Shown in pieces: positions 1 to 64,000 of a stretch of 64,000 nucleotides of DNA. The DNA is taken from assembly GCF_003048255.1 (NCBI RefSeq), contig NZ_CP028488.1:1-64000 (forward strand), in the 5' to 3' direction. Below the pieces are notes generated by a model that saw only the letters and a list, made by a program, of their open reading frames with translations, was not told the origin of the DNA and did no database searches. The stretch comes from Yersinia massiliensis. Its GTDB lineage: Bacteria; Pseudomonadota; Gammaproteobacteria; Enterobacterales; Enterobacteriaceae. The stretch's first letter is position 1. Each line of letters begins with the position of its first letter. The translations under genes and the position numbers were made by a program.

Positions 1-2814
1 ATGACAACCTCAAAAAATAGTTCCCACCATTTCGGTTTTATGACACGCCGACATCTTCTGGGGACCCTCATTCTCTGTGGAATGATGGGAAATGCTTATG
101 CGGGCTCTTGCTCAGGGGCTCTGGGTAATTATACTTGTTCTGGCGTAGAAGACACTGCAAATGATATTGAGCAGATTTTGACGGGAAACTCATTATCAGT
201 TATGACGTTACCTGGGTTTGGCATCTCGACTAACAGCGGCAACGCATTTTCCTTAGCCGCTGATAATGAACTTGTCTTCACCGATAATAATGGCGCTACG
301 ATTACAGGAAATGTCGATGGTATTTATGCCGTTAACATTGCCTCAGGGGCGATACTGTCCATCACCACCACAGGTACTGTGACAGGGAGTCAAGGGCTTG
401 GTATTTTTGGAAGTACTCTCGGCACAGATCTGACAATAGATACAGCCGATGTCTCGGGTAATACTTACGGTATTTATGCTGAAAACTATGGAACTGGTTC
501 AATATCTATTACCGCTACGGGTTCCGTGACTGGTGCAGTAATCGAAGGTATTGTCGCTGTCAACGCCACTGGCACGGACATTACGATAGATGCTGTTAAT
601 GTCTCTGGCCAGCCTTCCGGTATTATTGCCCTTAACTATGGCACAGGTGCAACGTCTATTAGCACCACCGGCACCGTAACAGGAAAAGACTCTGTGGGAC
701 TTTATGTAGGTACTCTAGGCACTGGCTTGACGTTAGATACTGTTAATGTATTGGGCGGTAGTACAGGTATTCATGCTGAAAATTCTGGCTCTGGGGCAAT
801 GTCAATCACCACAACAGGCACTGTGACAGGGGCTCTAGCGGCAGGCATTCATGCTTATAATGCCGGTACGGACCAATCGATACGTGCAGCCGATGTTACG
901 GGCTATACTAGCGCTATTTATGCTGAAAACTCTGGCTCTGGGGCACAATCCATTACCACCACAGGTACGGTGACCAGCATGACAGGTTACGGTATTGAGG
1001 CTCATAACTCGACAGAGTCCGCGTCACTGATTGTGCTTGGGGGCAGTACGGTGCAAGGTTATGCTGGCGGTATTTTCGTTGACTCGGCTTCGGTGACAGC
1101 CCCTGTTGATATCACCAACGCTGGTACGGTGCGTAACGTTTCAAGGCTTTCTTCAGACCTTGCTATCTTGGTAACAGGCGCTTCGGGTATCATCACTAAT
1201 AATGGTTTGTTGCTAGGAACGGTTCAACTGAGCGATGAAGGCAACATTTTCCGCAATAACGTGGATGGAATTTGGAACACTGCCGGAGGAACCAATGATT
1301 TAGGTGCACTTATAGCATCCAATGCGGTATTCAATAACGGTTCTATCGTTGCAGCAAACGGTTCTGTTGCTGACCCCCTACAGGTTACGACCTTCAACAA
1401 TGTCGGTACTTTCAGTAATGCTGGAGTCTTGACCATGGCCAATGGCCGTGCGGGGGATATGACGACCATCAACGGTAATTATGAGGGGAATGGTGGGACG
1501 TTGCTGTTCGATACCGTGTTGGGCGATGATAGTTCTGCGACCGATAAACTGGTGATTAATGGCAATACAGCTGGAAACACCTACGTGAGCGTGAACAACG
1601 CCGGAGGTAGCGGAGCCCAGACACTGAATGGTATTGAACTGATTCAGGTGAACGGTCAGTCAGATGGTCAGTTCGTGCAAAATGGCCGTATTGTTGCGGG
1701 GGCGTATGATTACTCTCTGGCCCGTGGCGTGGGAACGAATGCGACCAATTGGTATTTGAGCAGTGCAGTGGCTCCAGTCGACCCTACTGACCCTACTGAC
1801 CCTACTGACCCTACTGACCCTACTGACCCATCATTAATGGTCGAACGTCCAGAAGCCAGTGCTTATACAGCGAACCTAGCTGCCGCAAACAATATGTTCG
1901 CCATGAGTCTGCATGACCGTTTGGGTGAGACACAGTATATCGATGCGTTAACCGGGGAACATAAAGTCACCAGCCTTTGGCTGCGTAACGCCGGTGGGCA
2001 TAATCGTTCTCGTGATACGCTGGACCAGTTAAGTACGCAGGCTAACCGGTATGTTGTGCAACTGGGCGGCGATATTGCTCAATGGAGTCATGACGGGCAG
2101 GACCGTTTCCATCTTGGTGTGATGGGCGGTTATGCGAATAGCAAGAGCAGAACGGGAGCGAGTTTATCAGGTTATAGTGCCCGTGCTTCTGTTGATGGCT
2201 ACAGCACGGGTGTCTATGGTACCTGGTATGCTAACGAAGCCGATAAATCGGGTTTGTATGTAGATAGCTGGGCACAGTACAGCTGGTTCAATAACACCGT
2301 TGATGGACAGGGGTTGAATACTGAAGAGTATAAATCTAAAGGGTGGACAGCTTCTCTAGAGAGCGGTTATACCTTTAAAGTCGGTGAGAATGCAGCTAAA
2401 AATGCCACTTACTTTATCCAACCGAAAGCCCAGGTGACCTGGATGGGCGTCAAAGCGGATGACCATAAAGAAGTGAATGGTACTCAAGTCTCTGGTGAAG
2501 GGGATGGCAATATTCAAACCCGCTTAGGTGTGAAAGCTTTTATGAACGGTTACAGTGAGCAGGACAAAGGAAAAGACCGGGTATTCCAACCTTTTGTTGA
2601 AGTCAACTGGGTTCATAACACTAAAGATTTTGGTACGACGATGAACGGCGTAAGCATTAAGCAAGATGGTGCGGCCAATATTGGTGAACTGAAAGTCGGT
2701 GTTGAAGGGCAAATCAATAAGCAGGTCAATCTATGGGGTAATATTGGTCAGCAAATTGGAAACAAAGGTTACAGTGACACCAGTGCCATGTTAGGGATTA
2801 AATACAACTTCTAA
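1..2814 (+). CDS. Type Va autotransporter, AIDA/pertactin-like
   Basis: Surface-exposed secreted autotransporter (937 residues). The N-terminus carries an extended signal peptide: basic stretch TRRHLL, hydrophobic core and an A-x-A-like site NAYA/GS at about residue 35. Residues about 90-370 form imperfect repeats of roughly 40 residues built on ITTTGTVTG and GIYAENSGSG, typical of a beta-helix passenger. A (PTD)n linker at about 593-610 precedes the C-terminal barrel (about 640-937), which has the conserved SLWLRNAGGHNRS and RYVVQLGGDIAQW segments and ends in an aromatic residue (YNF). The passenger function (adhesion or aggregation) is inference. The gene begins at base 1 of the window with ATG; an earlier in-frame start outside the window cannot be excluded. 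Confidence 0.9.
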   Translation: MTTSKNSSHHFGFMTRRHLLGTLILCGMMGNAYAGSCSGALGNYTCSGVEDTANDIEQILTGNSLSVMTLPGFGISTNSGNAFSLAADNELVFTDNNGATITGNVDGIYAVNIASGAILSITTTGTVTGSQGLGIFGSTLGTDLTIDTADVSGNTYGIYAENYGTGSISITATGSVTGAVIEGIVAVNATGTDITIDAVNVSGQPSGIIALNYGTGATSISTTGTVTGKDSVGLYVGTLGTGLTLDTVNVLGGSTGIHAENSGSGAMSITTTGTVTGALAAGIHAYNAGTDQSIRAADVTGYTSAIYAENSGSGAQSITTTGTVTSMTGYGIEAHNSTESASLIVLGGSTVQGYAGGIFVDSASVTAPVDITNAGTVRNVSRLSSDLAILVTGASGIITNNGLLLGTVQLSDEGNIFRNNVDGIWNTAGGTNDLGALIASNAVFNNGSIVAANGSVADPLQVTTFNNVGTFSNAGVLTMANGRAGDMTTINGNYEGNGGTLLFDTVLGDDSSATDKLVINGNTAGNTYVSVNNAGGSGAQTLNGIELIQVNGQSDGQFVQNGRIVAGAYDYSLARGVGTNATNWYLSSAVAPVDPTDPTDPTDPTDPTDPSLMVERPEASAYTANLAAANNMFAMSLHDRLGETQYIDALTGEHKVTSLWLRNAGGHNRSRDTLDQLSTQANRYVVQLGGDIAQWSHDGQDRFHLGVMGGYANSKSRTGASLSGYSARASVDGYSTGVYGTWYANEADKSGLYVDSWAQYSWFNNTVDGQGLNTEEYKSKGWTASLESGYTFKVGENAAKNATYFIQPKAQVTWMGVKADDHKEVNGTQVSGEGDGNIQTRLGVKAFMNGYSEQDKGKDRVFQPFVEVNWVHNTKDFGTTMNGVSIKQDGAANIGELKVGVEGQINKQVNLWGNIGQQIGNKGYSDTSAMLGIKYNF
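1780..1829 (+). repeat. 9-bp in-frame tandem repeat (Pro-Thr-Asp linker)
   Basis: Five copies of the 9-mer GACCCTACT in tandem encode the Asp-Pro-Thr linker between passenger and barrel of the autotransporter. The copies are identical at DNA level, so slippage would change linker length in steps of three residues without shifting frame. Confidence 0.85.
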
Positions 2815-2830
2815 TCATCATCAGTACTCG

Positions 2831-2860
2831 TCAATAACGGTGCCTAGGCACCGTTATTGA
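2831..2860. terminator. 30-bp perfect palindrome after the autotransporter
   Basis: TCAATAACGGTGCC followed by its exact reverse complement, starting 16 bases after the autotransporter stop. It would form a 14-bp stem. There is no T-run after it, so it is either a weak terminator or an mRNA-stabilising hairpin. Confidence 0.55.
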
Positions 2861-2928
2861 CGTCCGGAATAATTAATAAATCGCATTGTAAATAAATTTA
2901 AATTGCCGGAAAGGACACATATAACATC

Positions 2929-3546
2929 ATGAAAGTGATTGTGATTAGTGAGTGTGGATTAACAAACTTGTCGTTAAATATTATTGTTCAGGGAATAAAA
3001 AGTATTGTAGGTCTGGGCAGACGTATTAAGGTTGATTCATATTACGCTGTCGAAAATCAAGATATCTATAATCAGTTAAATAATCGAGATGTTATTATTC
3101 TGGATGTTGAAAACATTCCTCCTGTTTTTGTCTTAAAAACCATTAGTCAGATAAGAGATTCGAGCCCACTAGCTTACATTATGGTTCTTTTTCGTAAAAA
3201 TGAAAAAACTGATGATATTATTTGCTTGTCTGAAATATCTGATGGGATTTTATGCAAAACCGCATCTATTGAACGAATTGAGAATTTAATTATTAATTTA
3301 TTAACTTCACGTAAAGTGCCAAAGATATTTGATAAGTCAGGTTTGATACAAAAAATTAAAAGACAATTAACGCGCAGAGAAAATGAAGTGTTGGAATACC
3401 TCTTGTTAGGATTAACGAATGGAGATATCTCAAAAGTGCTGGGGATGAAGTATAAAACGGCCAGCGCGCATCGGCGCAACATATACAGTAAGTTAGGCGT
3501 CAAAGAAATTAATCAGACACTACAAAGTCTTTTGATACTGAAGTGA
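2929..3546 (+). CDS. LuxR-type transcriptional regulator with degenerate receiver
   Basis: DNA-binding regulator of 205 residues. The C-terminal 60 residues are a LuxR/FixJ helix-turn-helix (LTRRENEVLEYLLLGLTNGD and the recognition-helix region KTASAHRRNIYSKLGV). The N-terminal ~130 residues look like a receiver fold with VIILDVEN around the phospho-acceptor position but without the usual N-terminal acidic pair, as in BglJ/RcsA-like atypical regulators. The likely ribosome site is GGAAAGGA, about 13 bases before the ATG. Its place next to the autotransporter suggests, but does not show, that it regulates surface genes. Codon use is very AT-rich, suggesting transfer. Confidence 0.8.
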   Translation: MKVIVISECGLTNLSLNIIVQGIKSIVGLGRRIKVDSYYAVENQDIYNQLNNRDVIILDVENIPPVFVLKTISQIRDSSPLAYIMVLFRKNEKTDDIICLSEISDGILCKTASIERIENLIINLLTSRKVPKIFDKSGLIQKIKRQLTRRENEVLEYLLLGLTNGDISKVLGMKYKTASAHRRNIYSKLGVKEINQTLQSLLILK

Positions 3547-3602
3547 GATAGGGGTTCCATTCACATTTCCACGAAAAGTGCCACATGAAAGGTGTTAATT
3601 AT

Positions 3603-3676
3603 GGCTCTGTCGCAGCCACTGTTGCAAATAGGCCGTGGTGATAAACTGAGCTCTCTTTTTTGGGTTCTGTCGCATT
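3603..3676. other. Possible IS6-family end remnants
   Basis: Two short motifs, GGCTCTGTCGCA (3603) and GGTTCTGTCGCA (about 3663), and between them CACTGTTGCAAA (about 3617), resemble the terminal repeats of IS6-family elements. No matching transposase is present. They could be scars of former insertions, or part of the end of the neighbouring IS91-family element. Confidence 0.25.
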
Positions 3677-3843
3677 AAGGCGCTGTTCATGGTTAGGAAG
3701 TTGAATCCCTTTTTCTCCCTTAGGTCAGAGGCAAAATAGAGGGATAGGGCCATGACTTTCAACAGTCAGGGCTTTGTTAGATCGACGGTTGATTAAAATA
3801 AATACCGTTTTGATGCGAAATCCAAATTTCAGGCAGACCTTCC

Positions 3844-5049
3844 CTATGCCGCCTGCCGCAACCATCGCTCTGTTTTGAACGCCTGCCGACGTCGCGCCAA
3901 TAACTCTTCTGCACGGATACCGGCTTCCGCACTGTTAAAAACCATCCAATTACCACACAACACGCACTGGTAAGGATCCACATTCGTAAATTGTTTCATC
4001 AGCGACGCAAAGCCCGGTTTCTGCGGTTTTTTCTTCATTTCAATCCCCAGGGCGGTGTAGACCTTAGGCAATAACTCACCCCGTTTGCGGTTGGCCAGAA
4101 AACCGTAATACCTCACCATCTTAAAATGACGTGACGGGATATGGCTGATATAGCGCCACAGCATCTCTTCCTGGCTGAGTCGTTGCGTGCGGTGTTGCTG
4201 AGTCCGATGGTCATAGTAATGATGAACAACGGCTCCGCCGGTGTAATGACGCAGTTTTGAGGCGGCAATCGGTGGCCGTTTCAGATAGCGGCCGAGGTAG
4301 TTGACGTTTTGCCGGGCATGTTTCGTCTTTTTAGCAAAGTGGATTTTCCAGCGACGCTGAAACTGCACCTCAAGAAACTGGCACCATTCCCGGTAGTCCC
4401 GGATAAGTGGATAGCCTGCAGCCGATAAATTGAGCGAGGCATAGCTTTCTCGCAACAGGGTGATGACGGCCTGACGCCAATAGCGCTCAACGATTTTCTT
4501 TTTGAAGTAAACCGGCCGCCAGACGCCGTATTTGAGGCACAAACCTCCACGCGTGACGGACAGATGAATGTGCGGATGCTGATTGAGCTGGCGGCCATAG
4601 GTATGCAGGGCTACAAACAAGCCTATTTCGATATCGAGTTTTTTAGCCCATTTCAGCAAGGTATTGGCAGCGCAGGCGAAGAGTTTGTTGAGTAGGGGCC
4701 AGTTGCTGGCAAAGGCGGGCCAGAGTTTATCGGGCATGGTGAAGGTGATGTGTTGCCATTCGCAGTCGGGCAGGATGTGCTGTTGCTCAGCAATCCATTG
4801 CTCGGTGGCTTTCATGCCACAGGCGCTGCAGCCTTTGCTTTTACAACTTTGGCAGAAGTATTTGGTGTGAGAACAGTGGGCAGAAGCGCAACAATAGCGG
4901 CGAACGCCCATGGCACCGGTCCCGCAGGCGAGCATCCGCTCGACGACCAGTTTGGTCCATTCGGGGATGAGGCTGCCGTGTTTAGCGAGTAACTGGCCCC
5001 AGCCATCATCAATCTGGAAGAGGAGTTTTGCCGGTCGAGGTATGTGCAT
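3844..5049 (-). CDS. IS91-family transposase (HUH/Y2)
   Basis: Rolling-circle transposase of 401 residues. An N-terminal cysteine-rich zinc domain (CCASAHCSHTKYFCQSC, CKSKGCSACG) is followed by the HUH metal site HPHIHLSVTRGG (about residue 175) and the tyrosine motif NYLGRYLKRPP (about 254), with a second CVLCGNW zinc knuckle near the C-terminus. This domain order is diagnostic of IS91/IS801-like elements. The gene looks intact. The element's ends are not resolved: a perfect hairpin CCCGCC-gca-GGCGGG lies upstream of the gene at 5111-5125, and the octamer GTTCATGG occurs on both sides (3685 and 5131). Upstream DNA is gene debris, so the element probably landed in already decaying sequence. 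Confidence 0.88.
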   Translation of the reverse strand: MHIPRPAKLLFQIDDGWGQLLAKHGSLIPEWTKLVVERMLACGTGAMGVRRYCCASAHCSHTKYFCQSCKSKGCSACGMKATEQWIAEQQHILPDCEWQHITFTMPDKLWPAFASNWPLLNKLFACAANTLLKWAKKLDIEIGLFVALHTYGRQLNQHPHIHLSVTRGGLCLKYGVWRPVYFKKKIVERYWRQAVITLLRESYASLNLSAAGYPLIRDYREWCQFLEVQFQRRWKIHFAKKTKHARQNVNYLGRYLKRPPIAASKLRHYTGGAVVHHYYDHRTQQHRTQRLSQEEMLWRYISHIPSRHFKMVRYYGFLANRKRGELLPKVYTALGIEMKKKPQKPGFASLMKQFTNVDPYQCVLCGNWMVFNSAEAGIRAEELLARRRQAFKTERWLRQAA

Positions 5050-5130
5050 ACACGGGAGTATAGCGAGCTACGATGGCTGAATAAAGTCACTCTCTAACAG
5101 AGTCTTAGCTCCCGCCGCAGGCGGGCTAAT

Positions 5131-5394
5131 GTTCATGGAATAACTTCAAATGGATGTAGGATAGAAATTCTGTTAGGTTGGGATAGAGTTCTAGATTATT
5201 TTTTCCTTGTAATAGAACCAGACCGCGACCCACCCCTTTACTCTAACTTGGATGAAAATGATTTTGCATCTCTATCTCTTGAATATTTTCAATCAGTTTT
5301 GGATAGGTTTGGAATTACGAATGTTAGTTTGAATATTGGGCATAGAGATAAACTTTATGAGAAATTAATGAAAGAAAGTGGCCGTACAGATTAA
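5131..5394 (+). pseudogene. C-terminal fragment of an unknown gene cut by the IS91-like element
   Basis: An open frame of 87 codons ending at TAA 5394 has no credible start and begins at the edge of the IS91-like element. It reads GCRIEILLGWDRVLDYFFLV, then a region with IEPDRDPPLYSNLDENDFA and a C-terminus ending KLMKESGRTD. The acidic, hydrophobic composition resembles small immunity-type proteins, which is only a guess. The 5' part is not found in the window. Confidence 0.5.
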
Positions 5395-5433
5395 CTAACA
5401 GGTTAAACCTAGTCAGTTACGGGGTTTGAGGTC

Positions 5434-5504
5434 CAATGGGGCGAAATTACCTGAGTGCTCAGAAAATTAAATCTTTCTGGGCACTCAGGTAATTCTGCCC
5501 ATTG
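5434..5504. repeat. Long imperfect inverted repeat (about 32-bp arms)
   Basis: The left arm CAATGGGGCGAAATTACCTG... (5434-5465) and the right arm ending ...CTGCCCATTG (5504) pair with few mismatches, leaving a loop of about 8 bases. It lies between a gene remnant and the repA block in a stretch (5395-5787) where no coding sequence is apparent. It could be a strong terminator-like hairpin, a recombination site or the relic of a small inverted-repeat element. Confidence 0.6.
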
Positions 5505-5787
5505 CTGGCATTTCGTTACCTAAATATACCAGCGAGTTAGGTGACGAAATATCTGGCTTACAATCCCAAAACGTAAGTTTCTGTTAAAATTCTCTAAGGA
5601 GAGCATAAGCCGGAACCGTCGATATTTACGGGCCGTAGTCTTGAGGTATATTAGTTAAGTTCCCTGTTATATCTACCGCGGCCATAACTGTACAAGGGTC
5701 GCGAAAGTGTATTTTCCTAGAGCCGTTGACGCTAATGATTTAGTCAGATGTCGCATTTTGCAACTTCGCTCCCACTAGGCCTATTTG
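5505..5787. other. Non-coding stretch, nothing recognised
   Basis: Between the inverted repeat and the small gene at 5788 no frame on either strand shows a plausible protein. A weak dyad (GGCTTACAATCCC... / ...GCATAAGCCGG, 5550-5610) is visible but has no recognised identity. Confidence 0.4.
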
Positions 5788-5994
5788 TTATGGTGCGATT
5801 CCAACTTCCCATTTATAGGTGTTAGGGCCATTTTCTCCGGTGGTTGCATTAGTCACAATCTGAACGTAGCGTTCTCCAGCCAGCTCTCGGATCATTTGAT
5901 CTAAGACCCATTGCAAATGATGCATTTCATCAGTTCCACCATATCGACAGGCCAGTTCGATAGCTCGCTCAATTCGTTGTTGTTCTTCTGTCAT
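5788..5994 (-). CDS. Small conserved phage/plasmid-type protein
   Basis: 68-residue acidic protein, MTEEQQRIERAIELACRYGG near the start and ending KWEVGIAP. It matches from memory a family of short hypothetical proteins common in phages and plasmids that share the ...GG-(x)4-HH-x-QWV-(x)2-Q ...and ...W-x-VGIAP pattern. The function is unknown. AGGAACTCTGT directly before the ATG gives a good ribosome site. It is placed downstream of repA on the same strand. Confidence 0.65.
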   Translation of the reverse strand: MTEEQQRIERAIELACRYGGTDEMHHLQWVLDQMIRELAGERYVQIVTNATTGENGPNTYKWEVGIAP

Positions 5995-6084
5995 ACAGAG
6001 TTCCTGTAGTGTAAAAAATGTGTTTAACGTTCAATATTGTCAGTTTCCCAAGCTGACCCAAAATTACACCATTACAAACCCACT

Positions 6085-6143
6085 GTATGGGAGATAGCTA
6101 AAGTTACAGCTGAATATCAATGTATGGGGAATACCTAAAGTTT
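6085..6143. repeat. Two inverted iterons downstream of repA
   Basis: GTATGGGAGATAGCTAAAGT (from 6085) and GTATGGGGAATACCTAAAGT (from 6122) are reverse-complement copies of the 22-bp iterons found upstream of repA. The second overlaps the repA stop codon. They probably bind RepA and could serve copy-number control (handcuffing). Confidence 0.8.
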
Positions 6144-6855
6144 ATGTGCCAGAAAAAGAAGGCTCCGGATTTTTGGTTATGATGGTAAAAATTAATTTTC
6201 CGTCTTCGGTCTCTGACATCGATGCCGACAGTGGTGTTTCTTTACTGATTTTTTCTAGTGCGGGTTTGATGAACGTTCGCTTCATTTCAGCAAAATTATC
6301 GCGTTGGGATTGTGGTAATTGATAGCGTTCGGCAAGCCAGTTCGGTGTAGTGATCCATATACCTGACTTCCTAAACTGACACAGACTTTCATACAGACGG
6401 ATTGCCCGGACACTGTTAATACGGCCACAGTCATACAAATTGTAAGTCGTAAATTGGCTGCTTAGATCAAGGAGATAAGGCATTACCTTATGATTGAATT
6501 CAATTGACCACGAACCCCGGCCACGTTTAAGACCAGCCTCAGCTAACCACGGGCGTTTACGTTCTTCATATTCACCGTCTGACGGGAAAAATGTCACAGA
6601 GCTATTAGATAAAGCATCAATTCCTTTTCTAACGTCGGTACTGGCGGTTGCCTGGCTTACTTTAAACAGGCGCTGATAATCTGCCACACGGACGGTAAAC
6701 GTTCCCTGATGTTCTTCTTGGCGATAGGTTTCCATAAGGCATAACCAGAGCACTCGTTTCGCTTGTAGTGAGAGATAGTAGGCCGCTTCGGTAAGCTCAT
6801 TTGATTGTGCAATGGCGGGACGGTTTGTTTTAATAATCCCTTTATTTTCATTCAT
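6142..6855 (-). CDS. repA: Rep_3-family replication initiator
   Basis: Plasmid replication initiator of 237 residues that binds iterons and opens the origin. The N-terminal winged helix begins SNELTEAAYYLSLQAKRVLW (from about residue 18) and the second winged helix lies around INSVRAIRLYESLCQF to ERYQLPQSQRDNFAEMKRTF, as in Rep_3 proteins of IncN- and pSC101-type plasmids. Length and domain order are normal for the family. The start is ATG 6855. Expression is likely autoregulated, because iteron copies sit on both sides of the gene. The incompatibility type cannot be assigned by eye. Confidence 0.92.
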   Translation of the reverse strand: MNENKGIIKTNRPAIAQSNELTEAAYYLSLQAKRVLWLCLMETYRQEEHQGTFTVRVADYQRLFKVSQATASTDVRKGIDALSNSSVTFFPSDGEYEERKRPWLAEAGLKRGRGSWSIEFNHKVMPYLLDLSSQFTTYNLYDCGRINSVRAIRLYESLCQFRKSGIWITTPNWLAERYQLPQSQRDNFAEMKRTFIKPALEKISKETPLSASMSETEDGKLIFTIITKNPEPSFSGT

Positions 6856-6920
6856 ATGAAAGCCTATGGGTTGTTTTCAATGTACCCATAGTGGCACCTG
6901 TTTTAGTTATCGGTCAAGAC

Positions 6921-7069
6921 TAACTTGTGCTAGTTCCCATACACAACCAAACACAAAACAAACTTTAGCTATTTCCCATACCAACTTTAGCCATTTCCCA
7001 TACGTACTTTAGCTATAACCCATACTAACTTTATGTTCTTCCCATTCTAAGTTGTGGTATTTCCCATAT
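6921..7069. repeat. Origin iterons: five tandem 22-bp repeats plus one outlier
   Basis: Five head-to-tail 22-bp units run from 6960 to 7069 with consensus nAACTTTAGCTATTTCCCATAC (units at 6960, 6982, 7004, 7026, 7048); a sixth unit stands alone at 6921-6942. The last two units are more diverged. They lie directly upstream of repA and are the expected RepA binding sites of the vegetative origin. Confidence 0.93.
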
Positions 7070-7104
7070 TGACAAGGCTGAGATGCGCACCAGTCAAGGC
7101 TTTA

Positions 7105-7185
7105 CTTAAGGTCTAAAAAGCTTTAAAAAGCATTAAAAAGCAAGTAAAAAGGTTTTAAAAAACAATCCTGTATATATGTGGATAA
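7105..7185. other. AT-rich origin segment with DnaA box
   Basis: A run of AAAAAGC-type short repeats (7110-7160) forms an AT-rich, easily melted stretch next to the iterons, followed by TGTGGATAA (7177-7185), a perfect DnaA box on the - strand. Together with the iterons this marks oriV. Confidence 0.8.
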
Positions 7186-7558
7186 CTTATTTATGGGAAA
7201 GACCTATAGTATCCTTAGGTAAACTGCAGTACCCCCCATCGGCGAGCCGACGGGTCCCGTAATCTCAATTATTCATATCCAACAGATGAGAGTAAGAAAG
7301 GCATAGTAGCTCAATAACCGGTTAGTCAGGCATCGCAACGGCACGTTGCGATCCAAGCTTCGGTGGGGCTTCCTGCATCGTAAAAAGACAGGCCTAGCAG
7401 GATGGCGGGAATTACAGTGATCCTAATTGATCATTCATTGGGTTAATTAAGATGGAGGCATGTTGGGTAACGAAAATATAGGTTTAACTTGAACATATGG
7501 TAGGTTTTAAACACCATTAAACCAGCAGAGTGCCAGGGTTATGACACTCTTTACATAG
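7186..7558. other. Non-coding stretch with a perfect 9-bp hairpin
   Basis: No coding sequence is supported. A perfect hairpin ATCGCAACG-gca-CGTTGCGAT lies at 7332-7352 and a shorter one, TCGGC-ga-GCCGA, at about 7240. AGAGTG ... CACTCTTT at about 7529-7552 is a weak terminator-like dyad next to the hcp stop codon. Confidence 0.5.
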
Positions 7559-8038
7559 CTACGCTATAGCCATACCGTTCCAACTATCTTTATAGATAAT
7601 ATTGCCGTCACAACATTTCCATGTGATGGATTCGTAGCGTAACTGAAGGGTTTCGAGGTGCGTTCCTGTTTGACCTCCAGGATGTAAGCTAGGTGTAATT
7701 GCCGTCACTTTAACGTTATCTAAAATTATATTAAAATATTCCTTTTCCACTCCTGAATCCAAAATACTATACATTTTTATTGTTGCAGATTTTAGCACCT
7801 GACCTTTACACAACGCTCTATACAGAATAGGTGTAGTTTTATCGAATTCTTTTTGCATAGAAAACGGTGCATGAACTCTTGTACCTGTCAGTCGGCCTGT
7901 GTTCCCGTCCGTTGGGATTGAAACATTATGATTAACTGACTTTAATTCAATAGCCCCTACTCTACCTGAAACCAAAGAACCACCAACAATGGGCGAACCA
8001 TTTTCATCAACTAACCAAAGATATGCTGGAATAGACAT
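7559..8038 (-). CDS. hcp: Hcp-family type VI secretion tube protein, cut off from its upstream region
   Basis: 159 residues beginning MSIPAYLWLVDENGSPIVGG, with IPTDGNTGRLTGTRVHAPF and a C-terminus ...LRYESITWKCCDGNIIYKDSW. This matches the Hcp1 family of hexameric T6SS tube/effector-carrier proteins over its full length. No other T6SS gene is in the window, so it is an orphan. The Tn3-family end begins 5 bases upstream of the ATG, so the native ribosome site and promoter are gone. A GTG inside the transposon end (8074) is in frame and would add 12 residues. Whether it is expressed is unclear. Confidence 0.85.
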   Translation of the reverse strand: MSIPAYLWLVDENGSPIVGGSLVSGRVGAIELKSVNHNVSIPTDGNTGRLTGTRVHAPFSMQKEFDKTTPILYRALCKGQVLKSATIKMYSILDSGVEKEYFNIILDNVKVTAITPSLHPGGQTGTHLETLQLRYESITWKCCDGNIIYKDSWNGMAIA

Positions 8039-8042
8039 ATTA

Positions 8043-8080
8043 GGGGTCTGACGCTCAGTGGAACGAAAACTCACGTTAAG
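8043..8080 (+). repeat. Tn3 terminal inverted repeat, left
   Basis: 38 bp starting GGGGTCTGACGCTCAG and ending ACTCACGTTAAG, an exact inverse of the right end. A diverged second copy of part of it (agcgaaaacttaccgtgagg) lies just inside, at about 8112-8131. Confidence 0.97.
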
Positions 8081-8177
8081 ATTCTTTTCTGAAAGTAGGA
8101 GGCCAACAGAGCGAAAACTTACCGTGAGGTTAAACTTTCCGCCCTAAGGGCCATTTTAATTAATAGAAATGAGCGTT

Positions 8178-10076
8178 TTACTCTATTTCTCTGACAAAGC
8201 GAGATTTCTGTTGGAACTTAAGATCCTTCCAAGGCATCATTCTTTGTTTAGGGTACGTAACATAAAGCCAACGCTTTGCGCGAGTTACTGCCACAAAGGC
8301 ATTATTACGTTCTTCATCAATTTCTTTTAATGAGTTAGCTCGGTAATCAGGGAAAACACCCTCACACATTCCCATCAAAAAAACGATGTCTTTTTCAAGT
8401 CCCTTCATAGTATGAACGGTACTCAATAACAACCCATTTTCTAATGAGTTTTCTGTTAACTGACCAAGGGCTAAAGCATTTCTAAAAGCGACTAAAGAAT
8501 TTCCCAACCCTTTGCGTTTGAATAAGGTCCAAGCTCTGCTAAACTCATTCAATTCATCTAAACTTAATTTTATCTCTTCAGACTTCCCTTCAGATGGAGC
8601 TGTACCTTGACTAATTAAACTAGTTAACTTTTCTTCAAACAAACGAACGAACTTTCTTATATTAGGTTCATCAACGTCTAGGCTATTTATTGAATTCATC
8701 AACTCAGAATACAATTCAGCGTTTTCTCTATCCAGATTTTTAGTTTGATTGGCTAAAATATTTAAAACACCATTTGACCATGACGTAGGCGCTATAACTC
8801 CCAATAGCGAGCACAACTTTTTACCATCAACCCAATCTTTTGGATTTAGCTTTATGCGAATAGAGTAATCGAGAATTCTTCCAAAAATTGTCGTAGGCTC
8901 TAGTTGACGCTCTCCTTTTCTCATGGAAAAATGGATATTATTTTGTTTTAAACAAGCTTCTAGTTTATTAAAAACGAATCTATTCCTTGCTATAACCACC
9001 ATTTTATCTAAAGATATGTCACCCTCTATTTCAGGATGTGTTTTTAACTCTAAGAGCAGCTTAACTGTAGATGTAATCCATTCAGCCTCAGCTTCTTCCG
9101 TATCAGCAGAAACTATCTTAACACCGCCTTCTAAGGCATAATCAAGTTCCGCTTGAGAGTTCGGCTTTAATTTATTCGCAGCCCTAATAATAGCCTTTGC
9201 GCTACGATAGTTTTCTCTTAATTCAAACTGAAATGGAGTAAAATCCTCCAAGAAATAGGTGCAAAGATACTCTTTTGAAGAACCATTGAACCCATAAATC
9301 ATCTGATTCGGATCTCCCACCATGAATACACTGTGGATGACATCTCCGCACAATGCCTTAATAAACTCATACTGGGCTTTATTTAAGTCTTGAGCTTCAT
9401 CGATACAAACATGTTTGTACTGAGAACGATAAATTTGAGCGATCCAGTTATGTGTTAATAAAATTTTGTGAGCATAAACTAATATGTCATCATAATCTAT
9501 CCCACCACTATTGACTAAAGATGATTGATAGTCTTGAAAGACCTTCCAAATATTACTGTTTGGATATTTTTCTGTTACATCTGATTCTGTAAATAGCTCA
9601 CGCTTGATCCTTGAAAATATATCCATATAATTTTGAAGATTTTTTTCTCGACTTTTTAGCTCCTTAGAATCAGAAATATTCAGATATTCATCAATATTTA
9701 CGCCATCTTCACGTAAGGATTGGAGGAAAACTTCCATTCGATCTTTATCTCGATCATAAATATGAAGCTCTGCAGGTAATCCTACTGTATGCCCATACTT
9801 CTCAAGAATACGCTGAGCCACAGAATGAATTGTTGCTATCCAAGCCCTATCTTCCGCTTCAATACAGTCCTCTAGGCGAACAGACATTTCTTCCGCAGCT
9901 TTGTTTGTGAAAGTAAGCGCTATCACTCCATCTTTTTTTGTATTCTGCAATATATAGCGAACTCGTTCAGTTAAAACTCGTGTTTTACCAGAACCGGCTG
10001 AAGCAAGCACTTGAATCGCTTTATTAAATGGTGCGTGCACTATTTGAGCTTGACTTGATGATAAGTTCAACATCAT
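8178..10076 (-). CDS. gajB: UvrD/PcrA-like helicase, GajB-type
   Basis: SF1 helicase of 632 residues. Walker A LASAGSGKTRVLTERV lies at about residue 25, motif II VCIDEAQDLNKAQ at about 225, and the C-terminal motifs LLSTVHTMKGLEKDIVF and AVTRAKRWLYVTYP at about 555 and 600. Pairing with an adjacent class 2 OLD nuclease is the defining architecture of Gabija anti-phage systems, where the helicase partner acts with GajA in one complex. It is longer than the roughly 500 residues I recall for the reference GajB, so it may belong to a diverged branch. The chosen ATG overlaps the gajA stop as TAATG; a GTG three codons upstream is also possible. Confidence 0.85.
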   Translation of the reverse strand: MMLNLSSSQAQIVHAPFNKAIQVLASAGSGKTRVLTERVRYILQNTKKDGVIALTFTNKAAEEMSVRLEDCIEAEDRAWIATIHSVAQRILEKYGHTVGLPAELHIYDRDKDRMEVFLQSLREDGVNIDEYLNISDSKELKSREKNLQNYMDIFSRIKRELFTESDVTEKYPNSNIWKVFQDYQSSLVNSGGIDYDDILVYAHKILLTHNWIAQIYRSQYKHVCIDEAQDLNKAQYEFIKALCGDVIHSVFMVGDPNQMIYGFNGSSKEYLCTYFLEDFTPFQFELRENYRSAKAIIRAANKLKPNSQAELDYALEGGVKIVSADTEEAEAEWITSTVKLLLELKTHPEIEGDISLDKMVVIARNRFVFNKLEACLKQNNIHFSMRKGERQLEPTTIFGRILDYSIRIKLNPKDWVDGKKLCSLLGVIAPTSWSNGVLNILANQTKNLDRENAELYSELMNSINSLDVDEPNIRKFVRLFEEKLTSLISQGTAPSEGKSEEIKLSLDELNEFSRAWTLFKRKGLGNSLVAFRNALALGQLTENSLENGLLLSTVHTMKGLEKDIVFLMGMCEGVFPDYRANSLKEIDEERNNAFVAVTRAKRWLYVTYPKQRMMPWKDLKFQQKSRFVREIE

Positions 10077-11841
10077 TATCCCCACCCTTTTAGCTGAGTA
10101 AAAGTATCAATAACAGCCTGAGGTATTAATTGTTCCACTGTTTTATTGTTTGGATTTCTTAATATGACATCAGCTAGAAAACCAGCGTAAGATGCCTTGG
10201 AGGAACGCATTCTCTTTAGAAGCTCATCATCACTAAGCGCCTCGATTTCTCTAGTTTTAGCTTCATTATAGGCAGCATTACTTCCCCCCCTTGTCTCCGT
10301 ATTAATCAGAGCCTCGATAATTTCTTGACGCATCCCCACAACATGAATTAACTCAGCCTCAATATCATTTTTAGGTGACAAATAGGAAACATGTAAATTT
10401 TTTTCAGACAGAATTAATGATGTGTTTCTTTCAATCTTCCTTAATTGAGATTCAATTTCCGTTTTAGTATTTCCATCGTTATCACTGACAATGCACACAG
10501 GAATGCCAAAACTCAATGCCATTTTTATAAATGGCGGGTAGTTTTTCCCAGAAACACTTATACAATTTACTCCAAGAGAAAATGCAGATTTTCTAAAAAA
10601 GGCTGAAAACATTGAAGGTATTATTTGTTCTTCAGTAACACCTTCGAATAATATTAGCGCTTTTGAGAACAATAGCTCGCCTCTGAATCGCATAATTTCT
10701 CGCTGAAGAATATTTATATCTTCTGGATCTAATCCACTAATTAATTGCGTAGCATTGATAGCATTTGATGTTCTAATCAACCCACGTAAGTTTTCAAGTT
10801 CTGACATCCCCACTAAATATGGGGAGTGTGTACTAATGATAACTTGGCCAGGACTATCTTGTAATTGTTGGAAAAGTGTTCTTTGCGCATTCGGATGTAA
10901 ATGTGCCTCAGGTTCTTCCGCCGCTAATATTGGAAAGAATGGTTCAGCTTCTTTCTCATGGTTTGTCGCCATCAACTCTGTAAATGCTTTCACTGCTAAT
11001 ATAGACGCCCAACTGCGTGTTCCCATACCATGGTATTCCATAGAGAATGAGCTTTTATCAGACTCTCCAAAATGCACGCTGAATCGTTTTGAAAGATCTC
11101 TTATTTTTTTTGGAAATGGTGTCAGTTCAGTTTGTCCAGACCCTTCAAATGATTGATTTAGAGTATCAAGATGAATTTTTAAACGTTTAAGAGGTTCGCT
11201 TTTATTAATCGCTTCCTTGTTGATTTCGGCAACCATTTTTTCCAATTCTGCTACATCATCATCACCGTATTCAATACTTGATAGAACTCTACCAACAAAC
11301 GAAGATTTTTCTTTCAACTCATTATGGATATCTCGCTGTGCATCTATAGAAATAAAAGGTATGGACTCGAGTCTCCTTCCCATCTTATTTTTACTGTTAA
11401 TGCGAGAATCTTGCCAATTTTCGGCATTCGGCCAAACATCTAAATAAAATCGTTCGACGTTATATCCACCTTTAACTCTATCAGGCTTTGCAGTTGTTCG
11501 TATTGCTACAAATTGTTTCCCATCAGCCTCTGCTTGTATCGAATCACCAAATTCTTGTTGCCATGATTCTGAAAACTCAGCGGTTCTAATGCCGCGATCT
11601 AATGCAATAAAACGCAAGTCAATTGTAATGTTATCTTGTCTCTTTTCATCATCGCCAATATGAAAATCCTCATCAGATAAATACCGAGAATAATCCCCTA
11701 ATGAAAGTTGCAGGGCTTTTATTATCGATGTTTTCCCTGCGTTATTTTGGCCAAACAATACAGTTACCCGAGGCAAAATAACCTCCACATTGGAGACACC
11801 TCTGAATCCACAAATTCGAACAACATCAATTTGGATATTCA

Positions 11842-11842
<1 letters not shown>
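10076..11842 (-). CDS. gajA: OLD-family ATPase-TOPRIM nuclease, GajA-type
   Basis: 588-residue DNA nuclease. An ABC-type ATPase with Walker A GQNNAGKTS (residues 31-39) and a signature/Walker B region ILAAEEPEAHLHPNAQ followed by STHSPYLV (about 305-335) is joined to a C-terminal TOPRIM domain with LFEGVTEEQ (catalytic Glu, about 400) and VSDNDGN (DxD, about 455). In Gabija systems GajA nicks DNA and is restrained by nucleotides. All key residues look intact. Start and stop both overlap their neighbours in TAATG junctions (tnpR-gajA and gajA-gajB), so the three genes form one coupled operon. Confidence 0.87.
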
Positions 11843-12584
<742 letters not shown>

Positions 12585-15500
12585 ATGCCCGTTGACTTTC
12601 TGACCACTGAGCAGACTGAAAGCTATGGCAGATTCACCGGTGAACCGGATGAGCTTCAGCTGGCACGATATTTTCACCTTGATGAAGCAGACAAGGAATT
12701 TATCGGAAAAAGCAGAGGTGATCACAACCGTCTGGGCATTGCCCTGCAAATTGGATGTGTCCGTTTTCTGGGCACCTTCCTCACCGATATGAATCATATT
12801 CCTTCCGGCGTCCGGCATTTTACCGCCAGACAGCTCGGGATTCGTGATATCACCGTTCTTGCAGAATACGGTCAGAGGGAAAATACCCGCCGTGAGCATG
12901 CAGCGCTGATACGTCAGCACTATCAGTATCGTGAATTTGCCTGGCCCTGGACATTTCGCCTTACCCGTCTTTTATATACCCGGAGCTGGATAAGCAACGA
13001 ACGTCCTGGCCTGCTTTTCGATCTGGCGACAGGGTGGCTTATGCAACATCGTATTATTCTCCCCGGAGCCACTACGCTGACCCGGTTGATTTCAGAGGTA
13101 AGGGAAAAGGCGACGTTGCGCCTGTGGAACAAACTGGCACTGATACCGTCAGCCGAACAGCGTTCACAGCTGGAGATGCTGCTGGGGCCAACTGATTGCA
13201 GCCGCCTGTCTTTACTGGAATCACTGAAAAAAGGCCCTGTGACCATCAGTGGTCCGGCGTTTAATGAAGCAATTGAACGCTGGAAAACTCTGAACGATTT
13301 TGGCCTGCATGCTGACAACCTGAGTACACTCCCGGCTGTGCGCCTGAAAAATCTCGCACGTTATGCTGGTATGACTTCGGTGTTCAATATTGCCAGGATG
13401 TCACCGCAGAAAAGGATAGCGGTTCTGGTTGCCTTTGTCCTTGCATGGGAAACGCTGGCGCTGGATGATGCACTGGACGTTCTGGACGCCATGCTGGCCG
13501 TTATCATCCGTGACGCCAGAAAGATTGGGCAGAAAAAACGGCTCCGCTCGCTGAAGGATCTGGATAAATCTGCATTGGCGCTCGCCAGCGCATGTTCGTA
13601 CCTGCTGAAAGAAGAAACACCGGACGAATCGATTCGTGCTGAGGTGTTCAGCTACATCCCCAGACAAAAGCTGGCTGAAATCATCACGCTTGTCCGTGAA
13701 ATTGCCCGGCCCTCAGACGATAATTTTCATGAAGAAATGGTGGAGCAGTACGGGCGCGTTCGTCGTTTCCTGCCCCATCTGCTGAATACCGTTAAATTTT
13801 CATCCGCACCTGCCGGGGTTACCACTCTGAATGCCTGTGACTACCTCAGCCGAGAGTTCAGCTCACGGCGGCAGTTTTTTGACGACGCACCAACGGAAAT
13901 TATCAGTCGGTCATGGAAACGGCTGGTGATTAACAAGGACAAACATATCACCCGCAGGGGATACACGCTCTGCTTTCTCAGTAAACTGCAGGATAGTCTG
14001 AGGCGGAGGGATGTCTACGTTACCGGCAGTAACCGGTGGGGAGATCCTCGTGCAAGATTACTACAGGGTGCTGACTGGCAGGCAAACCGGATTAAGGTTT
14101 ATCGTTCTTTGGGGCACCCGACAGACCCGCAGGAAGCAATAAAATCTCTGGGTCATCAGCTTGATAGTCGTTACAGACAGGTTGCTGCACGTCTTGGCGA
14201 AAATGAGGCTGTCGAACTCGATGTTTCTGGCCCGAAGCCCCGGTTGACAATTTCTCCCCTCGCCAGTCTTGATGAGCCGGACAGTCTGAAACGACTGAGC
14301 AAAATGATCAGTGATCTGCTCCCTCCGGTAGATTTAACGGAGTTGCTACTCGAAATTAACGCCCATACCGGATTTGCTGATGAGTTTTTCCATGCTAGTG
14401 AAGCCAGTGCCAGAGTTGATGATCTGCCCGTCAGCATCAGCGCCGTGCTGATGGCTGAAGCCTGCAATATCGGTCTGGAACCACTGATCAGATCAAATGT
14501 TCCTGCACTGACCCGACACCGGCTGAACTGGACAAAAGCGAACTATCTGCGGGCTGAAACTATCACCAGCGCTAATGCCAGACTGGTTGATTTTCAGGCA
14601 ACGCTGCCACTGGCACAGATATGGGGTGGAGGAGAAGTGGCATCTGCAGATGGAATGCGCTTTGTTACGCCAGTCAGAACAATCAATGCCGGACCGAACC
14701 GCAAATACTTTGGTAATAACAGAGGGATCACCTGGTACAACTTTGTGTCCGATCAGTATTCCGGCTTTCATGGCATCGTTATACCGGGGACGCTGAGGGA
14801 CTCTATCTTTGTGCTGGAAGGCCTTCTGGAACAGGAGACCGGGCTGAATCCAACCGAAATTATGACCGATACAGCAGGTGCCAGCGAACTTGTCTTTGGC
14901 CTTTTCTGGCTGCTGGGATACCAGTTTTCTCCACGCCTGGCTGATGCCGGTGCTTCGGTTTTCTGGCGAATGGACCATGATGCCGACTATGGTGTGCTGA
15001 ATGATATTGCTAGAGGGCAATCAGATCCCCGAAAAATAGTCCTTCAGTGGGACGAAATGATCCGGACCGCTGGCTCCCTGAAGCTGGGCAAAGTACAGGC
15101 TTCAGTGCTGGTCCGTTCATTGCTGAAAAGTGAACGTCCTTCCGGACTGACTCAGGCAATCATTGAAGTGGGGCGCATCAACAAAACGCTGTATCTGCTT
15201 AATTATATTGATGATGAAGATTACCGCCGGCGCATTCTGACCCAGCTTAATCGGGGAGAAAGCCGCCATGCCGTTGCCAGAGCCATCTGTCACGGTCAAA
15301 AAGGTGAGATAAGAAAACGATATACCGACGGTCAGGAAGATCAGTTGGGAGCACTGGGGCTGGTCACTAACGCCGTCGTGTTATGGAACACTATTTATAT
15401 GCAGGCAGCCCTGGATCATCTCCGGGCGCAGGGTGAAACACTGAATGATGATGATATCGCACGCCTCTCCCCGCTTTGCCACGGACATATCAATATGCTC

Positions 15501-15590
15501 GGCCATTATTCCTTCACGCTGGCAGAACTGGTGACCAAAGGACATCTGAGACCATTAAAAGAGGCGTCAGAGGCAGAAAACGTTGCTTAA
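12585..15590 (+). CDS. tnpA: Tn3 transposase
   Basis: 1001-residue DDE transposase, full length. It starts MPVDFLTTEQTESYGRFTGE and appears nearly identical to the Tn3/Tn2 transposase throughout as I recall it. The catalytic region includes ASADGMRF, TDTAGASE and the C-terminal GLVTNAVVLWNT. The stop codon falls 4 bases inside the right terminal repeat, as in Tn3. Its GC content is higher than the neighbouring defence genes, so transposition module and cargo have different histories. Confidence 0.97.
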   Translation: MPVDFLTTEQTESYGRFTGEPDELQLARYFHLDEADKEFIGKSRGDHNRLGIALQIGCVRFLGTFLTDMNHIPSGVRHFTARQLGIRDITVLAEYGQRENTRREHAALIRQHYQYREFAWPWTFRLTRLLYTRSWISNERPGLLFDLATGWLMQHRIILPGATTLTRLISEVREKATLRLWNKLALIPSAEQRSQLEMLLGPTDCSRLSLLESLKKGPVTISGPAFNEAIERWKTLNDFGLHADNLSTLPAVRLKNLARYAGMTSVFNIARMSPQKRIAVLVAFVLAWETLALDDALDVLDAMLAVIIRDARKIGQKKRLRSLKDLDKSALALASACSYLLKEETPDESIRAEVFSYIPRQKLAEIITLVREIARPSDDNFHEEMVEQYGRVRRFLPHLLNTVKFSSAPAGVTTLNACDYLSREFSSRRQFFDDAPTEIISRSWKRLVINKDKHITRRGYTLCFLSKLQDSLRRRDVYVTGSNRWGDPRARLLQGADWQANRIKVYRSLGHPTDPQEAIKSLGHQLDSRYRQVAARLGENEAVELDVSGPKPRLTISPLASLDEPDSLKRLSKMISDLLPPVDLTELLLEINAHTGFADEFFHASEASARVDDLPVSISAVLMAEACNIGLEPLIRSNVPALTRHRLNWTKANYLRAETITSANARLVDFQATLPLAQIWGGGEVASADGMRFVTPVRTINAGPNRKYFGNNRGITWYNFVSDQYSGFHGIVIPGTLRDSIFVLEGLLEQETGLNPTEIMTDTAGASELVFGLFWLLGYQFSPRLADAGASVFWRMDHDADYGVLNDIARGQSDPRKIVLQWDEMIRTAGSLKLGKVQASVLVRSLLKSERPSGLTQAIIEVGRINKTLYLLNYIDDEDYRRRILTQLNRGESRHAVARAICHGQKGEIRKRYTDGQEDQLGALGLVTNAVVLWNTIYMQAALDHLRAQGETLNDDDIARLSPLCHGHINMLGHYSFTLAELVTKGHLRPLKEASEAENVA

Positions 15591-15623
15591 CGTGAGTTTT
15601 CGTTCCACTGAGCGTCAGACCCC
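15586..15623 (-). repeat. Tn3 terminal inverted repeat, right
   Basis: Exact 38-bp inverse of the left end, overlapping the last codons of tnpA. The next bases (GAATA) do not match the pentamer outside the left end. Confidence 0.97.
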
Positions 15624-15819
15624 GAATAATGTCACCCGGTGCCGCATCATCGAGCAGTCGTAAAAGTTCTGGCCGTTGGAGTGAAGCCCCGGATACATTT
15701 TCGGTGTACCAGCTGGCCATCCGAAAACCTTTCTCTTCCACAAAGGCTTTCATGCGATTTTTGGCTCGGAGTGCGTCTTGTTCTTTCGTCGAGGCGCGGA
15801 GATAGCCGTGAATGTACAT
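15624..15819 (-). pseudogene. Plasmid serine recombinase, C-terminus removed at the Tn3 end
   Basis: N-terminal 65 residues of a resolvase/invertase-type recombinase: MYIHGYLRASTKEQDALRAK with catalytic Ser in LRASTKEQD, then YTENVSGASLQRPEL and LDDAAPGDII, where the frame meets the transposon end. The remaining catalytic and HTH parts are not at the other end of the transposon, so this is not a simple insertion. In intact plasmids such recombinases resolve multimers. Confidence 0.85.
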
Positions 15820-16006
15820 TTTTTACCCACAAGTGACGTTTAGGTGATGATCATAATGTACATGACAGATAAGTGATGATCCAACAGTGAAATGACCATA
15901 ATTTTAGCTATGACATTAGGGTATACCGCTCACAAATTGCGCTGCTTTAATTCTGTCTAAACATGGCGGTAAAGCATCCCAAGAAATCGCGTAGCGTAAT
16001 CCTACG
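15820..16006. promoter_or_regulatory. Repeat-rich region upstream of the truncated recombinase
   Basis: Related short repeats (AAGTGACGTTTAGGTGATGATCA, then ACATGACAGATAAGTGATGATC, partial spacing about 30) precede the recombinase start and probably include its crossover/binding sites. No gene is seen here. Confidence 0.4.
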
Positions 16007-16900
16007 TTAGATATTATCCTCGGATTTTCTCTGAATAATGGTTCGTATGAAGGCTGCTGATATGTGAAGTGCTAACTCAGCATCATATTCAAGAACCGAG
16101 GATACCTTGTTGCTCCCGTGCCTGACCGCAGGTTCAGCGTTCGTGTAGGCGTAAAACTTTTCTATTACGGTGATAAGCAAGGGGGAAATAGAACTTTCCT
16201 TCTTCATTATTTTTAGCGCATCCCCCAGTGTGGAGGCGGTCGGATATAATGTACGGCATACGCTTTCAACGGCACTGATCGACTCTTTGATCGAGTTCTC
16301 TGGGTCTTTTTGTGAACCGAGAGTGAAAGCACGTGCTTTCGCATAATGTTTTCTGGCAGGTTCGAACTTGTCTTTAAGGGACGAATCTGTCTGATTAACC
16401 CTGAGCTCTAAATCATGAGGCAGCGGCGTTTCTAAGGTACTTGATTCGTTCAGCTTCCACTCTATCTTATGCATGGAAAACAGATCGTTAACTTTTTGTC
16501 GGTAAGATGCATAGCTGAACTCTTCGTAGGTTTTCTTAGCCCAAGAAAAAGTTTGTTCACCTTCAATTTCTTTTAATATCTGCCCGATAATTTCTACTGT
16601 ATCGTAAAATTTATACCACTCTAGATGTTGTATTCTCGTCTTTAAAGATTCATAACAATAAAATGAATCAAAGTCTTCTTGATCTGTTTCATGACCATTT
16701 TCAGCGCATATTCTTTCTATTAATGCTTTTATTCCCAGAGGTTTGTTTTCTGTATTTTGGACACGGCTATCTCCGTCAACAAAAATAAGGTTATCGAGTA
16801 CTTTAAGAAAGAAGAAAGACTTTAGCCAGTCAGGGGCATCCTGTTTAATTGGCTCATTTTTGTAGTCTGGATCAAACCCATTACGATAAGAAAATTTCAC
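16007..16900 (-). CDS. Abortive-infection-type protein with Abi C-terminal (HEPN-like) domain
   Basis: 297 residues. The C-terminal ~110 residues (SIKESISAVESVCRTLYPTA ... TLGDALKIM ... NAEPAVRHG ... LEYDAELALHISAAFIRTII) match the Abi_C fold found in AbiJ-like and other HEPN-type abortive infection proteins; AVRHG is its hallmark. The N-terminal ~180 residues (SYRNGFDPDYKNEPIKQDAP) are an AbiJ-NTD-like region seen in similar proteins. The start is GTG with GAGG 5 bases upstream. It stands alone between a recombinase remnant and resD. The likely role is phage defence by RNA cleavage or growth arrest, which is inference. Confidence 0.7.
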   Translation of the reverse strand: MKFSYRNGFDPDYKNEPIKQDAPDWLKSFFFLKVLDNLIFVDGDSRVQNTENKPLGIKALIERICAENGHETDQEDFDSFYCYESLKTRIQHLEWYKFYDTVEIIGQILKEIEGEQTFSWAKKTYEEFSYASYRQKVNDLFSMHKIEWKLNESSTLETPLPHDLELRVNQTDSSLKDKFEPARKHYAKARAFTLGSQKDPENSIKESISAVESVCRTLYPTASTLGDALKIMKKESSISPLLITVIEKFYAYTNAEPAVRHGSNKVSSVLEYDAELALHISAAFIRTIIQRKSEDNI

Positions 16901-16971
16901 AACAGCCTCGCTTCTGGCGGATTATGGATACTTATTGTTTATAACTGCATTATTGCTTAAAGCAATTTTAT

Positions 16972-17754
16972 TCAAACTTCCTGTTGTTTCAGCATGGCCA
17001 CGGCGTCCTGCCCCGGCATTGAGAACTGCACCCGGTGGCGTGCCGCCACGTCCAGCGCAAATATCCGTGTGTAAACTTCAGTCGATTTCAGGCTTTTGTG
17101 ACCCATCAGGCTTTGCAACACTTTGAGCGGCACCCCGGCGTACAGCAGGTGCATGGCGTAGCTGTGACGAAAGGTATGCGGTGTCACCGGTACCGAGAAC
17201 GTTACCCCATCGGCGGCGGCCCGTGTTACGGCATCATTGAGCCAGGTGCGCACGGTGCGATCCGTTACCTCCCAGAGGCGGGCGGGCTCCATGCGACCGG
17301 TACGTTTATTTTTGCGCTCAAGTGGAATGCGCAGTGTAGCCACCATGCTGTTCAGTTGGTTGACGTAATGGCTGTCTGACAGGGGGACCAGGCGGTGAGT
17401 CACGACTTTCCTGGGCGGTGCGCCGGGACCGCGTTCGGCTTTGGCCTGGCGCTGTTTGAGGGTGGCCAGTGACACGTAAGGCTGGGCGGCATTCAGGTAA
17501 AAATCCCCGCGTGTCAGTGCCAGCGCTTCGTTGATACGTGCGCCAGTATTCCATAAGGTGGCAATGAGGGTTTGCTGGTACAGGTCAGGGATATAGTGCA
17601 GCAAAGCGCCCACCTCAACGGCCAGCAGGTACTCCGGCATGTCACCGTGGGTCTGCGCCATGCGCCGTAGCGCCAGGGCAGCGGGGTAGTCGATGGCAAC
17701 AGGGAGTTGTGTCGCTGAAGCATGAGGCGGACTGTAAAGAGTTATGCCTGTCAT
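16972..17754 (-). CDS. resD: ResD-like tyrosine recombinase
   Basis: Plasmid multimer-resolution recombinase of 260 residues, closely resembling F-plasmid ResD from its first residues (MTGITLYSPPHASATQLPVA) on. Catalytic residues are visible: Arg in NTGARINEAL (about 90), the HTFRHSYAMHLLYAG box (His/Arg, about 190), GHKS (about 215) and Tyr in STEVYTRIF (about 225). It is intact. No rfsF-like target was identified beside it. It marks the point where F-type backbone resumes after the transposon. Confidence 0.93.
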   Translation of the reverse strand: MTGITLYSPPHASATQLPVAIDYPAALALRRMAQTHGDMPEYLLAVEVGALLHYIPDLYQQTLIATLWNTGARINEALALTRGDFYLNAAQPYVSLATLKQRQAKAERGPGAPPRKVVTHRLVPLSDSHYVNQLNSMVATLRIPLERKNKRTGRMEPARLWEVTDRTVRTWLNDAVTRAAADGVTFSVPVTPHTFRHSYAMHLLYAGVPLKVLQSLMGHKSLKSTEVYTRIFALDVAARHRVQFSMPGQDAVAMLKQQEV

Positions 17755-17869
17755 TGTCGGTATATACCTCAGTTATCCTGTGTTTGCACATTCAGTGAGC
17801 CCAGGGGGCAAGTGCCATCCCGATGTAAAAGAGCGCTGTTATGTGTGGGCCATTTCTGGACGTTACCTG

Positions 17870-18472
17870 TCACCCCATGTCTGCCCGCATTTCTGCGTCA
17901 AGCTCCTGAAGGTATCGCAGGTTGACGTCTATTCCATCCAGACAGTCGGAAGCGGCCCCCATTTTTTCACCAAAAAGACGGGTGTTGATGCAACGGATAC
18001 CGTCGAGGCTGCGTGTGCCGTCATTTCTCCGCGCATAACGGAAGTCGGTGGCGCACTGATCCACTTTATGAAGCTCATTAACCACTTCTTTTACTATGCA
18101 AAAATCAGAAGATCTGTACCGGTCATCGACTTCCAGTACCAGTTTTTGAGCCACGGTGCAGAGGGTGATCAGGTTATGATTGTCTTTTTTGTATGGATGT
18201 TGTGCTGGATCCTCTGCCAGTGGCAGTGCCAGCTCAATAATTTGCTTGAGGAGTAACTCGATATGATGCCGGTAAAGAAATAGCACAGGGTAAACCAGAA
18301 AATCCTGATCCCGGCCGGACTCGTCAATGTGCTGAATGAGGATATCCGCTGCCCTCCGGTAACCTTCGGTATACGCTGTTCCGTGATCCTGCATGTAATT
18401 AAGTCCGGCGTTATTGTGCCAGTCGCTGTCACTTGCCAGCAGTGTGGATGGTGCGTCTTTTTTTCTGTTCAT
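17870..18472 (-). CDS. HEPN-like protein with RHxxELxxK motif
   Basis: 200-residue protein of unknown function. The central segment DFLVYPVLFLYRHHIELLLK (about residues 58-77) carries an RHH-x-ELLLK motif within a predicted helical bundle, shared with the 443-residue protein at 28476-29807 (TLIYPICFNLRHSVELTIK). Such R-x-(H)-type helices are typical of HEPN-fold proteins in defence and toxin loci. The start is ATG 18472 because GGAG lies 5 bases upstream; a GTG two codons earlier is possible. Nuclease activity is not demonstrated by the sequence. Confidence 0.55.
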   Translation of the reverse strand: MNRKKDAPSTLLASDSDWHNNAGLNYMQDHGTAYTEGYRRAADILIQHIDESGRDQDFLVYPVLFLYRHHIELLLKQIIELALPLAEDPAQHPYKKDNHNLITLCTVAQKLVLEVDDRYRSSDFCIVKEVVNELHKVDQCATDFRYARRNDGTRSLDGIRCINTRLFGEKMGAASDCLDGIDVNLRYLQELDAEMRADMG

Positions 18473-18646
18473 TGCCACTCCGGGATGTTCTGTTGGTCAA
18501 TTGCGCCAATTCGCTGATCAGTGCCGCAAATCCTGTCGCCCATGATTGTCATCGCCCTTTAAACGGTTTCACATGAACCGGTTAGGTAAACTCTTTTCGA
18601 TACCCGTTTGACTCTCCCCGTCTGCATTGCCAGGGGAGGTGGCTGA

Positions 18647-19009
18647 TTAATGCGCGCCGCCGTGCTCTTGCGCGATCTCTTCGGCGATGTGGCAGAACTG
18701 TTCGTGCTCGGTTTCCAGGTAGTGATAGTAGATACGTGCGTCGCGTTCGCTCAGTCCGCGCGGGTTGCCGCTAAAAAAGCCCTGCAGGGTATCTATGGCA
18801 TGCCGATAGGTGGCCAAATCGTAAGACCAGTCGGCCAGTTCACCGGCGGCCTCCAATTCCTGCTCAAAACTGGCGTACTGCCGTGCCAGGGTATCGAGTC
18901 CAAGTCGGGTGGCGGCATGAATATTGCCCTGACTGGGATCGGCGATGGCATGGCGGATCTTTTCAAACTGATACCCAAATCCCTCTTTACCCGTAATAGA
19001 CGCAAACAT
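18647..19009 (-). CDS. Conserved plasmid protein of unknown function
   Basis: 120 residues, acidic and mainly helical, MFASITGKEGFGYQFEKIRH at the start and rich in His/Glu at the end (HYLETEHEQFCHIAEEIAQE). The start at 19009 is preferred over the ATG four codons upstream because GGAG lies 6 bases before it. No motif is recognised. It lies between the HEPN-like gene and the kfrA operon, with several non-coding bases on either side. Confidence 0.55.
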   Translation of the reverse strand: MFASITGKEGFGYQFEKIRHAIADPSQGNIHAATRLGLDTLARQYASFEQELEAAGELADWSYDLATYRHAIDTLQGFFSGNPRGLSERDARIYYHYLETEHEQFCHIAEEIAQEHGGAH

Positions 19010-19540
19010 CTTTTTCTCCATGGGTCATTAACGGCAGTGAACACACTATAAGTCAGTGTGATTGATTATTTCATATTTAATAAATATCAAAATTAATAAT
19101 AAGTTTGATTAAAATAAATTTATTAATTATCACTATATAAAAAGTCACGCTAAGAACAGTCACTGTTAGCAATTACCTAACCCGCCGTTTTCTCTGTTCC
19201 GACTTTTTCCCTATTTTCCGTTTTCGGAACCTTATCACACTCGCCGCGCCGTCAACAGCCCCCAAAGCGCCGCTGTCGGATAGTCTCCCAGGGTCAATAA
19301 ACACAATATGCAGTAACTTAACACGACATATGGATACTAAATATAGTGGTTGTGCAAAAAATTGCCCGTCGTGGAGGCCAGATCCGCTTCTACCACTTTT
19401 CGGATCTTCCATAAAAAAGAGAGCGTCTGTATGTACGTTCTGTATCATATGTATTGTATGTATTGTATGTATTGTATGTGTTTTGTATTGTGTACAAAAC
19501 GCGGGCAGGTTAAAATGTACACATCCCTTCTGAACGGAGC
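19010..19540. promoter_or_regulatory. kfrA control region: 9-bp tandem repeats and inverted repeat
   Basis: Non-coding. Three tandem copies of GTATTGTAT lie at 19451-19477, and a perfect dyad TGTGTACA-N19-TGTACACA at 19489-19523 lies just upstream of kfrA. KfrA proteins of other plasmids bind repeats at their own promoter and repress it, so this is the probable operator. The AT-rich part 19060-19140 shows no gene. The 18-mer CCACTTTTCGGATCTTCC at 19393-19410 recurs at 22850. Confidence 0.65.
19393..19410 (+). repeat. 18-bp direct repeat, copy 1
   Basis: CCACTTTTCGGATCTTCC, identical to 22850-22867. The two copies bracket the kfrA operon and the PIN gene. Confidence 0.85.
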
Positions 19541-19545
19541 ATTTC

Positions 19546-20166
19546 ATGACTAACCTGCCTGCTGACACCGTCCGCCGTATTGAGGACGCCGCCGCGGCCC
19601 TCATTGCCGCCGGCAACCCGAACCCGACAAACGAACAGGTTCGCGCGCACCTCGGCGGCGGCTCCCTGTCGCATATCTCCCCAGTGATGCGGGAGTTTCG
19701 TGCCCGTCAGCGTGCGCTGGCCAGCGAACAACCGTCGGTGCTGCCGCCGGAGCTGGCACAGCTGCTGACCGGACAGTTGGCCCTGCTGTGGCAGGCTGCG
19801 GTGAAACAGGCAGAAGCCGGGACGCTGGCGGCCCGTGAACAGGCCGACGCCGATATCGGCCAGGCCGACCAAGAGCGGGATGAGGCGCTGGCGAAAGTAG
19901 CCATGATGGAAAGTGAACTGGCGGTGTTGCGGGAGGTAGTGACCGAACGTGACCGGCTGCTGGAGGAAGTGCGCGAACTGCGCGCGGAAGCCCTGCCGCT
20001 GCGCGAGCAGGTGGCCCGTCTGACCGCCACCGGCGAACACCTGACGGCTCAGTTGAAGGAAACCAAAAGCGAGCTGAAAGAGTCGCGTGCAGAAAACCGC
20101 ACCCTGCAGGCCGAGCTGCTGATCCTGGCCAGAGCCGAGCCAAAAAGTGCTAAGGATACAAAATGA
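19546..20166 (+). CDS. kfrA: KfrA-like DNA-binding coiled-coil protein
   Basis: 206 residues. Residues 1-60 form a KfrA_N-type helical DNA-binding domain (RRIEDAAAALIAAGNPNPTN, HLGGGSLSHISPVMREFR); the rest is a long Ala/Glu/Arg coiled coil with heptads (DADIGQADQERDEALAKVAM to ELKESRAENRTLQAELL). KfrA proteins repress their own promoter and are thought to help partition or nucleoid-like plasmid organisation. GGAG lies 6 bases before the ATG. The stop overlaps the next start (ATGA), making it the first gene of a three-gene coupled operon. Confidence 0.88.
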   Translation: MTNLPADTVRRIEDAAAALIAAGNPNPTNEQVRAHLGGGSLSHISPVMREFRARQRALASEQPSVLPPELAQLLTGQLALLWQAAVKQAEAGTLAAREQADADIGQADQERDEALAKVAMMESELAVLREVVTERDRLLEEVRELRAEALPLREQVARLTATGEHLTAQLKETKSELKESRAENRTLQAELLILARAEPKSAKDTK

Positions 20167-20696
20167 CCCCTGAAATTAAACGCCGTATCCATGCCTTTCG
20201 CAACGCCCTGGTGCTGGCCGCAGACACCCGCTCGAACGAATGTTTTGCGATGGGCCGCTGGCTAATGGAGATGAATCATTTCCCGTACGGCTGTTGTGAC
20301 CTGGCTAGCAACTTTCTGGCACAGTACCTGCAGGACTGCGACCCGTCCTTGCAGCCGGTTATTGTGCATATGATGGCGACGGAGGACTTCCGGGAAGAAC
20401 GCCATTCAACTATCCATTCCCACGTGATCGTGAGGCTGGACGACTGGTACATCGATCTCACCCTGAACCAGTTTGAGGAGTACCGGAACCGGGTGATGAT
20501 CGATAAAAGCTCCGGCACGCTGGGCACCCTGCTGAAACACATCCGGTCTCATGACGGGACAGTCACGGAGCGCGGCATTCAACTGGACACGAGGACGGAA
20601 CGTGGCCGCGAACTCTATGCCTGGCTGCGCGTCACTGCGGACAACCTGCTGGATCAGATTGAGGGAGAAACCAGAACCGGGGAAAAAATCAAATGA
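20163..20696 (+). CDS. Putative cysteine-peptidase/transglutaminase-fold protein
   Basis: 177 residues, unknown family. The order Cys (HFPYGCCDLASNFLAQYL, about 38-55), His (STIHSHVIVRL, about 85) and Asp (WYIDLTLNQF, about 97) with matching local patterns resembles the catalytic triad of papain-like/transglutaminase-like enzymes; this is an inference from motif order only. It overlaps kfrA by ATGA and the membrane-protein gene by ATGA, so all three are translated together. GC content matches kfrA, indicating they travel as a unit. Confidence 0.5.
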   Translation: MTPEIKRRIHAFRNALVLAADTRSNECFAMGRWLMEMNHFPYGCCDLASNFLAQYLQDCDPSLQPVIVHMMATEDFREERHSTIHSHVIVRLDDWYIDLTLNQFEEYRNRVMIDKSSGTLGTLLKHIRSHDGTVTERGIQLDTRTERGRELYAWLRVTADNLLDQIEGETRTGEKIK

Positions 20697-21502
20697 GCAC
20701 AGGAAAATCGGGTTCAGGCTGGCTCCGGAGCAGCCTTTATGTCGCCGTAACAGCAGCCACCGGTACTGCCTTGCTGATACTGCTGATTGTCCTCGTGTAT
20801 GACCTCAGGCTCACCGGCAGTGCCGCCGACTGGCTGGCGACGGTTTTCAATGGCGTGATGGCTACAGCAGCGGTAGCGGCCTTCCTTGTGGCCAGGAGCT
20901 GGCTGCCCCAGTTGACCACTCAGGAGGGCTATAAAACCGCAATCGGTCTGGTCAACGACCAGTACAGTCAACTGGGCAAAGACCATCTGCCTGGGGTTGC
21001 CGCAGATAAAGCGGTGGAGGCGTTCCGGGAACAAGCTGAGGCTGGTCTGGGCACCAGTCTGGACAAGTATGACAACGCGGTTAACCTGCTGAGGGTCAGT
21101 CTTGAGGCCGTACAGTCCATAACGTCAGAGATCAATAACGCCCGTTTCTGCCTCGCCACCTATGGTCTCACCGAAGCGCCACGTTATAAGACTGACCTGG
21201 GGGCGATGGTGTCAGCTTTTGAAGCATCGCTTCCACTTGGAGAGGAGTTGCTGAAAAAGCTGAATTCCGATCTCAGTCATAGACGTATTGCCAACACAAA
21301 GACGCAGTCGAAAAGTGGGATGACCGAAGGATACATGTTGTGGATAACCAGGCTCGAGCAGGATGGTCAGCTGCTTCTGGCTCAATATGAATCCTACAAC
21401 AGCGCTATCACGACGCTCCAGCAAGCACACGCCGCCGTCTTCGACAAGCGCCCGGCGATTGGTAAACTGTTTGTACCCGAGAGACGTAAATACCTGTCTT
21501 GA
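20693..21502 (+). CDS. Two-TM membrane protein of the kfrA operon
   Basis: 269 residues. Two hydrophobic helices near the N-terminus (about 14-38, VAVTAATGTALLILLIVLVY; and about 48-68, VFNGVMATAAVAAFLVARSW) are followed by a long, mostly helical cytoplasmic part without recognised motifs. The short Gly-rich N-terminus starts at an ATGA overlap with the preceding gene. Two-TM proteins with a soluble helical domain occur as effectors in many defence systems, but nothing here proves such a role. Confidence 0.6.
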   Translation: MSTGKSGSGWLRSSLYVAVTAATGTALLILLIVLVYDLRLTGSAADWLATVFNGVMATAAVAAFLVARSWLPQLTTQEGYKTAIGLVNDQYSQLGKDHLPGVAADKAVEAFREQAEAGLGTSLDKYDNAVNLLRVSLEAVQSITSEINNARFCLATYGLTEAPRYKTDLGAMVSAFEASLPLGEELLKKLNSDLSHRRIANTKTQSKSGMTEGYMLWITRLEQDGQLLLAQYESYNSAITTLQQAHAAVFDKRPAIGKLFVPERRKYLS

Positions 21503-21530
21503 GGCCACCTCTGGAAAATCCGTCAACAGC

Positions 21531-21559
21531 ACAATAAGCCCAGTTTTGGGCTTATTGTG
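21531..21559 (+). terminator. Terminator of the kfrA operon
   Basis: ACAATAAGCCCA-(gtt)-TTGGGCTTATTGT, a near-perfect 12-bp stem after the third gene. It also lies downstream of the convergent PIN gene and may serve both. Confidence 0.8.
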
Positions 21560-21614
21560 TGTAGCTGATAATATGGGAGGATGCAACCAGATATCCACCT
21601 GAAGCTGCCATAAC

Positions 21615-22733
21615 TTAGAAGGGGTCAGGAAGCTGAGGCTCAGCCTCGACGACTGGCACATATTCAATATGTTCTGCGTTATCCAGGTCCAGTAAGAAAA
21701 TACTGTCATCAAAACTCAGTATATGAACCTCCGCATTTGCCCTGATCCCATCCATAAATCCTATCTCAAGAGTGGCGGTGTACTGTTCAGTGTGCCGATA
21801 GGTGTCATTTGAAACCTCAATGCCATAGTACACACGATCTTCTTTATCCCAGTTCGCCCTTGAATAATCCTCGAAATCGTATGAGGCCGTTAAATCAACC
21901 CCGAAAGTAACCTCATAAGTGGCGTCATCTTTATTGACGCCAATCAGCTGTACGTCATCAATGCTTACAGATGATATCTCTGTTTCGTAGATCTCAGGAT
22001 CGTATTCGCTTGTGGATGCCGGTATGAATTCTGCGTCACGCAGTCGTTCCCGGGCCATTCTTATTACATCTTCTTTCATCTGTTCCAGCACGCTGTCTGC
22101 AAATGTTGATAACTCAGCCAGCTCTTCGTCATTCCTGTTAACCAAGTTAAGGAGCGCATCGATGCTTTTAAGATGGATAAAATTATCGTTAGCCTCTGCT
22201 ACAGCAGCCATGTCCCCATCATTACTGACAACATAAACTTTGTGATGACGGGCTCTTGCCACGGCATCGATTGCAGCAAGTGAAAATGCGTCCGGGAACT
22301 CTGACTTTTTCGCCTCACGGTGGAACGGCGCAGTTCCGGAAAAATAATCATCAAATATCTGTTTCGGATTAACGCCAGCGACGGACACTGTTTCAGTTAA
22401 TCCGTTATCTACTAAGGCAATGAATTTACTCATCGCCGCATTAAGGACAGCATCTGAGGTGATCTCCGGGAAAAGACCGCCCCCTGTAATCTCATCCGCT
22501 ACACATAAAAAACTGCCGTTTTTGCGGAAATTTTTATGCTCCCGTACAGCCACCTCAGCGAGTTTTTTCAGATGAATTTCGATTTCTGTACGAACCACAT
22601 CGGTAATAAGCAGGTGAATTTTTTCATCTTCAACAAGATCCTGAAGCCTACCCAAGACGAAATGACCAAACTGAAGCTTTTTTGTTTCGTATGCGGAAGT
22701 GTCAATAAAAACGAGTCTTGTCTGTAGCTCCAT
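21615..22733 (-). CDS. PIN-domain protein (DUF4935-like)
   Basis: 372 residues. The N-terminal ~190 residues are PIN-like: LVFIDTSAYETKKL (first acidic residue, about 10), ITDVVRTEIEIHL, FPDAFSLAAIDA (about 157) and VYVVSNDGDMAAVA (about 185) give the four acidic positions of the metal-dependent RNase fold. The C-terminal half (IYETEISSVSIDDVQLIGVN onward) is beta-rich, acidic and unknown. AGAGGACC precedes the ATG. It converges on the kfrA operon and has no separate antitoxin next to it, unlike VapC toxins, so a stand-alone defence or RNA-processing role is more likely. Confidence 0.72.
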   Translation of the reverse strand: MELQTRLVFIDTSAYETKKLQFGHFVLGRLQDLVEDEKIHLLITDVVRTEIEIHLKKLAEVAVREHKNFRKNGSFLCVADEITGGGLFPEITSDAVLNAAMSKFIALVDNGLTETVSVAGVNPKQIFDDYFSGTAPFHREAKKSEFPDAFSLAAIDAVARARHHKVYVVSNDGDMAAVAEANDNFIHLKSIDALLNLVNRNDEELAELSTFADSVLEQMKEDVIRMARERLRDAEFIPASTSEYDPEIYETEISSVSIDDVQLIGVNKDDATYEVTFGVDLTASYDFEDYSRANWDKEDRVYYGIEVSNDTYRHTEQYTATLEIGFMDGIRANAEVHILSFDDSIFLLDLDNAEHIEYVPVVEAEPQLPDPF

Positions 22734-22849
22734 GTGGTCCTCTGACCATTGAATTTACAGAGCACTATATCAGCCGTAAAAGCAGAGATGAAGACCATGG
22801 CATACAGTAACAACCTCTGATTATAACGAGTTTCCAATACCCGACTTTG

Positions 22850-22867
22850 CCACTTTTCGGATCTTCC
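22850..22867 (+). repeat. 18-bp direct repeat, copy 2
   Basis: CCACTTTTCGGATCTTCC, identical to 19393-19410. It lies upstream of the PIN gene in an otherwise non-coding gap (22734-23013). Confidence 0.85.
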
Positions 22868-23013
22868 CGTCCGGGAAATAACAATGCGGTCAAAAAATAT
22901 CAATTTAGCACCATATTGCAATATTAATTAAATGTATCGACACATGAATCATGTATGCATACTATGAATGCACTGTTATTGATAACATCATAAATTCGTC
23001 AGGGGATACATAA

Positions 23014-23595
23014 TTGACCAGCATAAATGAAAATGAGGAAAAAGGCGTCACAAGGACACTGACTGTACGAAATGTACCAATTGACATCGATATAGAGCTT
23101 ACCGAGCAAGCGAAAGCCGCCGGAAAGTCAAAAAGCGATTTTGTCAGGGAATTTCTGACCGCCTCTTTTGGCGATTTGATCCGCAACTTTATGCAGAGCA
23201 GCGGTCTGGTTGCGCTGATGGACAGAGACCTGGCGCAAATGATGAACGCCGGACTGGCCGACTACTGGTTTGACGGCGCACAGACGCTGGCCGAAAACCG
23301 TGCCTGGTGCCGTCTGTTGTGCATCCGCAGTGAAGACGATCTGCAGCGGATCATGCGCGACGGCGTCCCACTGCTGGAAATACGCGCAAAGCAGCTCAGC
23401 GAGCTCACGCATATTTCTCACGGCACCTCGCTGCTGTTCGCGCTTTTCGCCGAGGTTGCTACTCGTGAGTTACCGGTGATGCTTGCCGTTCACCACGAAC
23501 TGTTTTTCTTACAGAGGGTGGAGGACTTTCTGGATGCGATTGATGAAATTCGTGCAGCCAGGCGTCTGCCGCCTGTGGAACGAAGGGTGTGTTGA
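23014..23595 (+). CDS. Ribbon-helix-helix plasmid protein
   Basis: 193 residues with TTG start (AGGGG 9 bases upstream). The N-terminal ~50 residues (TRTLTVRNVPIDIDIELTEQ, AKAAGKSKSDFVREFL) form a CopG/Arc-type RHH DNA-binding unit. The rest is a helical domain of unknown function (ALMDRDLAQMMNAGLADYWF). It is probably a transcriptional regulator or plasmid maintenance factor. It is monocistronic and followed by its own terminator. Inverted ATGAATCATG/CATACTATGAATG-like sequences just upstream (22945-22975) could be its operator. Confidence 0.65.
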   Translation: MTSINENEEKGVTRTLTVRNVPIDIDIELTEQAKAAGKSKSDFVREFLTASFGDLIRNFMQSSGLVALMDRDLAQMMNAGLADYWFDGAQTLAENRAWCRLLCIRSEDDLQRIMRDGVPLLEIRAKQLSELTHISHGTSLLFALFAEVATRELPVMLAVHHELFFLQRVEDFLDAIDEIRAARRLPPVERRVC

Positions 23596-23608
23596 CGTTC
23601 TGAAACGA

Positions 23609-23636
23609 GAAAAGCCACCCCGAGGGATGGCTTTTC
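23609..23636 (+). terminator. Rho-independent terminator
   Basis: GAAAAGCCA-N10-TGGCTTTTC, 14 bases after the RHH gene, with T-run inside the 3' arm; stem usable on either strand. Confidence 0.8.
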
Positions 23637-23767
23637 CAAACAACTATTGTCGCGTGAGACCTCTGTAAGAGGCGGCTCCGCCTTGATGTGGCTTATTACG
23701 CCATAAACTGACCGACTCGTCAACTCAATTAAAGGCTGATGTCGTTGCATGGCATAAGGAAAGGACA

Positions 23768-24823
23768 ATGCGTAATTATATCTCTACCGAGCGTCTTGAT
23801 ATCTACGAACAGCATCTCAAAATTGAAGCACATCAGGTACTGGCTGCTTATCACTGGAATAAGGCTCTCGCGGGGGCGATGCTACCCGCAATGCAGTGTC
23901 TGGAGGTAACTCTGCGTAATGCCATAGATATGGCTATCCTGTCGCATCCGCCCACTGGTGCTAATGGCCTGTGGCTGACGGACCATAACTGGATCTTCAG
24001 TCTGCCACGTTATATGGGGAAAAAAGCAAACCCCAAACTCTCAAAGCGTTACAAGATGGCCAGAAAGGCGACTGACTCCCAAGATAATCATGGCGTTCTA
24101 CTTGACCAGTATGGCCATCGGGTCATTGCCCGCAAGGTCCGTGAAGAAACTCTGGTTGATCAGGCCCGTGACACCATCGTTTCCGAAGGAAAAATTATCA
24201 CTCCGGCACGGGTGATTGCCGGTATGAACTTTGGGTTCTGGACAACGTTGTTGAGCCATAAATATGAAGATAAGGCCAGTAAGTCACTGTTGTGGCCAAA
24301 CCTAGAAACGGTGGTGTTTCCGAACCTGCCTGAGGGATATACAATGGCGGATATCCGTCAGGATTTTCATCGCATCAGGGCACTGCGTAACCGACTTTCT
24401 CATCATGAGGCACTCTGGAAATTTCACTATGATGATCCTGCCACAGGTTTGCCGGACTACGGTCAACCAGTCTACGGAGTTCAAGCAAGCTGTAGCCTGT
24501 TACGCAAGCATTATGATGACATGCTGGAAATGATTGGCTGGATGAGTCCCGACAGGAAGGCCAATTTCTTAAGTCATTCGGCGCATTTGCGATTTTATGC
24601 GCTTTGCTCAGTTGATGGGTTAAACAGCTATATCGAACCGTCGAAAATTAAAGCAAAAGTAACATTGTCCCGGGGAGGAAAAGCTCTCAACAGGATCATT
24701 AAGGTACTTGAAAGGCATGAGTTTATTCGTATCGTCAGAGGAGGACAGACTGTAATAACTTTTGGAGCGGACAGTTCAACTCATAGTGTAATTATGGTCA
24801 ACGACCAGCTTGGCCGCCTCTAG
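23768..24823 (+). CDS. Abi-family HEPN protein
   Basis: 351 residues. An N-terminal helical domain with CLEVTLRNAIDMAI (about 50-62) and, near residue 210, IRQDFHRIRALRNRLSHHEALW, in which RNRLSHH is the HEPN R-x4-6-H ribonuclease signature, match the Abi_2/AbiD/F-like group of abortive infection proteins. A C-terminal ~60-residue extension (KVTLSRGGKALNRIIKVLER) may be a winged-helix-like addition. AAGGA precedes the ATG. It probably aborts phage growth by RNA cleavage (inference from family). It lies 220 bases upstream of the SIR2-HerA pair but is separately expressed. Confidence 0.75.
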   Translation: MRNYISTERLDIYEQHLKIEAHQVLAAYHWNKALAGAMLPAMQCLEVTLRNAIDMAILSHPPTGANGLWLTDHNWIFSLPRYMGKKANPKLSKRYKMARKATDSQDNHGVLLDQYGHRVIARKVREETLVDQARDTIVSEGKIITPARVIAGMNFGFWTTLLSHKYEDKASKSLLWPNLETVVFPNLPEGYTMADIRQDFHRIRALRNRLSHHEALWKFHYDDPATGLPDYGQPVYGVQASCSLLRKHYDDMLEMIGWMSPDRKANFLSHSAHLRFYALCSVDGLNSYIEPSKIKAKVTLSRGGKALNRIIKVLERHEFIRIVRGGQTVITFGADSSTHSVIMVNDQLGRL

Positions 24824-25044
24824 CTTAAATTCTGCCGTGAAATATTTACCCATGTGATCACCTGTCGTGTAGTTGAGGCAGGGACATGATCTCCGATCAG
24901 GTGGCCAAATTCACTATGCCATTACAATTGCAGTCGGAGGATTGCAGTAAGGAGTAATCAGGAAAATGCTGCTAAAGCAGGTTGTTCAAATGTAAGATAG
25001 AGGAACATAACTGAATGCACAAAAGCAAAACAGGGAGTTAAACC
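24824..25044. promoter_or_regulatory. Spacer upstream of the SIR2-HerA operon
   Basis: 221 bp without a gene. A weak dyad GATCACCTG ... CAGGTGGCC (24856-24906) is present; the promoter itself is not obvious. GGGAG 7 bases before the TTG at 25045 decides the start of the SIR2 gene. Confidence 0.4.
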
Positions 25045-26085
25045 TTGGCGACAAGAAGACCATATTACGGTAACGATAGGGATCAGGAATACTTTGAGCG
25101 CGTATTTCAGTCTGCAAATATCAATTTTCTTATTGGATCAGGTGCCTCGCTACCCGCTATAAATGTGCTTGCTAATATTGAAAAAGAATTACAAAAATTA
25201 ATTAACAGTGAAAAAGAAAAAGAATATTTCGAGGAAGCATCTACATTTCTTAAATCAGTGTGGGTGGCTAATAATATTTTGATCGGAAGAGAGTATGAGT
25301 CGATACTTTATCCTCCGGATAAAGTTTCTAACACTAAAAAGACGGAAAAATATTATGCGGATTTTTTGTCTTCAATAGAAAAAATTCTTACCCGACGAAG
25401 GACGGGGTTGCTGCCCCGCCGGGTTAATATATTTACTACTAATTATGACCTTTTTATTGAGGATGCTGCAACAAAAAATCATAATATTGAGGTTAATGAT
25501 GGGTTTAGTCGTCGAGTGAATATTTTTAATCAGTATTCTTTTGATGCCGGAAGTTTCTACCGAAGTATTCACGCCACCGGGAATTTGTATAACTATAGCG
25601 TTGAATTACCCACGGTAAACCTCATAAAACTGCACGGTTCGCTTTCATGGAAAAAAGAAGGAGATAATATAATATATTCTCTACAGGATTTACCGCCTCT
25701 AAAATTCAAAGGACCGATTCATACTAAAAATTGGGTAAATAAGCATGCTATAATTTTGCCGAGAAAAGAAAAATTTAAAGAGACTCTTCTCGAGAACGTA
25801 TACTATGATTTATTACGCACATACTCTAACGAGCTCGATAAAGAAGGCACAGTCCTTATTGTATTCGGTTTTTCGTTCGCGGATGAGCATATTGAACTTC
25901 TGACGAAGAAAGCCTTGCGCAATGCGACGCTTAAAATTCTTATTTTTGCTTATAATGAATCCGCGCTGGATATGTTTGTAGATAAGTTCAGGGATTTCTC
26001 CAATGTGGAAATAGTGTATCTGCCTGGGGGAACGCTGGAATTTGGCAACCTCAATCACATTATTACGAACTATCTACGTGGTTAA
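25045..26085 (+). CDS. SIR2-family NADase of a SIR2-HerA system
   Basis: 346 residues. SIR2 fold motifs: NINFLIGSGASLPAINVLAN (NAD-binding GSGAS, about 27-46), NIFTTNYDLFIEDA (TTNYD, about 130), NLIKLHGSLSW (catalytic His region, about 192) and VFGFSFADEHIELL (about 275). SIR2 proteins in defence consume NAD+ on infection. The start is TTG with a good GGGAG site. The stop overlaps the HerA start (TAATG), so the pair is translationally coupled. The combination SIR2 + HerA is a known defence pair (also called Nezha), in which both proteins form one large assembly. Confidence 0.87.
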   Translation: MATRRPYYGNDRDQEYFERVFQSANINFLIGSGASLPAINVLANIEKELQKLINSEKEKEYFEEASTFLKSVWVANNILIGREYESILYPPDKVSNTKKTEKYYADFLSSIEKILTRRRTGLLPRRVNIFTTNYDLFIEDAATKNHNIEVNDGFSRRVNIFNQYSFDAGSFYRSIHATGNLYNYSVELPTVNLIKLHGSLSWKKEGDNIIYSLQDLPPLKFKGPIHTKNWVNKHAIILPRKEKFKETLLENVYYDLLRTYSNELDKEGTVLIVFGFSFADEHIELLTKKALRNATLKILIFAYNESALDMFVDKFRDFSNVEIVYLPGGTLEFGNLNHIITNYLRG

Positions 26086-27908
26086 TGATGAATACTAATT
26101 TTGTCGATGAAGAATCTATTTTACGTGTCGGAGAAGTGTGCGAAGTTTCTGGCAGAATGGTTACGATCCTTGTGGATAAGAATAAGAACCTGAGTGACCT
26201 ATTCTACCAAGGAAAGGTTTTAAAAAATGTTTCAGTAGGCAGCTTTATCGAGATCAAAAAAGGGTTTATGAGCCTTATCGGTAAGGTAGAAGCCGAAAAA
26301 ATCATTGAAGAAAGGCAGTATCAGGGCAGCGGTAGTGATGCGCAGCGTTATCGGCGCTACTTGACCGCTACCTTATCCGGCTATATTGATCGTCAGGGCC
26401 GTTTTATCGGCGGCATGCGAGAACTTCCTCTAATAGGAAATGAGGCGTTCATTGTCACCGAAGAGCTGGTTCAGATAATCCATCAGATCACCGAGGCAGG
26501 GAAACCCGGGTTGCATTTTGCCCGTACCGATCTCGAAGATATTGATATTACCCTACCGGTCAGTGGTCTGATGAACTCGCATATCGCTATCTTTGGCAAT
26601 ACGGGTAGTGGAAAATCTAACACCCTGGCTGCGCTTTATAAGCACGGGTACAGTGCTATCTCAGACATATTGGGCAAATCATTTATCGAGAAAAGCAAAT
26701 TCCTGTTATTTGATTTTAACGGGGAATACGGTGCTACGGAATGCATCACCGAGAATAAAGTTGTCTATAAACTTAATACGCACTCTGCGTCAGGGAATAA
26801 AATTCCGATGTCGGCCAGTATATTAGTAGAACACGAAATATTAAGTGTTTTAACTGATGCCACGGATAAGACGCAAAAACCCTTTCTAAAAAGGGTCTTA
26901 GACCTTAAGGCCAGTGTTGATGGAGCAGATGATCCAATAGAGTATTTCAGGAGTATTTTAAAAAAGAGGGTGAAGGAAACTCTTTTTGGCAGTGAAAAGT
27001 CGCGATGCGATACGGTTTTTGATTTTTTTAGACCAATTTTCAACGACCATGAAAAGATGATATCGGATTTAGAGTTTCAGTTTTCAAGAAAAGTTTGGTA
27101 TACCAAAAAAGGTCATTACTTTGATACTGCTGATGATACAGAAGATTCTAATCTTTTCAAATTAGCATGTCATTACGAGTTTCCGGAAGATTTAATTGAA
27201 AATTTACTTTCTTTTATGTATCTCCAACTGATCTCTGAGTTCCTTTCAAATCGCTCAAACCCAGAGCATATTTCACCTGTTATTAACAGGATGAGAAGTA
27301 ATAGGAAAGACATTGCCAAGATTTTTGATACCCGAGGTGTTACAGACTTTTGGAAGGAGGGGAATTTTGTGGTCATTGACCTCAATATGGTAAATATCAC
27401 CATGAAAAAAATGCTCCCACTGATATTAGCAAAATGGGTCTATAACGAGAAAAAAAATGAGACAACAAAGTCCACGTTGAATATCATCATTGATGAGGCC
27501 CACAATATCCTTTCGAATACCTCATTTCGCGAAACGGAGAGCTGGAAAGATTACCGGCTGGAAACGTTTGAAGAGATTATCAAAGAAGGCAGAAAATTTG
27601 GCGTATTTGTCACCCTCTCCAGCCAGCGACCTAATGATATATCTTCAACCATCATCTCGCAGGCACACAATTATTTTATTCACCGGCTGATTAATCAGAA
27701 TGATCTCTTTGCAATTGAGAAATCGGTATCCTACATCGACCGTATGACAGAAGAGTCTATCCCTACGCTATCCACTGGCACCTGTATTTTCAGCGGCGTC
27801 GCCTGCCCGATGCCATTGAAATTACGCATCACAGAGCTGGACAATAAGGCTAAGCCGCATAGCCATACAGTTTCATTTGAGGAACTGAAACAAGACAACA
27901 AACCGTAG
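26085..27908 (+). CDS. HerA/DUF87-type ATPase of the SIR2-HerA system
   Basis: 607 residues. Walker A IFGNTGSGKSNTLAAL lies at about residue 169 and Walker B LNIIIDEAHNILSN at about 467, followed by EGRKFGVFVTLSSQRPNDIS with the arginine-finger region, as in HerA hexameric DNA translocases. The N-terminal ~150 residues include a HAS-barrel-like beta region (EVCEVSGRMVTILVD). The central ~200 residues are an insertion typical of the defence-associated subgroup. It is coupled to the SIR2 gene by a 1-base overlap; a second ATG follows immediately and could be used instead. Confidence 0.87.
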   Translation: MMNTNFVDEESILRVGEVCEVSGRMVTILVDKNKNLSDLFYQGKVLKNVSVGSFIEIKKGFMSLIGKVEAEKIIEERQYQGSGSDAQRYRRYLTATLSGYIDRQGRFIGGMRELPLIGNEAFIVTEELVQIIHQITEAGKPGLHFARTDLEDIDITLPVSGLMNSHIAIFGNTGSGKSNTLAALYKHGYSAISDILGKSFIEKSKFLLFDFNGEYGATECITENKVVYKLNTHSASGNKIPMSASILVEHEILSVLTDATDKTQKPFLKRVLDLKASVDGADDPIEYFRSILKKRVKETLFGSEKSRCDTVFDFFRPIFNDHEKMISDLEFQFSRKVWYTKKGHYFDTADDTEDSNLFKLACHYEFPEDLIENLLSFMYLQLISEFLSNRSNPEHISPVINRMRSNRKDIAKIFDTRGVTDFWKEGNFVVIDLNMVNITMKKMLPLILAKWVYNEKKNETTKSTLNIIIDEAHNILSNTSFRETESWKDYRLETFEEIIKEGRKFGVFVTLSSQRPNDISSTIISQAHNYFIHRLINQNDLFAIEKSVSYIDRMTEESIPTLSTGTCIFSGVACPMPLKLRITELDNKAKPHSHTVSFEELKQDNKP

Positions 27909-27930
27909 ATAATTACGGGTCTGTACAGGT

Positions 27931-28266
27931 TGGCGTTACGACAGCTGGGAGCAGTTCTTCTATCAGCTCTGTCACGAATGCTTCCACCTGCTGGGTCCCC
28001 AGGTGGTACGAATGGTTTAACTGAAAGTCAGTGCGCTTGATGAAGGCGTGACCGTCGACTACGCAGAGGAGATGCTGGACAACTATCTGCCTTATATTGC
28101 TCGCTCTTTTGTTTACAGCCCTGTGATAAGTCTCAATCCATATTACTTTGCCTGGGATGGCGCATGTAAGCTGCCTGACGAGGTGCTGGGGACTATCCGC
28201 GAGACGTTCGGGGCCTTTGCGAAAATTAACGCCCGCGCCCGCTTCGTGAAACTGACGTCAAAGTAG
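27931..28266 (+). pseudogene. Remnant of a zincin-like gene with in-frame stop
   Basis: One reading frame across 27931-28266 gives WRYDSWEQFFYQLCHECFHL, a metal-site-like HECFH (HExxH), then LGPQVVRMV, a TAA stop at about 28018-28020, and continues in the same frame as ALDEGVTVDYAEEMLDNYLP to LTSK. There is no start or ribosome site at the 5' end. It appears to be the C-terminal half of an inactivated zinc-peptidase-like protein, immediately downstream of herA. Confidence 0.55.
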
Positions 28267-28345
28267 CTCAATGAAAACGAGATCACGTTACTTTGTACCG
28301 ACTTTGAATACACTAATATGACTAAACCAGTATAAATTCGCCACT

Positions 28346-28366
28346 TAGCCCATGTTATGTGGGCTA
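28346..28366 (+). terminator. Hairpin followed by T-rich tract
   Basis: TAGCCCA-tgttatg-TGGGCTA with CTTCCCAATTTTTT after it. It probably ends the SIR2-HerA transcription unit. The remaining gap to 28475 holds no gene. Confidence 0.6.
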
Positions 28367-28475
28367 CTTCCCAATTTTTTCAGCTTATGAATATGAAAAA
28401 GCATATGCGTCCCATTCTCGTCGTTTATTCGTATTCCCAGCGGTTTTGCTGCCAGCATTCTCATTTCAGTGCAAT

Positions 28476-29807
28476 TCATGCAAAAAGATGATCTGCCACT
28501 GTTGCTGCTTCATGAGTAAAACCGGCCCGTTTCAGTTTTTCCACCGTCTGTGCGGGGTAATAAGGCCTACTGACGCTGCTCGTCCAGATACCGTCTATCT
28601 CAGCCTGCCATATCTCACTCCCCTTGTTGGCCATCGCATTCATCTCCTCGAGATAATACGCAAACCGATGGTCGTGCTCTTCACAGAATAAGTCTCCTCC
28701 GGAATGCTGCAGAGCGGTGATACCGGCCAGTTTTTCTGGGGTTGCCCATTGCTTAAATAGCTGGCCGGCCTGCCCCAAATCTTTTTGGGCTGAGTCGAGG
28801 AAATTCAGTTCCTCTGACATTGGTACCGGGCCAGAAAACGTAGAGGCGATTTCTCTTCCATATATATACTCCCGTAGTTTTTTGGCCAGCACACTACAAT
28901 CCCACGCAGTCTTCCAAATATCGTTAAGTTCTATGAAGTCTGCTTCTGACAGGCCCGGTACCGTAACGGATAATCCGATCATCCGCGCCGTATCGCGGGT
29001 TTTCTGGATTTTCGCAAAGGCTAAACTCAGTTCCTTTCCGCTGAGGCCATACGTTGTCGAGATCAACGTCTTTGCGGCAGTAAAGTTTGCAGCCCCCCAC
29101 TGCTTCCTAGCAGGCAGCAGCTCTGCAATGGAGACAATATCGGCACGGCTAAGATTACGGGTAAACGTGCCTGTGCGATATTCGAGCCTCAAATAGCCCA
29201 TCAGGTGGCGGATTTTTTCAAAGTGTTCTTTGATGTCCTTAAATTGCTCCTGTAGAACCAATACGTTAATCAGGCTGACGTCCGTGAGGTGTTTTACGGA
29301 TAGGGTGTCGTAACTGTACCTGAACGTCTGCCCGGTCGGGTCGGTTTCGGCAATGCATTTTATATGTGCGTCGAGAGGCGCGGTTTCCTGGCTGAAACGG
29401 CGGTCTACTACTGCCGATTTTTGTACAAAATAGTCCCACAAATTCTTGATGTCGTGTTGACCTATCACACTGTTAACATCTGCAGTCAGCGGTCTATTAC
29501 TCACTTTCGCGAGCTGGGTCAAATCCCCTATCAGGGCTTTTATTGTCAGCTCTACGGAGTGCCTCAAGTTAAAACAGATTGGATAGATCAACGTGTCCAG
29601 TGACCCCTTATGTTGAGTTAACCCTTCAATGAGCAGAACTACACTTTCGGCAAAACCGTCAGCATATTCATAAATACCGGGCGCACCATTATTACCAACA
29701 CAGGCATTGAAATTTGATCGCTGTGGGTCTCCGCGAAACAGGGTGTTCCATTGGAAGCGGGGATGCAGCGACGCTGCGGAAGCGCTTGATGAAGATATGT
29801 TAGTCAT
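28476..29807 (-). CDS. Large HEPN-like protein with RHxxELxxK motif
   Basis: 443 residues, unknown function. The N-terminal third has the same arrangement as the 200-residue protein at 17870 (YADGFAESVVLLIEG then DTLIYPICFNLRHSVELTIK), pointing to a common fold; the remainder is helical with no recognised enzyme motif and a His/Asp-rich end (GGDLFCEEHDHRFAYYLEEM). It is convergent with SIR2-HerA. The ATG at 29807 lacks a clear ribosome site. It could be a defence effector or a regulator; the evidence does not decide. Confidence 0.5.
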   Translation of the reverse strand: MTNISSSSASAASLHPRFQWNTLFRGDPQRSNFNACVGNNGAPGIYEYADGFAESVVLLIEGLTQHKGSLDTLIYPICFNLRHSVELTIKALIGDLTQLAKVSNRPLTADVNSVIGQHDIKNLWDYFVQKSAVVDRRFSQETAPLDAHIKCIAETDPTGQTFRYSYDTLSVKHLTDVSLINVLVLQEQFKDIKEHFEKIRHLMGYLRLEYRTGTFTRNLSRADIVSIAELLPARKQWGAANFTAAKTLISTTYGLSGKELSLAFAKIQKTRDTARMIGLSVTVPGLSEADFIELNDIWKTAWDCSVLAKKLREYIYGREIASTFSGPVPMSEELNFLDSAQKDLGQAGQLFKQWATPEKLAGITALQHSGGDLFCEEHDHRFAYYLEEMNAMANKGSEIWQAEIDGIWTSSVSRPYYPAQTVEKLKRAGFTHEAATVADHLFA

Positions 29808-30095
29808 ATGTTCGTCTATTAAGATTGTATGAGATTTAATAGTTTACCTGTATCTATAGCAGGGGCATTACATATGTTATTGGGGAATTGGTAGTTCACG
29901 TTGTTCGTTCGATGGGGCAAATTATGACTTCCAAAGCCAGTATGCAGGTTCTGTTATTTTTCTAGGTATGATTGTGACGTTTGGCCATACGTAATTGTCA
30001 TAGGCTTCGAGCAGGATGAAATTTGTATATATCTTTGTATTGCTATTTTGAATGAAAAACTAACTGGCACATCAAAATGGATAGACTTATAATGA

Positions 30096-30116
30096 ATGTA
30101 AGATTATGTCTTACAT
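30096..30116. promoter_or_regulatory. parDE operator and promoter
   Basis: Perfect dyad ATGTAAGA-N5-TCTTACAT, 9 bases before the parD start, with TATAAT at 30088-30093 just upstream as the -10 element; no good -35 is seen. The position fits ParD autorepression. Confidence 0.75.
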
Positions 30117-30125
30117 GAGGTGTTT

Positions 30126-30389
30126 ATGGCCAGGACAATGACAGTAGATGTTGGCGAGGAACTTCGCGACTTCATCGATTCGCTGGTTAGCGCAGGTGAT
30201 TATAGAACTCAAAGCGAAGTGCTCCGTGATGCTTTGCGTTTATTGCGTGAAAAGCAGGCTGAGTCCCATTTGCAATCATTACGGGACTTGTTGGCTGAAG
30301 GGGTGAGTAGCGGCACTCCAGAAACATGGAGTAAAGATGTATTCCTACAGCGAATAAAGGAAAGGGTTAATCTGAATGAAAGAGATTAA
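30126..30389 (+). CDS. parD: ParD-type antitoxin
   Basis: 87 residues from the ATG at 30126 (MARTMTVDVGEELRDFIDSL), chosen because GAGGTG sits upstream; an ATG two codons earlier is possible. The N-terminal RHH domain (TMTVDVGEEL ... GDYRTQSEVLRDALRLL) and the flexible C-terminal toxin-binding tail are standard for ParD. It binds its own operator and neutralises ParE. It overlaps parE by 14 bases. Confidence 0.9.
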   Translation: MARTMTVDVGEELRDFIDSLVSAGDYRTQSEVLRDALRLLREKQAESHLQSLRDLLAEGVSSGTPETWSKDVFLQRIKERVNLNERD

Positions 30390-30672
30390 TCTGACACCGA
30401 AAGCAATTGATGATTTGGAAAATATTTGGCTTTATGGTCAGGTACAATTTGGTGTAGCCAAGGCGGACGAATATGTCGCTCGCTTTTCTGAAATATTTGA
30501 TATTTTGGCCAGACATGAAATTGGTACACAACGACCTGAGTTAGGTGAAAATATTTATTCACTCCCTATTGAGAAGCATGTGATTTTTTTCGTTCCTTCA
30601 GAGTCTTCTATCACTGTAATTCGTATTCTTAATCAATCACAAGATGTAAATCGTCACATTTCTTGGCGATAG
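30376..30672 (+). CDS. parE: ParE-type toxin
   Basis: 98-residue RelE/ParE superfamily toxin (MKEINLTPKAIDDLENIWLY, YVARFSEIFDILA, IGTQRPELGENIYSLPIEKH, ITVIRILNQSQDV). Members of the ParE branch poison DNA gyrase. It overlaps parD, with no premature stop. With ParD it forms an addiction module stabilising the plasmid. Confidence 0.9.
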   Translation: MKEINLTPKAIDDLENIWLYGQVQFGVAKADEYVARFSEIFDILARHEIGTQRPELGENIYSLPIEKHVIFFVPSESSITVIRILNQSQDVNRHISWR

Positions 30673-30993
30673 AACTCCAGTCTAGGTACAAGGGCAGGAC
30701 TATGCCCTGCCTTCTTATGGTCAAAAACCAAGCCAACTAATACCGCCAGCTACAGAAACCTTATATCAAGCCCGTTCTAGGCAACATCTACATTGAAATG
30801 TAGTGGCCTTAGCTCTGAAAAATCTCTCAGATTTCACGTAGCGTGATCGATATTCATGCGCATGCTCTTATTCTGATATGGAGATCTGCAACTAAAAATA
30901 AAATTCAGTTTATTTTAGAGTAAAAAATTTACATTACCGCCTATGTGTAGCATTATCGTGTATATTCTTAAATGCTACATGTTGAGGTGTTTT
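30673..30993. promoter_or_regulatory. Gap between parDE and parA
   Basis: 321 bp without a gene. AGGGCA-ggacta-TGCCCT followed by GCCTTCTT (30690-30710) is a likely parDE terminator. Upstream of parA the sequence is AT-rich (30895-30930), with dyad-like CTATGTGTAGCATTATCGTG and GCTACAT repeats that could be a ParA operator, as in P1. Confidence 0.5.
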
Positions 30994-32193
30994 GTGACGG
31001 TAAATACTAAGCAAATCTATAGAGTGGCTGAGCGCTCTGAACACATGCTCACTCTTCTGACCAAACAGATTAAAGAACAAAAGGAAGAGCTGGAAGAAAC
31101 GACTTATTTCCAGACTTATGCCAAGGCTGCTGTTGCCAAATTACCTAAATTGACTCGCGCAAGTGTTGACTATGCTGTCACCGAAATGGAAGAGCAAGGT
31201 TACACATTTTTGAAGAAGCCGGCAGGTACATCTATAAAATATGCAATGTCACTGCAAAATATTATAGATATTTATCACCATCGTGGTGTTCCTAAATACC
31301 GTGATCGCCACGATGAAGCCTTCACGATTTTTGTTGGTAATTTGAAAGGCGGCGTATCGAAAACAGTTAGTTCGGTTTCACTTGCTCATGGATTACGTGC
31401 CCACCCTCACCTACTTTATGAAGATTTAAGAATTCTGGTTATCGACCTTGATCCTCAATCTTCAGCTACAATGTTTCTAAATCACTCTCGTTCTATTGGG
31501 GCTGTAGATACAACCTCTGCTCAGGCAATGCTACAGAATGTATCCCGCGAAGAACTTTTGTCTGAATTTGTCATTTCTTCTATTGTGCCGGGTGTTGATG
31601 TTATCCCTGCTTCTATTGAAGATGCATTTATTGCATCGCAATGGAAAGAGCTATGTTCCGAACATTTACCTGGACAGAATATCTATACCGTTCTTAAAGA
31701 GAATATTATTGATAAACTCAAGAAGGATTATGACTTTATCTTTATCGATAGTGGCCCACATCTCGATGCTTTCCTGAGTAATGCTATTGCTGCATCGAAC
31801 TTGCTTATGACGCCGATCCCCCCTGCCCAAGTCGATTTCCACTCCACCTTAAAGTATCTCACTCGTCTTCCTGAACTTATTGAGATGATAGAAAAATCAG
31901 GGGCTAAGTATCCCCTTCAGGGCAATATAGGATTTATGTCTAAATTGCAGAATAAATCTGACCACAAACTTTGTCATAGCCTGGCCAAAGAGATATTTGG
32001 AGGGGATATGTTGGATGTGGCCCTACCACGCCTTGATGGTTTTGAACGATGTGGCGAATCTTTTGATACGGTTATTTCCGCCAACCCCTCGACCTATGTT
32101 GGCAGCAGTGAAGCATTAAAAAATGCTCGTGCTGCGGCGGAAGATTTTGCTAAAGCTGTATTCGATCGCATCGAATTTATTCGGATGAACTGA
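30994..32193 (+). CDS. parA: P1-type ParA partition ATPase
   Basis: 399 residues from a GTG at 30994, chosen because GAGGT lies 5 bases upstream and the length equals P1/P7 ParA (398). The N-terminal HTH region (LTKQIKEQKEELEETTYFQT, KLPKLTRASVDYAV) is followed by the deviant Walker A NLKGGVSKTVSSVSLAH (about residue 115) and LVIDLDPQSSATMFL. Type Ia ParA proteins both drive plasmid segregation and repress the par operon. Sequence identity to P1 ParA is high along the whole length, including ALPRLDGFERCGESFDTVIS. Confidence 0.95.
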   Translation: MTVNTKQIYRVAERSEHMLTLLTKQIKEQKEELEETTYFQTYAKAAVAKLPKLTRASVDYAVTEMEEQGYTFLKKPAGTSIKYAMSLQNIIDIYHHRGVPKYRDRHDEAFTIFVGNLKGGVSKTVSSVSLAHGLRAHPHLLYEDLRILVIDLDPQSSATMFLNHSRSIGAVDTTSAQAMLQNVSREELLSEFVISSIVPGVDVIPASIEDAFIASQWKELCSEHLPGQNIYTVLKENIIDKLKKDYDFIFIDSGPHLDAFLSNAIAASNLLMTPIPPAQVDFHSTLKYLTRLPELIEMIEKSGAKYPLQGNIGFMSKLQNKSDHKLCHSLAKEIFGGDMLDVALPRLDGFERCGESFDTVISANPSTYVGSSEALKNARAAAEDFAKAVFDRIEFIRMN

Positions 32194-32201
32194 GGTATTC
32201 C

Positions 32202-33170
32202 ATGACAAAAAAACGCCCAACCATCGGCCGGACATTTAGTGGTTCCCCTTTGTCCAATGTATCAACTGATAATTATCGCCAGATTTTTACTCTTGCCTCA
32301 GGGAAAAAAGTTGTCTTCATGTTTGAAACTATTCCAGCAGAAGATATTGCTGAACGCTCATTTGTATCTCTAGCCACAAATGGTAGAGATCAAGCCGGTG
32401 TTACAGAGGAGTCACTTCAGGACATTATCAGGACCATTCGTTTTCAACAATTTTTCCCGGCAATTGGACGTATAATTGACGGAAAAATTGAAATTCTCGA
32501 CGGGTCACGTCGCAGAGCTGCCGCATTGATTTGCCATGTCGATCTCAATGTGCTGGTTACTCAAGACGATATTGATATGGATGATGCGAGAAAACTCGCC
32601 GCTGATATTCAAACTGCAAAAGAACATAATTTACGTGAGATTGGATTAAGGCTTTTACTTCTCCGCGATTCAGGCATGAACCAAAAGGAGATAGCCCAAT
32701 CGGAACGCCTATCTTCTGCGAAAGTTACTCGAGCTATTCAGGCCGCATCGGTACCTGAGATGATGTTAGAACTTTTCCCTGTTCAATATGAACTAACCTA
32801 TCCAGATTATAAATTCTTGCTCGATATTGATGAACAATTACGGCTGCGTAGTCTCGAACTAGAAACATTCGTTGATTCGGTTAGGAAGCAAATAGAAAAA
32901 ATTCCTAATGCTAATGAGCTGGTCTCTGATGAACTGAAAAATGAAATAATAAAATCGTTTCGACATGTTTTAGACGGGATTTTAGCTAAGCCTGAAAAAG
33001 AGGCTGCTGTTGTTGAAAAATTATGGGACTTTGAAGAAAAAGATAAATACGCTCGAAAACGTATCAAGGGACGCACTTTTAGCTATGAGTTCAGCCGTTT
33101 GCCAAAAGAGTTGCAGGTAGAACTTGACCGACTTATTTTGCACACAATGAAGAAACATTTATCACAGTAA
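32202..33170 (+). CDS. parB: P1-type ParB centromere-binding protein
   Basis: 322 residues, 8 bases after parA in the same operon. MTKKRPTIGRTFSGSPLSNV at the start, the ParB/sulfiredoxin-like segment EILDGSRRRAAALI (about 100) and an HTH (MNQKEIAQSERLSSAKVTRA) are followed by the C-terminal dimer domain that in P1 contacts the B-boxes (KGRTFSYEFSRLP). It binds parS immediately downstream. Confidence 0.95.
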   Translation: MTKKRPTIGRTFSGSPLSNVSTDNYRQIFTLASGKKVVFMFETIPAEDIAERSFVSLATNGRDQAGVTEESLQDIIRTIRFQQFFPAIGRIIDGKIEILDGSRRRAAALICHVDLNVLVTQDDIDMDDARKLAADIQTAKEHNLREIGLRLLLLRDSGMNQKEIAQSERLSSAKVTRAIQAASVPEMMLELFPVQYELTYPDYKFLLDIDEQLRLRSLELETFVDSVRKQIEKIPNANELVSDELKNEIIKSFRHVLDGILAKPEKEAAVVEKLWDFEEKDKYARKRIKGRTFSYEFSRLPKELQVELDRLILHTMKKHLSQ

Positions 33171-33182
33171 TTCTATCAATGA

Positions 33183-33334
33183 AGTGGCGATTTCAGGCTG
33201 AAATCGCCACTGAAATCAGTACTGTAATCTGCTTGATTTTATATCCACTCATGAAAATTCGCCATCAAATAAAATTCATTAATCAATTGTTTTATATTGA
33301 TATTTTGTTTTTATTTCAGGGTGAAATCGCCAGT
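33183..33334. repeat. parS: P1-like parS centromere
   Basis: A near-perfect dyad AGTGGCGATTTCA-ggc-TGAAATCGCCACT (33183-33211) unites A-box-like (ATTTCA) and B-box-like (TCGCCA) elements. After an AT-rich stretch able to hold an IHF site, TTTCAGGGTGAAATCGCCAG (33315-33334) repeats both boxes. This is the bipartite P1 parS plan, just downstream of parB. A single TCGCCA also occurs at about 33259. Confidence 0.88.
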
Positions 33335-33619
33335 AACTCAATAAAGTTAATCTATTGAAAGTAGGCGCGTTAGCTATGGCGAACTTTTATGGTTATGGCT
33401 CGAAATATTATGCGCCTTTTCTCCTTTCATCAAATTTGGTTAAATAAAGAAAGTTAGCCACTGCAGATTTTGACAACAGATGTTTGTCGTATCTTTTTTT
33501 ACTACATATTAAGCACTATTACACTTATCCTGATGCACTTGAATGACTCTATGCGTTGAGTGTTTGGACCTAAGCGAAAACGAAATTTGGTCATACTCGA
33601 TGAGTTTTGGTCGTTAGTT
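33335..33619. other. Non-coding stretch, nothing recognised
   Basis: 285 bp between parS and the broken umuC. No coding frame and no clear hairpin were seen. Confidence 0.4.
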
Positions 33620-34626
33620 TCATAGCTGTACTTTTGGTAAATCTCCCCAGCGGGTTGTATAAGCCGGGGAGAGCATTTGCCGTTTCATCTTCCAGCCTTT
33701 ATCAATACCTTGTCCCGTAAACCACACCTTTCCAATCCCTTCTCGGTTTATGCGGTCGATAACATTCATCAACTGTTCACTATTGGCTCTTGGCGGTGTT
33801 TCGTCAAACATGTCTATCTGACCTGGACGGCTACAAAAATCATTCAGGATTATCCCTGCTTTTTGGTATCGATACCCATCACGCCAAATTTTTCCAGTGC
33901 TCTCATCGAGGCCGCCACAATATCTCGTGTGTCCTGGGTGGCCAGCATTAATCGATGGTTGGCATTGTTGCTGTAAAACGGTTCATTCGAATACGGACTG
34001 GTACGAATAAAGACGCTGATATAACGGCAATATTGCCGTTCCAGCCGCAGTTTTTCCGCCGCTCGCTCCGCGTACTGGCACACAGCCTGGCGCATATCCT
34101 GTAATGTTGTGATACGTTCCCCAAAACTCCGGCTGCATATGATTTGCTGTTTAGCGGGGAGTGCATCGATGGAGATACACTGTGTACCATTAAGTTCCCT
34201 CACTGTTCGCTCAACGACAACACCCAATGTTTTCTTTATCAGCTGAAGGTTGGCGTCAGCCAGCTGCAACACCGTTTCTATTCCCATCGTCTTGAGTTTT
34301 ATGCTTAGCTGGCGACCAATTCCCCAGACTTCCTCTACCGGTAAAAGGGCCATCAACTTGCGTTGCCTCTCTCTGTCTGACAAGTCAACAACACCGCCGG
34401 TAGCCGGCCATTTTTTCGCACCGTGGTTGGCGAGTTTGGCCAGAGTAAGAGTCTGGCCGATGCCGATCCCGGACAATAAGCCTGTTTGTTGAAATACGGT
34501 ATCTCGCACACGCTTTCCGTAGCTGGCCAGCGGCTCACAATGTTCGATACCATCAATCATCAAAAATGCTTCATCGATACTGTAGACAGTCAGCGATGGC
34601 GCTAACGATTCCAGGATAGTTGTAAC
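33620..34626 (-). pseudogene. umuC: umuC (DNA polymerase V catalytic subunit), N-truncated and frameshifted
   Basis: Two frames together give the Y-family polymerase from YSIDEAFLMIDG onward (catalytic DE) through GIGQTLTLAKLANHGAKKWP, the HhH region VEEVWGIGRQLSIKL and the little finger to GVMGIDTKKQ (34635-33850). It then continues in another frame as SEQLMNVIDRINREGIGKVW and MKRQMLSPAYTTRWGDLPKV to 33620. The frame change lies near 33850, and the first ~85 residues are missing where insertion-sequence debris begins. It is non-functional. Confidence 0.9.
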
Positions 34627-34790
34627 GGCTCGCAATCGAAATCCCCCAGGCTCGCAATCAGCGCTATTTTCGGCTCAGATTAAGTGACAATGAAAATGGC
34701 TTCGGGCTCACATTAAGTGATAATGAGCTCGCTTTTATCTTTTTCCGGCTCGCAATCCATTACGCCGGGCTCACAATAACTGCAAATGAA
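34627..34790. repeat. Cluster of GGCTC(G/A)CA(A/T)T repeats, likely IS end debris
   Basis: GGCTCGCAAT occurs at 34627, 34649 and 34747; longer relatives GGCTCAGATTAAGTGACAAT (34672), GGCTCACATTAAGTGATAAT (34705) and GGCTCACAATAACTGCAAAT (34768) are mixed with them. Multiple terminal repeats of about 20 bp are typical of IS21-family ends. No transposase is left. The cluster separates umuC from umuD and explains their truncation. Confidence 0.6.
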
Positions 34791-35123
34791 ATTCGTCATA
34801 TCAGTAGGGCGTGTGCAAAGTTGTTTAACGGTAAATTCTCCATCTAAAGCAGCGATAACAATATCGCCATGTTCTGCTTGAAGAGATTTGTCGACCACAA
34901 GAAGATCGCCTGAAAGGATGCCCGCTTGAACCATAGATTCCCCCTGTGCAATCAAATAGAACGTAGATACAGGATGAGGCACGCAGTAATCGTTTAGATC
35001 TAAGGATTGCTCAATATAGTCCTGGGCTGGAGAGGGAAATCCGGCCACACAGTGATCGGCGAATAATGGAATAGTTGAAGTTGGTAAATCGATGCCCGCT
35101 AAGGATAGGAATTGAATTTTCAT
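34713..35123 (-). pseudogene. umuD: umuD, C-terminus replaced
   Basis: From MKIQFLSLAGIDLPTSTIPL (35123) to GEFTVKQLCTRP the protein is a UmuD/MucA-type LexA-family autoprotease: cleavage site CVAGFPSPA, nucleophile GESMVQAGI and general base Lys in VVDKSL. After about 34805 the frame runs into the repeat cluster and stops at 34713, so the normal last ~25 residues are lost. The original UmuDC would have been SOS-induced translesion polymerase V; here it is inactive as a locus. Confidence 0.85.
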
Positions 35124-35130
35124 GGTGTGG

Positions 35131-35203
35131 CCCATCATTACTGTATGCATATGAGTCTCCCACCATGATCGGGGAAGACCCATGCATATACAGTAATGAT
35201 GGC
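35131..35203. promoter_or_regulatory. Inverted repeat with LexA-box-like half-sites upstream of umuD
   Basis: CCATCATTACTGTATGCATA (35132) pairs with ATGCATATACAGTAATGATG (35182), arms about 21 bp, loop about 28 bp. Each arm carries the half LexA box TACTGTAT but not a full CTG-N10-CAG. It lies where the umuDC SOS operator is expected, so it may be a degraded or unusual operator. Confidence 0.45.
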
Positions 35204-35299
35204 CGGAATTATCTCAATAGCAAGTAAGAGAACAACGCCGTATCAGGTCTTCGACCTAACATAATAATTTCAGAACAAATTAACTTCCGGCTATTCCTG

Positions 35300-35533
35300 C
35301 AATTCTCGGTGTACGCATTTTCTTATTCTCCCGCCCCGCTAAACAGTTCCACCGCCAGGCATGACAACAAGTGTGCGCTATCGCCGTCTACTACATCCGT
35401 TCTCACTCCCTGCGGTCGTTGCGCTGCGGCTTTGCAGACGCACTTGCAATCACGCTTATCTGGCAGAGGCCCTGACGCTTTACGGCGCGAGAAACAGAAA
35501 ACTCGCGATTAACAGCAAAGGGGAATACACCAG
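35300..35533 (+). repeat. Leader module 1 (before the methylase-like gene)
   Basis: Non-coding. It contains a shortened version of the conserved leader core (CACTCCCTGCGGTCGTTGCG, 35405-35424) that recurs at 40751, 41391 and 50685, preceded by a C-rich stretch and followed by GGGGAATACACCAG before the ATG. It belongs to the family of leading-region leaders described under the later modules. Confidence 0.6.
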
Positions 35534-36355
35534 ATGAAAGTTCATAACGCCGAAATACCGGGCAACTCATTAAATTTAGGCCACCTGTTCTCTCGTTCAC
35601 CACTCCAAAACCTGTTTGATTCCTCGAACCGGCGCCCTGGCGTGTCAGCTGCTCAGTATCGCAAGGAGTTTGTATCGATTTTCAAACACTTGGCACCACA
35701 TCATCACCGTTTTGATGTATTTCGTGATTTTGTTCATGCAGCTGCTATTGCTATTCAAAATGCTTTTTTAAAGTCAGATGAGTTAGAACAAGAATATTTT
35801 GTAATTGAAAAACGTTTAGGCAAAGAGAATATGAGTCAGTTATCTCAATTGATTGGGTGTGTCATTGGAGCTTTGGACGCAGAGCCGAGTGACTTCCTGG
35901 GGAGTCTCTATATGGAATTAGAGTTGAGTGCGTCCAGTTTAGGTCAATTCTTTACGCCTTATTCATTATCGCAAATGATGGCGGCTTTAACGATGTCTGA
36001 CGCAGTACAGAACTTAAACAGACGTCCCTTTATAACTTACAATGAACCAGCCTGTGGGGCAGGTGGGATGGCTATTGCAGCAGCTATGTATATGCGTGAA
36101 AACGGATATAACCCTCAAGAGCAAGTTTTTATGGTTTGTACAGACATTGATGGCATGGTTGCTGATATGTGTTACATCCAATTATCGTTGCTGGGTATTC
36201 CTGCCCAGGTTATTACCGGTAATACACTCACACTGACAGTGAATAGAACTTTCCACACACCTTTTTGGTATCTGGGTGGGTGGGAAGAGAAGTTAAAACA
36301 CGCTGAAACCGTTGAGCGGATGATGACGATATTATCCCGCCTACAAGCAGTTTAA
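35534..36355 (+). CDS. Plasmid leading-region DNA methylase-like protein (orf273 type)
   Basis: 273 residues, the length of the ORF273-type protein of F-like and IncI leading regions. An N-terminal helical domain is followed by YMELELSASSLGQFFTPYSL (about 130, HsdM-like) and the SAM-binding motif I NEPACGAGGMAIAAA (about 170), then VFMVCTDIDGMVADM. A catalytic NPPY/DPPY motif is not visible; the C-terminus ends with FWYLGGWEEKLKHAETVERM. It may therefore be a SAM-binding protein without methylase activity, or a truncated form. It probably protects incoming DNA or has a decoy role (inference). Confidence 0.8.
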   Translation: MKVHNAEIPGNSLNLGHLFSRSPLQNLFDSSNRRPGVSAAQYRKEFVSIFKHLAPHHHRFDVFRDFVHAAAIAIQNAFLKSDELEQEYFVIEKRLGKENMSQLSQLIGCVIGALDAEPSDFLGSLYMELELSASSLGQFFTPYSLSQMMAALTMSDAVQNLNRRPFITYNEPACGAGGMAIAAAMYMRENGYNPQEQVFMVCTDIDGMVADMCYIQLSLLGIPAQVITGNTLTLTVNRTFHTPFWYLGGWEEKLKHAETVERMMTILSRLQAV

Positions 36356-36399
36356 CTGAACCTCTAAGCCGTTCATGACCGTTTGGAAGCGTTCAAAAC

Positions 36400-36873
36400 C
36401 CCCAATGCGCCCTATCATGGAAATGTTGGGGCGGCTTATCTCACACCTCTGATTCTGCCAAATAGAAATCGCTCGGATGAGCGGTTTTTTCATCCCAAAT
36501 CTGCCCATTTGCCTTTATTGGCCAGAACCGGCGTTGAGCCGGCACTGACCAATATACCCCCCCCGCTTGCAACGAGCTTCGCTCGTGCCGCTCTCACTGC
36601 TGGCACTGATGTGCCAGCGTCTGGGAAAGCCAGGCTAAAGCCAGGCCTTTCTGGTGATCCCCTTTATTCTGGCAATAGCGCTGCGAGTCTTTCGTCGTGA
36701 CAGACGCTATGCCGGGGCGCAGTCAGCGCAAGGGTTCGCTGGCGCCGGCTACGCCGCCCTTGCACTGCCTGCTTATACCCCGTCTCGGTCTTAATGTCAC
36801 AGCGCCAGACACCCCGCGCCGGCAAAAGCCAAAAAGGGTATACACCAGAAGAAAGTCGAAACGAGAGGGTTTT
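36400..36873 (+). repeat. Leader module 2: hairpin array before the 36874 gene
   Basis: Non-coding, about 470 bp. Hairpins: CCGGC-gttga-GCCGG (36528), ACGAGC-ttc-GCTCGT (36572), GCTGGCAC-tgat-GTGCCAGC (36599-36618). They are followed by GACGCTATGCCGGGGCGCAG and the tail GCTTATACCCCGTCTCGGTC (36771-36790), TTAATGTCACAGC, which is almost the same as 50755-50787. The array of perfect stems fits a single-stranded-DNA promoter (Frpo/ssi type) rather than a coding region. Frames through it have no ribosome sites and no recognisable protein. Confidence 0.65.
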
Positions 36874-37374
36874 ATGACTACAACACTGAGAGATGCATTA
36901 GTCGCACTGGTTGGGCCCGAAGAGGGGAATACCCCGTACAGAACGGATGAAGAGGATAACCTGGCCCGCAGTACGCTAGCTGCCCGTGCTTTATTGAATT
37001 TTATGGATAACAGTCAATGCGAAGAAATCGATGTTGAATCGGTATTCAGTGACCTTATAACTGATTTGTTTCATCTGGGGTCATTGTTGCATCGGCAGGG
37101 GTTGTACACCGATTTTGGTTTGTGGGAAGAACGTGTTCTTGTTCGTGCGATAAACCATTTCCGGGCAGAAACGGACATTGAAATTGATGTTAATGGTGCG
37201 CGCCCTGATGCTGCTTGCTCACTGCTGCTCTACATAAACAATAAAAAATCAACACAACACGTTGCGACAATGGCCAGCAGATTATCCGCTGAGTTATCAC
37301 TCATTATTAAAAATGTAGAGGGGTTACCAACGGCGAATGCACTCCTGGCGGTTGTCAGTGAATGTCATAAATAG
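36874..37374 (+). CDS. Leading-region protein of unknown function
   Basis: 166 residues from ATG 36874 (MTTTLRDALVALVGPEEGNT), chosen because GAGAGGG lies upstream and the preceding in-frame DNA is leader. It is helical and acidic, with FSDLITDLFHLGSLLHRQGL and a conserved-looking HFRAETDIEIDVNG. No known motif. It sits between a leader module and the parMR locus. Confidence 0.6.
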   Translation: MTTTLRDALVALVGPEEGNTPYRTDEEDNLARSTLAARALLNFMDNSQCEEIDVESVFSDLITDLFHLGSLLHRQGLYTDFGLWEERVLVRAINHFRAETDIEIDVNGARPDAACSLLLYINNKKSTQHVATMASRLSAELSLIIKNVEGLPTANALLAVVSECHK

Positions 37375-37471
37375 TTGTATGGCCAGTGTAAGGGGACGTA
37401 TTTAACTATTTCCCCCCTTGTTCAGGGTGGTATCAGGGCAAGGGGGATCTGGGTCATGCATCACTAATGTT

Positions 37472-37580
37472 ACTCATTCTGAGTAGCATTAGAATCAACT
37501 TTAACCTATCAAGAAATTAAAAAAAACTCAATTTGAGATAATTAATTGACTCATATTGAGTAATTAAACTCAAATTGAGT
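37472..37580. repeat. parC: parC-like site: four ACTCAnnnTGAGT palindromes
   Basis: Copies start at 37472 (ACTCATTCTGAGT), 37526 (ACTCAATTTGAGA), 37549 (ACTCATATTGAGT) and 37568 (ACTCAAATTGAGT), immediately before parM. ParR-type proteins bind such repeats as centromere and operator. Confidence 0.8.
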
Positions 37581-37599
37581 AACTTAAAAGGGCACTGAG

Positions 37600-38577
37600 A
37601 TGAAACATATTTGCTGCGACGATGGCTCCACTAATGTAAAACTGGCTTGGTTTGATAATGACAACCTCCACACTTTCCTTTCCCCCAACTCTTTTCGCCC
37701 CGGATGGAAAATCGAAGGTATGGGGAGCCGTCGCACGTTCAACTATCAAATTGATGGCGTAAAATACACGTTTGATGACGTCAGCCACCAGGCAATAAAC
37801 ACAACTAATATTGAGTATCAGTACAGTGATACCAACTTGTTGGCGGTGCATCATGCTTTGCTCAACAGTGGCTTGGAACCCCAGGCAGTAAAATTGACAG
37901 TAACATTGCCCATCAGTGAGTTTTATACCGAGGACTGCCAGAAAAATACGGTGAATATTCAGCGTAAAATTGAGAATCTTTTACGGCCGGTAGTGCTGAA
38001 TAAAGGTCAATGCTTTGAAATTTCGGCAGTAGAAGTGATGCCAGAATCATTACCCGCTGTTTTCTCTGCATTGGCCCGTGAGAATGTCGGGCCGCTTGAA
38101 ACCTCACTTGTTATTGATTTGGGTGGTACGACGCTCGATGCAGGGGTGATTGTTGGCCAGTTCGATGACGTGACGGCAATTCATGGTAACCCGATGATTG
38201 GTGTTTCACTGGTGACGCAGGCTACCTTAACGGCATTACGTATCGCGGAGAGTGATACCAGTGCATTCGTAGCCGATACGGTTATTCAGCGTCGTCACGA
38301 CTGGGAGTTTTTATCTCAGGTTATCAATGACGGCTCGCGGGTTGATAATGTGATTGATACGATTGAGACAGCCATCAGTCGCTTGGGTGACCGTGTTGTG
38401 AATGAATTAGCCCGTTTCCGTCATGTAAATCGGGTATGGCTGGTCGGTGGGGGCGCCCCACTGATAGAATCAGCGATACGAAATGCCTGGAAATTACCTG
38501 CAGAACGGATAACGCTAGTTCCCAATCCGCAATGTGCTCTGGTCAATGAAATGGCGTTGTTTAAGCTAAAGGGGTAA
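37600..38577 (+). CDS. parM: ParM/StbA actin-like plasmid segregation ATPase
   Basis: 325 residues, like R1 ParM (320) and StbA. Actin-fold motifs: phosphate-1 CDDGSTNVKLAW (about 6-17), phosphate-2 SLVIDLGGTTLDAGVI (about 168-183), adenosine region VWLVGGGAPLI (about 285). It polymerises to push plasmid copies apart together with ParR and parC. It is followed after 6 bases by parR. This is the second complete partition module in the window. Confidence 0.93.
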   Translation: MKHICCDDGSTNVKLAWFDNDNLHTFLSPNSFRPGWKIEGMGSRRTFNYQIDGVKYTFDDVSHQAINTTNIEYQYSDTNLLAVHHALLNSGLEPQAVKLTVTLPISEFYTEDCQKNTVNIQRKIENLLRPVVLNKGQCFEISAVEVMPESLPAVFSALARENVGPLETSLVIDLGGTTLDAGVIVGQFDDVTAIHGNPMIGVSLVTQATLTALRIAESDTSAFVADTVIQRRHDWEFLSQVINDGSRVDNVIDTIETAISRLGDRVVNELARFRHVNRVWLVGGGAPLIESAIRNAWKLPAERITLVPNPQCALVNEMALFKLKG

Positions 38578-38583
38578 CAGAAC

Positions 38584-38988
38584 GTGAGCGAGAAAAGCAG
38601 TGATAACCGCCGGAAATTTACCTGCTATCTGCAACTGGATAGCGAAGCTGATCGCCATGCGTTGGAAGTCGTTGAGTCCATATCACAGCGGGTAAGGGGG
38701 GATTTCTTGCGTAATGCCGTTATTACGACAGCAGCACTGCATCAGCTCGACCCTCGGTTGCCGGTGCTATTGGCCACCCTGTTTAATGGCCAGTTGACGG
38801 CTGATCAACTGGTCAACTTGCTGACTCAAACTACCGGATGGAAACCCAGCCAGGCGGATATTCGTGACGTGATCGCCTCATTAGGGACGGTCGACACTGC
38901 CCCTAATGAGGCAGTAGAGCATAAGAAAGATGAGCCCAATTCAGATGGACTAGAGAATATTCGTAGAAAGATGGATAAACTCATATAA
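38584..38988 (+). CDS. parR: ParR/StbB centromere-binding protein
   Basis: 134 residues with GTG start, directly after parM. The N-terminal RHH-like region (RRKFTCYLQLDSEADRHALE, VRGDFLRNAVITTA) binds parC; the disordered C-terminal tail (ENIRRKMDKLI) is where ParM interacts in homologues. The similarity is by architecture and position, since ParR proteins diverge quickly. Confidence 0.82.
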   Translation: MSEKSSDNRRKFTCYLQLDSEADRHALEVVESISQRVRGDFLRNAVITTAALHQLDPRLPVLLATLFNGQLTADQLVNLLTQTTGWKPSQADIRDVIASLGTVDTAPNEAVEHKKDEPNSDGLENIRRKMDKLI

Positions 38989-39087
38989 CTGATATAAAAA
39001 TAAGCAAAAATTTCCCCTTTCATTACTTAAAAGGTGCAAAAATTGCTTAAAACATATTAAATTTATGGAGCACAGGAGCCGTATTAA

Positions 39088-39651
39088 ATGACTGGCTACG
39101 ACTTGCGATTATGGCGCTCTGGACAATTTTGGGCGCGAGATGAGGTTAGATCAATTCGTATCGGAAGTCGGTGGCGGCAGGAGGATGCTGCGGAGCAACT
39201 TGGTGTAACTCTGCGAACCTATCGCACTTATGAACAATATACGCCACCCTTAATGGTTGAGTTAGGTGTACAAATTTTATCACTCCAAACCATGTTATCG
39301 GAGTTGGCCAGATTGCCTTTCGAACAGGCAATAAATCGTTTGCGAACTTTGACGGTATGCCCTAAACAAGAGCTCGGGGTCATGCCGACTTATCAGGTGG
39401 TGATGCCATCGTTAGGGTTAAAACAGTGGCGCTCAGCTCTAAATTGGACTCAAGTACAGGTTGCAGAAAAGTTAGGCGTCACTATTCGGACCTATAAGAG
39501 TTATGAACAAGAATCCTACAAACTTCCTCGACGGGTTATGTTAGCTATTCAGGCGCTGACCTTGCTGGTTATGCTTCCCCAACTGGCTAATGGCCAACCT
39601 GATGATCTCCTGCCACAACTCCGGTTGCTGCTACAAACCGACGGGGCATAG
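39088..39651 (+). CDS. Protein with two tandem helix-turn-helix units
   Basis: 187 residues built from an internal duplication: unit 1, LRLWRSGQFWARDEVRSIRI ... QEDAAEQLGVTLRTYRTYEQ (about 6-50); unit 2, LKQWRSALNWTQVQVAEKLG ... VTIRTYKSYEQ (about 110-150). Each is an XRE-like HTH followed by a hydrophobic helix (ILSLQTMLSELA; IQALTLLVMLPQLA). AGGAG precedes the ATG. It is likely a transcriptional regulator able to bind a direct or inverted repeat as a monomer. The target is unknown. Confidence 0.7.
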   Translation: MTGYDLRLWRSGQFWARDEVRSIRIGSRWRQEDAAEQLGVTLRTYRTYEQYTPPLMVELGVQILSLQTMLSELARLPFEQAINRLRTLTVCPKQELGVMPTYQVVMPSLGLKQWRSALNWTQVQVAEKLGVTIRTYKSYEQESYKLPRRVMLAIQALTLLVMLPQLANGQPDDLLPQLRLLLQTDGA

Positions 39652-39744
39652 CCCGTAGTTCTATAGCGTCGATAAACCGCCAAAGTAATAGATATCCGCC
39701 AAGCTAACCAGGAATTGTAAGCTGATTTGGTTAAGTCACTTTTT

Positions 39745-39796
39745 GTGAACATATTTGTGTTCACGTATTGTGAACATTAGCGGAGGCGAGTATAAT
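39745..39796 (+). promoter_or_regulatory. higBA promoter with overlapping operator
   Basis: Consensus-like promoter TTGTGA (39768) - 17 bp - TATAAT (39791). GTGAAC at 39745 and 39770 and GTTCAC at 39759 make a dyad overlapping the -35 element, suited to HigA/HigBA autorepression. Confidence 0.82.
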
Positions 39797-39825
39797 TATC
39801 TCACGCCTAACAGATAGAGGGATTT

Positions 39826-40137
39826 ATGCGGGTTATTTCAAAGAAACCGTTTGATGAGGCGGGGAAGTTATTTCCGAATGATGCTGCGGCGCTAGATGAT
39901 ATTTATAAAGTGCTGCATACCGAGCGGTTTTTAACGCCTGATCATCTTAAAGCGCGTTTTCGAAGTTTGGACAGATTCAAATACAGACAAAAATGGTGGG
40001 TGATAGATATCGGTGGGAACAATTTACGAATAATCGCCTATATAAAGTTTGAAACTCAGAACGTGTTTATTAAGCACATTGTGACTCACAAAGAATATGA
40101 CAGGCTCACCGATTACTACCGGAGAACTCCAGAATGA
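39826..40137 (+). CDS. higB: HigB-type mRNA interferase toxin
   Basis: 103 residues, MRVISKKPFDEAGKLFPNDA with RFRSLDRFKYRQKWWVIDIG, NNLRIIAYIKF and IKHIVTHKEYDRLTDYYR: the HigB/RelE-like ribosome-dependent RNase fold. The toxin precedes the antitoxin, as in hig loci. It overlaps higA by ATGA. Confidence 0.9.
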   Translation: MRVISKKPFDEAGKLFPNDAAALDDIYKVLHTERFLTPDHLKARFRSLDRFKYRQKWWVIDIGGNNLRIIAYIKFETQNVFIKHIVTHKEYDRLTDYYRRTPE

Positions 40138-40571
40138 TGACAACAAACAGTTATGAGGTTGCTTTAAATGCGACGGCCGCATTAATAAATGCCGTGCCCT
40201 TGTTGGGAGGGAGCCATAGCCGTGAAGACTACGAGCAGGCTCTTGAGATGGTAGAACGCCTAATCGATACTGACGACGAGAACCCGCTGATCGACCTGTT
40301 GGCTAAAAAAATTGCTGATTATGAAAATACTGCCCCCGAATTCGAGGCGTTCAACGCGCGTATAGCTGCATTACCGCAAGAGTTGGCGATGCTACGCGTG
40401 ATAATGGATCAGCACGGGCTAAATCAAAGTAGCTTCAAAGAGGAAATTGGTGCCCGTTCTTTGGTCAGTATGATCTTGAAAGGAGAGCGTAAGCTGACTC
40501 TGGAGCACATGAAAGCTCTTTCAAAGCGCTTTGGACTACCTGTTTCTGCCTTTATTGATGAAAACGTATGA
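40134..40571 (+). CDS. higA: HigA-type antitoxin
   Basis: 145 residues with a C-terminal XRE-like HTH (LRVIMDQHGLNQSSFKEEIG, ARSLVSMILKGERKLTLEHM), the usual arrangement of HigA. It is coupled to higB by overlap and probably represses the promoter at 39768-39796. With HigB it is the second addiction module of this window. Confidence 0.9.
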   Translation: MMTTNSYEVALNATAALINAVPLLGGSHSREDYEQALEMVERLIDTDDENPLIDLLAKKIADYENTAPEFEAFNARIAALPQELAMLRVIMDQHGLNQSSFKEEIGARSLVSMILKGERKLTLEHMKALSKRFGLPVSAFIDENV

Positions 40572-40892
40572 CGTTTGGAATAAAAACGTCGTTCTTTGGT
40601 GGCCAGAAACTGGCCACATAAAGGATACCCGACCTTGTCGGGTCCCCCATGGACGATATTCTGCCCGATCACCGAAAATTCCCCTCACGCCGTGCCCTTA
40701 CACTAATCCGGGCCACGGTTCCCACAAGGGAATGCTACGCCAGCTCTTTACCCGTTCGCACTCCCTCCCTGCGGTCGTTCGCTTGCGCGTGCGGCTTACA
40801 GTTCTGCCCTTGCAGGCTCCGTTATTTGCCCGTCTTGGTTTAGGGGCACGGCGTAGGCCGTTCTCTTAGTCTGATAACCCGGAGCGAATGTT
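40572..40892 (+). repeat. Leader module 3 (before the 40893 gene)
   Basis: Non-coding. Perfect hairpins TGGCCAG-aaa-CTGGCCA (40600-40616) and ACCCGAC-ctt-GTCGGGT (40627-40643) open the module. The conserved core CGTTCGCACTCCCTCCCTGC GGTCGTTCGCTTGCGC lies at 40753-40788, and a pyrimidine-rich tail with GGGGCACGGCG precedes the ribosome site. The core is identical to that at 41391 and 50685. Confidence 0.7.
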
Positions 40893-41129
40893 ATGAGCAA
40901 TTTTATCCCTCTTCATGTCCAGCAAGCCCCCGTTTACGTTTTGTCATTGGAAAGTACCCCGTTTACCCGCTCGATATCTGACGATGATTGCTGTGCCTGG
41001 TGCCGACATCTTTTATATCGCCCAGGGGAACTGAGTTTGTGTCAGTTACATAACATGCATGATTGGCCTGCGCGTTTTAATGAAGATGGATATGCCCTGG
41101 ACTGCGAACAGCAGCTGGCGTGTCGTTAA
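40893..41129 (+). CDS. Small cysteine-rich leading-region protein
   Basis: 78 residues. DDDCCAWCRHLLYRPGELSL ... CQLHNMHDWPARF contains CCAWC and C-x4-H positions that could bind zinc. CGGAG lies 9 bases upstream of the ATG. Unknown function. The genetic context (leading region, own leader) marks it as an early gene in the recipient. Confidence 0.6.
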   Translation: MSNFIPLHVQQAPVYVLSLESTPFTRSISDDDCCAWCRHLLYRPGELSLCQLHNMHDWPARFNEDGYALDCEQQLACR

Positions 41130-41531
41130 TCTGTTGGCTGGCCTGCCTAGAGCGGGCCTGTTTCCTTTATCCAGGAATGTGAGTACTGAATTTCCAGGCT
41201 ACGAACATGACCGGCCTCGAACCGGCCATGTCCGAGGTGACAATATCGACACTATCCTCGTTTGTAGTCAGGCATTCCGCCCTATGGGCGGGGGATTTAA
41301 ATAGATTCTGTGTCTTTTGGGGCTTACGCCGTAGCCCGAACGTAGCCGGGCCGCTGCGCCAGCAAGGGTTCGCTATGCCCGTATCCTCACCCGTTCGCAC
41401 TCCCTCCCTGCGGTCGTTCGCTTGCGCATGCGGCCTCCGGTCCGGCCCCTGCCTGCTCCACTTTTCGCCCGTCTGTGTTGTGGCTACGGCGCAAGCCGTT
41501 ATCCGATAACCTTTAGATGGGAGTATGTAAC
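41130..41531 (+). repeat. Leader module 4 (before the DUF1281 gene)
   Basis: Non-coding. It begins with a dyad around CATGACCGG-cctcgaa-CCGGCCATG (41206-41230) and GCCCTATGGGCGGG (41279-41292), then GGGGCTTACGCCGTAGCC, CAAGGGTTCGCTATGCCCGT and the core CGTTCGCACTCCCTCCCTGC (41392) continuing to 41434. ATCCGATAACC and GGGAG precede the gene. Same architecture as modules 3 and 8. Confidence 0.7.
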
Positions 41532-42461
41532 ATGCCAAATTGGTGCGCGAACCGATTAATTGTGACCGGCAGTAAAGAGCAACTCGATGCCGTTGAAGCT
41601 TTTGCGCTGGGTGAAATGCCGCATAAGTATGAAATGGCCATCAAACAGAGTATTCGCCTATTTGTCGCAGGATGCGCTGGTCTGCTGCAGACTGTGGATG
41701 GCTCGGAATATACGCCATACCTGGATCTTACCTCTACGGGGCGAGGTGTGATCTCGCCAGAAAATTTGGCGTTTACCGAGTGGGTCACGTTGCTATTGAA
41801 TAACGTAGAACTGGATGACACAGCTTGCACATATATTGACCGGCTATATGGACAAAGCGGGATAGGGGATAAGACATGGGAAACCTTACCCGATGCGGCT
41901 CAGGAGACTATTGAGTCATTGTTTAAAGAAAAGGGATATGACTGGTTTAATTGTACAGTATCAGGGACATCGCCATCTTATTCAGAATATTGGGATCTCC
42001 CTTTATCTATCGATAATGGACAGCCGTTTGATATGCGGTCGTTGTTGCCGACACGGCTCGCGAATGAGGTCAATGGCTTTAATGGCCGACTTCTGGCGAA
42101 TATAAGTAGCAGTTGTAGCCTATATCTCAGTCTGTACGAGGTTAAATGGCCAACAGCTTGTAGCCTTGATGTCTTCGGGGAAACATGTGAATTAACGTTA
42201 GATTTTGATACTCCTTGGGGACCCCCGTCAAATGATGTGTTAAGTGCGTTGAGTCGTCAATTTGACTGTGATGTTATGCACTATTTCAGTGAATCAGGAT
42301 GTGGGTTCTGTGGGTATGGCGAATATAGCAAGGGGGATTTGCTTGATGGAGCGAATGATAATATCGAGTTTGAAGAGTTTATGGGGGATGATGGATATGA
42401 GTATTCCCGCGAAATTGGACCGGACTATATTATAGATAACCTCCCCCATTTTGGTGGCTAA
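41532..42461 (+). CDS. DUF1281-family protein
   Basis: 309 residues from ATG 41532 (MPNWCANRLIVTGSKEQLDA), chosen because family members begin MPNWC-x-N and GGGAG lies upstream; five extra codons are possible. Conserved features are the N-terminal WCANRL, EYWDLPLSI and the C-terminal segment with TPWGPPSNDVL and SESGCGFCGYGEY. The family is common in plasmid leading regions and some phages; its molecular role is unknown to me. Confidence 0.8.
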   Translation: MPNWCANRLIVTGSKEQLDAVEAFALGEMPHKYEMAIKQSIRLFVAGCAGLLQTVDGSEYTPYLDLTSTGRGVISPENLAFTEWVTLLLNNVELDDTACTYIDRLYGQSGIGDKTWETLPDAAQETIESLFKEKGYDWFNCTVSGTSPSYSEYWDLPLSIDNGQPFDMRSLLPTRLANEVNGFNGRLLANISSSCSLYLSLYEVKWPTACSLDVFGETCELTLDFDTPWGPPSNDVLSALSRQFDCDVMHYFSESGCGFCGYGEYSKGDLLDGANDNIEFEEFMGDDGYEYSREIGPDYIIDNLPHFGG

Positions 42462-42922
42462 AACTGATGAGCGTCCCTATGGGGCGCTCTTTTCTCGATT
42501 TAAGCCTCGTCCTGCCCGGTTAATTGCGAAAACGGACGCCATCGAGAGCGTCCGCTTTCGTTCCCTTTGCTATGTGCAAAGGGACGGTAGCTTGGCCACT
42601 GCAGGCAGTGGCGGTTATTAAATCTATTTCTTCTGCAATATTGTCGTTGTGACGGCTAACGCCGTGCCTTCACTTTAGACGGGCCGCTACGGCTGCAAGG
42701 GTTCGCTTCGCCGCTATCCTCACCCGTTCGCACTCATCCACTCAGTGTTCTTCCCGTTGCCCGCTCGTTCAATATTCACTCGCTGGCCGTCCAGTCCACT
42801 TCGCTCCTTCGCTTGCGCTGCGGCTTCCGGTAGCGCCCCTGCATCCTCCACTTTGCGCCCGTCTGTCGTGTCGGCACGGCGTAAGCCGGTGTTGTTATCC
42901 CACAACCTGCGGAGGAATTTAC
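42462..42922 (+). repeat. Leader module 5 (before ardA)
   Basis: Non-coding. Hairpins CGGACGC-catcgaga-GCGTCCG (42533), GTTCCCTTTGC-tat-GTGCAAAGGGAC (42570-42595) and GCCACTG-cagg-CAGTGGC (42595-42612) are followed by CAAGGGTTCGCTTCGCCGCT and CGTTCGCACTC (42725), a 60-bp insertion relative to other modules, and CTTCGCTTGCGCTGCGGC. The tail CGGCACGGCGTAAGCCGGTG resembles modules 3 and 4. Confidence 0.68.
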
Positions 42923-43423
42923 ATGAGCACGATTTCACCTGCTGTCTATGTCGGCACGTACCATAAATACAACTGTGGCAGCATTGCTGGCCAGTGGTTG
43001 GATCTGACTGATTTTGACAGTGAAGAGGATTTTTACGCCGCTTGCAGCAAGATCCACTGCGACGAATCTGACCCAGAGTTGATGTTTCAGGATTGGGAAG
43101 GAATACCGTCAAAGCACGCTTCTGAATCCCATGTTGACTGGACGTTTATTGAAGCGTTCAGACAAGCTGGGGAAGAAGGGCGGAGCGAGGCATTTGTGGC
43201 TTGGGCTGAATACTCAGGAGAGTGTGATTTCGATAGATTTCAGGATGCATATATCGGGGAGGCGGGAAGTGAGGAAGACTACGCCCGCGAATACGTGGAG
43301 GAATCTGGTCTACTCAGTGAAGTTCCAGACTGTCTTCAGAATTATATCGACTTTGAAGCATACGCGCGGGATCTGTTTACCAGCGGCCTGACTTTTTATA
43401 GTGGTTTTGTTTTCACATCCTGA
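42923..43423 (+). CDS. ardA: ArdA antirestriction protein
   Basis: 166 residues, the exact length of ColIb ArdA. ISPAVYVGTYHKYNCGSIAG QW at the start, then the acidic run and the antirestriction motif region EVPDCLQNYIDFEAYARDL near the C-terminus. ArdA dimers mimic bent B-form DNA and block type I restriction enzymes; expression on entry protects unmodified plasmid DNA. GGAGG lies 7 bases upstream. It follows its own hairpin leader. Confidence 0.93.
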   Translation: MSTISPAVYVGTYHKYNCGSIAGQWLDLTDFDSEEDFYAACSKIHCDESDPELMFQDWEGIPSKHASESHVDWTFIEAFRQAGEEGRSEAFVAWAEYSGECDFDRFQDAYIGEAGSEEDYAREYVEESGLLSEVPDCLQNYIDFEAYARDLFTSGLTFYSGFVFTS

Positions 43424-43431
43424 CACTGTAA

Positions 43432-43455
43432 AGCGGCAAGAAGAACCTTGCCGCT
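43432..43455 (+). terminator. Hairpin between ardA and the 43467 gene
   Basis: AGCGGCAAG-aagaac-CTTGCCGCT, a perfect 9-bp stem 8 bases after the ardA stop and partly upstream of the next ribosome site. It may attenuate or stabilise. Confidence 0.65.
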
Positions 43456-43466
43456 AAGGAAATTTC

Positions 43467-43670
43467 ATGCAACTCAAACCAGAAAGCCGTGACATCCTCA
43501 GACAGTATAAAAACCTGATCAATGAGCGTAGAAAGGCCAATGAACTGGCCCCCGTCACTACCGCGCAGATTGTCGATTCAATGTGTGAATATTTAACGTG
43601 GCAGGCATCAGTTTACATTTGTAACCAATTTATCATTCAAGGGGGGAATGGAAAACTCCCGGATGCATAA
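43467..43670 (+). CDS. Small leading-region protein of unknown function
   Basis: 67 residues, MQLKPESRDILRQYKNLINE, helical, no motif recognised. AAGGAAA precedes the ATG. Downstream of ardA, separated by a hairpin, it may be co-transcribed. Confidence 0.55.
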   Translation: MQLKPESRDILRQYKNLINERRKANELAPVTTAQIVDSMCEYLTWQASVYICNQFIIQGGNGKLPDA

Positions 43671-43674
43671 AGAA

Positions 43675-44349
43675 CGAGGCAGGGGGACCTGCCAAATGCC
43701 GCGCAAAACCCTGGCAGGCTTCGCCTGCCGTAATGCGCCTAACGGCGCTACGCGTACTGATTCTTAGCATACTTTTGATAGCTTATAGCGACTCAGTGAA
43801 CCGCAGAATATCAATGGAAACAAATAGCTAAAATTTTATATCTGACTGTTATTTATTGAATTTATAATGATTAATTTCATTATTCGCCTAGTGAAAGTAG
43901 ACCCGAAAACCTTGCTTGCCACCTCCGGCTGCTGACCGGCTGGCGCCGTTCAACAGTCGAGCCACACTCCGCCAAGCAGTCTCCGCCGAACCCCTACAGG
44001 TTTCGGGCCATTCGGCTAGTGTCTGATGGATAACGTCAAATTCCACCCCGCAGCTGGCTATTGCCAGCGCCATCACCGCCCCGGCGATAACCCCTCCGGG
44101 GCTGCAAGGACGCCACGCCGTTTCGTCGTGTCGCGGTGTGTGCATTCTGTTTGCTTGTTCGGTGTGTTATCTCACGGCCAGCATCTTTGGCGGTGGGCTG
44201 TGTGTAGCACCATCCCCGTTCAAAAAACAAGGTAGGGTAAACGCCGCAAGCGGCCCCTTGTTTTCTGCCCAGGTCTGTCGCTCCTACGCCCATTGCCGCG
44301 AAAGATACTCACCGAGAGATATGAAAAACACCGAAAGGGGAGAAGCAGA
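43675..44349 (+). repeat. Leader module 6, type 2 (before the 44350 gene)
   Basis: 675 bp, non-coding. It opens with GGCAGGC-ttc-GCCTGCC (43711-43727), an AT-rich stretch, then a GC-rich part with many CCGGC and GCCAGC dyads. AAGGACGCCACGCCGTTTCG TCGTGTCGCGGTGTGT (44106-44141) is exactly repeated in module 7 (48668-48703); GCGG-GGGCTG-TGTAGCACCA and ACGCCGCAAGCGGC also recur. The frame running through it on the - strand has no start signal. Confidence 0.65.
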
Positions 44350-44631
44350 ATGCACACACAAATAACATCAACGTCAAAACCGCCGCTTCAAGAGCCTACC
44401 GAAAGATATGGTTTTACTGAGGCAATGTTTTGGGATGTTTATCAGCATGTTATCTCTTTGGTGGGGGGGCACAGTACGGGAACAATCGAAGCGCCAGCGC
44501 TACCTGCTGATGCGGTATGTCTGACCGTCAATTGCGGCCCTGATTATTACTCGGTTTGGTTGGTCGACAGTTGGCCAGTCGCCGCCAGTGATGAACTTTG
44601 CATGATCCATTGGTGCATAAGCTACACGTAA
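44350..44631 (+). CDS. Small leading-region protein with N-terminal PPLxExTERYG motif
   Basis: 93 residues from ATG 44350 (MHTQITSTSKPPLQEPTERY G). GGGGAG lies 9 bases upstream. The first ~20 residues resemble the protein at 48912 (MNTQTSRPPLPESTERYG), but the rest (AMFWDVYQHVISLVGGHSTG, NCGPDYYSVWLVDSW) is unrelated. Unknown function; a candidate anti-defence or early gene by position. Confidence 0.6.
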   Translation: MHTQITSTSKPPLQEPTERYGFTEAMFWDVYQHVISLVGGHSTGTIEAPALPADAVCLTVNCGPDYYSVWLVDSWPVAASDELCMIHWCISYT

Positions 44632-44636
44632 AAAAA

Positions 44637-44654
44637 AGCAGGGTTACCCCTGCT
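44637..44654 (+). terminator. Rho-independent-like terminator
   Basis: AGCAGGG-ttac-CCCTGCT after the 44350 gene, preceded by an A-run (bidirectional-type). Confidence 0.65.
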
Positions 44655-44724
44655 TATCCGGTTGTGTATGGAGTTCTAGCTTCATATACAACCTTAACAA
44701 GCAATAACTTACAGGAGTTATCAC

Positions 44725-46740
44725 ATGTCTAATATTGATACTAAAGCAACAGCCAAAGTGAAAGCAACCCCGAAAAACAGCAAGGTTGCAGCTAAGGTGA
44801 ATGAAGCGCTAGCGAATACCCCAACAATTACCGTCCCACTTCATCGGTTGGTATCTACTGAACTGAATGCCCGTAAGAAAAAGTCGACTCCTGCTTCAAT
44901 TGCAGGGCTGGCCGCAAGTATTGAAAGCGTTGGGTTGTTACAAAATCTTATCGTTTTTCTGACCGACGAGGGCAACTATGGTGTAGCAGGAGGGGAACGC
45001 CGACATTTGGCATTTGAACTGCTATTGAGTGAGAGCCGTTCTACTCCGGCTGGACTTGTTACCGCTGACTATCCTATTGATGTAAAAGTCTTTGATAAAA
45101 ATATGGCGCGTCTGATCTCTTATACAGAAAACGGTAAGCGTGAAGATATGCATCCGGCAGACCAAGTGACCGCGTTTCGGGACATGGCTTCTGAGGGCAG
45201 AACTCCAGTACAAATTGGTAGCTTGCTGGGCTACAGCACTAAGCATGTTCAAAAATGTCTGCGTTTAGCATCAATGGCTCCCATGTTATTGGAGGCGCTG
45301 GCTAAAGATGAAATCAATCTTGACCAGCTACAAGCGTTATCTGCCAGTGAGGATCATGAGCGTCAGTCTACGGTTTGGAGTAACGCTTATGGCTATACCA
45401 AACAACCAGAATATTTGCGAAGTGAGGTTTTGAGGGGGGAGATTTCTGCTGAAAATAATGGGCAATTGGCATTTGTCGGTCGCGATGCCTACGAACAGGC
45501 TGGAGGCTCATTCAGCTATGACCTGTTTACCGAAGAGGGTTTTATTTCAGATCCTGTTTTGCTTGAGCGCTTAACCCGAGAAAAACTGGCTGAAATAGCT
45601 ACCATTATTTCCAGAGAAGAGGGGTGGAAGTGGGCTGAGGGTCGTATGCATCGAGTCTACAGTACGGGTGAAGATGCCGAGTTATACAGTTTATTACGCC
45701 AGCCCACGCCAATTTTTACTGATGAAGAGTCAGCGCGGATGGCAATTCTGGAACAGCTTCTCGATGCTTATGACATCGAGCATATGGCGAGTGAAGAGGA
45801 TGATCTTGAAAAAAATGCTGAAAGCGATGCATGTAAGGCAGAGTTAGACGCCATTACCGTAACGGCAGACATTCGCGGATGGTCGAATGATGTACGCGCA
45901 CAGTCTGGCATTGTGGCGTATTTGAATGAGGGTGAGTTAGTCATTCAGCGCGGTGTCATGTTGCTGTGTGATGTACCACCTAGCGAAGAAACTAACGAAG
46001 AGTTGACCACTCAACAACCACAAAAAGCGCAATCAAAGCAGCTATCAGCTGTGCTGGTTAAAAGTCTTTCCTCAGAGAGAACGATGGCAGTTCAGGCCGC
46101 TTTGGCACAGCAACCTGATGTTGCACTGGCTATCTTCATTCATGATTGTATGAAGTCGGTATTTCGGAGCGACAGCTTCAAGTTAAAGACATTGGCCTTT
46201 AGTCTGCATCACAACAAATCAGCGTTAGAAAATAATGCACCTACTGTTGCCAATAGTAGGGCTATGCAGGTTCTTGAGGATATGCATCTCGCCTGGGTTG
46301 CGAATTTTCCTGATGGCTGGGAAAACGACTACGAATGGCTGATGGGATGGGATAAGGCCAGCCAAATTGCTTTGCTAGCATATTGTGTTGCCGGAACATT
46401 GGACGGTGTAACGGAACAAATGAGCCGAAATAATAAAGCCGGTGAGACGTTGGAATCAGTTGAAGCCTCACTGAATTTTGACATGCGGGATTGGTGGCAA
46501 CCGACAAAAGCCAATTTCTTTGGTCGTATCAACAGAGACGGTATTTCAGATGCGTTGACTGATGCTGGATTAACGGGAGCCGCTTCTGATTCCCTGAAAA
46601 TGAAAAAAGGTGATGCAGCCGAACTGGCAGAAGAGGTGATCAGTAGAACTCGTTGGATGCCAGCGTGTATCCAGCGTGATGCGGTCGAACAAACACAACC
46701 GCTTACCGAAACCTCAAATAACATTGATATTGCAGCCTAA
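44725..46740 (+). CDS. ParB/Spo0J-like leading-region protein (F YubM type)
   Basis: 671 residues. An N-terminal ParB/sulfiredoxin-like domain (VPLHRLVSTELNARKKKSTP, IAGLAASIESVGLLQNLIVF, VAGGERRHLAFELL with GGERR) is followed by a KorB-like HTH region (DQVTAFRDMASEGRTPVQIG, LGYSTKHVQKCLRLA) and a long C-terminal domain found in plasmid proteins of this type. It is not paired with a ParA and lies far from parA/parB, so it is not a partition protein; members are conserved in F-like and IncI leading regions upstream of psiB. Activity is unproven, and a nuclease role has been proposed for the domain. Confidence 0.85.
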   Translation: MSNIDTKATAKVKATPKNSKVAAKVNEALANTPTITVPLHRLVSTELNARKKKSTPASIAGLAASIESVGLLQNLIVFLTDEGNYGVAGGERRHLAFELLLSESRSTPAGLVTADYPIDVKVFDKNMARLISYTENGKREDMHPADQVTAFRDMASEGRTPVQIGSLLGYSTKHVQKCLRLASMAPMLLEALAKDEINLDQLQALSASEDHERQSTVWSNAYGYTKQPEYLRSEVLRGEISAENNGQLAFVGRDAYEQAGGSFSYDLFTEEGFISDPVLLERLTREKLAEIATIISREEGWKWAEGRMHRVYSTGEDAELYSLLRQPTPIFTDEESARMAILEQLLDAYDIEHMASEEDDLEKNAESDACKAELDAITVTADIRGWSNDVRAQSGIVAYLNEGELVIQRGVMLLCDVPPSEETNEELTTQQPQKAQSKQLSAVLVKSLSSERTMAVQAALAQQPDVALAIFIHDCMKSVFRSDSFKLKTLAFSLHHNKSALENNAPTVANSRAMQVLEDMHLAWVANFPDGWENDYEWLMGWDKASQIALLAYCVAGTLDGVTEQMSRNNKAGETLESVEASLNFDMRDWWQPTKANFFGRINRDGISDALTDAGLTGAASDSLKMKKGDAAELAEEVISRTRWMPACIQRDAVEQTQPLTETSNNIDIAA

Positions 46741-46749
46741 CAGGGAGAT

Positions 46750-46767
46750 GCCGCCCTCAAGGGCGGC
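46750..46767 (+). terminator. Intercistronic hairpin before psiB
   Basis: GCCGCCCT-ca-AGGGCGGC, perfect 8-bp stem between the ParB-like gene and psiB. There is no T-run, so it probably adjusts expression or mRNA stability rather than ending it. Confidence 0.55.
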
Positions 46768-46778
46768 AATGACAAACA

Positions 46779-47225
46779 ATGACAAAACAAGAAAGTTTCT
46801 CTCTGGTGGCCTTGCAAGGTTTAAGCCCTGTTGAACTGGAGCAATATTGGGAACGCGGGACGGATTATCGCCAGCGCCTATCCAGTGCAGTCTTACAATA
46901 TCTGAATTTGCCGTCAGGATGGCTGGTTGATGTGGAATATGGGCGTGAATTCGGCGGCGTACATCCTGTTTCACTGCGTGTCAGTCCCACTGGCATGAGC
47001 GATATCGTGCTCAACGTGTGCAGTGCTGGGGAGGAAAACGAGTTTTGGACGATATCACTGCCTTTTGATGGCGGTGAATCAAGGGCATGGGTGTGTATTA
47101 CCGAGTACTTTGATCCCAATATTATGAATAAGGTTCTGGCCCATGTGGCTGAGTATTATAAAGCCGGATTCCAACAGGCAACGGAACTGGCTAAAGCGCT
47201 TCACATGGGGGGGATTGCCGTATGA
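46779..47225 (+). CDS. psiB: PsiB, plasmid SOS inhibition protein
   Basis: 148 residues. VEYGREFGGVHPVSLRVSPT ... LNVCSAGEENEFWTISL matches the PsiB pattern (YGxEFGG-x2-PVxxRxxP ... CSxG) and the length (F PsiB about 144). PsiB binds free RecA and prevents SOS induction by incoming single strands. It overlaps psiA by ATGA. Confidence 0.85.
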   Translation: MTKQESFSLVALQGLSPVELEQYWERGTDYRQRLSSAVLQYLNLPSGWLVDVEYGREFGGVHPVSLRVSPTGMSDIVLNVCSAGEENEFWTISLPFDGGESRAWVCITEYFDPNIMNKVLAHVAEYYKAGFQQATELAKALHMGGIAV

Positions 47226-47983
47226 TCCCGAATCATCTCGCATTAATATCCACGAACGTATATCAGCAGGCGGCAATCCATGCAATGGCCATTGTCGAAC
47301 GGAAAAAAATACAAGGCCACCGACTGGCTGAATTTCCGTATGCCAAGGCATTTTTCCTTATGCTGAATGAGGGCCGGACAAAAATTCTGGCTCGTGATAT
47401 CCGATTGGTTGCCAGTAATTACTGCCCGCAAATACGTGGGGGCGAACCAATGCAACGTTATATGCAAGCTCTGGATAGGTTGATTGAAAGTGGTGGCAAA
47501 TATTGTCCGTTGCCTCTACCAGATGACACCCCTAATAAGTTGTTCCCCTCTTACGCCGTATTATGTCGAGAACGCCGTGATCGTAAATGGCTTATGCAAT
47601 TTGAGCGCAAAGAGCGTAATAAGGCAAAGCAAAAAAAGCAAAAGAGGCGGCGCTATCAGTGCCTGGAAGCGCAGGCAGAAATTGAACTGGCATTTATTAC
47701 CCCGAGCGAACTGGCGGCGTGGTACAAGCGTCAGGAACGGCAGGGTATAGATGACGATGATTTGGTTGATATGGTGCAGGCTTGGGGTCGCCAGTTTGTC
47801 AATTTACGGTGTGAACCTTTCTTCATGGGGAACCCGATGTGGTCTATTGTCAGAGAAATGCGCGAAGAATTGGAAAGTAGAACGTTTGTGGAACAATGGC
47901 TTGATTCACTAATGCTCTCAAATAAACTGGAAAACAGTGCAGGAGGGAAAGTGAAATTTGGGGGGAGTGCAAATGGCGAATAG
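47222..47983 (+). CDS. psiA: PsiA
   Basis: 253 residues. QGHRLAEFPYAKAFFLMLNE and YCPLPLPDDTPNKLFPSYAV, then AQAEIELAFITPSELAAWYK correspond to conserved blocks of F PsiA; a Lys/Arg-rich middle (RKERNKAKQKKQKRRRY) is also typical. It is always next to psiB in F-like leading regions; its biochemical role is unclear. Coupled to psiB. Confidence 0.87.
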   Translation: MIPNHLALISTNVYQQAAIHAMAIVERKKIQGHRLAEFPYAKAFFLMLNEGRTKILARDIRLVASNYCPQIRGGEPMQRYMQALDRLIESGGKYCPLPLPDDTPNKLFPSYAVLCRERRDRKWLMQFERKERNKAKQKKQKRRRYQCLEAQAEIELAFITPSELAAWYKRQERQGIDDDDLVDMVQAWGRQFVNLRCEPFFMGNPMWSIVREMREELESRTFVEQWLDSLMLSNKLENSAGGKVKFGGSANGE

Positions 47984-48245
47984 GCTAAAGGAGCAACTGA
48001 ACTACATAAAGAATATCAACTCATACAAGCGCTGGTTGCGTAAGAATTATTTCTATGATTACCACAACGATAAGCGAGTGATCTCAAAACGATGGCTAGA
48101 AGAGGGGCCGGAAAAATACCCTTGCTATGCGATACGTATGTGTACCAGTTGCAATTACGAAGAGTCAGAACCATTTTTCATCTACGGTGATGACTTAATG
48201 GACATGAGTCAAACCATACAACGAATGGTTACCTTGAGTTTGTAG
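47973..48245 (+). CDS. Small protein downstream of psiA
   Basis: 90 residues from ATG 47973 (MANRLKEQLNYIKNINSYKR), overlapping psiA by 11 bases, with GGGGGG-AGTGCAA upstream. CTSCNYEESEPFFIYGDDLM has a CxxC. Basic N-terminus, acidic C-terminus. Unknown; translated with psiBA. Confidence 0.6.
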   Translation: MANRLKEQLNYIKNINSYKRWLRKNYFYDYHNDKRVISKRWLEEGPEKYPCYAIRMCTSCNYEESEPFFIYGDDLMDMSQTIQRMVTLSL

Positions 48246-48911
48246 GTGATGATCTGAAAAATTAACGCAGAGTGACTAAAAGGACTGTTAAGTCAAAAGG
48301 CTGTTGTGGATTCGCCACTACGGCCTTATCCCTCAATATGATATATATCGATATAATTCAGCATTGAATTAGGTCAGCATCTTCAAATTTTTTATCCTTT
48401 TCTCTGTTTTTTTACTCATCCCTATGGTGGCCATTTTATCTAGTCGATTTTCCTCGCTACATCATCAGGCAGGGATGGGGGCCCCTTCGGCTCCCTGTGC
48501 GCAAGCGCCCAGGTCGTCGCTTACACTCCAGCTCTCCCGCGCCTTGGGCGCAGTCCAGCTTCCGCAGAGCCCCGCGATGCGTGTCTCTGTCCTGCCGGAT
48601 AGATACGCGATGCCTGAACGTCAATGGCCATCGCTTGCAGCGGCCTATGGCCGCGCCGCTTTCCACTAAGGACGCCACGCCGTTTCGTCGTGTCGCGGTG
48701 TGTTCATCCTGTCTGTGCAGTTCGGAACGCCATCACTCGGTAAGCTCTTTCGCGGAGGGCTGCTTGTAGCACCACCGCCAGGATGCCCGCAAGGGTAAAT
48801 GGCACGCCGCAAGCGGCGCCCTTGCGTTCCTCCCGTCGTCGTTGCTCCTTTGCCCTTTGCCGCGATAGAACTCACAGAGAGATGGACAACCACCGAAGGA
48901 GAGCAACCAGG
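48246..48911 (+). repeat. Leader module 7, type 2 (before the 48912 gene)
   Basis: 666 bp without a gene. A GGGGGCCCCttcgg region, several GCGC/GGCC dyads (AATGGCC...GGCCTATGGCCGC) and the segment 48668-48703 identical to module 6 (44106-44141) are followed by CACGCCGCAAGCGGCGCCC. Sequence similarity to module 6 continues in patches to the ATG. Confidence 0.65.
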
Positions 48912-49229
48912 ATGAACACACAAACGTCAAGACCGCCGCTTCCTGAATCTACAGAAAGATATGGGGAAGGACAAAATCACTACACACTTAACATAGCCGA
49001 AGGTGAGAAAGGAACCGGCTACGCAGACTTTGAATGCTACGGATTTGATTCACTGAAAGCATTACAGGGATTTCGCAAATCCTTTCCTGAAAAAATGAAA
49101 AATGAATATCACTACCAGTTGAGTCAATGCGTAATGTCGAAAGGTAGATATAGAAATATCGATATCGTGACCGCAAAGCATTACAAAAAATTCATCAAAC
49201 TGGTTAAAGCGTCAGGGGTCAATTTTTAA
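48912..49229 (+). CDS. Small leading-region protein with N-terminal PPLxExTERYG motif
   Basis: 105 residues from ATG 48912, GGAG 12 bases upstream. It starts MNTQTSRPPLPESTERYG like the 44350 protein; the body (YTLNIAEGEKGTGYADFECY, GFRKSFPEKMKNEYHYQLSQ) is different and basic at the end. Unknown function. Confidence 0.6.
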   Translation: MNTQTSRPPLPESTERYGEGQNHYTLNIAEGEKGTGYADFECYGFDSLKALQGFRKSFPEKMKNEYHYQLSQCVMSKGRYRNIDIVTAKHYKKFIKLVKASGVNF

Positions 49230-49283
49230 CGTTTATGCATAGCCAGCCGGTGGCTGACTTTAACTCGAGCAAGGAGAAACACG

Positions 49284-49622
49284 ATGTATCAGACAGTGTG
49301 TAACACGAATGACCGTTTTAGCTGGGATAGCAATACTGAGGCAGCTTACTGGTTGTTAAGGGAAGAGGCGGCCAAGACTAAGCCAGCCGAAATTACGTTG
49401 GAACGCTACATGGATATGATCGGCACGATGTATCCGCTCGACTGGCGCGGCGACATGGTAAACGAATCGTTCAAGTTGGGTGAAATGTATTGCGGCAATG
49501 TGGCTTGTATCTACGCCAAGGTAGGAGATCGTTATTTTGAGTTTCGTGACGTTGTCACCCTGAGCCACGAAGAGATAATCGAACGGATAGAAAAGGAGGT
49601 GTTAAGCCAAAACCAAAAATGA
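49284..49622 (+). CDS. Leading-region protein of unknown function
   Basis: 112 residues, MYQTVCNTNDRFSWDSNTEA, acidic with alternating charged helices (EEIIERIEKEVLSQNQK). AAGGAG precedes the ATG. A hairpin AGCAGAC-tttc-GTCTGCT (49627-49644) with CTCTCT tail follows it. No motif. Confidence 0.6.
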   Translation: MYQTVCNTNDRFSWDSNTEAAYWLLREEAAKTKPAEITLERYMDMIGTMYPLDWRGDMVNESFKLGEMYCGNVACIYAKVGDRYFEFRDVVTLSHEEIIERIEKEVLSQNQK

Positions 49623-49711
49623 AAAAAGCAGACTTTCGTCTGCTCTCTCTGCCGGTTTAGTCCCTCGAAAAGATGAACCGGCAATCAATAACATCACATG
49701 GAGCATAAACC

Positions 49712-49957
49712 ATGAAACACATTGAAGCGTCAATAGTTACATCTACGGCCTGTTTTGTAAAGACCCCACAGAAAAAACAGCAGCGCGTAAACCATCCTGC
49801 AATTGCTGTAGACGAGATCAGCCTGTCAAGCAAAGCGCGGGCACGCCACATTGCCAAATGCCAGAGCAAAAAAAGGTCGGTCAGAGTACCGGCAATGCTT
49901 ATCAGTGAACTGGGCCAGTTACTCCGCACGCTGGAACTTAAACGGGCTTATGCCTGA
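49712..49957 (+). CDS. Small basic leading-region protein
   Basis: 81 residues, basic (KTPQKKQQRVNHP, SLSSKARARHIAKCQSKKRS), with an amphipathic C-terminus (ISELGQLLRTLELKRAYA). It could bind nucleic acid. ATGGAGC lies about 10 bases upstream. Unknown. Confidence 0.55.
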   Translation: MKHIEASIVTSTACFVKTPQKKQQRVNHPAIAVDEISLSSKARARHIAKCQSKKRSVRVPAMLISELGQLLRTLELKRAYA

Positions 49958-50011
49958 TTAAACGCACCGCCCCAATGATGGGGCGGTATTCCATCGAACA
50001 GGAGTGATGCA

Positions 50012-50386
50012 ATGAATGAACAAACAGTTTTAAGTGCCACTTATCTGGTTAGGGGCGCACTGGATCAACGCGAAGATTTTATTAAAGCGCTTGATAGGTC
50101 TGCGGTCAGTGAGATGGACATGATAGCGGGCTTGATTTCACAGGCAAAAGGGGTAGAAGCTGTTGTAGAATATGCATCTGAAAATTATGATTTTCCGGGT
50201 GTTTGGTTGTATGAGATTGTAGAGCCATTTGGCGCGGAGTTAATCAAGTTTCATGATATTCCTGATACATCCCTCGCGTCTGATGTACTGGCTGTTCTTC
50301 TCAATAATTGGCTAAGTATTGATGAAAATGAAAGAACCGTATTCATCGATACTATTAAATCTCTGTATCGGAATGCATTTGCCTAG
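50012..50386 (+). CDS. Acidic leading-region protein of unknown function
   Basis: 124 residues, strongly acidic (ENYDFPGVWLYEIVEPFGAE, LSIDENERTVFIDTIKSL). CAGGAG precedes the ATG. High acidity is common to DNA-mimic antirestriction proteins, but no homology is claimed. Confidence 0.58.
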   Translation: MNEQTVLSATYLVRGALDQREDFIKALDRSAVSEMDMIAGLISQAKGVEAVVEYASENYDFPGVWLYEIVEPFGAELIKFHDIPDTSLASDVLAVLLNNWLSIDENERTVFIDTIKSLYRNAFA

Positions 50387-50405
50387 TGTGAATATGAACC
50401 GTTAG

Positions 50406-50433
50406 ATACCGTCTTTATGGGCGGTATTTTTTT
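50406..50433 (+). terminator. Rho-independent terminator
   Basis: ATACCG(tctttatggg)CGGTAT followed by TTTTTTT, after the 50012 gene. Confidence 0.85.
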
Positions 50434-50857
50434 GCTCGTCAATCGGTGGATGCCGGCATTGAACCGGCTCCCCCCGAAAAATCACCGCTTGCAGCGGGCA
50501 AAGCCCGCGCCGCTTCAACTGTTGCCACTGATAGTGGCAACGTCAAGGATACCTGGCTGCGCCAGGTTGAGAGTATCTGCATCACTCTTCCAGTCCACAG
50601 GCTGGGCACAGAGTGCCTTATGCCGTGACAGACACTAGGCTGGGGCGCCGGAGTCACAAGGGTACGCTTGCGCCGTTATCCTCTCCCGTTCGCACTCCCT
50701 CCCTGCGGTCGTTCGCTTGCGCGTGCGGCATGCGGTAACGCCCTTGCGCCTACGGCTTATACCCCATCTCGGTCTTATTGTCACAGCACAAGACGCTCTG
50801 AGCCCGGCAACGCCGGAAAAAGAGTTACACCAGAAACACACTCAAGGGAGAATCAAT
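50434..50857 (+). repeat. Leader module 8 (before the DUF932 gene)
   Basis: Non-coding. Ordered perfect hairpins GCCGG-cattgaa-CCGGC (50452-50468), GCGGGC-aaa-GCCCGC (50494-50508), GTTGCCACT-gat-AGTGGCAAC (50521-50541) and CTGGC-tgc-GCCAG. These are followed by TGCCGTGACAGAC, GGGGCGCCGGAGTCACAAGG, the core CGTTCGCACTCCCTCCCTGC (50687) and GCTTATACCCCATCTCGGTC (50755). Clearly homologous to modules 2, 3 and 4; the most complete copy. Confidence 0.72.
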
Positions 50858-51679
50858 ATGCAACGTCTATATAGCGGTTTTGGTAATGCGACAGTTATCC
50901 GTCAAGAGCGGCCGCTAACCAATGGTGAGCTAGAAAGATATGTACCAAGTGTTTTCTCAGAAGAAAAACACGAATCGCGTAGCGAACGCTATACCTACAT
51001 TCCGACGATCACCCTTTTGGATAAATTGCGTGAAGAAGGCTTTCAACCATTTTATGCCTGTCAAACTCGTGTTCGTGATGAGAATAAGCGCGGACATACT
51101 CGCCATATGTTACGTCTACGTCGTAATGGTTTTAACAAAAATGATGAAGTTCCCGAAATTATTTTGCTTAACAGTCATGACGGTAGTAGTAGCTATCAAA
51201 TGATCCCCGGCCTGTTTCGTTTCGTCTGTAACAACGGTTTGGTATGCGGTGATACGTTCGGTGATGTGCGTGTACCCCATAAAGGCGATGTGGCAGGACA
51301 AGTTATCGAGGGTGCCTATGAGGTTTTAGGTCTGTTCGATAAGGTGACTGAATCCCGAAACGAAATGAAATCCATTATGTTGAATAATGACGAGCAACAT
51401 GCTTATGCAGAGGCCGCATTAGAGTACAAATATTCAAACGATCATCAACCTATTACCGCAGATCAAATTTTAAATGCTCGCCGTTGGCAGGATAAAAATT
51501 CTGATTTATGGACGACATATCAGCGAGTTCAGGAAAATATGATCAAGGGTGGGCTACATGGAATTAATGCGCAAGGTAAGCGCAGTAAAACCCGCTCTGT
51601 AAATGGGATTACAGGAGATATAAAACTCAATAATGCTCTTTGGAAATTGGCAGAAGAAATGAAAAAAATCAAAGCCTAA
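50858..51679 (+). CDS. DUF932-family plasmid protein
   Basis: 273 residues from ATG 50858 (MQRLYSGFGNATVIRQERPL), AGGGAG upstream. RTYIPT-like ERYTYIPTITLLDKLREEGF, PFYACQTRVRDENKRGHTRH and MLRLRRNGF, EIILLNSHDGSSSYQMIPGL FRFVCNNGLVCGD are hallmark blocks of the DUF932/phage-plasmid-like protein family. It is widespread as the gene nearest oriT in leading regions; the function is unknown. Confidence 0.85.
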   Translation: MQRLYSGFGNATVIRQERPLTNGELERYVPSVFSEEKHESRSERYTYIPTITLLDKLREEGFQPFYACQTRVRDENKRGHTRHMLRLRRNGFNKNDEVPEIILLNSHDGSSSYQMIPGLFRFVCNNGLVCGDTFGDVRVPHKGDVAGQVIEGAYEVLGLFDKVTESRNEMKSIMLNNDEQHAYAEAALEYKYSNDHQPITADQILNARRWQDKNSDLWTTYQRVQENMIKGGLHGINAQGKRSKTRSVNGITGDIKLNNALWKLAEEMKKIKA

Positions 51680-51723
51680 TTATCTTTATGGCGGTGCTGA
51701 TCACACCGCCTATAGGAGTACTT

Positions 51724-52035
51724 ATGAGTAATGAACTTGAAGTTAAACGCTGCCTTGTTTGCTCCACAGCTCACATGACATTTGATGATAATACTGTTCT
51801 GGGCATGTACGGTTGTAGGATAACCCCACAAGTCAATTGGGTTTTAGAATATGAGTATGGATTTATCATTGACTTATGGGGCGGGAGAGTTTCTGTATTA
51901 CGGTTGAAGCGTATAGGAATATCAAAAATTTTAAGGAAATTTGTTTATCAAATGATGATAAAACATGACATCAAAATGATTCAGTTTGATTGTGATGGTG
52001 GTGTAATTCCAGGAATGCCAATCTGCGACTGGTGA
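51724..52035 (+). CDS. DUF5983-like small protein
   Basis: 103 residues from ATG 51724 (MSNELEVKRCLVCSTAHMTF), AGGAGT 6 bases upstream. VCSTAHMTFDDN, LWGGRVSVLRLKRIG and the end MIQFDCDGGVIPGMPICDW fit the pattern I associate with DUF5983 proteins. Function unknown. Confidence 0.6.
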   Translation: MSNELEVKRCLVCSTAHMTFDDNTVLGMYGCRITPQVNWVLEYEYGFIIDLWGGRVSVLRLKRIGISKILRKFVYQMMIKHDIKMIQFDCDGGVIPGMPICDW

Positions 52036-52045
52036 TAACTCCTTA

Positions 52046-52078
52046 TCCATCAGCAACACATTGAGTGTCGCTGATGGA
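52046..52078 (+). terminator. Strong hairpin ending the leading-region transcript
   Basis: TCCATCAGC-a-ACAC-attga-GTGT-c-GCTGATGGA, 13 paired bases, 10 bases after the stop. It separates the leading genes from the mob region. Confidence 0.7.
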
Positions 52079-52165
52079 TATTAATTTATTCGAAATATGA
52101 ATCTATATTGCATCAAATTTACCCTTTCTGTCGTTCACGGCATTGAGCCATGAACGGCAGACTTA

Positions 52166-52504
52166 TCAGCTCTGTGCTGCCACATTAGTTCCGGTGTTTT
52201 CTACTTCTGATTTTTTAATGCTTCTTACTTTCGATGATGAAGGTGCTTTCTTTTTTGTCATAGCTACAGATTTAATGGCTTCCTGAATAGCCCTTTCACT
52301 GACAACAATTTCGCAACTTTCCAATGCCGATTTTATATCTTTAGCTGTATACCCTTTTTGCGTAGCCAGAATTAAAATTTGCTCTTTCAATCCTGCCAAT
52401 ACTTCCTTACCCGTGAGACGCTCTGTTCTCAAATCCGGTAATTCAGATAATTGTACTTTTGCTAATTCTAACTGCTCAGTACTGTAATGATTTTTTGCCG
52501 CCAT
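52166..52504 (-). CDS. MobC/TraK-like mobilisation accessory protein
   Basis: 112 residues. LSELPDLRTERLTGKEVLAG LKEQILILATQKGYTAKDIK SALES has the KEV-x3-L-x2-QI...GY-x2-KDI pattern of mobilisation accessory proteins divergent from relaxase operons in IncL/M-like plasmids; the tail is Lys/Ser-rich. It reads away from oriT on the - strand. Assignment rests on pattern and position. Confidence 0.65.
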   Translation of the reverse strand: MAAKNHYSTEQLELAKVQLSELPDLRTERLTGKEVLAGLKEQILILATQKGYTAKDIKSALESCEIVVSERAIQEAIKSVAMTKKKAPSSSKVRSIKKSEVENTGTNVAAQS

Positions 52505-52599
52505 ATGCCATATTTCCTCATTCTAAAAATTATAGGTACGACAATAGTATACGGGCGTTTCAAATCGGCACAACTCCGAAAAAAGTTCTCCCATGGTGT

Positions 52600-52740
52600 A
52601 ATGACTTCTCAGGCCATTTAGGGCAAAATACAAATATCCGGTTTCAAATACGGGACAGGATATGTTTTGTAGCACCGCCTGCACGCAGTCGGCCCTACAA
52701 AACGACCTGGTCAGGGCAGAGCCCCGACACCCGCTAGACT
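52600..52740. other. oriT: Origin of transfer with nick motif
   Basis: On the - strand, ATATCCTG|TCCCGT (complement of 52650-52663) matches the IncP/IncI nick consensus YATCCTG|Y, with cleavage expected between 52656 and 52655. Immediately 5' of it lies an inverted repeat TTTTGTAG ... CTACAAAA (52666-52701), the usual relaxosome-protein site. It is flanked by mobC-like and mobB/mobA genes. The polarity sends the - strand, from 52655 downward, first, so the + strand genes 35-52 kb form the leading region. Confidence 0.85.
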
Positions 52741-52772
52741 GAGACTACGAGACTGTAAGGGAAATTATCACC

Positions 52773-53123
52773 ATGAGTAATAGCGAAAGCCGGAACAGAA
52801 CAGCCCTGCTGCCCAGCATTCGCTGTTACCCCGAGGAAAAGGAAATCATTGCGACTAAAGCAAAAGCATCAGGCCTAAGTGTGGGAGCCTATATGCTTCG
52901 TAGTGGCCTGGGACGTCGTATTGAATCAAAATGTGATACAGAAATGATAATGGAACTACGCCGGCTTGGAGGATTGCAAAAACACCTGTTTAACGAAGGG
53001 CGTGGCAGTGTCAGTGAGGTATTTAGCAAAGAGTACTCTGAGGTACTTGTAGCTATAAAAAAGGCGATTATCAGTATAGACCTGGGCATTGATGGCTTAG
53101 CTGCTGAGCGAGATAAAGCATGA
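52773..53123 (+). CDS. mobB: NikA/MobB-like relaxosome RHH protein
   Basis: 116 residues. RTALLPSIRCYPEEKEIIAT KAKASGLSVGAYML is an RHH DNA-binding segment as in IncI NikA; the C-terminal helix (ELRRLGGLQKHLFNEGRGSV) is typical of MobC-type (PF05713-like) proteins. It binds the oriT inverted repeat and recruits the relaxase. It overlaps mobA by ATGA. Confidence 0.85.
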   Translation: MSNSESRNRTALLPSIRCYPEEKEIIATKAKASGLSVGAYMLRSGLGRRIESKCDTEMIMELRRLGGLQKHLFNEGRGSVSEVFSKEYSEVLVAIKKAIISIDLGIDGLAAERDKA

Positions 53124-55075
53124 TCCCAATTGTTCCAGAAAAACGGCGAGATGGTCGTTCCAGCTTCATTCAACTGGTGAGTTATTTGACTCTTCGCGAT
53201 GAAGTCAAACCTGATATGCCTATCTCTCCTGATAATCCCTATATCCGACCTTCACGCTCTAAGGCAGCTATCTTTGATCGCCTGATTGATTATCTCGACC
53301 GGAAGGCTTCTGTAGAAGACCAAACTGTGTTGGCCATGTTTGATGATGGTACTCAGCAGATTAAAAGTGGAAACGTTGTTTGCGAAACCAATTGTTTCAG
53401 CCTGGAAACTGCGTCGGCTGAAATGAACGCTGTTGCGATGCAAAACACGCGTTGTGTGGATGCTGTTTATCATTGCATCTTGTCCTGGCGTGAAGAAGAT
53501 ACACCGACTGATGAGCAAATTTTTGATAGTGCTCGATACTGTTTGAAGCAACTCGGTATGGCCGATCATCAGTACGTCGTTGCCGTGCATAGAGATACAG
53601 ATAATGTGCATTGCCATATTGCCGCGAACCGCATTAACCCTAAATCATACCGCGCCGCTAATCTCTATAATGATGTTGATACATTGCACAAAGCCTGTCG
53701 CCATCTGGAGATGAAGCATGATTTCACCCCGGATAATGGGGCATGGAAAGTGAATGGATCACACCAGGTCGTGCGCAGTGAAAATGACTTTAAATCTATC
53801 CCCCGTAAAGCTAAGCAATTGGAGTACTACGCTGACTCAGAGAGTCTGTTTAGCTATGCGACAGGAGAGTGTCGTCAAAGTATTGGTGAGATTGTGGCAG
53901 GGGATAACCCTTCATGGAATGCTATTCATACTGAACTTATTCGTGCAGGGCTGGAGTTAAAACCCAAAGGGGAGGGATTAGCGATTTATTCCCGCGAAGA
54001 TGAAAGCCTGCCTCCTATAAAAGCCAGTAGTCTGCATCCAGACCTGACCTTGTATTGCCTTGAAGAGACACTGGGTAAGTTTGAACCGTCACCGGAAATT
54101 GTGATGTTGACCGATGATAATGACAACATTATTCATTCCAACTATAAACGAGAATTCATTTATGAGCCTCGTCTACACGCTCGGGATAACACTGCCCGTA
54201 TCGACCGACGTCTGGCCAGAGCCGATGCGCGAGAGGATTTGAAAGCACGCTATCAGGCTTATAAATCTGCATGGGTCAAGCCAAAGTTGGAGGGCGGAAC
54301 ACTTAAGCAACGTTACCAAAATGTGGCTAAGCGTTTTGCTTGGCAGAAAGCCAGAGCTCGAATTGCCATTGGTGATCCATTGCTCCGCAAGTTGACTTAT
54401 CACATCATTGAAGTTGAACGAATGAAAGCTATAGCTGCCTTGCGTATCGCGGTTAAAGCAGAGAAAAAAGTCTTCAATGCCGACCCGGATAATCGCAGAA
54501 TGAATTATCACGCTTGGGTTGAGAAACAGGCCTTTAATCATGACCAGGCGGCTATTGCACAGTTGCGTGGCTGGTCGTATCGACTGAAACGTGCTAACAA
54601 AACACCACCGCTTTCTGAGAATGGTATCCGATGTGCAGCAGGTGATGATTGCAGACCATTCCACATGGAAGGTTATGATACTCAAATTAACCGCGACGGC
54701 GTCATTCAGTATCGGCATGATGGAATCATACAAGTACAGGATCGTGGTGAACTGATAGAAATAGCCAATCCATTTATTTCTGATGGCCAGCATATCGCGG
54801 GTGCTATGACGATTGCAGAAGAGAAATCTGGGGAAGTGATGGTCTTTGAGGGGAGCCGTACTTTTGTCAATCAGGCATGTGGATTGGTAGGATGGTTTAA
54901 TGAGGGGGGCGAGAAACCGCTACCGCTTAGTGATCCTCAGCAACGTATTTTAGCGGGTTATGAGGTTGACCGGCAGGCGTCATCTTCGGGGGTTTTACAG
55001 CCAAAATCAGGTGCGGATAAGTTGCAAGAACTGGAGCAAGGTCATAAACCACAAGGTGGATATCGACCTCAGTAA
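53120..55075 (+). CDS. mobA: MOBP-type relaxase
   Basis: 651 residues, close to the 650-odd of IncL/M MobA. Motif I is FIQLVSYLTLRDE (catalytic Tyr, about 22); motif III is YVVAVHRDTDNVHCHIAANR (HxDxxNxHxH, about 157-166). It nicks oriT and stays covalently linked to the 5' end of the transferred strand. The C-terminal half is a helical accessory/transport region (DRRLARADAREDLKARYQAY). All catalytic residues are present. It is coupled to mobB and followed by a strong terminator. Confidence 0.92.
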   Translation: MIPIVPEKRRDGRSSFIQLVSYLTLRDEVKPDMPISPDNPYIRPSRSKAAIFDRLIDYLDRKASVEDQTVLAMFDDGTQQIKSGNVVCETNCFSLETASAEMNAVAMQNTRCVDAVYHCILSWREEDTPTDEQIFDSARYCLKQLGMADHQYVVAVHRDTDNVHCHIAANRINPKSYRAANLYNDVDTLHKACRHLEMKHDFTPDNGAWKVNGSHQVVRSENDFKSIPRKAKQLEYYADSESLFSYATGECRQSIGEIVAGDNPSWNAIHTELIRAGLELKPKGEGLAIYSREDESLPPIKASSLHPDLTLYCLEETLGKFEPSPEIVMLTDDNDNIIHSNYKREFIYEPRLHARDNTARIDRRLARADAREDLKARYQAYKSAWVKPKLEGGTLKQRYQNVAKRFAWQKARARIAIGDPLLRKLTYHIIEVERMKAIAALRIAVKAEKKVFNADPDNRRMNYHAWVEKQAFNHDQAAIAQLRGWSYRLKRANKTPPLSENGIRCAAGDDCRPFHMEGYDTQINRDGVIQYRHDGIIQVQDRGELIEIANPFISDGQHIAGAMTIAEEKSGEVMVFEGSRTFVNQACGLVGWFNEGGEKPLPLSDPQQRILAGYEVDRQASSSGVLQPKSGADKLQELEQGHKPQGGYRPQ

Positions 55076-55094
55076 GCTATCATAGGCACTAAAC

Positions 55095-55138
55095 AAAAAA
55101 GCCGACTCCATTTAAATTGGGTCGGCTTTTTTGTTTTT
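55095..55138. terminator. Bidirectional terminator between convergent units
   Basis: AAAAAAGCCGAC-tccatttaaattgg-GTCGGCTTTTTTG, A- and T-flanked, between mobA (+) and the 55137 gene (-). Confidence 0.92.
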
Positions 55139-55454
55139 AATTAATGTGTCCGCGCAGCAGCTGCATCGCTGGTTGATATGATAACCAGGCATTACTGTTG
55201 TCACCTGCAATCTCGGTAAAAATAGCTATCAAGCGTTGAAATACTTCATCGTGTTTCGTTTTATCAAATTGTACGGGCATTGAAAACAAGTTGAGCAATC
55301 GAGCGCACTCATCGCGCAGGTTCTCAGCACGAGACGCACTTAATGCTTGCAACCTGTGCCCCTCCCTGGTGTCTAGCTGAACTATCAGCATCATGGCACA
55401 CAGTCGTACCATTTCGGTGTAACCTCGCTGATAATCCAGGTTGTTATCGCTCAT
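55137..55454 (-). CDS. Small transfer-region protein of unknown function
   Basis: 105 residues, helical (DYQRGYTEMVRLCAMMLIVQ, ALSASRAENLRDECARLLNL). It lies between mobA and nuc in the IncL-like order. No motif; the start ATG at 55454 lies just beyond the original nuc stop. Confidence 0.6.
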   Translation of the reverse strand: MSDNNLDYQRGYTEMVRLCAMMLIVQLDTREGHRLQALSASRAENLRDECARLLNLFSMPVQFDKTKHDEVFQRLIAIFTEIAGDNSNAWLSYQPAMQLLRGHIN

Positions 55455-55463
55455 CGATGTGCC

Positions 55464-56000
55464 TCAGTATTTAGGTAAAAGCGGCTGACTTTCCTGCCAT
55501 AATCGTTCAAATTCCTATTCGTAGACCGCGACCAACTGCGGCTGGTTCCGCACGACTAGAACGTTTTCAGCATTACGCTTGTTTGCACTGGCCGAATAGT
55601 TATAGCTCCCTGTCTGGAGCGTATTACTGTCAGCCAGAATTATCTTATTGTGCATTATAGAGTAATTATCATTTAGGCGAATAGGAATGCCCTGATTGGC
55701 AAGGAATGTCACCGAGGTATAGCTATCGCTGTTACTTTTTTTGTCTGCTATCACCCTGACGCTAACTCCTCGTTGTTTGGCCGCCACCAAAGCTTGCGCT
55801 ATTCCTTTATCGGTAAAAGAGTAAGCCTCCATGTACAGGGTGTTCTTGGTCTGGTTAATTACATCCAGTACGGCAACTCTGGCAGAATGCGAAGGGGAGA
55901 AGCCAACTGTGAACGTCGGCATCGCGAAAGCAGGCCAAGACAGTGTCAATGTGGCCAGGATTATCAACGGTGAGCTTTGCGCAAAAAGGCGATGTTTCAT
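55464..56000 (-). pseudogene. nuc: nuc, phospholipase-D-type endonuclease with premature amber stop
   Basis: From MKHRLFAQSSPLIILATLTL (signal peptide, cleavage near AFA/MP) to the HKD motif MHNKIILADSNTLQTGSYNY, this is the Nuc/PLD-type periplasmic endonuclease known from pKM101 and IncL/M plasmids. Codon 55515-55517 is TAG; beyond it the same frame continues EFERLWQESQPLLPKY to TGA at 55464. So the last ~17 residues are lost unless the codon is suppressed. The catalytic motif remains. The start at 56000 is preferred over 56021 because GGAG precedes it. Confidence 0.85.
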
Positions 56001-56017
56001 TTTTATATTTTCTCCAT

Positions 56018-56335
56018 TCATCCTGGCGTTACTTCATTGGCTATCTCGATAACATTAAAGTCATCGGTCCCAAAAGCCTGGCAGTTGTGCCACATAGTTA
56101 CGCACAGTGGGCAGGTAATTTTACCGTCAACGGGTGAAGGTATTAATTCGATGTCTGTTGCACGAAACTCAACGCAGCAAAGCGATTTAAAACCTATTAC
56201 GTCGGTAGCTATGTGGGTCAGATATTCTTCTTTTCCCAAATGGGGGGGATAGAGATAACTGGAACGATAAGATACGGTGTGGGGATACAATGTGCCTGCC
56301 GCTAAGAATGATTGATCTTCCATTGCTGTGCTCAC
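56018..56335 (-). CDS. Small transfer-region protein with Cys-rich end
   Basis: 105 residues; ATDIELIPSPVDGKITCPLC VTMWHNC has C-x2-C and further Cys/His suited to metal binding. AGTGAG lies upstream of the ATG; a second start four codons in is possible. Unknown function, between nuc and trbC on the same strand. Confidence 0.55.
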   Translation of the reverse strand: MSTAMEDQSFLAAGTLYPHTVSYRSSYLYPPHLGKEEYLTHIATDVIGFKSLCCVEFRATDIELIPSPVDGKITCPLCVTMWHNCQAFGTDDFNVIEIANEVTPG

Positions 56336-56426
56336 TTTTAGATATGTATTTGTTCCCTATGGTAGAGCCGAGGGAATATTGGGATATTATTGAAAGGCCA
56401 ACAAGTCAGTTTGATATGGTATTTTG

Positions 56427-58583
56427 CTAGTCAGCATCAGCTAAGGAGGTAGCCACTTCTTTTGAGACCCGGATAGTTTTCGGTGGGGTTGGCTGATGAC
56501 GCCATTTGCGTTTATTTTGATGTAAAGCTTCTCTGGCCGCTTCAAACAGCAGTATGCCCCGTTGGGTTGGGTTGTAGCTGATGTCAGCGCGGTTATCCAG
56601 ATCAAGGGTGAGGTCTACGATACGTTTAAGAATTGGGTCCATGATGCCGATTTGATGGGTGCTGTCTTCTGGGCCGTCTAAGTGCAGTAATATATCTTCA
56701 ATTTCTTGCGCGGATGGGGGTAGTTTACGCAATAAGGTCGGGTTGAGAGCAAACAGCTCGGCTTCTGTTGGGGTTTGTACTTCAATGAATCGGTTTATTC
56801 TCATCGGTAGTGCTGATGTCATTTTGTCATCATCCGGGATATAGATAGCACTACTTGGTACCAGAGCACTTTTGAAAGAAATCATCCCTTCACCAGGATT
56901 TAGCTCTTTCAGGTCACCGAGATCCAGCCGGTCTTTTTCACGAATGTAGTTGTTTGTGGCATCTTCATAGTTGGGTGTAATAATGCCGCCAGTTTGTTCA
57001 ACTGCCCCCAATTCGGCGTAATATCCTTTCCCGCCAGTAATCTTGGCCAACTCAAAAGTATCTTTCTCATCCTGCAGGGCCATAAACCATTTGGTGAGCA
57101 AGTTAGCGTTTACCGTCATGTATTCACCACGATGTTCTGCGATAAACCGCTGAATATCCTGAGCAGAAACAATCAGCATATATCCCAAGCTACGCATCTG
57201 GCTGGCCAGGTTATCCATACCTGGACCAAAATAGGCACCTAACTCATCCATCGCGATGGCAAACGGAAATTTACCGCTGTATTTTTTAACGATTAACACA
57301 TCGTTGAGCATTCCCTCGAGCTCACAACCCAAGTCTCTGGCCATGGTCATGCGAATAGCCGATATATACAGTTTACCTATATTGGACGCTTCGCCTTTTG
57401 ACAGTTCCAAGGCTGGAATAGTGGTACACAAAATGCGGTCGTTGTGCAGTATATCCTCAATGTTTATGTCGCCGGCGTCGGTAGAGAAAATGTGGCCATA
57501 CAAGTCGTTGAACATGGTGAGCATGCGGTTGAATTGCTGAATTAAGTAGCCGTGTTGATCATAGACACCTTGCTCCCAAGTTGAGGGCTGGCTAATGAGT
57601 TCAATGCGAAAGCCGGCTAATGTATTGAAATAGTTTTCTAATGGGTTATAGGCTTCTTTATGCCAGCCATCGCGTTTGGCTTCCAGGTAGAGTTCAGCCA
57701 ATTTTCGTAAAGGTAAATACGATTGGATAACTGTTTGAGATATGGTCCGTTTTTCTTTTTTACATTTGTAGTAAACCGCATAGACCAACGCAGCATTCAT
57801 GGATTTGGCTTTGTCCTGCCAGCCAGCATCACCGCTTCCCGCAGGAGGAAGCATGGATTCCATTAATTGGATGATGAAAGTGGTGTTGGCGGTACCAAAC
57901 AGATTGATAGTGTTGGACGGTTGGCGTTTTTTGTCATTGAGTAGCAGCAGTAAAAGCTTGTCCATTCCTCCCGTCATAAAGTTAAGTACGTAAAAATCAT
58001 CTTCCCGACCAAACCGGCGAGCTAGCGACCACATAGCAAAAGCCAGCGAGTTTTGCCCTTTACCATCTGAATAACAGATGCCTCGGCCCCAGCAGATGGC
58101 ATTCAAGAAGACAGACAGCAGCGCTTCTGTTTTACCTGATCCCGTCGTGGCCAATAACAACATATGACGCAATGCATCATCCAATGTTAGCCAAAGCTCG
58201 CGAGCGAGGGCTTTACCTCTGGCAAAGCCCAGACACATAACACCTGCAGCTGGAAAAAATTTGCGGGTCCGTACCACATAGCGGAAAAATCCCCATAACC
58301 CATTACGATACTTGGGCATTTCTCGCTCCGTCGTCAGGTCTATTCCGCCCACATCTGTTGGCATGCGCAGGGGCATTCGAAAAGGCCGGTCACTGAACAA
58401 CATGACATGGAGTAAAAGTCCGGGAACACTGATCAGAAGACTGGCAGGGAATATCCAGCCCATAACCAAGCCAGCAAGCAGGAAGAACTGGACGCCAAAC
58501 GGGGAGAGTAGGGCGTCATTTATAAAGGTGTAGCCAAGCGGTCGCCGAACTCGGCGGGCTTCGATTTCAACTGATTGAGCCAT
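56427..58583 (-). CDS. trbC: TrbC, VirD4/DotL-type coupling protein
   Basis: 718 residues. Two N-terminal TM helices (about 30-65), Walker A LLATTGSGKTEALLSVFLNA (145-152) and Walker B FPFAIAMDELGAYF (about 435), followed by MLIVSAQDIQRFI. It resembles R64 TrbC and Legionella DotL/IcmO, hexameric ATPases that carry the relaxosome to the channel. Intact. Part of the traY-exc-trbA-trbB-trbC block typical of IncI/IncL transfer regions. Confidence 0.9.
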   Translation of the reverse strand: MAQSVEIEARRVRRPLGYTFINDALLSPFGVQFFLLAGLVMGWIFPASLLISVPGLLLHVMLFSDRPFRMPLRMPTDVGGIDLTTEREMPKYRNGLWGFFRYVVRTRKFFPAAGVMCLGFARGKALARELWLTLDDALRHMLLLATTGSGKTEALLSVFLNAICWGRGICYSDGKGQNSLAFAMWSLARRFGREDDFYVLNFMTGGMDKLLLLLLNDKKRQPSNTINLFGTANTTFIIQLMESMLPPAGSGDAGWQDKAKSMNAALVYAVYYKCKKEKRTISQTVIQSYLPLRKLAELYLEAKRDGWHKEAYNPLENYFNTLAGFRIELISQPSTWEQGVYDQHGYLIQQFNRMLTMFNDLYGHIFSTDAGDINIEDILHNDRILCTTIPALELSKGEASNIGKLYISAIRMTMARDLGCELEGMLNDVLIVKKYSGKFPFAIAMDELGAYFGPGMDNLASQMRSLGYMLIVSAQDIQRFIAEHRGEYMTVNANLLTKWFMALQDEKDTFELAKITGGKGYYAELGAVEQTGGIITPNYEDATNNYIREKDRLDLGDLKELNPGEGMISFKSALVPSSAIYIPDDDKMTSALPMRINRFIEVQTPTEAELFALNPTLLRKLPPSAQEIEDILLHLDGPEDSTHQIGIMDPILKRIVDLTLDLDNRADISYNPTQRGILLFEAAREALHQNKRKWRHQPTPPKTIRVSKEVATSLADAD

Positions 58584-58644
58584 TTACAAACCTCAACGAC
58601 GGGTGAATATTTGAAAGGGGATACGGCGGGATTACAGACCAGAA

Positions 58645-59646
58645 TTATTGTGGGAACGGTGTATTCAGGAAAGCTTCCAAGGCATCGTCACTTTTTAATG
58701 ATGTTAGAGGGATGTAACGACCATCATCTGCTATTAATGACGGTGTACCTGGTAGGTTATATGCATCAAATGCGGTGTCATTACGGTTAATGGCTTCTGT
58801 ACCGGTTTCACACGATGCGAGCGGGAGTGTGCTTTCATTTGGGCCCATACCTGAATCTATCTGGAATAGTTTTTTCCATAAGGTTTTACGAGACTGAGGT
58901 GTTTGGCAAAGGATAGGGCTCACCAAGTCAATGGTCTGTTGCTTACCCACCAGTGTGACTGGGAAAAGCTCGACATTATATTTTTGGGCTAATGCCTCCA
59001 GTGCTGGCTCAATGATTTGGCAGTTATGGCACAGCGGGTCTGAAAATACATAGAGTGTACGCTGATGGCCAGATGACAAGGCGATGGTGTAAAAGCCACT
59101 TTCAGCCGCATTACGTAATACCTGCGCCGTTTTTTGGTAGCCTGTTGCTGCAGTCGTAGAGGTGTTTGTCTGCGCTGGCATGGTTTTAGGTATTACCGGG
59201 ACTTGTATTGGTGAAATGGGTTGTGGGGCGACAACGGGAGCTGACTGAATCGCTGTTGGGTTACTTGTGCTAAGTTGTGTCACTGGTGTCGGATTATTTC
59301 GGGTCATATGTTCGCCGAGCGTTGTAAACACATACCAGCCATATGTGATGCACAAGACGAGAGCCGTAACTAATAGAGTTAAGCACGCTATATTTCTGAC
59401 CTTACAACGATGGTAGATAGCATTGTTGATAGCTTGTAAAAATAGCTCAGCTTCTTTGGTGGATGGTGCCTGATATATCATTGCGGAATTTACACCAAAG
59501 CTGTCGTGATATATCCCGTTGTCTTTTATGTAAAAACGGGAGCGCGAGCCAGGTTGAAGCAGTGTTATAAGGCAACTTGCACCAGATTGATGGGTATAAA
59601 CGGACAGAGTGGAACCCTGCAAAGTGGCAGTATAGGTCTGAGTCAT
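58645..59646 (-). CDS. trbB: TrbB, membrane-anchored DsbC-like thiol oxidoreductase
   Basis: 333 residues. A TM segment ACLTLLVTALVLCITYGWYV (about 90-110) is followed by a Pro/Thr-rich linker and a thioredoxin-fold domain with active-site DPLCHNCQIIEPALEAL (about 213) and cis-Pro LPGTPSLIADDG (about 300). It resembles IncI TrbB, thought to handle disulfides of transfer proteins in the periplasm. Upstream of trbC in the same operon. Confidence 0.87.
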   Translation of the reverse strand: MTQTYTATLQGSTLSVYTHQSGASCLITLLQPGSRSRFYIKDNGIYHDSFGVNSAMIYQAPSTKEAELFLQAINNAIYHRCKVRNIACLTLLVTALVLCITYGWYVFTTLGEHMTRNNPTPVTQLSTSNPTAIQSAPVVAPQPISPIQVPVIPKTMPAQTNTSTTAATGYQKTAQVLRNAAESGFYTIALSSGHQRTLYVFSDPLCHNCQIIEPALEALAQKYNVELFPVTLVGKQQTIDLVSPILCQTPQSRKTLWKKLFQIDSGMGPNESTLPLASCETGTEAINRNDTAFDAYNLPGTPSLIADDGRYIPLTSLKSDDALEAFLNTPFPQ

Positions 59647-59668
59647 GAGGTAGCCTTAGTGTTTGGAT

Positions 59669-60991
59669 TTAGCGTTTTTTAGGTCGGAACGGTGCGCGAG
59701 GAGCGGATTTTGTTGGTTGAACTGCTGGCACATCATCTTTAGGTATAGGTGTTGTTGAATTTTGGTTTTCTGATTTAATTGATGAAGCCCGTAATATGAC
59801 TATATCGCTGTCATCATCTTCTTCGTCTTCACTGTCATATTCTTTGGCGCGGGATTCTGATTGTGCTTCTCGTTCTTCCAATACCAGGCCAATGCGGCGT
59901 GAGTCGGCAAGTAAACCCTCGATAGCTATATCCATTCTTGTTGCAGGTACTGGAATGGTTACCCGGAACTTTTCAGATATTTCAGCGATCAATGTTTCCC
60001 ATTTTGCTGCTGCAATAACCCCTGCCCCTTCAATAAATACCTTGGGGCGCCCGGAGGACGTCAATGCGTACCAGAGTGTTCTGTCCAGGCCTTTTAGCCA
60101 TCGAAAATTAGCACCAGGTAAACGTAAATCGCGGTCATGGAGTGCGGAGAGTGCTGTTCGTGTTGAGCTGTAATGACGCAGCCAGCGTACAGCAACGGGG
60201 GAGTTTGCCACTTTGTAGAAAGCATCATTTGCCAGGCGTAGAACGGGATAACCTTTTTGGCCTTTATCACGACGGCTTTTGATGAGGCAAGAGCGATTCA
60301 GACTATCCAAAAGTTTTTGGGCACCTTTGCGGTCGTTGAAAAATACTTGTAATCCAAAGACTGCCACCAGTGCGCGTTCGTGAGCATTAAAACTGGAGAA
60401 GTCTTTAAGTGGTGTGCCTAATTGTTGCTCAAATACTGTTTGGGCTCGAGTACGGTCAAGGCGTTCACCAATAACTAACTGGTGTTGTATGGCAAACTCA
60501 TCTGGAGACTTGGCGCTACGATGCTCCGATGGATCGCAATTTAATAACTGTGTTTTTTTATCTCCGTAGCAGAGCGCTGGAATTATACTTGGCGAGAACT
60601 GCGCCATGATGTGGGGCAGCGTATATACATCAATATGTCTGCGGGTTAGGTTCCGAGGATGATTACGAATTGCCAACATACTTCCAACCACAATGATAGA
60701 CAGTGGCACCATTAAGATGCCGGCAGTGCGATTCATGACAGCAATAAATTCCCCCCAGGTCATATTGTTTACTTGGTTACCAGCCAAGGCCAATAGATTG
60801 ATGCGTTCTGCTACGTAAATATGTATGCGTGGAAAATCGCAGAGAGACCAAAGCTGGTAAATAAGCCAGATGCATCCATACATGATAGGGGGTTGGTATA
60901 TCCAGATAAGGAAAATGAACATCAATGCGATACCGATAAACATAAGGCCATATTCTTGGCCCTGTTGTGGGTGTACAGCTCTTGTGGACAT
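59669..60991 (-). CDS. trbA: TrbA, DotM/IcmP-type coupling complex protein
   Basis: 440 residues from ATG 60991 (GGAG 6 bases upstream; a longer form from 61006 is possible). Three hydrophobic segments (about 13-45 and 85-105) lead into a soluble domain (LGTPLKDFSSFNAHERALVA, SSTRTALSALHDRDLRLPGA) resembling DotM/TrbA. The C-terminus is acidic (YDSEDEEDDDSD). It works with TrbC in recruiting the relaxosome. Confidence 0.87.
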   Translation of the reverse strand: MSTRAVHPQQGQEYGLMFIGIALMFIFLIWIYQPPIMYGCIWLIYQLWSLCDFPRIHIYVAERINLLALAGNQVNNMTWGEFIAVMNRTAGILMVPLSIIVVGSMLAIRNHPRNLTRRHIDVYTLPHIMAQFSPSIIPALCYGDKKTQLLNCDPSEHRSAKSPDEFAIQHQLVIGERLDRTRAQTVFEQQLGTPLKDFSSFNAHERALVAVFGLQVFFNDRKGAQKLLDSLNRSCLIKSRRDKGQKGYPVLRLANDAFYKVANSPVAVRWLRHYSSTRTALSALHDRDLRLPGANFRWLKGLDRTLWYALTSSGRPKVFIEGAGVIAAAKWETLIAEISEKFRVTIPVPATRMDIAIEGLLADSRRIGLVLEEREAQSESRAKEYDSEDEEDDDSDIVILRASSIKSENQNSTTPIPKDDVPAVQPTKSAPRAPFRPKKR

Positions 60992-61146
60992 GGTTGCTCC
61001 GGGCATGGGAAAAGCCAGACGATCACATCGACTGGCGATAACAAGGTGGGTTCACACCAGAGAGAGTTTTATTGGGGGCAAAGAAAGAGCGCCGATAGGC
61101 GCTCCATTAAAACTAAAATATTGTATTTAGCTAACTTGATATTCTG

Positions 61147-61674
61147 TTAGTTTGTTACTAACGGACGATAGGTAGAAGAAAGTAGGTTGTCTAACTTATG
61201 GCAAAACACTTTAATCTTGGCGTTGCTATTGATGTTGAACGTTGGGCGCTTGATATTATTGAACTTCAAAGTTAGGTTGCAATCTTCTAACTCATATCCT
61301 TTCCATTCATCAAATTCAGCTATAAAGCCATTAGCAAATTCTTTATTATTTAAAGATACAATCAGCATTGCCTTACTATTAGAGTCGATACCTACATACT
61401 TTCCATTGTTGATATCAATAAAGGTCAGGTTTTTATCAGGAGAAAAGTTGGAATTAGTGTTATTAGCAACAATTGTTGCTATTCCATTGCTAATGGATTT
61501 TCTTAAGAAATATAAGACAGTCCATAATGATATGGCAATTAAACTTGTAACTGAAAAATAGGTAATTCCTGAATGGCCACGACTATCAAAGTAGTAATAG
61601 ATGGTAAATAATGAAGCTATTGTGAAAATAGCAGCAAGAATATGAATCGTGCCGATCATTTTTATTGATTTCAT
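61147..61674 (-). CDS. Putative entry-exclusion membrane protein (Exc-like)
   Basis: 175 residues with two N-terminal TM helices (IGTIHILAAIFTIASLFTIY and YFSVTSLIAISLWTVLYFLR) and a soluble C-terminal domain. It lies exactly between traY and trbA, the place of excA in IncI and IncL plasmids, where the product blocks entry of related plasmids. Sequence homology to known ExcA is not obvious, as expected for a fast-evolving specificity gene. It is much more AT-rich than its neighbours. Confidence 0.6.
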   Translation of the reverse strand: MKSIKMIGTIHILAAIFTIASLFTIYYYFDSRGHSGITYFSVTSLIAISLWTVLYFLRKSISNGIATIVANNTNSNFSPDKNLTFIDINNGKYVGIDSNSKAMLIVSLNNKEFANGFIAEFDEWKGYELEDCNLTLKFNNIKRPTFNINSNAKIKVFCHKLDNLLSSTYRPLVTN

Positions 61675-61693
61675 TCATCTTTCCTTATCATAG

Positions 61694-63826
61694 CTATTTT
61701 ATGCCATCGGAATTATCGCTACTTCCTTTATTCATTGATTTTAACCCTGGAGTCCTCTCAAGTCCACGACCAAATCCAGCAAATATGCTTTTAGTTGATT
61801 CAGCGATTCCACCAAGAATACCAGCTGCTTCACGCCCACCTAACCAAGAAATGATGTAGTCCGGCATGGTAACTTGCAGAGCAAAAACTCGGGTAACCGT
61901 CGTAGTGCAGATCCTTGCATAAACCAATAAAATTCCTGCTAGTGAAATCAAACCGGTAAATGAATTTGCCTGTACATTGGCTATTGTGGCACCGAACATT
62001 AAGTTAAGTAACGTGCCTAATGCGACAATAACTATGCTTGCAAAAACAAAGCCAAACACCATTAGCATAGGTCTAATCATGACATCGATAAGGAAGATGT
62101 AACCGTAAGCAGACCTGTGTCCCCCCTCTCTCTCAGTTGCAATATGGGTTGCTGCCCAAAGGGTTCCTCCTGTAGCACCAACCAATACACTGACAACCCA
62201 GTTAGCAGCAGAAGCTAACCAATAAATAAAAGGTATAAAAGGTAAATATATTGACAGGCTAAAACCGACACTAAGTAATATAAGTAATATGAAATAAACT
62301 GCAGGAGCCGCTGCTAAAATCGCATTTTTAGCGAAACTTCCAAGGCCTAAAGAGACAACTTTTATAATCAAACTATCGGAAGCCGTTTCAGCGGCTATTC
62401 TAGCTGCGCTAAATACGGTATAAACAATTTCGGCCCCCCCTAATGTATAGTCGCCTACAGCTTTCATTTTCAATAAAGGATTCATCTGATCACTTCCAAC
62501 GGTCAAATTTCCCATTTGAGATGTGGCAATAAAGTTTGCCAGCCTCAGCATTGGGCCGTTAAAGATACCAACAAAGACTGCGTCAGATGTTGAGGCATCG
62601 GTAGCTTGTTGAGTGTCTTTAGTACCCTGCGTCCCAAGAGGTGGGGTGTAGCTAGAGTTCTGCAGTTGGGCTTGATACGCAGTTTTGATGCTAGTGTAGA
62701 CATCACCCGCCCCTAGATCACCCACTCCAGACATACCTGCAATTACAGGTTTTAGTTGAACTGCCTCATTAATTTTGTTGTTAGCTGTAGCGAATGTTTG
62801 ATACCAAGAACCCAATGCGAGCCATCCATTTTTTTTCAATTGCGCCGTCAAAACAGATGCTAATTGATCTGCTTGTCCCTGCGCATTTAATGCCTGATTT
62901 ATTCTATCTTCATAAGCTCGCGCCGATTTTTGTATATCAGTTTCAGCATCGGGTAGAGAGCCACTACCATTTGTCTGTTTATTTGTAACAGATGTAACAA
63001 ATTGAGATGCTGACTGAGATAGAGTATTTTGCATCTCGTTCATTGCACTACGTTGTGCATTTATGATGCTTTCAGTGTTAATTGGTACCGGGAATAACCA
63101 GCTTGTCGTTTGATCAATGAGACTTTCTGGAAGACGGGCTGACCCGCATAGAGCACTACCGTTCCCAATTTCAAAGCCATCTGGCAGGGTACTGATTCGC
63201 ATCAATGGCGTGCCACCTTGACCATATTGTTGATACATAGTGTTGAGTTCACTATTGATGCCGTATAAACAGAGGTTCATTTCATAGATAGCTCGTGCTG
63301 CCCCGACAGTTTGGGGTGCAACGGGTTGTACCACCAGAGAATAGCCATCCTCCATTAAATCAACGATGCGGTCTGTCACCAAATTAGCGCTGCCAATACC
63401 CATAACCGAAGCAGCCCACAAGAAGGTGAGTTGAGCAATTGACCAACCGGAAACAGTAGGGACTAGAGTCAGAAAACCCGCAGCGGTGCTCACTGGCCCA
63501 ACCATTGAACTACCTTGGTTAAAAACCTGTCCATTCTGGCCAGCTTTGACCAGATGCTTGAGTGTAACAAGCAGGAACCAGACAACGGCAATAGCCATAA
63601 CGATACCGTTAAAAACAAAGAACATCTGACCGATCATACTGGAATCGGTTGATAGTGGGTTAGTGACAACGTCACCAAAAATCATAACCAGGATTTGGCG
63701 GGATAAATCAGAGCTACGTTTTGCTGCCTGTTCGATAGTGCTAAAACTTACCGCTGTATCGGCCCAAGCGTTAACGGTAAACAGGTACAACAATACGCTA
63801 GCCATTATTTTTCGTATGGCATTCAT
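61694..63826 (-). CDS. traY: TraY/DotA-type integral membrane protein
   Basis: 710 residues. Signal-like start MNAIRKIMASVLLYLFTVNA-WADT, one TM at about 70-90, a large periplasmic region (about 140-440) and a C-terminal cluster of TM helices (about 490-650), then GGREAAGILGGIAESTKSIF. This is the DotA/TraY topology of type IVB secretion systems; in IncI plasmids TraY is the recipient-side target of ExcA. Intact. Confidence 0.9.
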   Translation of the reverse strand: MNAIRKIMASVLLYLFTVNAWADTAVSFSTIEQAAKRSSDLSRQILVMIFGDVVTNPLSTDSSMIGQMFFVFNGIVMAIAVVWFLLVTLKHLVKAGQNGQVFNQGSSMVGPVSTAAGFLTLVPTVSGWSIAQLTFLWAASVMGIGSANLVTDRIVDLMEDGYSLVVQPVAPQTVGAARAIYEMNLCLYGINSELNTMYQQYGQGGTPLMRISTLPDGFEIGNGSALCGSARLPESLIDQTTSWLFPVPINTESIINAQRSAMNEMQNTLSQSASQFVTSVTNKQTNGSGSLPDAETDIQKSARAYEDRINQALNAQGQADQLASVLTAQLKKNGWLALGSWYQTFATANNKINEAVQLKPVIAGMSGVGDLGAGDVYTSIKTAYQAQLQNSSYTPPLGTQGTKDTQQATDASTSDAVFVGIFNGPMLRLANFIATSQMGNLTVGSDQMNPLLKMKAVGDYTLGGAEIVYTVFSAARIAAETASDSLIIKVVSLGLGSFAKNAILAAAPAVYFILLILLSVGFSLSIYLPFIPFIYWLASAANWVVSVLVGATGGTLWAATHIATEREGGHRSAYGYIFLIDVMIRPMLMVFGFVFASIVIVALGTLLNLMFGATIANVQANSFTGLISLAGILLVYARICTTTVTRVFALQVTMPDYIISWLGGREAAGILGGIAESTKSIFAGFGRGLERTPGLKSMNKGSSDNSDGIK

Positions 63827-64000
63827 AGTATTGGCTCACAGATATATAGAGGTGCCCGCCTGGGTTAACAGGTGAGGATGGAAAAGCTCATGGGATAGTA
63901 GAAGGCTAAAACTGTAGGTCGATTACTTGAGTCGTAGGGTTATTTGCGTATATCAAGCAATCGTTTTTTACTCTTTACTTGCGGTGATGATGAGATTGTT
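63827..64000. other. Upstream of traY, no gene called
   Basis: 174 bases to the window end. In IncI/IncL order the next gene would be traX; no complete frame is visible, and too little sequence is present to identify a 3' end. Confidence 0.3.

What the first reader, a model, noticed from the sequence alone, without database searches (positions are those of the whole stretch)
8043..15623. Classical Tn3 transposon carrying a Gabija-type defence system in place of its resistance gene
Both 38-bp ends are exact Tn3 termini and TnpA is essentially that of Tn3, yet the cargo beyond tnpR is an OLD nuclease/UvrD helicase pair with all catalytic motifs. Tn3 is best known for spreading beta-lactamase; a phage-defence cargo in the same vehicle would let Gabija hop between plasmids. 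I know of no named Tn3 derivative with this cargo.
Basis: partly seen in the sequence, partly recalled or inferred. Interest (0 to 1): 0.88.

Follow-up and report, generated by a model that had tools for sequence, protein, structure and literature searches.

The report
Jumping gene carrying phage-defence pair
A Tn3-type jumping gene, of the kind known for spreading penicillin resistance, here carries what looks like a two-gene phage-defence system instead, and an identical copy elsewhere in the same genome shows that the whole package has moved recently.

Summary
Window 8043-15623 is a complete 7,581-bp Tn3-type transposon: two exact 38-bp Tn3 ends, TnpA 99.5% identical to that of a blaTEM Tn3, tnpR, and a GajA/GajB-type pair (OLD nuclease plus UvrD-like helicase) where bla normally sits. 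It has moved as a unit: a second, identical copy lies on the chromosome inside a prophage tail-sheath gene, flanked by a 5-bp target duplication. The plasmid copy has none.

It is not simply Tn3 with its gene swapped. Identity to Tn3 drops from 98-100% to about 60% at resolution site I, so only the tnpA half is Tn3; tnpR plus cargo come from another Tn3-subfamily lineage. tnpR-gajA and gajA-gajB overlap by 1 bp, so the pair is probably expressed from the resolvase promoter.

No near-copy was found in the plasmid or E. coli collections searched. Relatives: two decayed tnpR-gajA-gajB elements (Aeromonas, Xenorhabdus) and a Tn3-type element with the same ends carrying a type III restriction system. 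Anti-phage activity is inferred, not tested, and the pair is distant in sequence from experimentally studied Gabija. New variant of a known kind.

The parts
8043..8080 (+). left 38-bp terminal inverted repeat, exact Tn3 sequence
8105..8128 (+). possible degenerate inner copy of a Tn3/gamma-delta-type end (tentative)
   Evidence: 7-8 mismatches in 24; reached in 1 (gamma-delta pattern) and 6 (Tn3 pattern) of 2000 mononucleotide shuffles of 8081-8180; patterns typed from recall
8178..10076 (-). gajB, UvrD/PcrA-like SF1 helicase, 632 aa from the ATG that overlaps the gajA stop (635 aa from an upstream GTG at 10085)
10076..11842 (-). gajA, OLD nuclease (ABC ATPase + TOPRIM), 588 aa; its ATG overlaps the tnpR stop (TAATG)
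11842..12447 (-). tnpR, serine resolvase (201 aa; 188 aa from the ATG at 12408 that lines up with other TnpRs), of a non-Tn3 lineage
12409..12540 (-). res region (sites I, II, III by alignment) with the presumed divergent promoters; exact -10 hexamer TATAAT at 12461-12466
   Evidence: sites assigned by alignment with Tn3 and gamma-delta only
12513..12540 (.). res site I with the hybrid junction at the central TTATAA (12524-12529): Tn3 sequence on the tnpA side, Aeromonas/Shewanella-like sequence on the tnpR side
12585..15590 (+). tnpA, Tn3 transposase, 1001 aa, 99.5% identical to Tn3 TnpA
15586..15623 (-). right 38-bp terminal inverted repeat, exact Tn3 sequence

Best explanation
A complete, recently active Tn3-subfamily unit transposon whose cargo is a Gabija-type defence operon. 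Shown: exact ends, intact tnpA, tnpR and res, an intact GajA/GajB-type pair, a second identical copy with a 5-bp target duplication, a lineage switch at res site I, and 1-bp stop/start overlaps tnpR-gajA and gajA-gajB. Inferred: TnpA copies the element by replicative transposition, and TnpR resolves the cointegrate at res. A past resolvase-type exchange at site I between a Tn3 and another Tn3-subfamily transposon joined the Tn3 tnpA half to a tnpR-gajA-gajB half. The cargo is transcribed from the tnpR promoter in res, so it should share TnpR's autoregulation. GajAB then nicks or degrades phage or other invading DNA, protecting whichever replicon and host the transposon sits in.
For: Ends, genes and motifs. 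Second identical copy with TATCA duplication in a prophage sheath gene. Same flank read-out for two other elements: a blaTEM Tn3 shows GACTC/GACTC and a Tn3-type element with type III R-M shows AAGAA/AAGAA. Hybrid junction at the site I centre; TnpR falls in a clade apart from Tn3, gamma-delta and R-M-element TnpRs, support 97/93 (17 rows). Operon overlaps. The order tnpR-gajA-gajB is also in L003 (Aeromonas hydrophila plasmid) and L027 (Xenorhabdus japonica), both with decayed tnpA. Site-I exchange of cargo modules and TnpR autoregulation are published for the family (PMC7157771; passages and section 9 read).
Against: No phage or expression data. The plasmid copy lacks a target duplication. 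GajA matches solved GajA only over residues about 297-475 (best 1.5e-9 with the single sequence, 4.9e-14 with a profile, where no single stretch passes the limit), and the OLD protein 6p74 scores better in both. GajB is nearer to PcrA/UvrD (5.7e-93 with a profile) than to solved GajB, which scores 8e-11 with the single sequence and is not among the profile hits below 1e-20. NCBIfam lists no Gabija family for either protein. Structure prediction could not be completed. Promoter-like sites in the region do not exceed shuffles (20 against 15.2, sd 4.6).
Confidence: 0.8

Rival explanations
1. Real transposon, inert cargo: the OLD/UvrD pair is carried passively or serves DNA repair or plasmid maintenance rather than defence.
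For: No functional data; GajB is closer in sequence to PcrA/UvrD than to solved GajB; GajA matches solved GajA over only part of its length.
Against: Both genes are intact in both copies with the motifs searched; a GajB relative lies with GajA at 85 of the 86 loci examined (the exception, L090, ends just past gajA); PADLOC GajA/GajB profiles match at 1e-240 and 1e-278.
Confidence: 0.12
2. The cargo protects the transposon's plasmid mainly against rival plasmids, prophages or conjugating DNA; phage defence is secondary.
For: The element sits on a plasmid that also carries a SIR2-HerA pair and other defence candidates; the chromosomal copy interrupts a prophage gene.
Against: No direct evidence; the Gabija work seen here concerns phages (PMC10781630, passages read).
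Confidence: 0.15
3. The hybrid arose by homologous or illegitimate recombination rather than by resolvase acting on two res sites.
For: Only one junction is seen, and one break could fall at res by chance. The exact Tn3 end beyond gajB needs a further event that a single site-I exchange does not give.
Against: The break lies at the central TTATAA of site I, where recombination is known to occur (PMC7157771), with 98-100% identity to Tn3 in each 60-bp step from 13300 down to 12581, 93% in the step that holds site I and 61% in the next.
Confidence: 0.12
4. The second copy is an assembly duplicate and the element has not moved.
For: The two copies are identical over 7,581 bp.
Against: Unrelated flanks on both sides, a perfect 5-bp duplication (1 in 1024 by chance), and a contig of 4,986,001 bases in a 3-contig assembly.
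Confidence: 0.02

Closest known systems
Tn3 (blaTEM-1), e.g. L130, E. coli plasmid pE17EC0085-3
   Same: identical 38-bp ends, TnpA 99.5%, tnpA side of res, layout tnpA<-res->tnpR-cargo, 5-bp duplication
   Different: tnpR only 72.8% identical; cargo gajA-gajB instead of bla; cargo overlaps tnpR by 1 bp
Tn3-type element with a type III restriction-modification pair, L129 in K. pneumoniae IncC plasmid p1_130002 (no name found)
   Same: exact Tn3 ends, 97-100% identical in the tnpA stretch compared, defence-type cargo behind tnpR, 5-bp duplication
   Different: different tnpR (77% to the window's) and cargo; on more plasmids (19 records hold at least 80% of its tnpR-plus-R-M half)
Gabija GajA-GajB of Bacillus cereus VD045 (solved structures)
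   Same: OLD ATPase-TOPRIM nuclease plus adjacent SF1 helicase; TOPRIM glutamate and DxD, DEXQD motif
   Different: distant in sequence; GajB 632 aa against about 494, and closer to PcrA/UvrD
Decayed tnpR-gajA-gajB elements L003 (Aeromonas hydrophila pK533) and L027 (Xenorhabdus japonica)
   Same: tnpR directly before gajA-gajB, divergent tnpA remnants; an end-like sequence beyond gajB (L027: 9 mismatches in 38; L003: only by eye, with an indel)
   Different: tnpA decayed; the GajB tree rejects one clade with the window (p 3.5e-5)
Tn7-like transposons with OLD/Gabija cargo (PMC8649781)
   Same: transposon-borne Gabija is already published there (passages read)
   Different: unrelated transposition machinery

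Membership tests
Tn3-family (Tn3 subgroup) transposon | 38-bp terminal inverted repeats | tested here: met
Tn3-family (Tn3 subgroup) transposon | Tn3 DDE transposase | tested here: met
   Pfam DDE_Tnp_Tn3 3.5e-149; NCBIfam Tn3 transposase 1164 bits against a cut-off of 500; 99.5% to Tn3 TnpA
Tn3-family (Tn3 subgroup) transposon | 5-bp target-site duplication | tested here: met
   chromosomal copy TATCA/TATCA; window copy TATTA/GAATA, not duplicated
Tn3-family (Tn3 subgroup) transposon | serine resolvase and three-part res between divergent tnpA and tnpR | tested here: met
   res sites assigned by alignment only
Tn3-family (Tn3 subgroup) transposon | replicative transposition through a resolved cointegrate | not testable with these tools
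   two identical copies in one genome fit it
Gabija | GajA: ABC ATPase plus TOPRIM nuclease with glutamate and DxD | tested here: met
   residues as described in PMC10781630
Gabija | GajB: SF1 UvrD-like helicase with Walker A and DEXQD, next to gajA | tested here: met
Gabija | clear sequence kinship with experimentally studied Gabija | tested here: inconclusive
   weak and partial matches; an OLD protein and PcrA/UvrD entries score better
Gabija | 4:4 GajA-GajB complex | not testable with these tools
   structure jobs were interrupted or not accepted
Gabija | protection against phage | not testable with these tools
   no assay

The most novel reading that the evidence does not exclude
The tnpR-side half of Tn3-subfamily transposons is an exchangeable immunity slot: resolvase acting at site I of two res sites swaps whole tnpR-plus-cargo halves (bla, type III R-M, Gabija, toxin-antitoxin) between transposons.
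Probability: 0.25. Interest if true: 0.8.

Novelty: new variant of a known kind. Interest (0 to 1): 0.6.

Why it matters
Tn3-family transposons are among the main vehicles of antibiotic resistance. A defence system in the same self-mobile unit would let phage immunity move between plasmid, chromosome and prophage without a defence island or an integrase. GajB proteins 96-98% identical, named from Yersinia enterocolitica, Serratia fonticola, Salmonella enterica and Morganella morganii, fit recent spread, though their surroundings were not seen. The operon fusion makes a specific question testable: does a transposon's own resolvase set the level of immunity?

Tried and rejected
Near-copy of the whole element: none in PLSDB with at least 80% coverage among the 5000 best-scoring records (limit reached); cargo alone, 13 records, all at 60-80% identity; no match in 20,395 E. 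coli records. The tool warns that records very near the window's genome may be left out. In the 24 other genomes of the genus no match to the cargo longer than 38 bases. GajA at E up to 1e-60 in 2 of 393 other genomes of the order, 57% (partial, one stop) and 60% identical, and up to 1e-100 in 1 of 368 others of the class. Viral contigs gave 2 loci, 53% and 36%.

Single origin of the tnpR-Gabija linkages: the GajB tree (18 rows) rejects one clade of window, L003 and L027 (p 3.5e-5) and the first about 340 residues of GajA (18 rows) give p 0.013; TnpR (17 rows) does not reject it (p 0.33). Against that, about 11 bases before gajA look alike in these three and not in the 11 other loci lined up with them (by eye). 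So either two captures, or one capture followed by exchange of the gaj genes; left open.

A gaj-specific promoter could not be shown. Papers: nothing describing this element in the listings (5 of 5 listed; 9 of 9; 30 of 57; 15 of 15; 20 of 316; 20 of 931; 3 of 3; 20 of 68; 2 of 2). Of these I read passages of PMC8649781, PMC12342005, PMC7157771 (plus its section 9), PMC12548467 and PMC10781630; the rest were seen as listings. Most subscription-journal papers are not in the library.

Full report
What is there. The unit at 8043-15623 is 7,581 bp and ends in exact 38-bp Tn3 repeats (the same repeats bound a blaTEM-1 Tn3, L130). tnpA (12585-15590, +) encodes 1001 aa with 5 differences from Tn3 TnpA; DNA 99.3%. 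On the other strand lie tnpR, gajA and gajB in that order. GajA has Pfam AAA_15 and OLD-like TOPRIM domains; GajB has UvrD-helicase and UvrD_C. PADLOC's best profiles are GajA 1.1e-240 and GajB 1.3e-278; the best profiles of other systems among the 25 shown are Old 3e-38 and a DRT helicase 8.1e-68. The motifs searched are all present. Cargo G+C is 0.37 against 0.52 for tnpA.

It has moved. The window's genome holds a second copy, 7,581 of 7,581 bases identical, at C1:564472-572052, on a contig of 4,986,001 bases. It is flanked by TATCA on both sides. It splits a gene of a P2-like prophage: the 4.4 kb beside it match Yersinia enterocolitica phages at about 88% over 73-79% of the stretch, with a tail sheath gene under the match. 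The same flank read-out gives GACTC/GACTC for a blaTEM Tn3 and AAGAA/AAGAA for L129. The window copy has TATTA and GAATA, so no duplication. Its left flank matches the hcp (tssD) locus of Yersinia plasmids and its right flank matches a recombinase gene that is longer on other Yersinia plasmids. Each match runs to the last base before the transposon, and each of the four plasmid regions read holds one flank and not the other. An adjacent deletion or recombination between plasmids after insertion would explain this; neither was shown.

It is a hybrid. In 60-bp steps, identity to Tn3 is 98-100% from 13300 down to 12581, 93% over 12580-12521 and 61% over 12520-12461, and stays at 50-80% through tnpR. 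The change falls at the central TTATAA (12524-12529) of res site I; to its right site I resembles Aeromonas and Shewanella elements. TnpR is 72.8% identical to Tn3's. It groups with TnpRs of Aeromonas, Shewanella, Pseudomonas and others, apart from Tn3, gamma-delta and R-M-element TnpRs (97/93, 17 rows). Published work describes such exchanges of cargo modules at site I in other Tn3-family transposons, and autoregulation of tnpR and tnpA by TnpR in Tn3 (PMC7157771; passages and section 9 read). How the exact Tn3 end came to lie beyond gajB is not explained; a possible degenerate inner end at 8105-8128 (1 and 6 of 2000 shuffles as good) hints at a second event.

How it probably works. The stop of tnpR and start of gajA overlap as TAATG, and so do gajA and gajB. 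With no room for a separate control region between the genes, the pair is most likely expressed together with tnpR from the promoter inside res, where an exact TATAAT lies at 12461-12466. A promoter scan adds nothing beyond chance. That TnpR represses the cargo is inference from Tn3. That GajAB attacks phage DNA is inference from Gabija of B. cereus (PMC10781630, passages read). Against a simple transfer of function: GajA aligns with solved GajA only around residues 297-475, and the OLD protein 6p74 scores better; GajB is nearer to PcrA/UvrD than to solved GajB. Membership in Gabija therefore rests on profiles, motifs and gene pairing.

Relatives. Of 86 loci with a GajA relative examined together (80 kept of 95 from genome contigs, 2 viral, 4 plasmid), a tnpR like the window's stands directly before gajA in two: L003 (A. 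hydrophila pK533) and L027 (X. japonica). At 8 of the 86 the held stretch has fewer than 600 bases before gajA, so a tnpR there could not have been seen whole. In L003 and L027 tnpA is decayed. L027 has an end-like sequence beyond gajB (9 mismatches in 38); in L003 the scan found none within 12 mismatches, and the end is read only by eye with an indel. L003 and L027 are sisters in the TnpR, GajB and GajA trees. One clade of the three is rejected for GajB (p 3.5e-5) and for the first about 340 GajA residues (p 0.013), not for TnpR (p 0.33). In the large protein set the two best GajA relatives are 97% (P0001, unnamed) and 96% identical (P0002, Morganella morganii). GajB relatives of 96-98% are named from Serratia fonticola, Yersinia enterocolitica, Salmonella enterica and M. 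morganii. TnpR relatives of 97-99% exist too (P0121-P0124; sources not shown). The longest contigs of TnpR P0123 and of M. morganii GajB P0245 have the same length, 67,081, which suggests one contig with both; the contig itself was not seen. The tail of P0124 reads as tnpR running on into a gajA that begins MDIQ, as in P0002 (my reading). For Serratia, Yersinia and Salmonella no GajA of 95% or more is named among the best 120 listed, which remains unexplained.

Same slot, other cargo. L129 is an 8,349-bp Tn3-type element with exact ends and a 5-bp duplication, whose cargo behind tnpR is a type III methyltransferase (1.1e-76) and a weakly matching restriction subunit (9.8e-9). Its tnpR-plus-R-M half is held to at least 80% by 19 PLSDB records (limit of 5000 records reached). 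Toxin-antitoxin genes follow tnpR in L121 and L132. So defence-type cargo in this slot is not unique to the window.

Known or new. Tn3 and Gabija are both known, and transposon-borne Gabija is published for Tn7-like elements (PMC8649781, passages read). No paper describing a Tn3-borne Gabija was seen in the searches listed under Tried and rejected, several of which list only part of their hits; TnCentral was not available. I call it a new variant of a known kind.

Noticed in passing
L129:2385-10733 (K. pneumoniae IncC plasmid p1_130002): Tn3-type transposon with exact Tn3 ends, AAGAA duplication and a type III restriction-modification pair behind tnpR; 19 plasmid records hold at least 80% of its tnpR-plus-R-M half.
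   Followed up: partly
window 25045-27908: SIR2-HerA defence pair (PADLOC 1.7e-167 and 5.6e-231) on the same plasmid.
   Followed up: no
window 23768-24823 and 16007-16900: Further defence candidates: PD-T4-5-like (6.5e-22) and PDC-S32-like (3.1e-34) with a below-cut-off AbiJ N-terminal match.
   Followed up: no
window 7559-8042: T6SS tube gene hcp/tssD whose ATG lies 4 bp outside the left transposon end, on the same strand as the gaj operon; the locus occurs on other Yersinia plasmids.
   Followed up: partly
window 10076-11842 against L002-L005 (alignment A1): GajA relatives carry two different C-terminal/TOPRIM halves behind a conserved ATPase half (window and L004 against L002, L003, L005), as if the nuclease half had been swapped (by eye).
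   Followed up: no
G000:C2:109002-109039 and C2:99093-99172: Further Tn3-like end (87%) and tnpA remnant (73%) elsewhere on the same plasmid.
   Followed up: no
P0244, P0246, P0247 (protein search): GajB 97% identical in Serratia fonticola, Yersinia enterocolitica and Salmonella enterica, without a near-identical GajA named for these hosts among the best 120.
   Followed up: no
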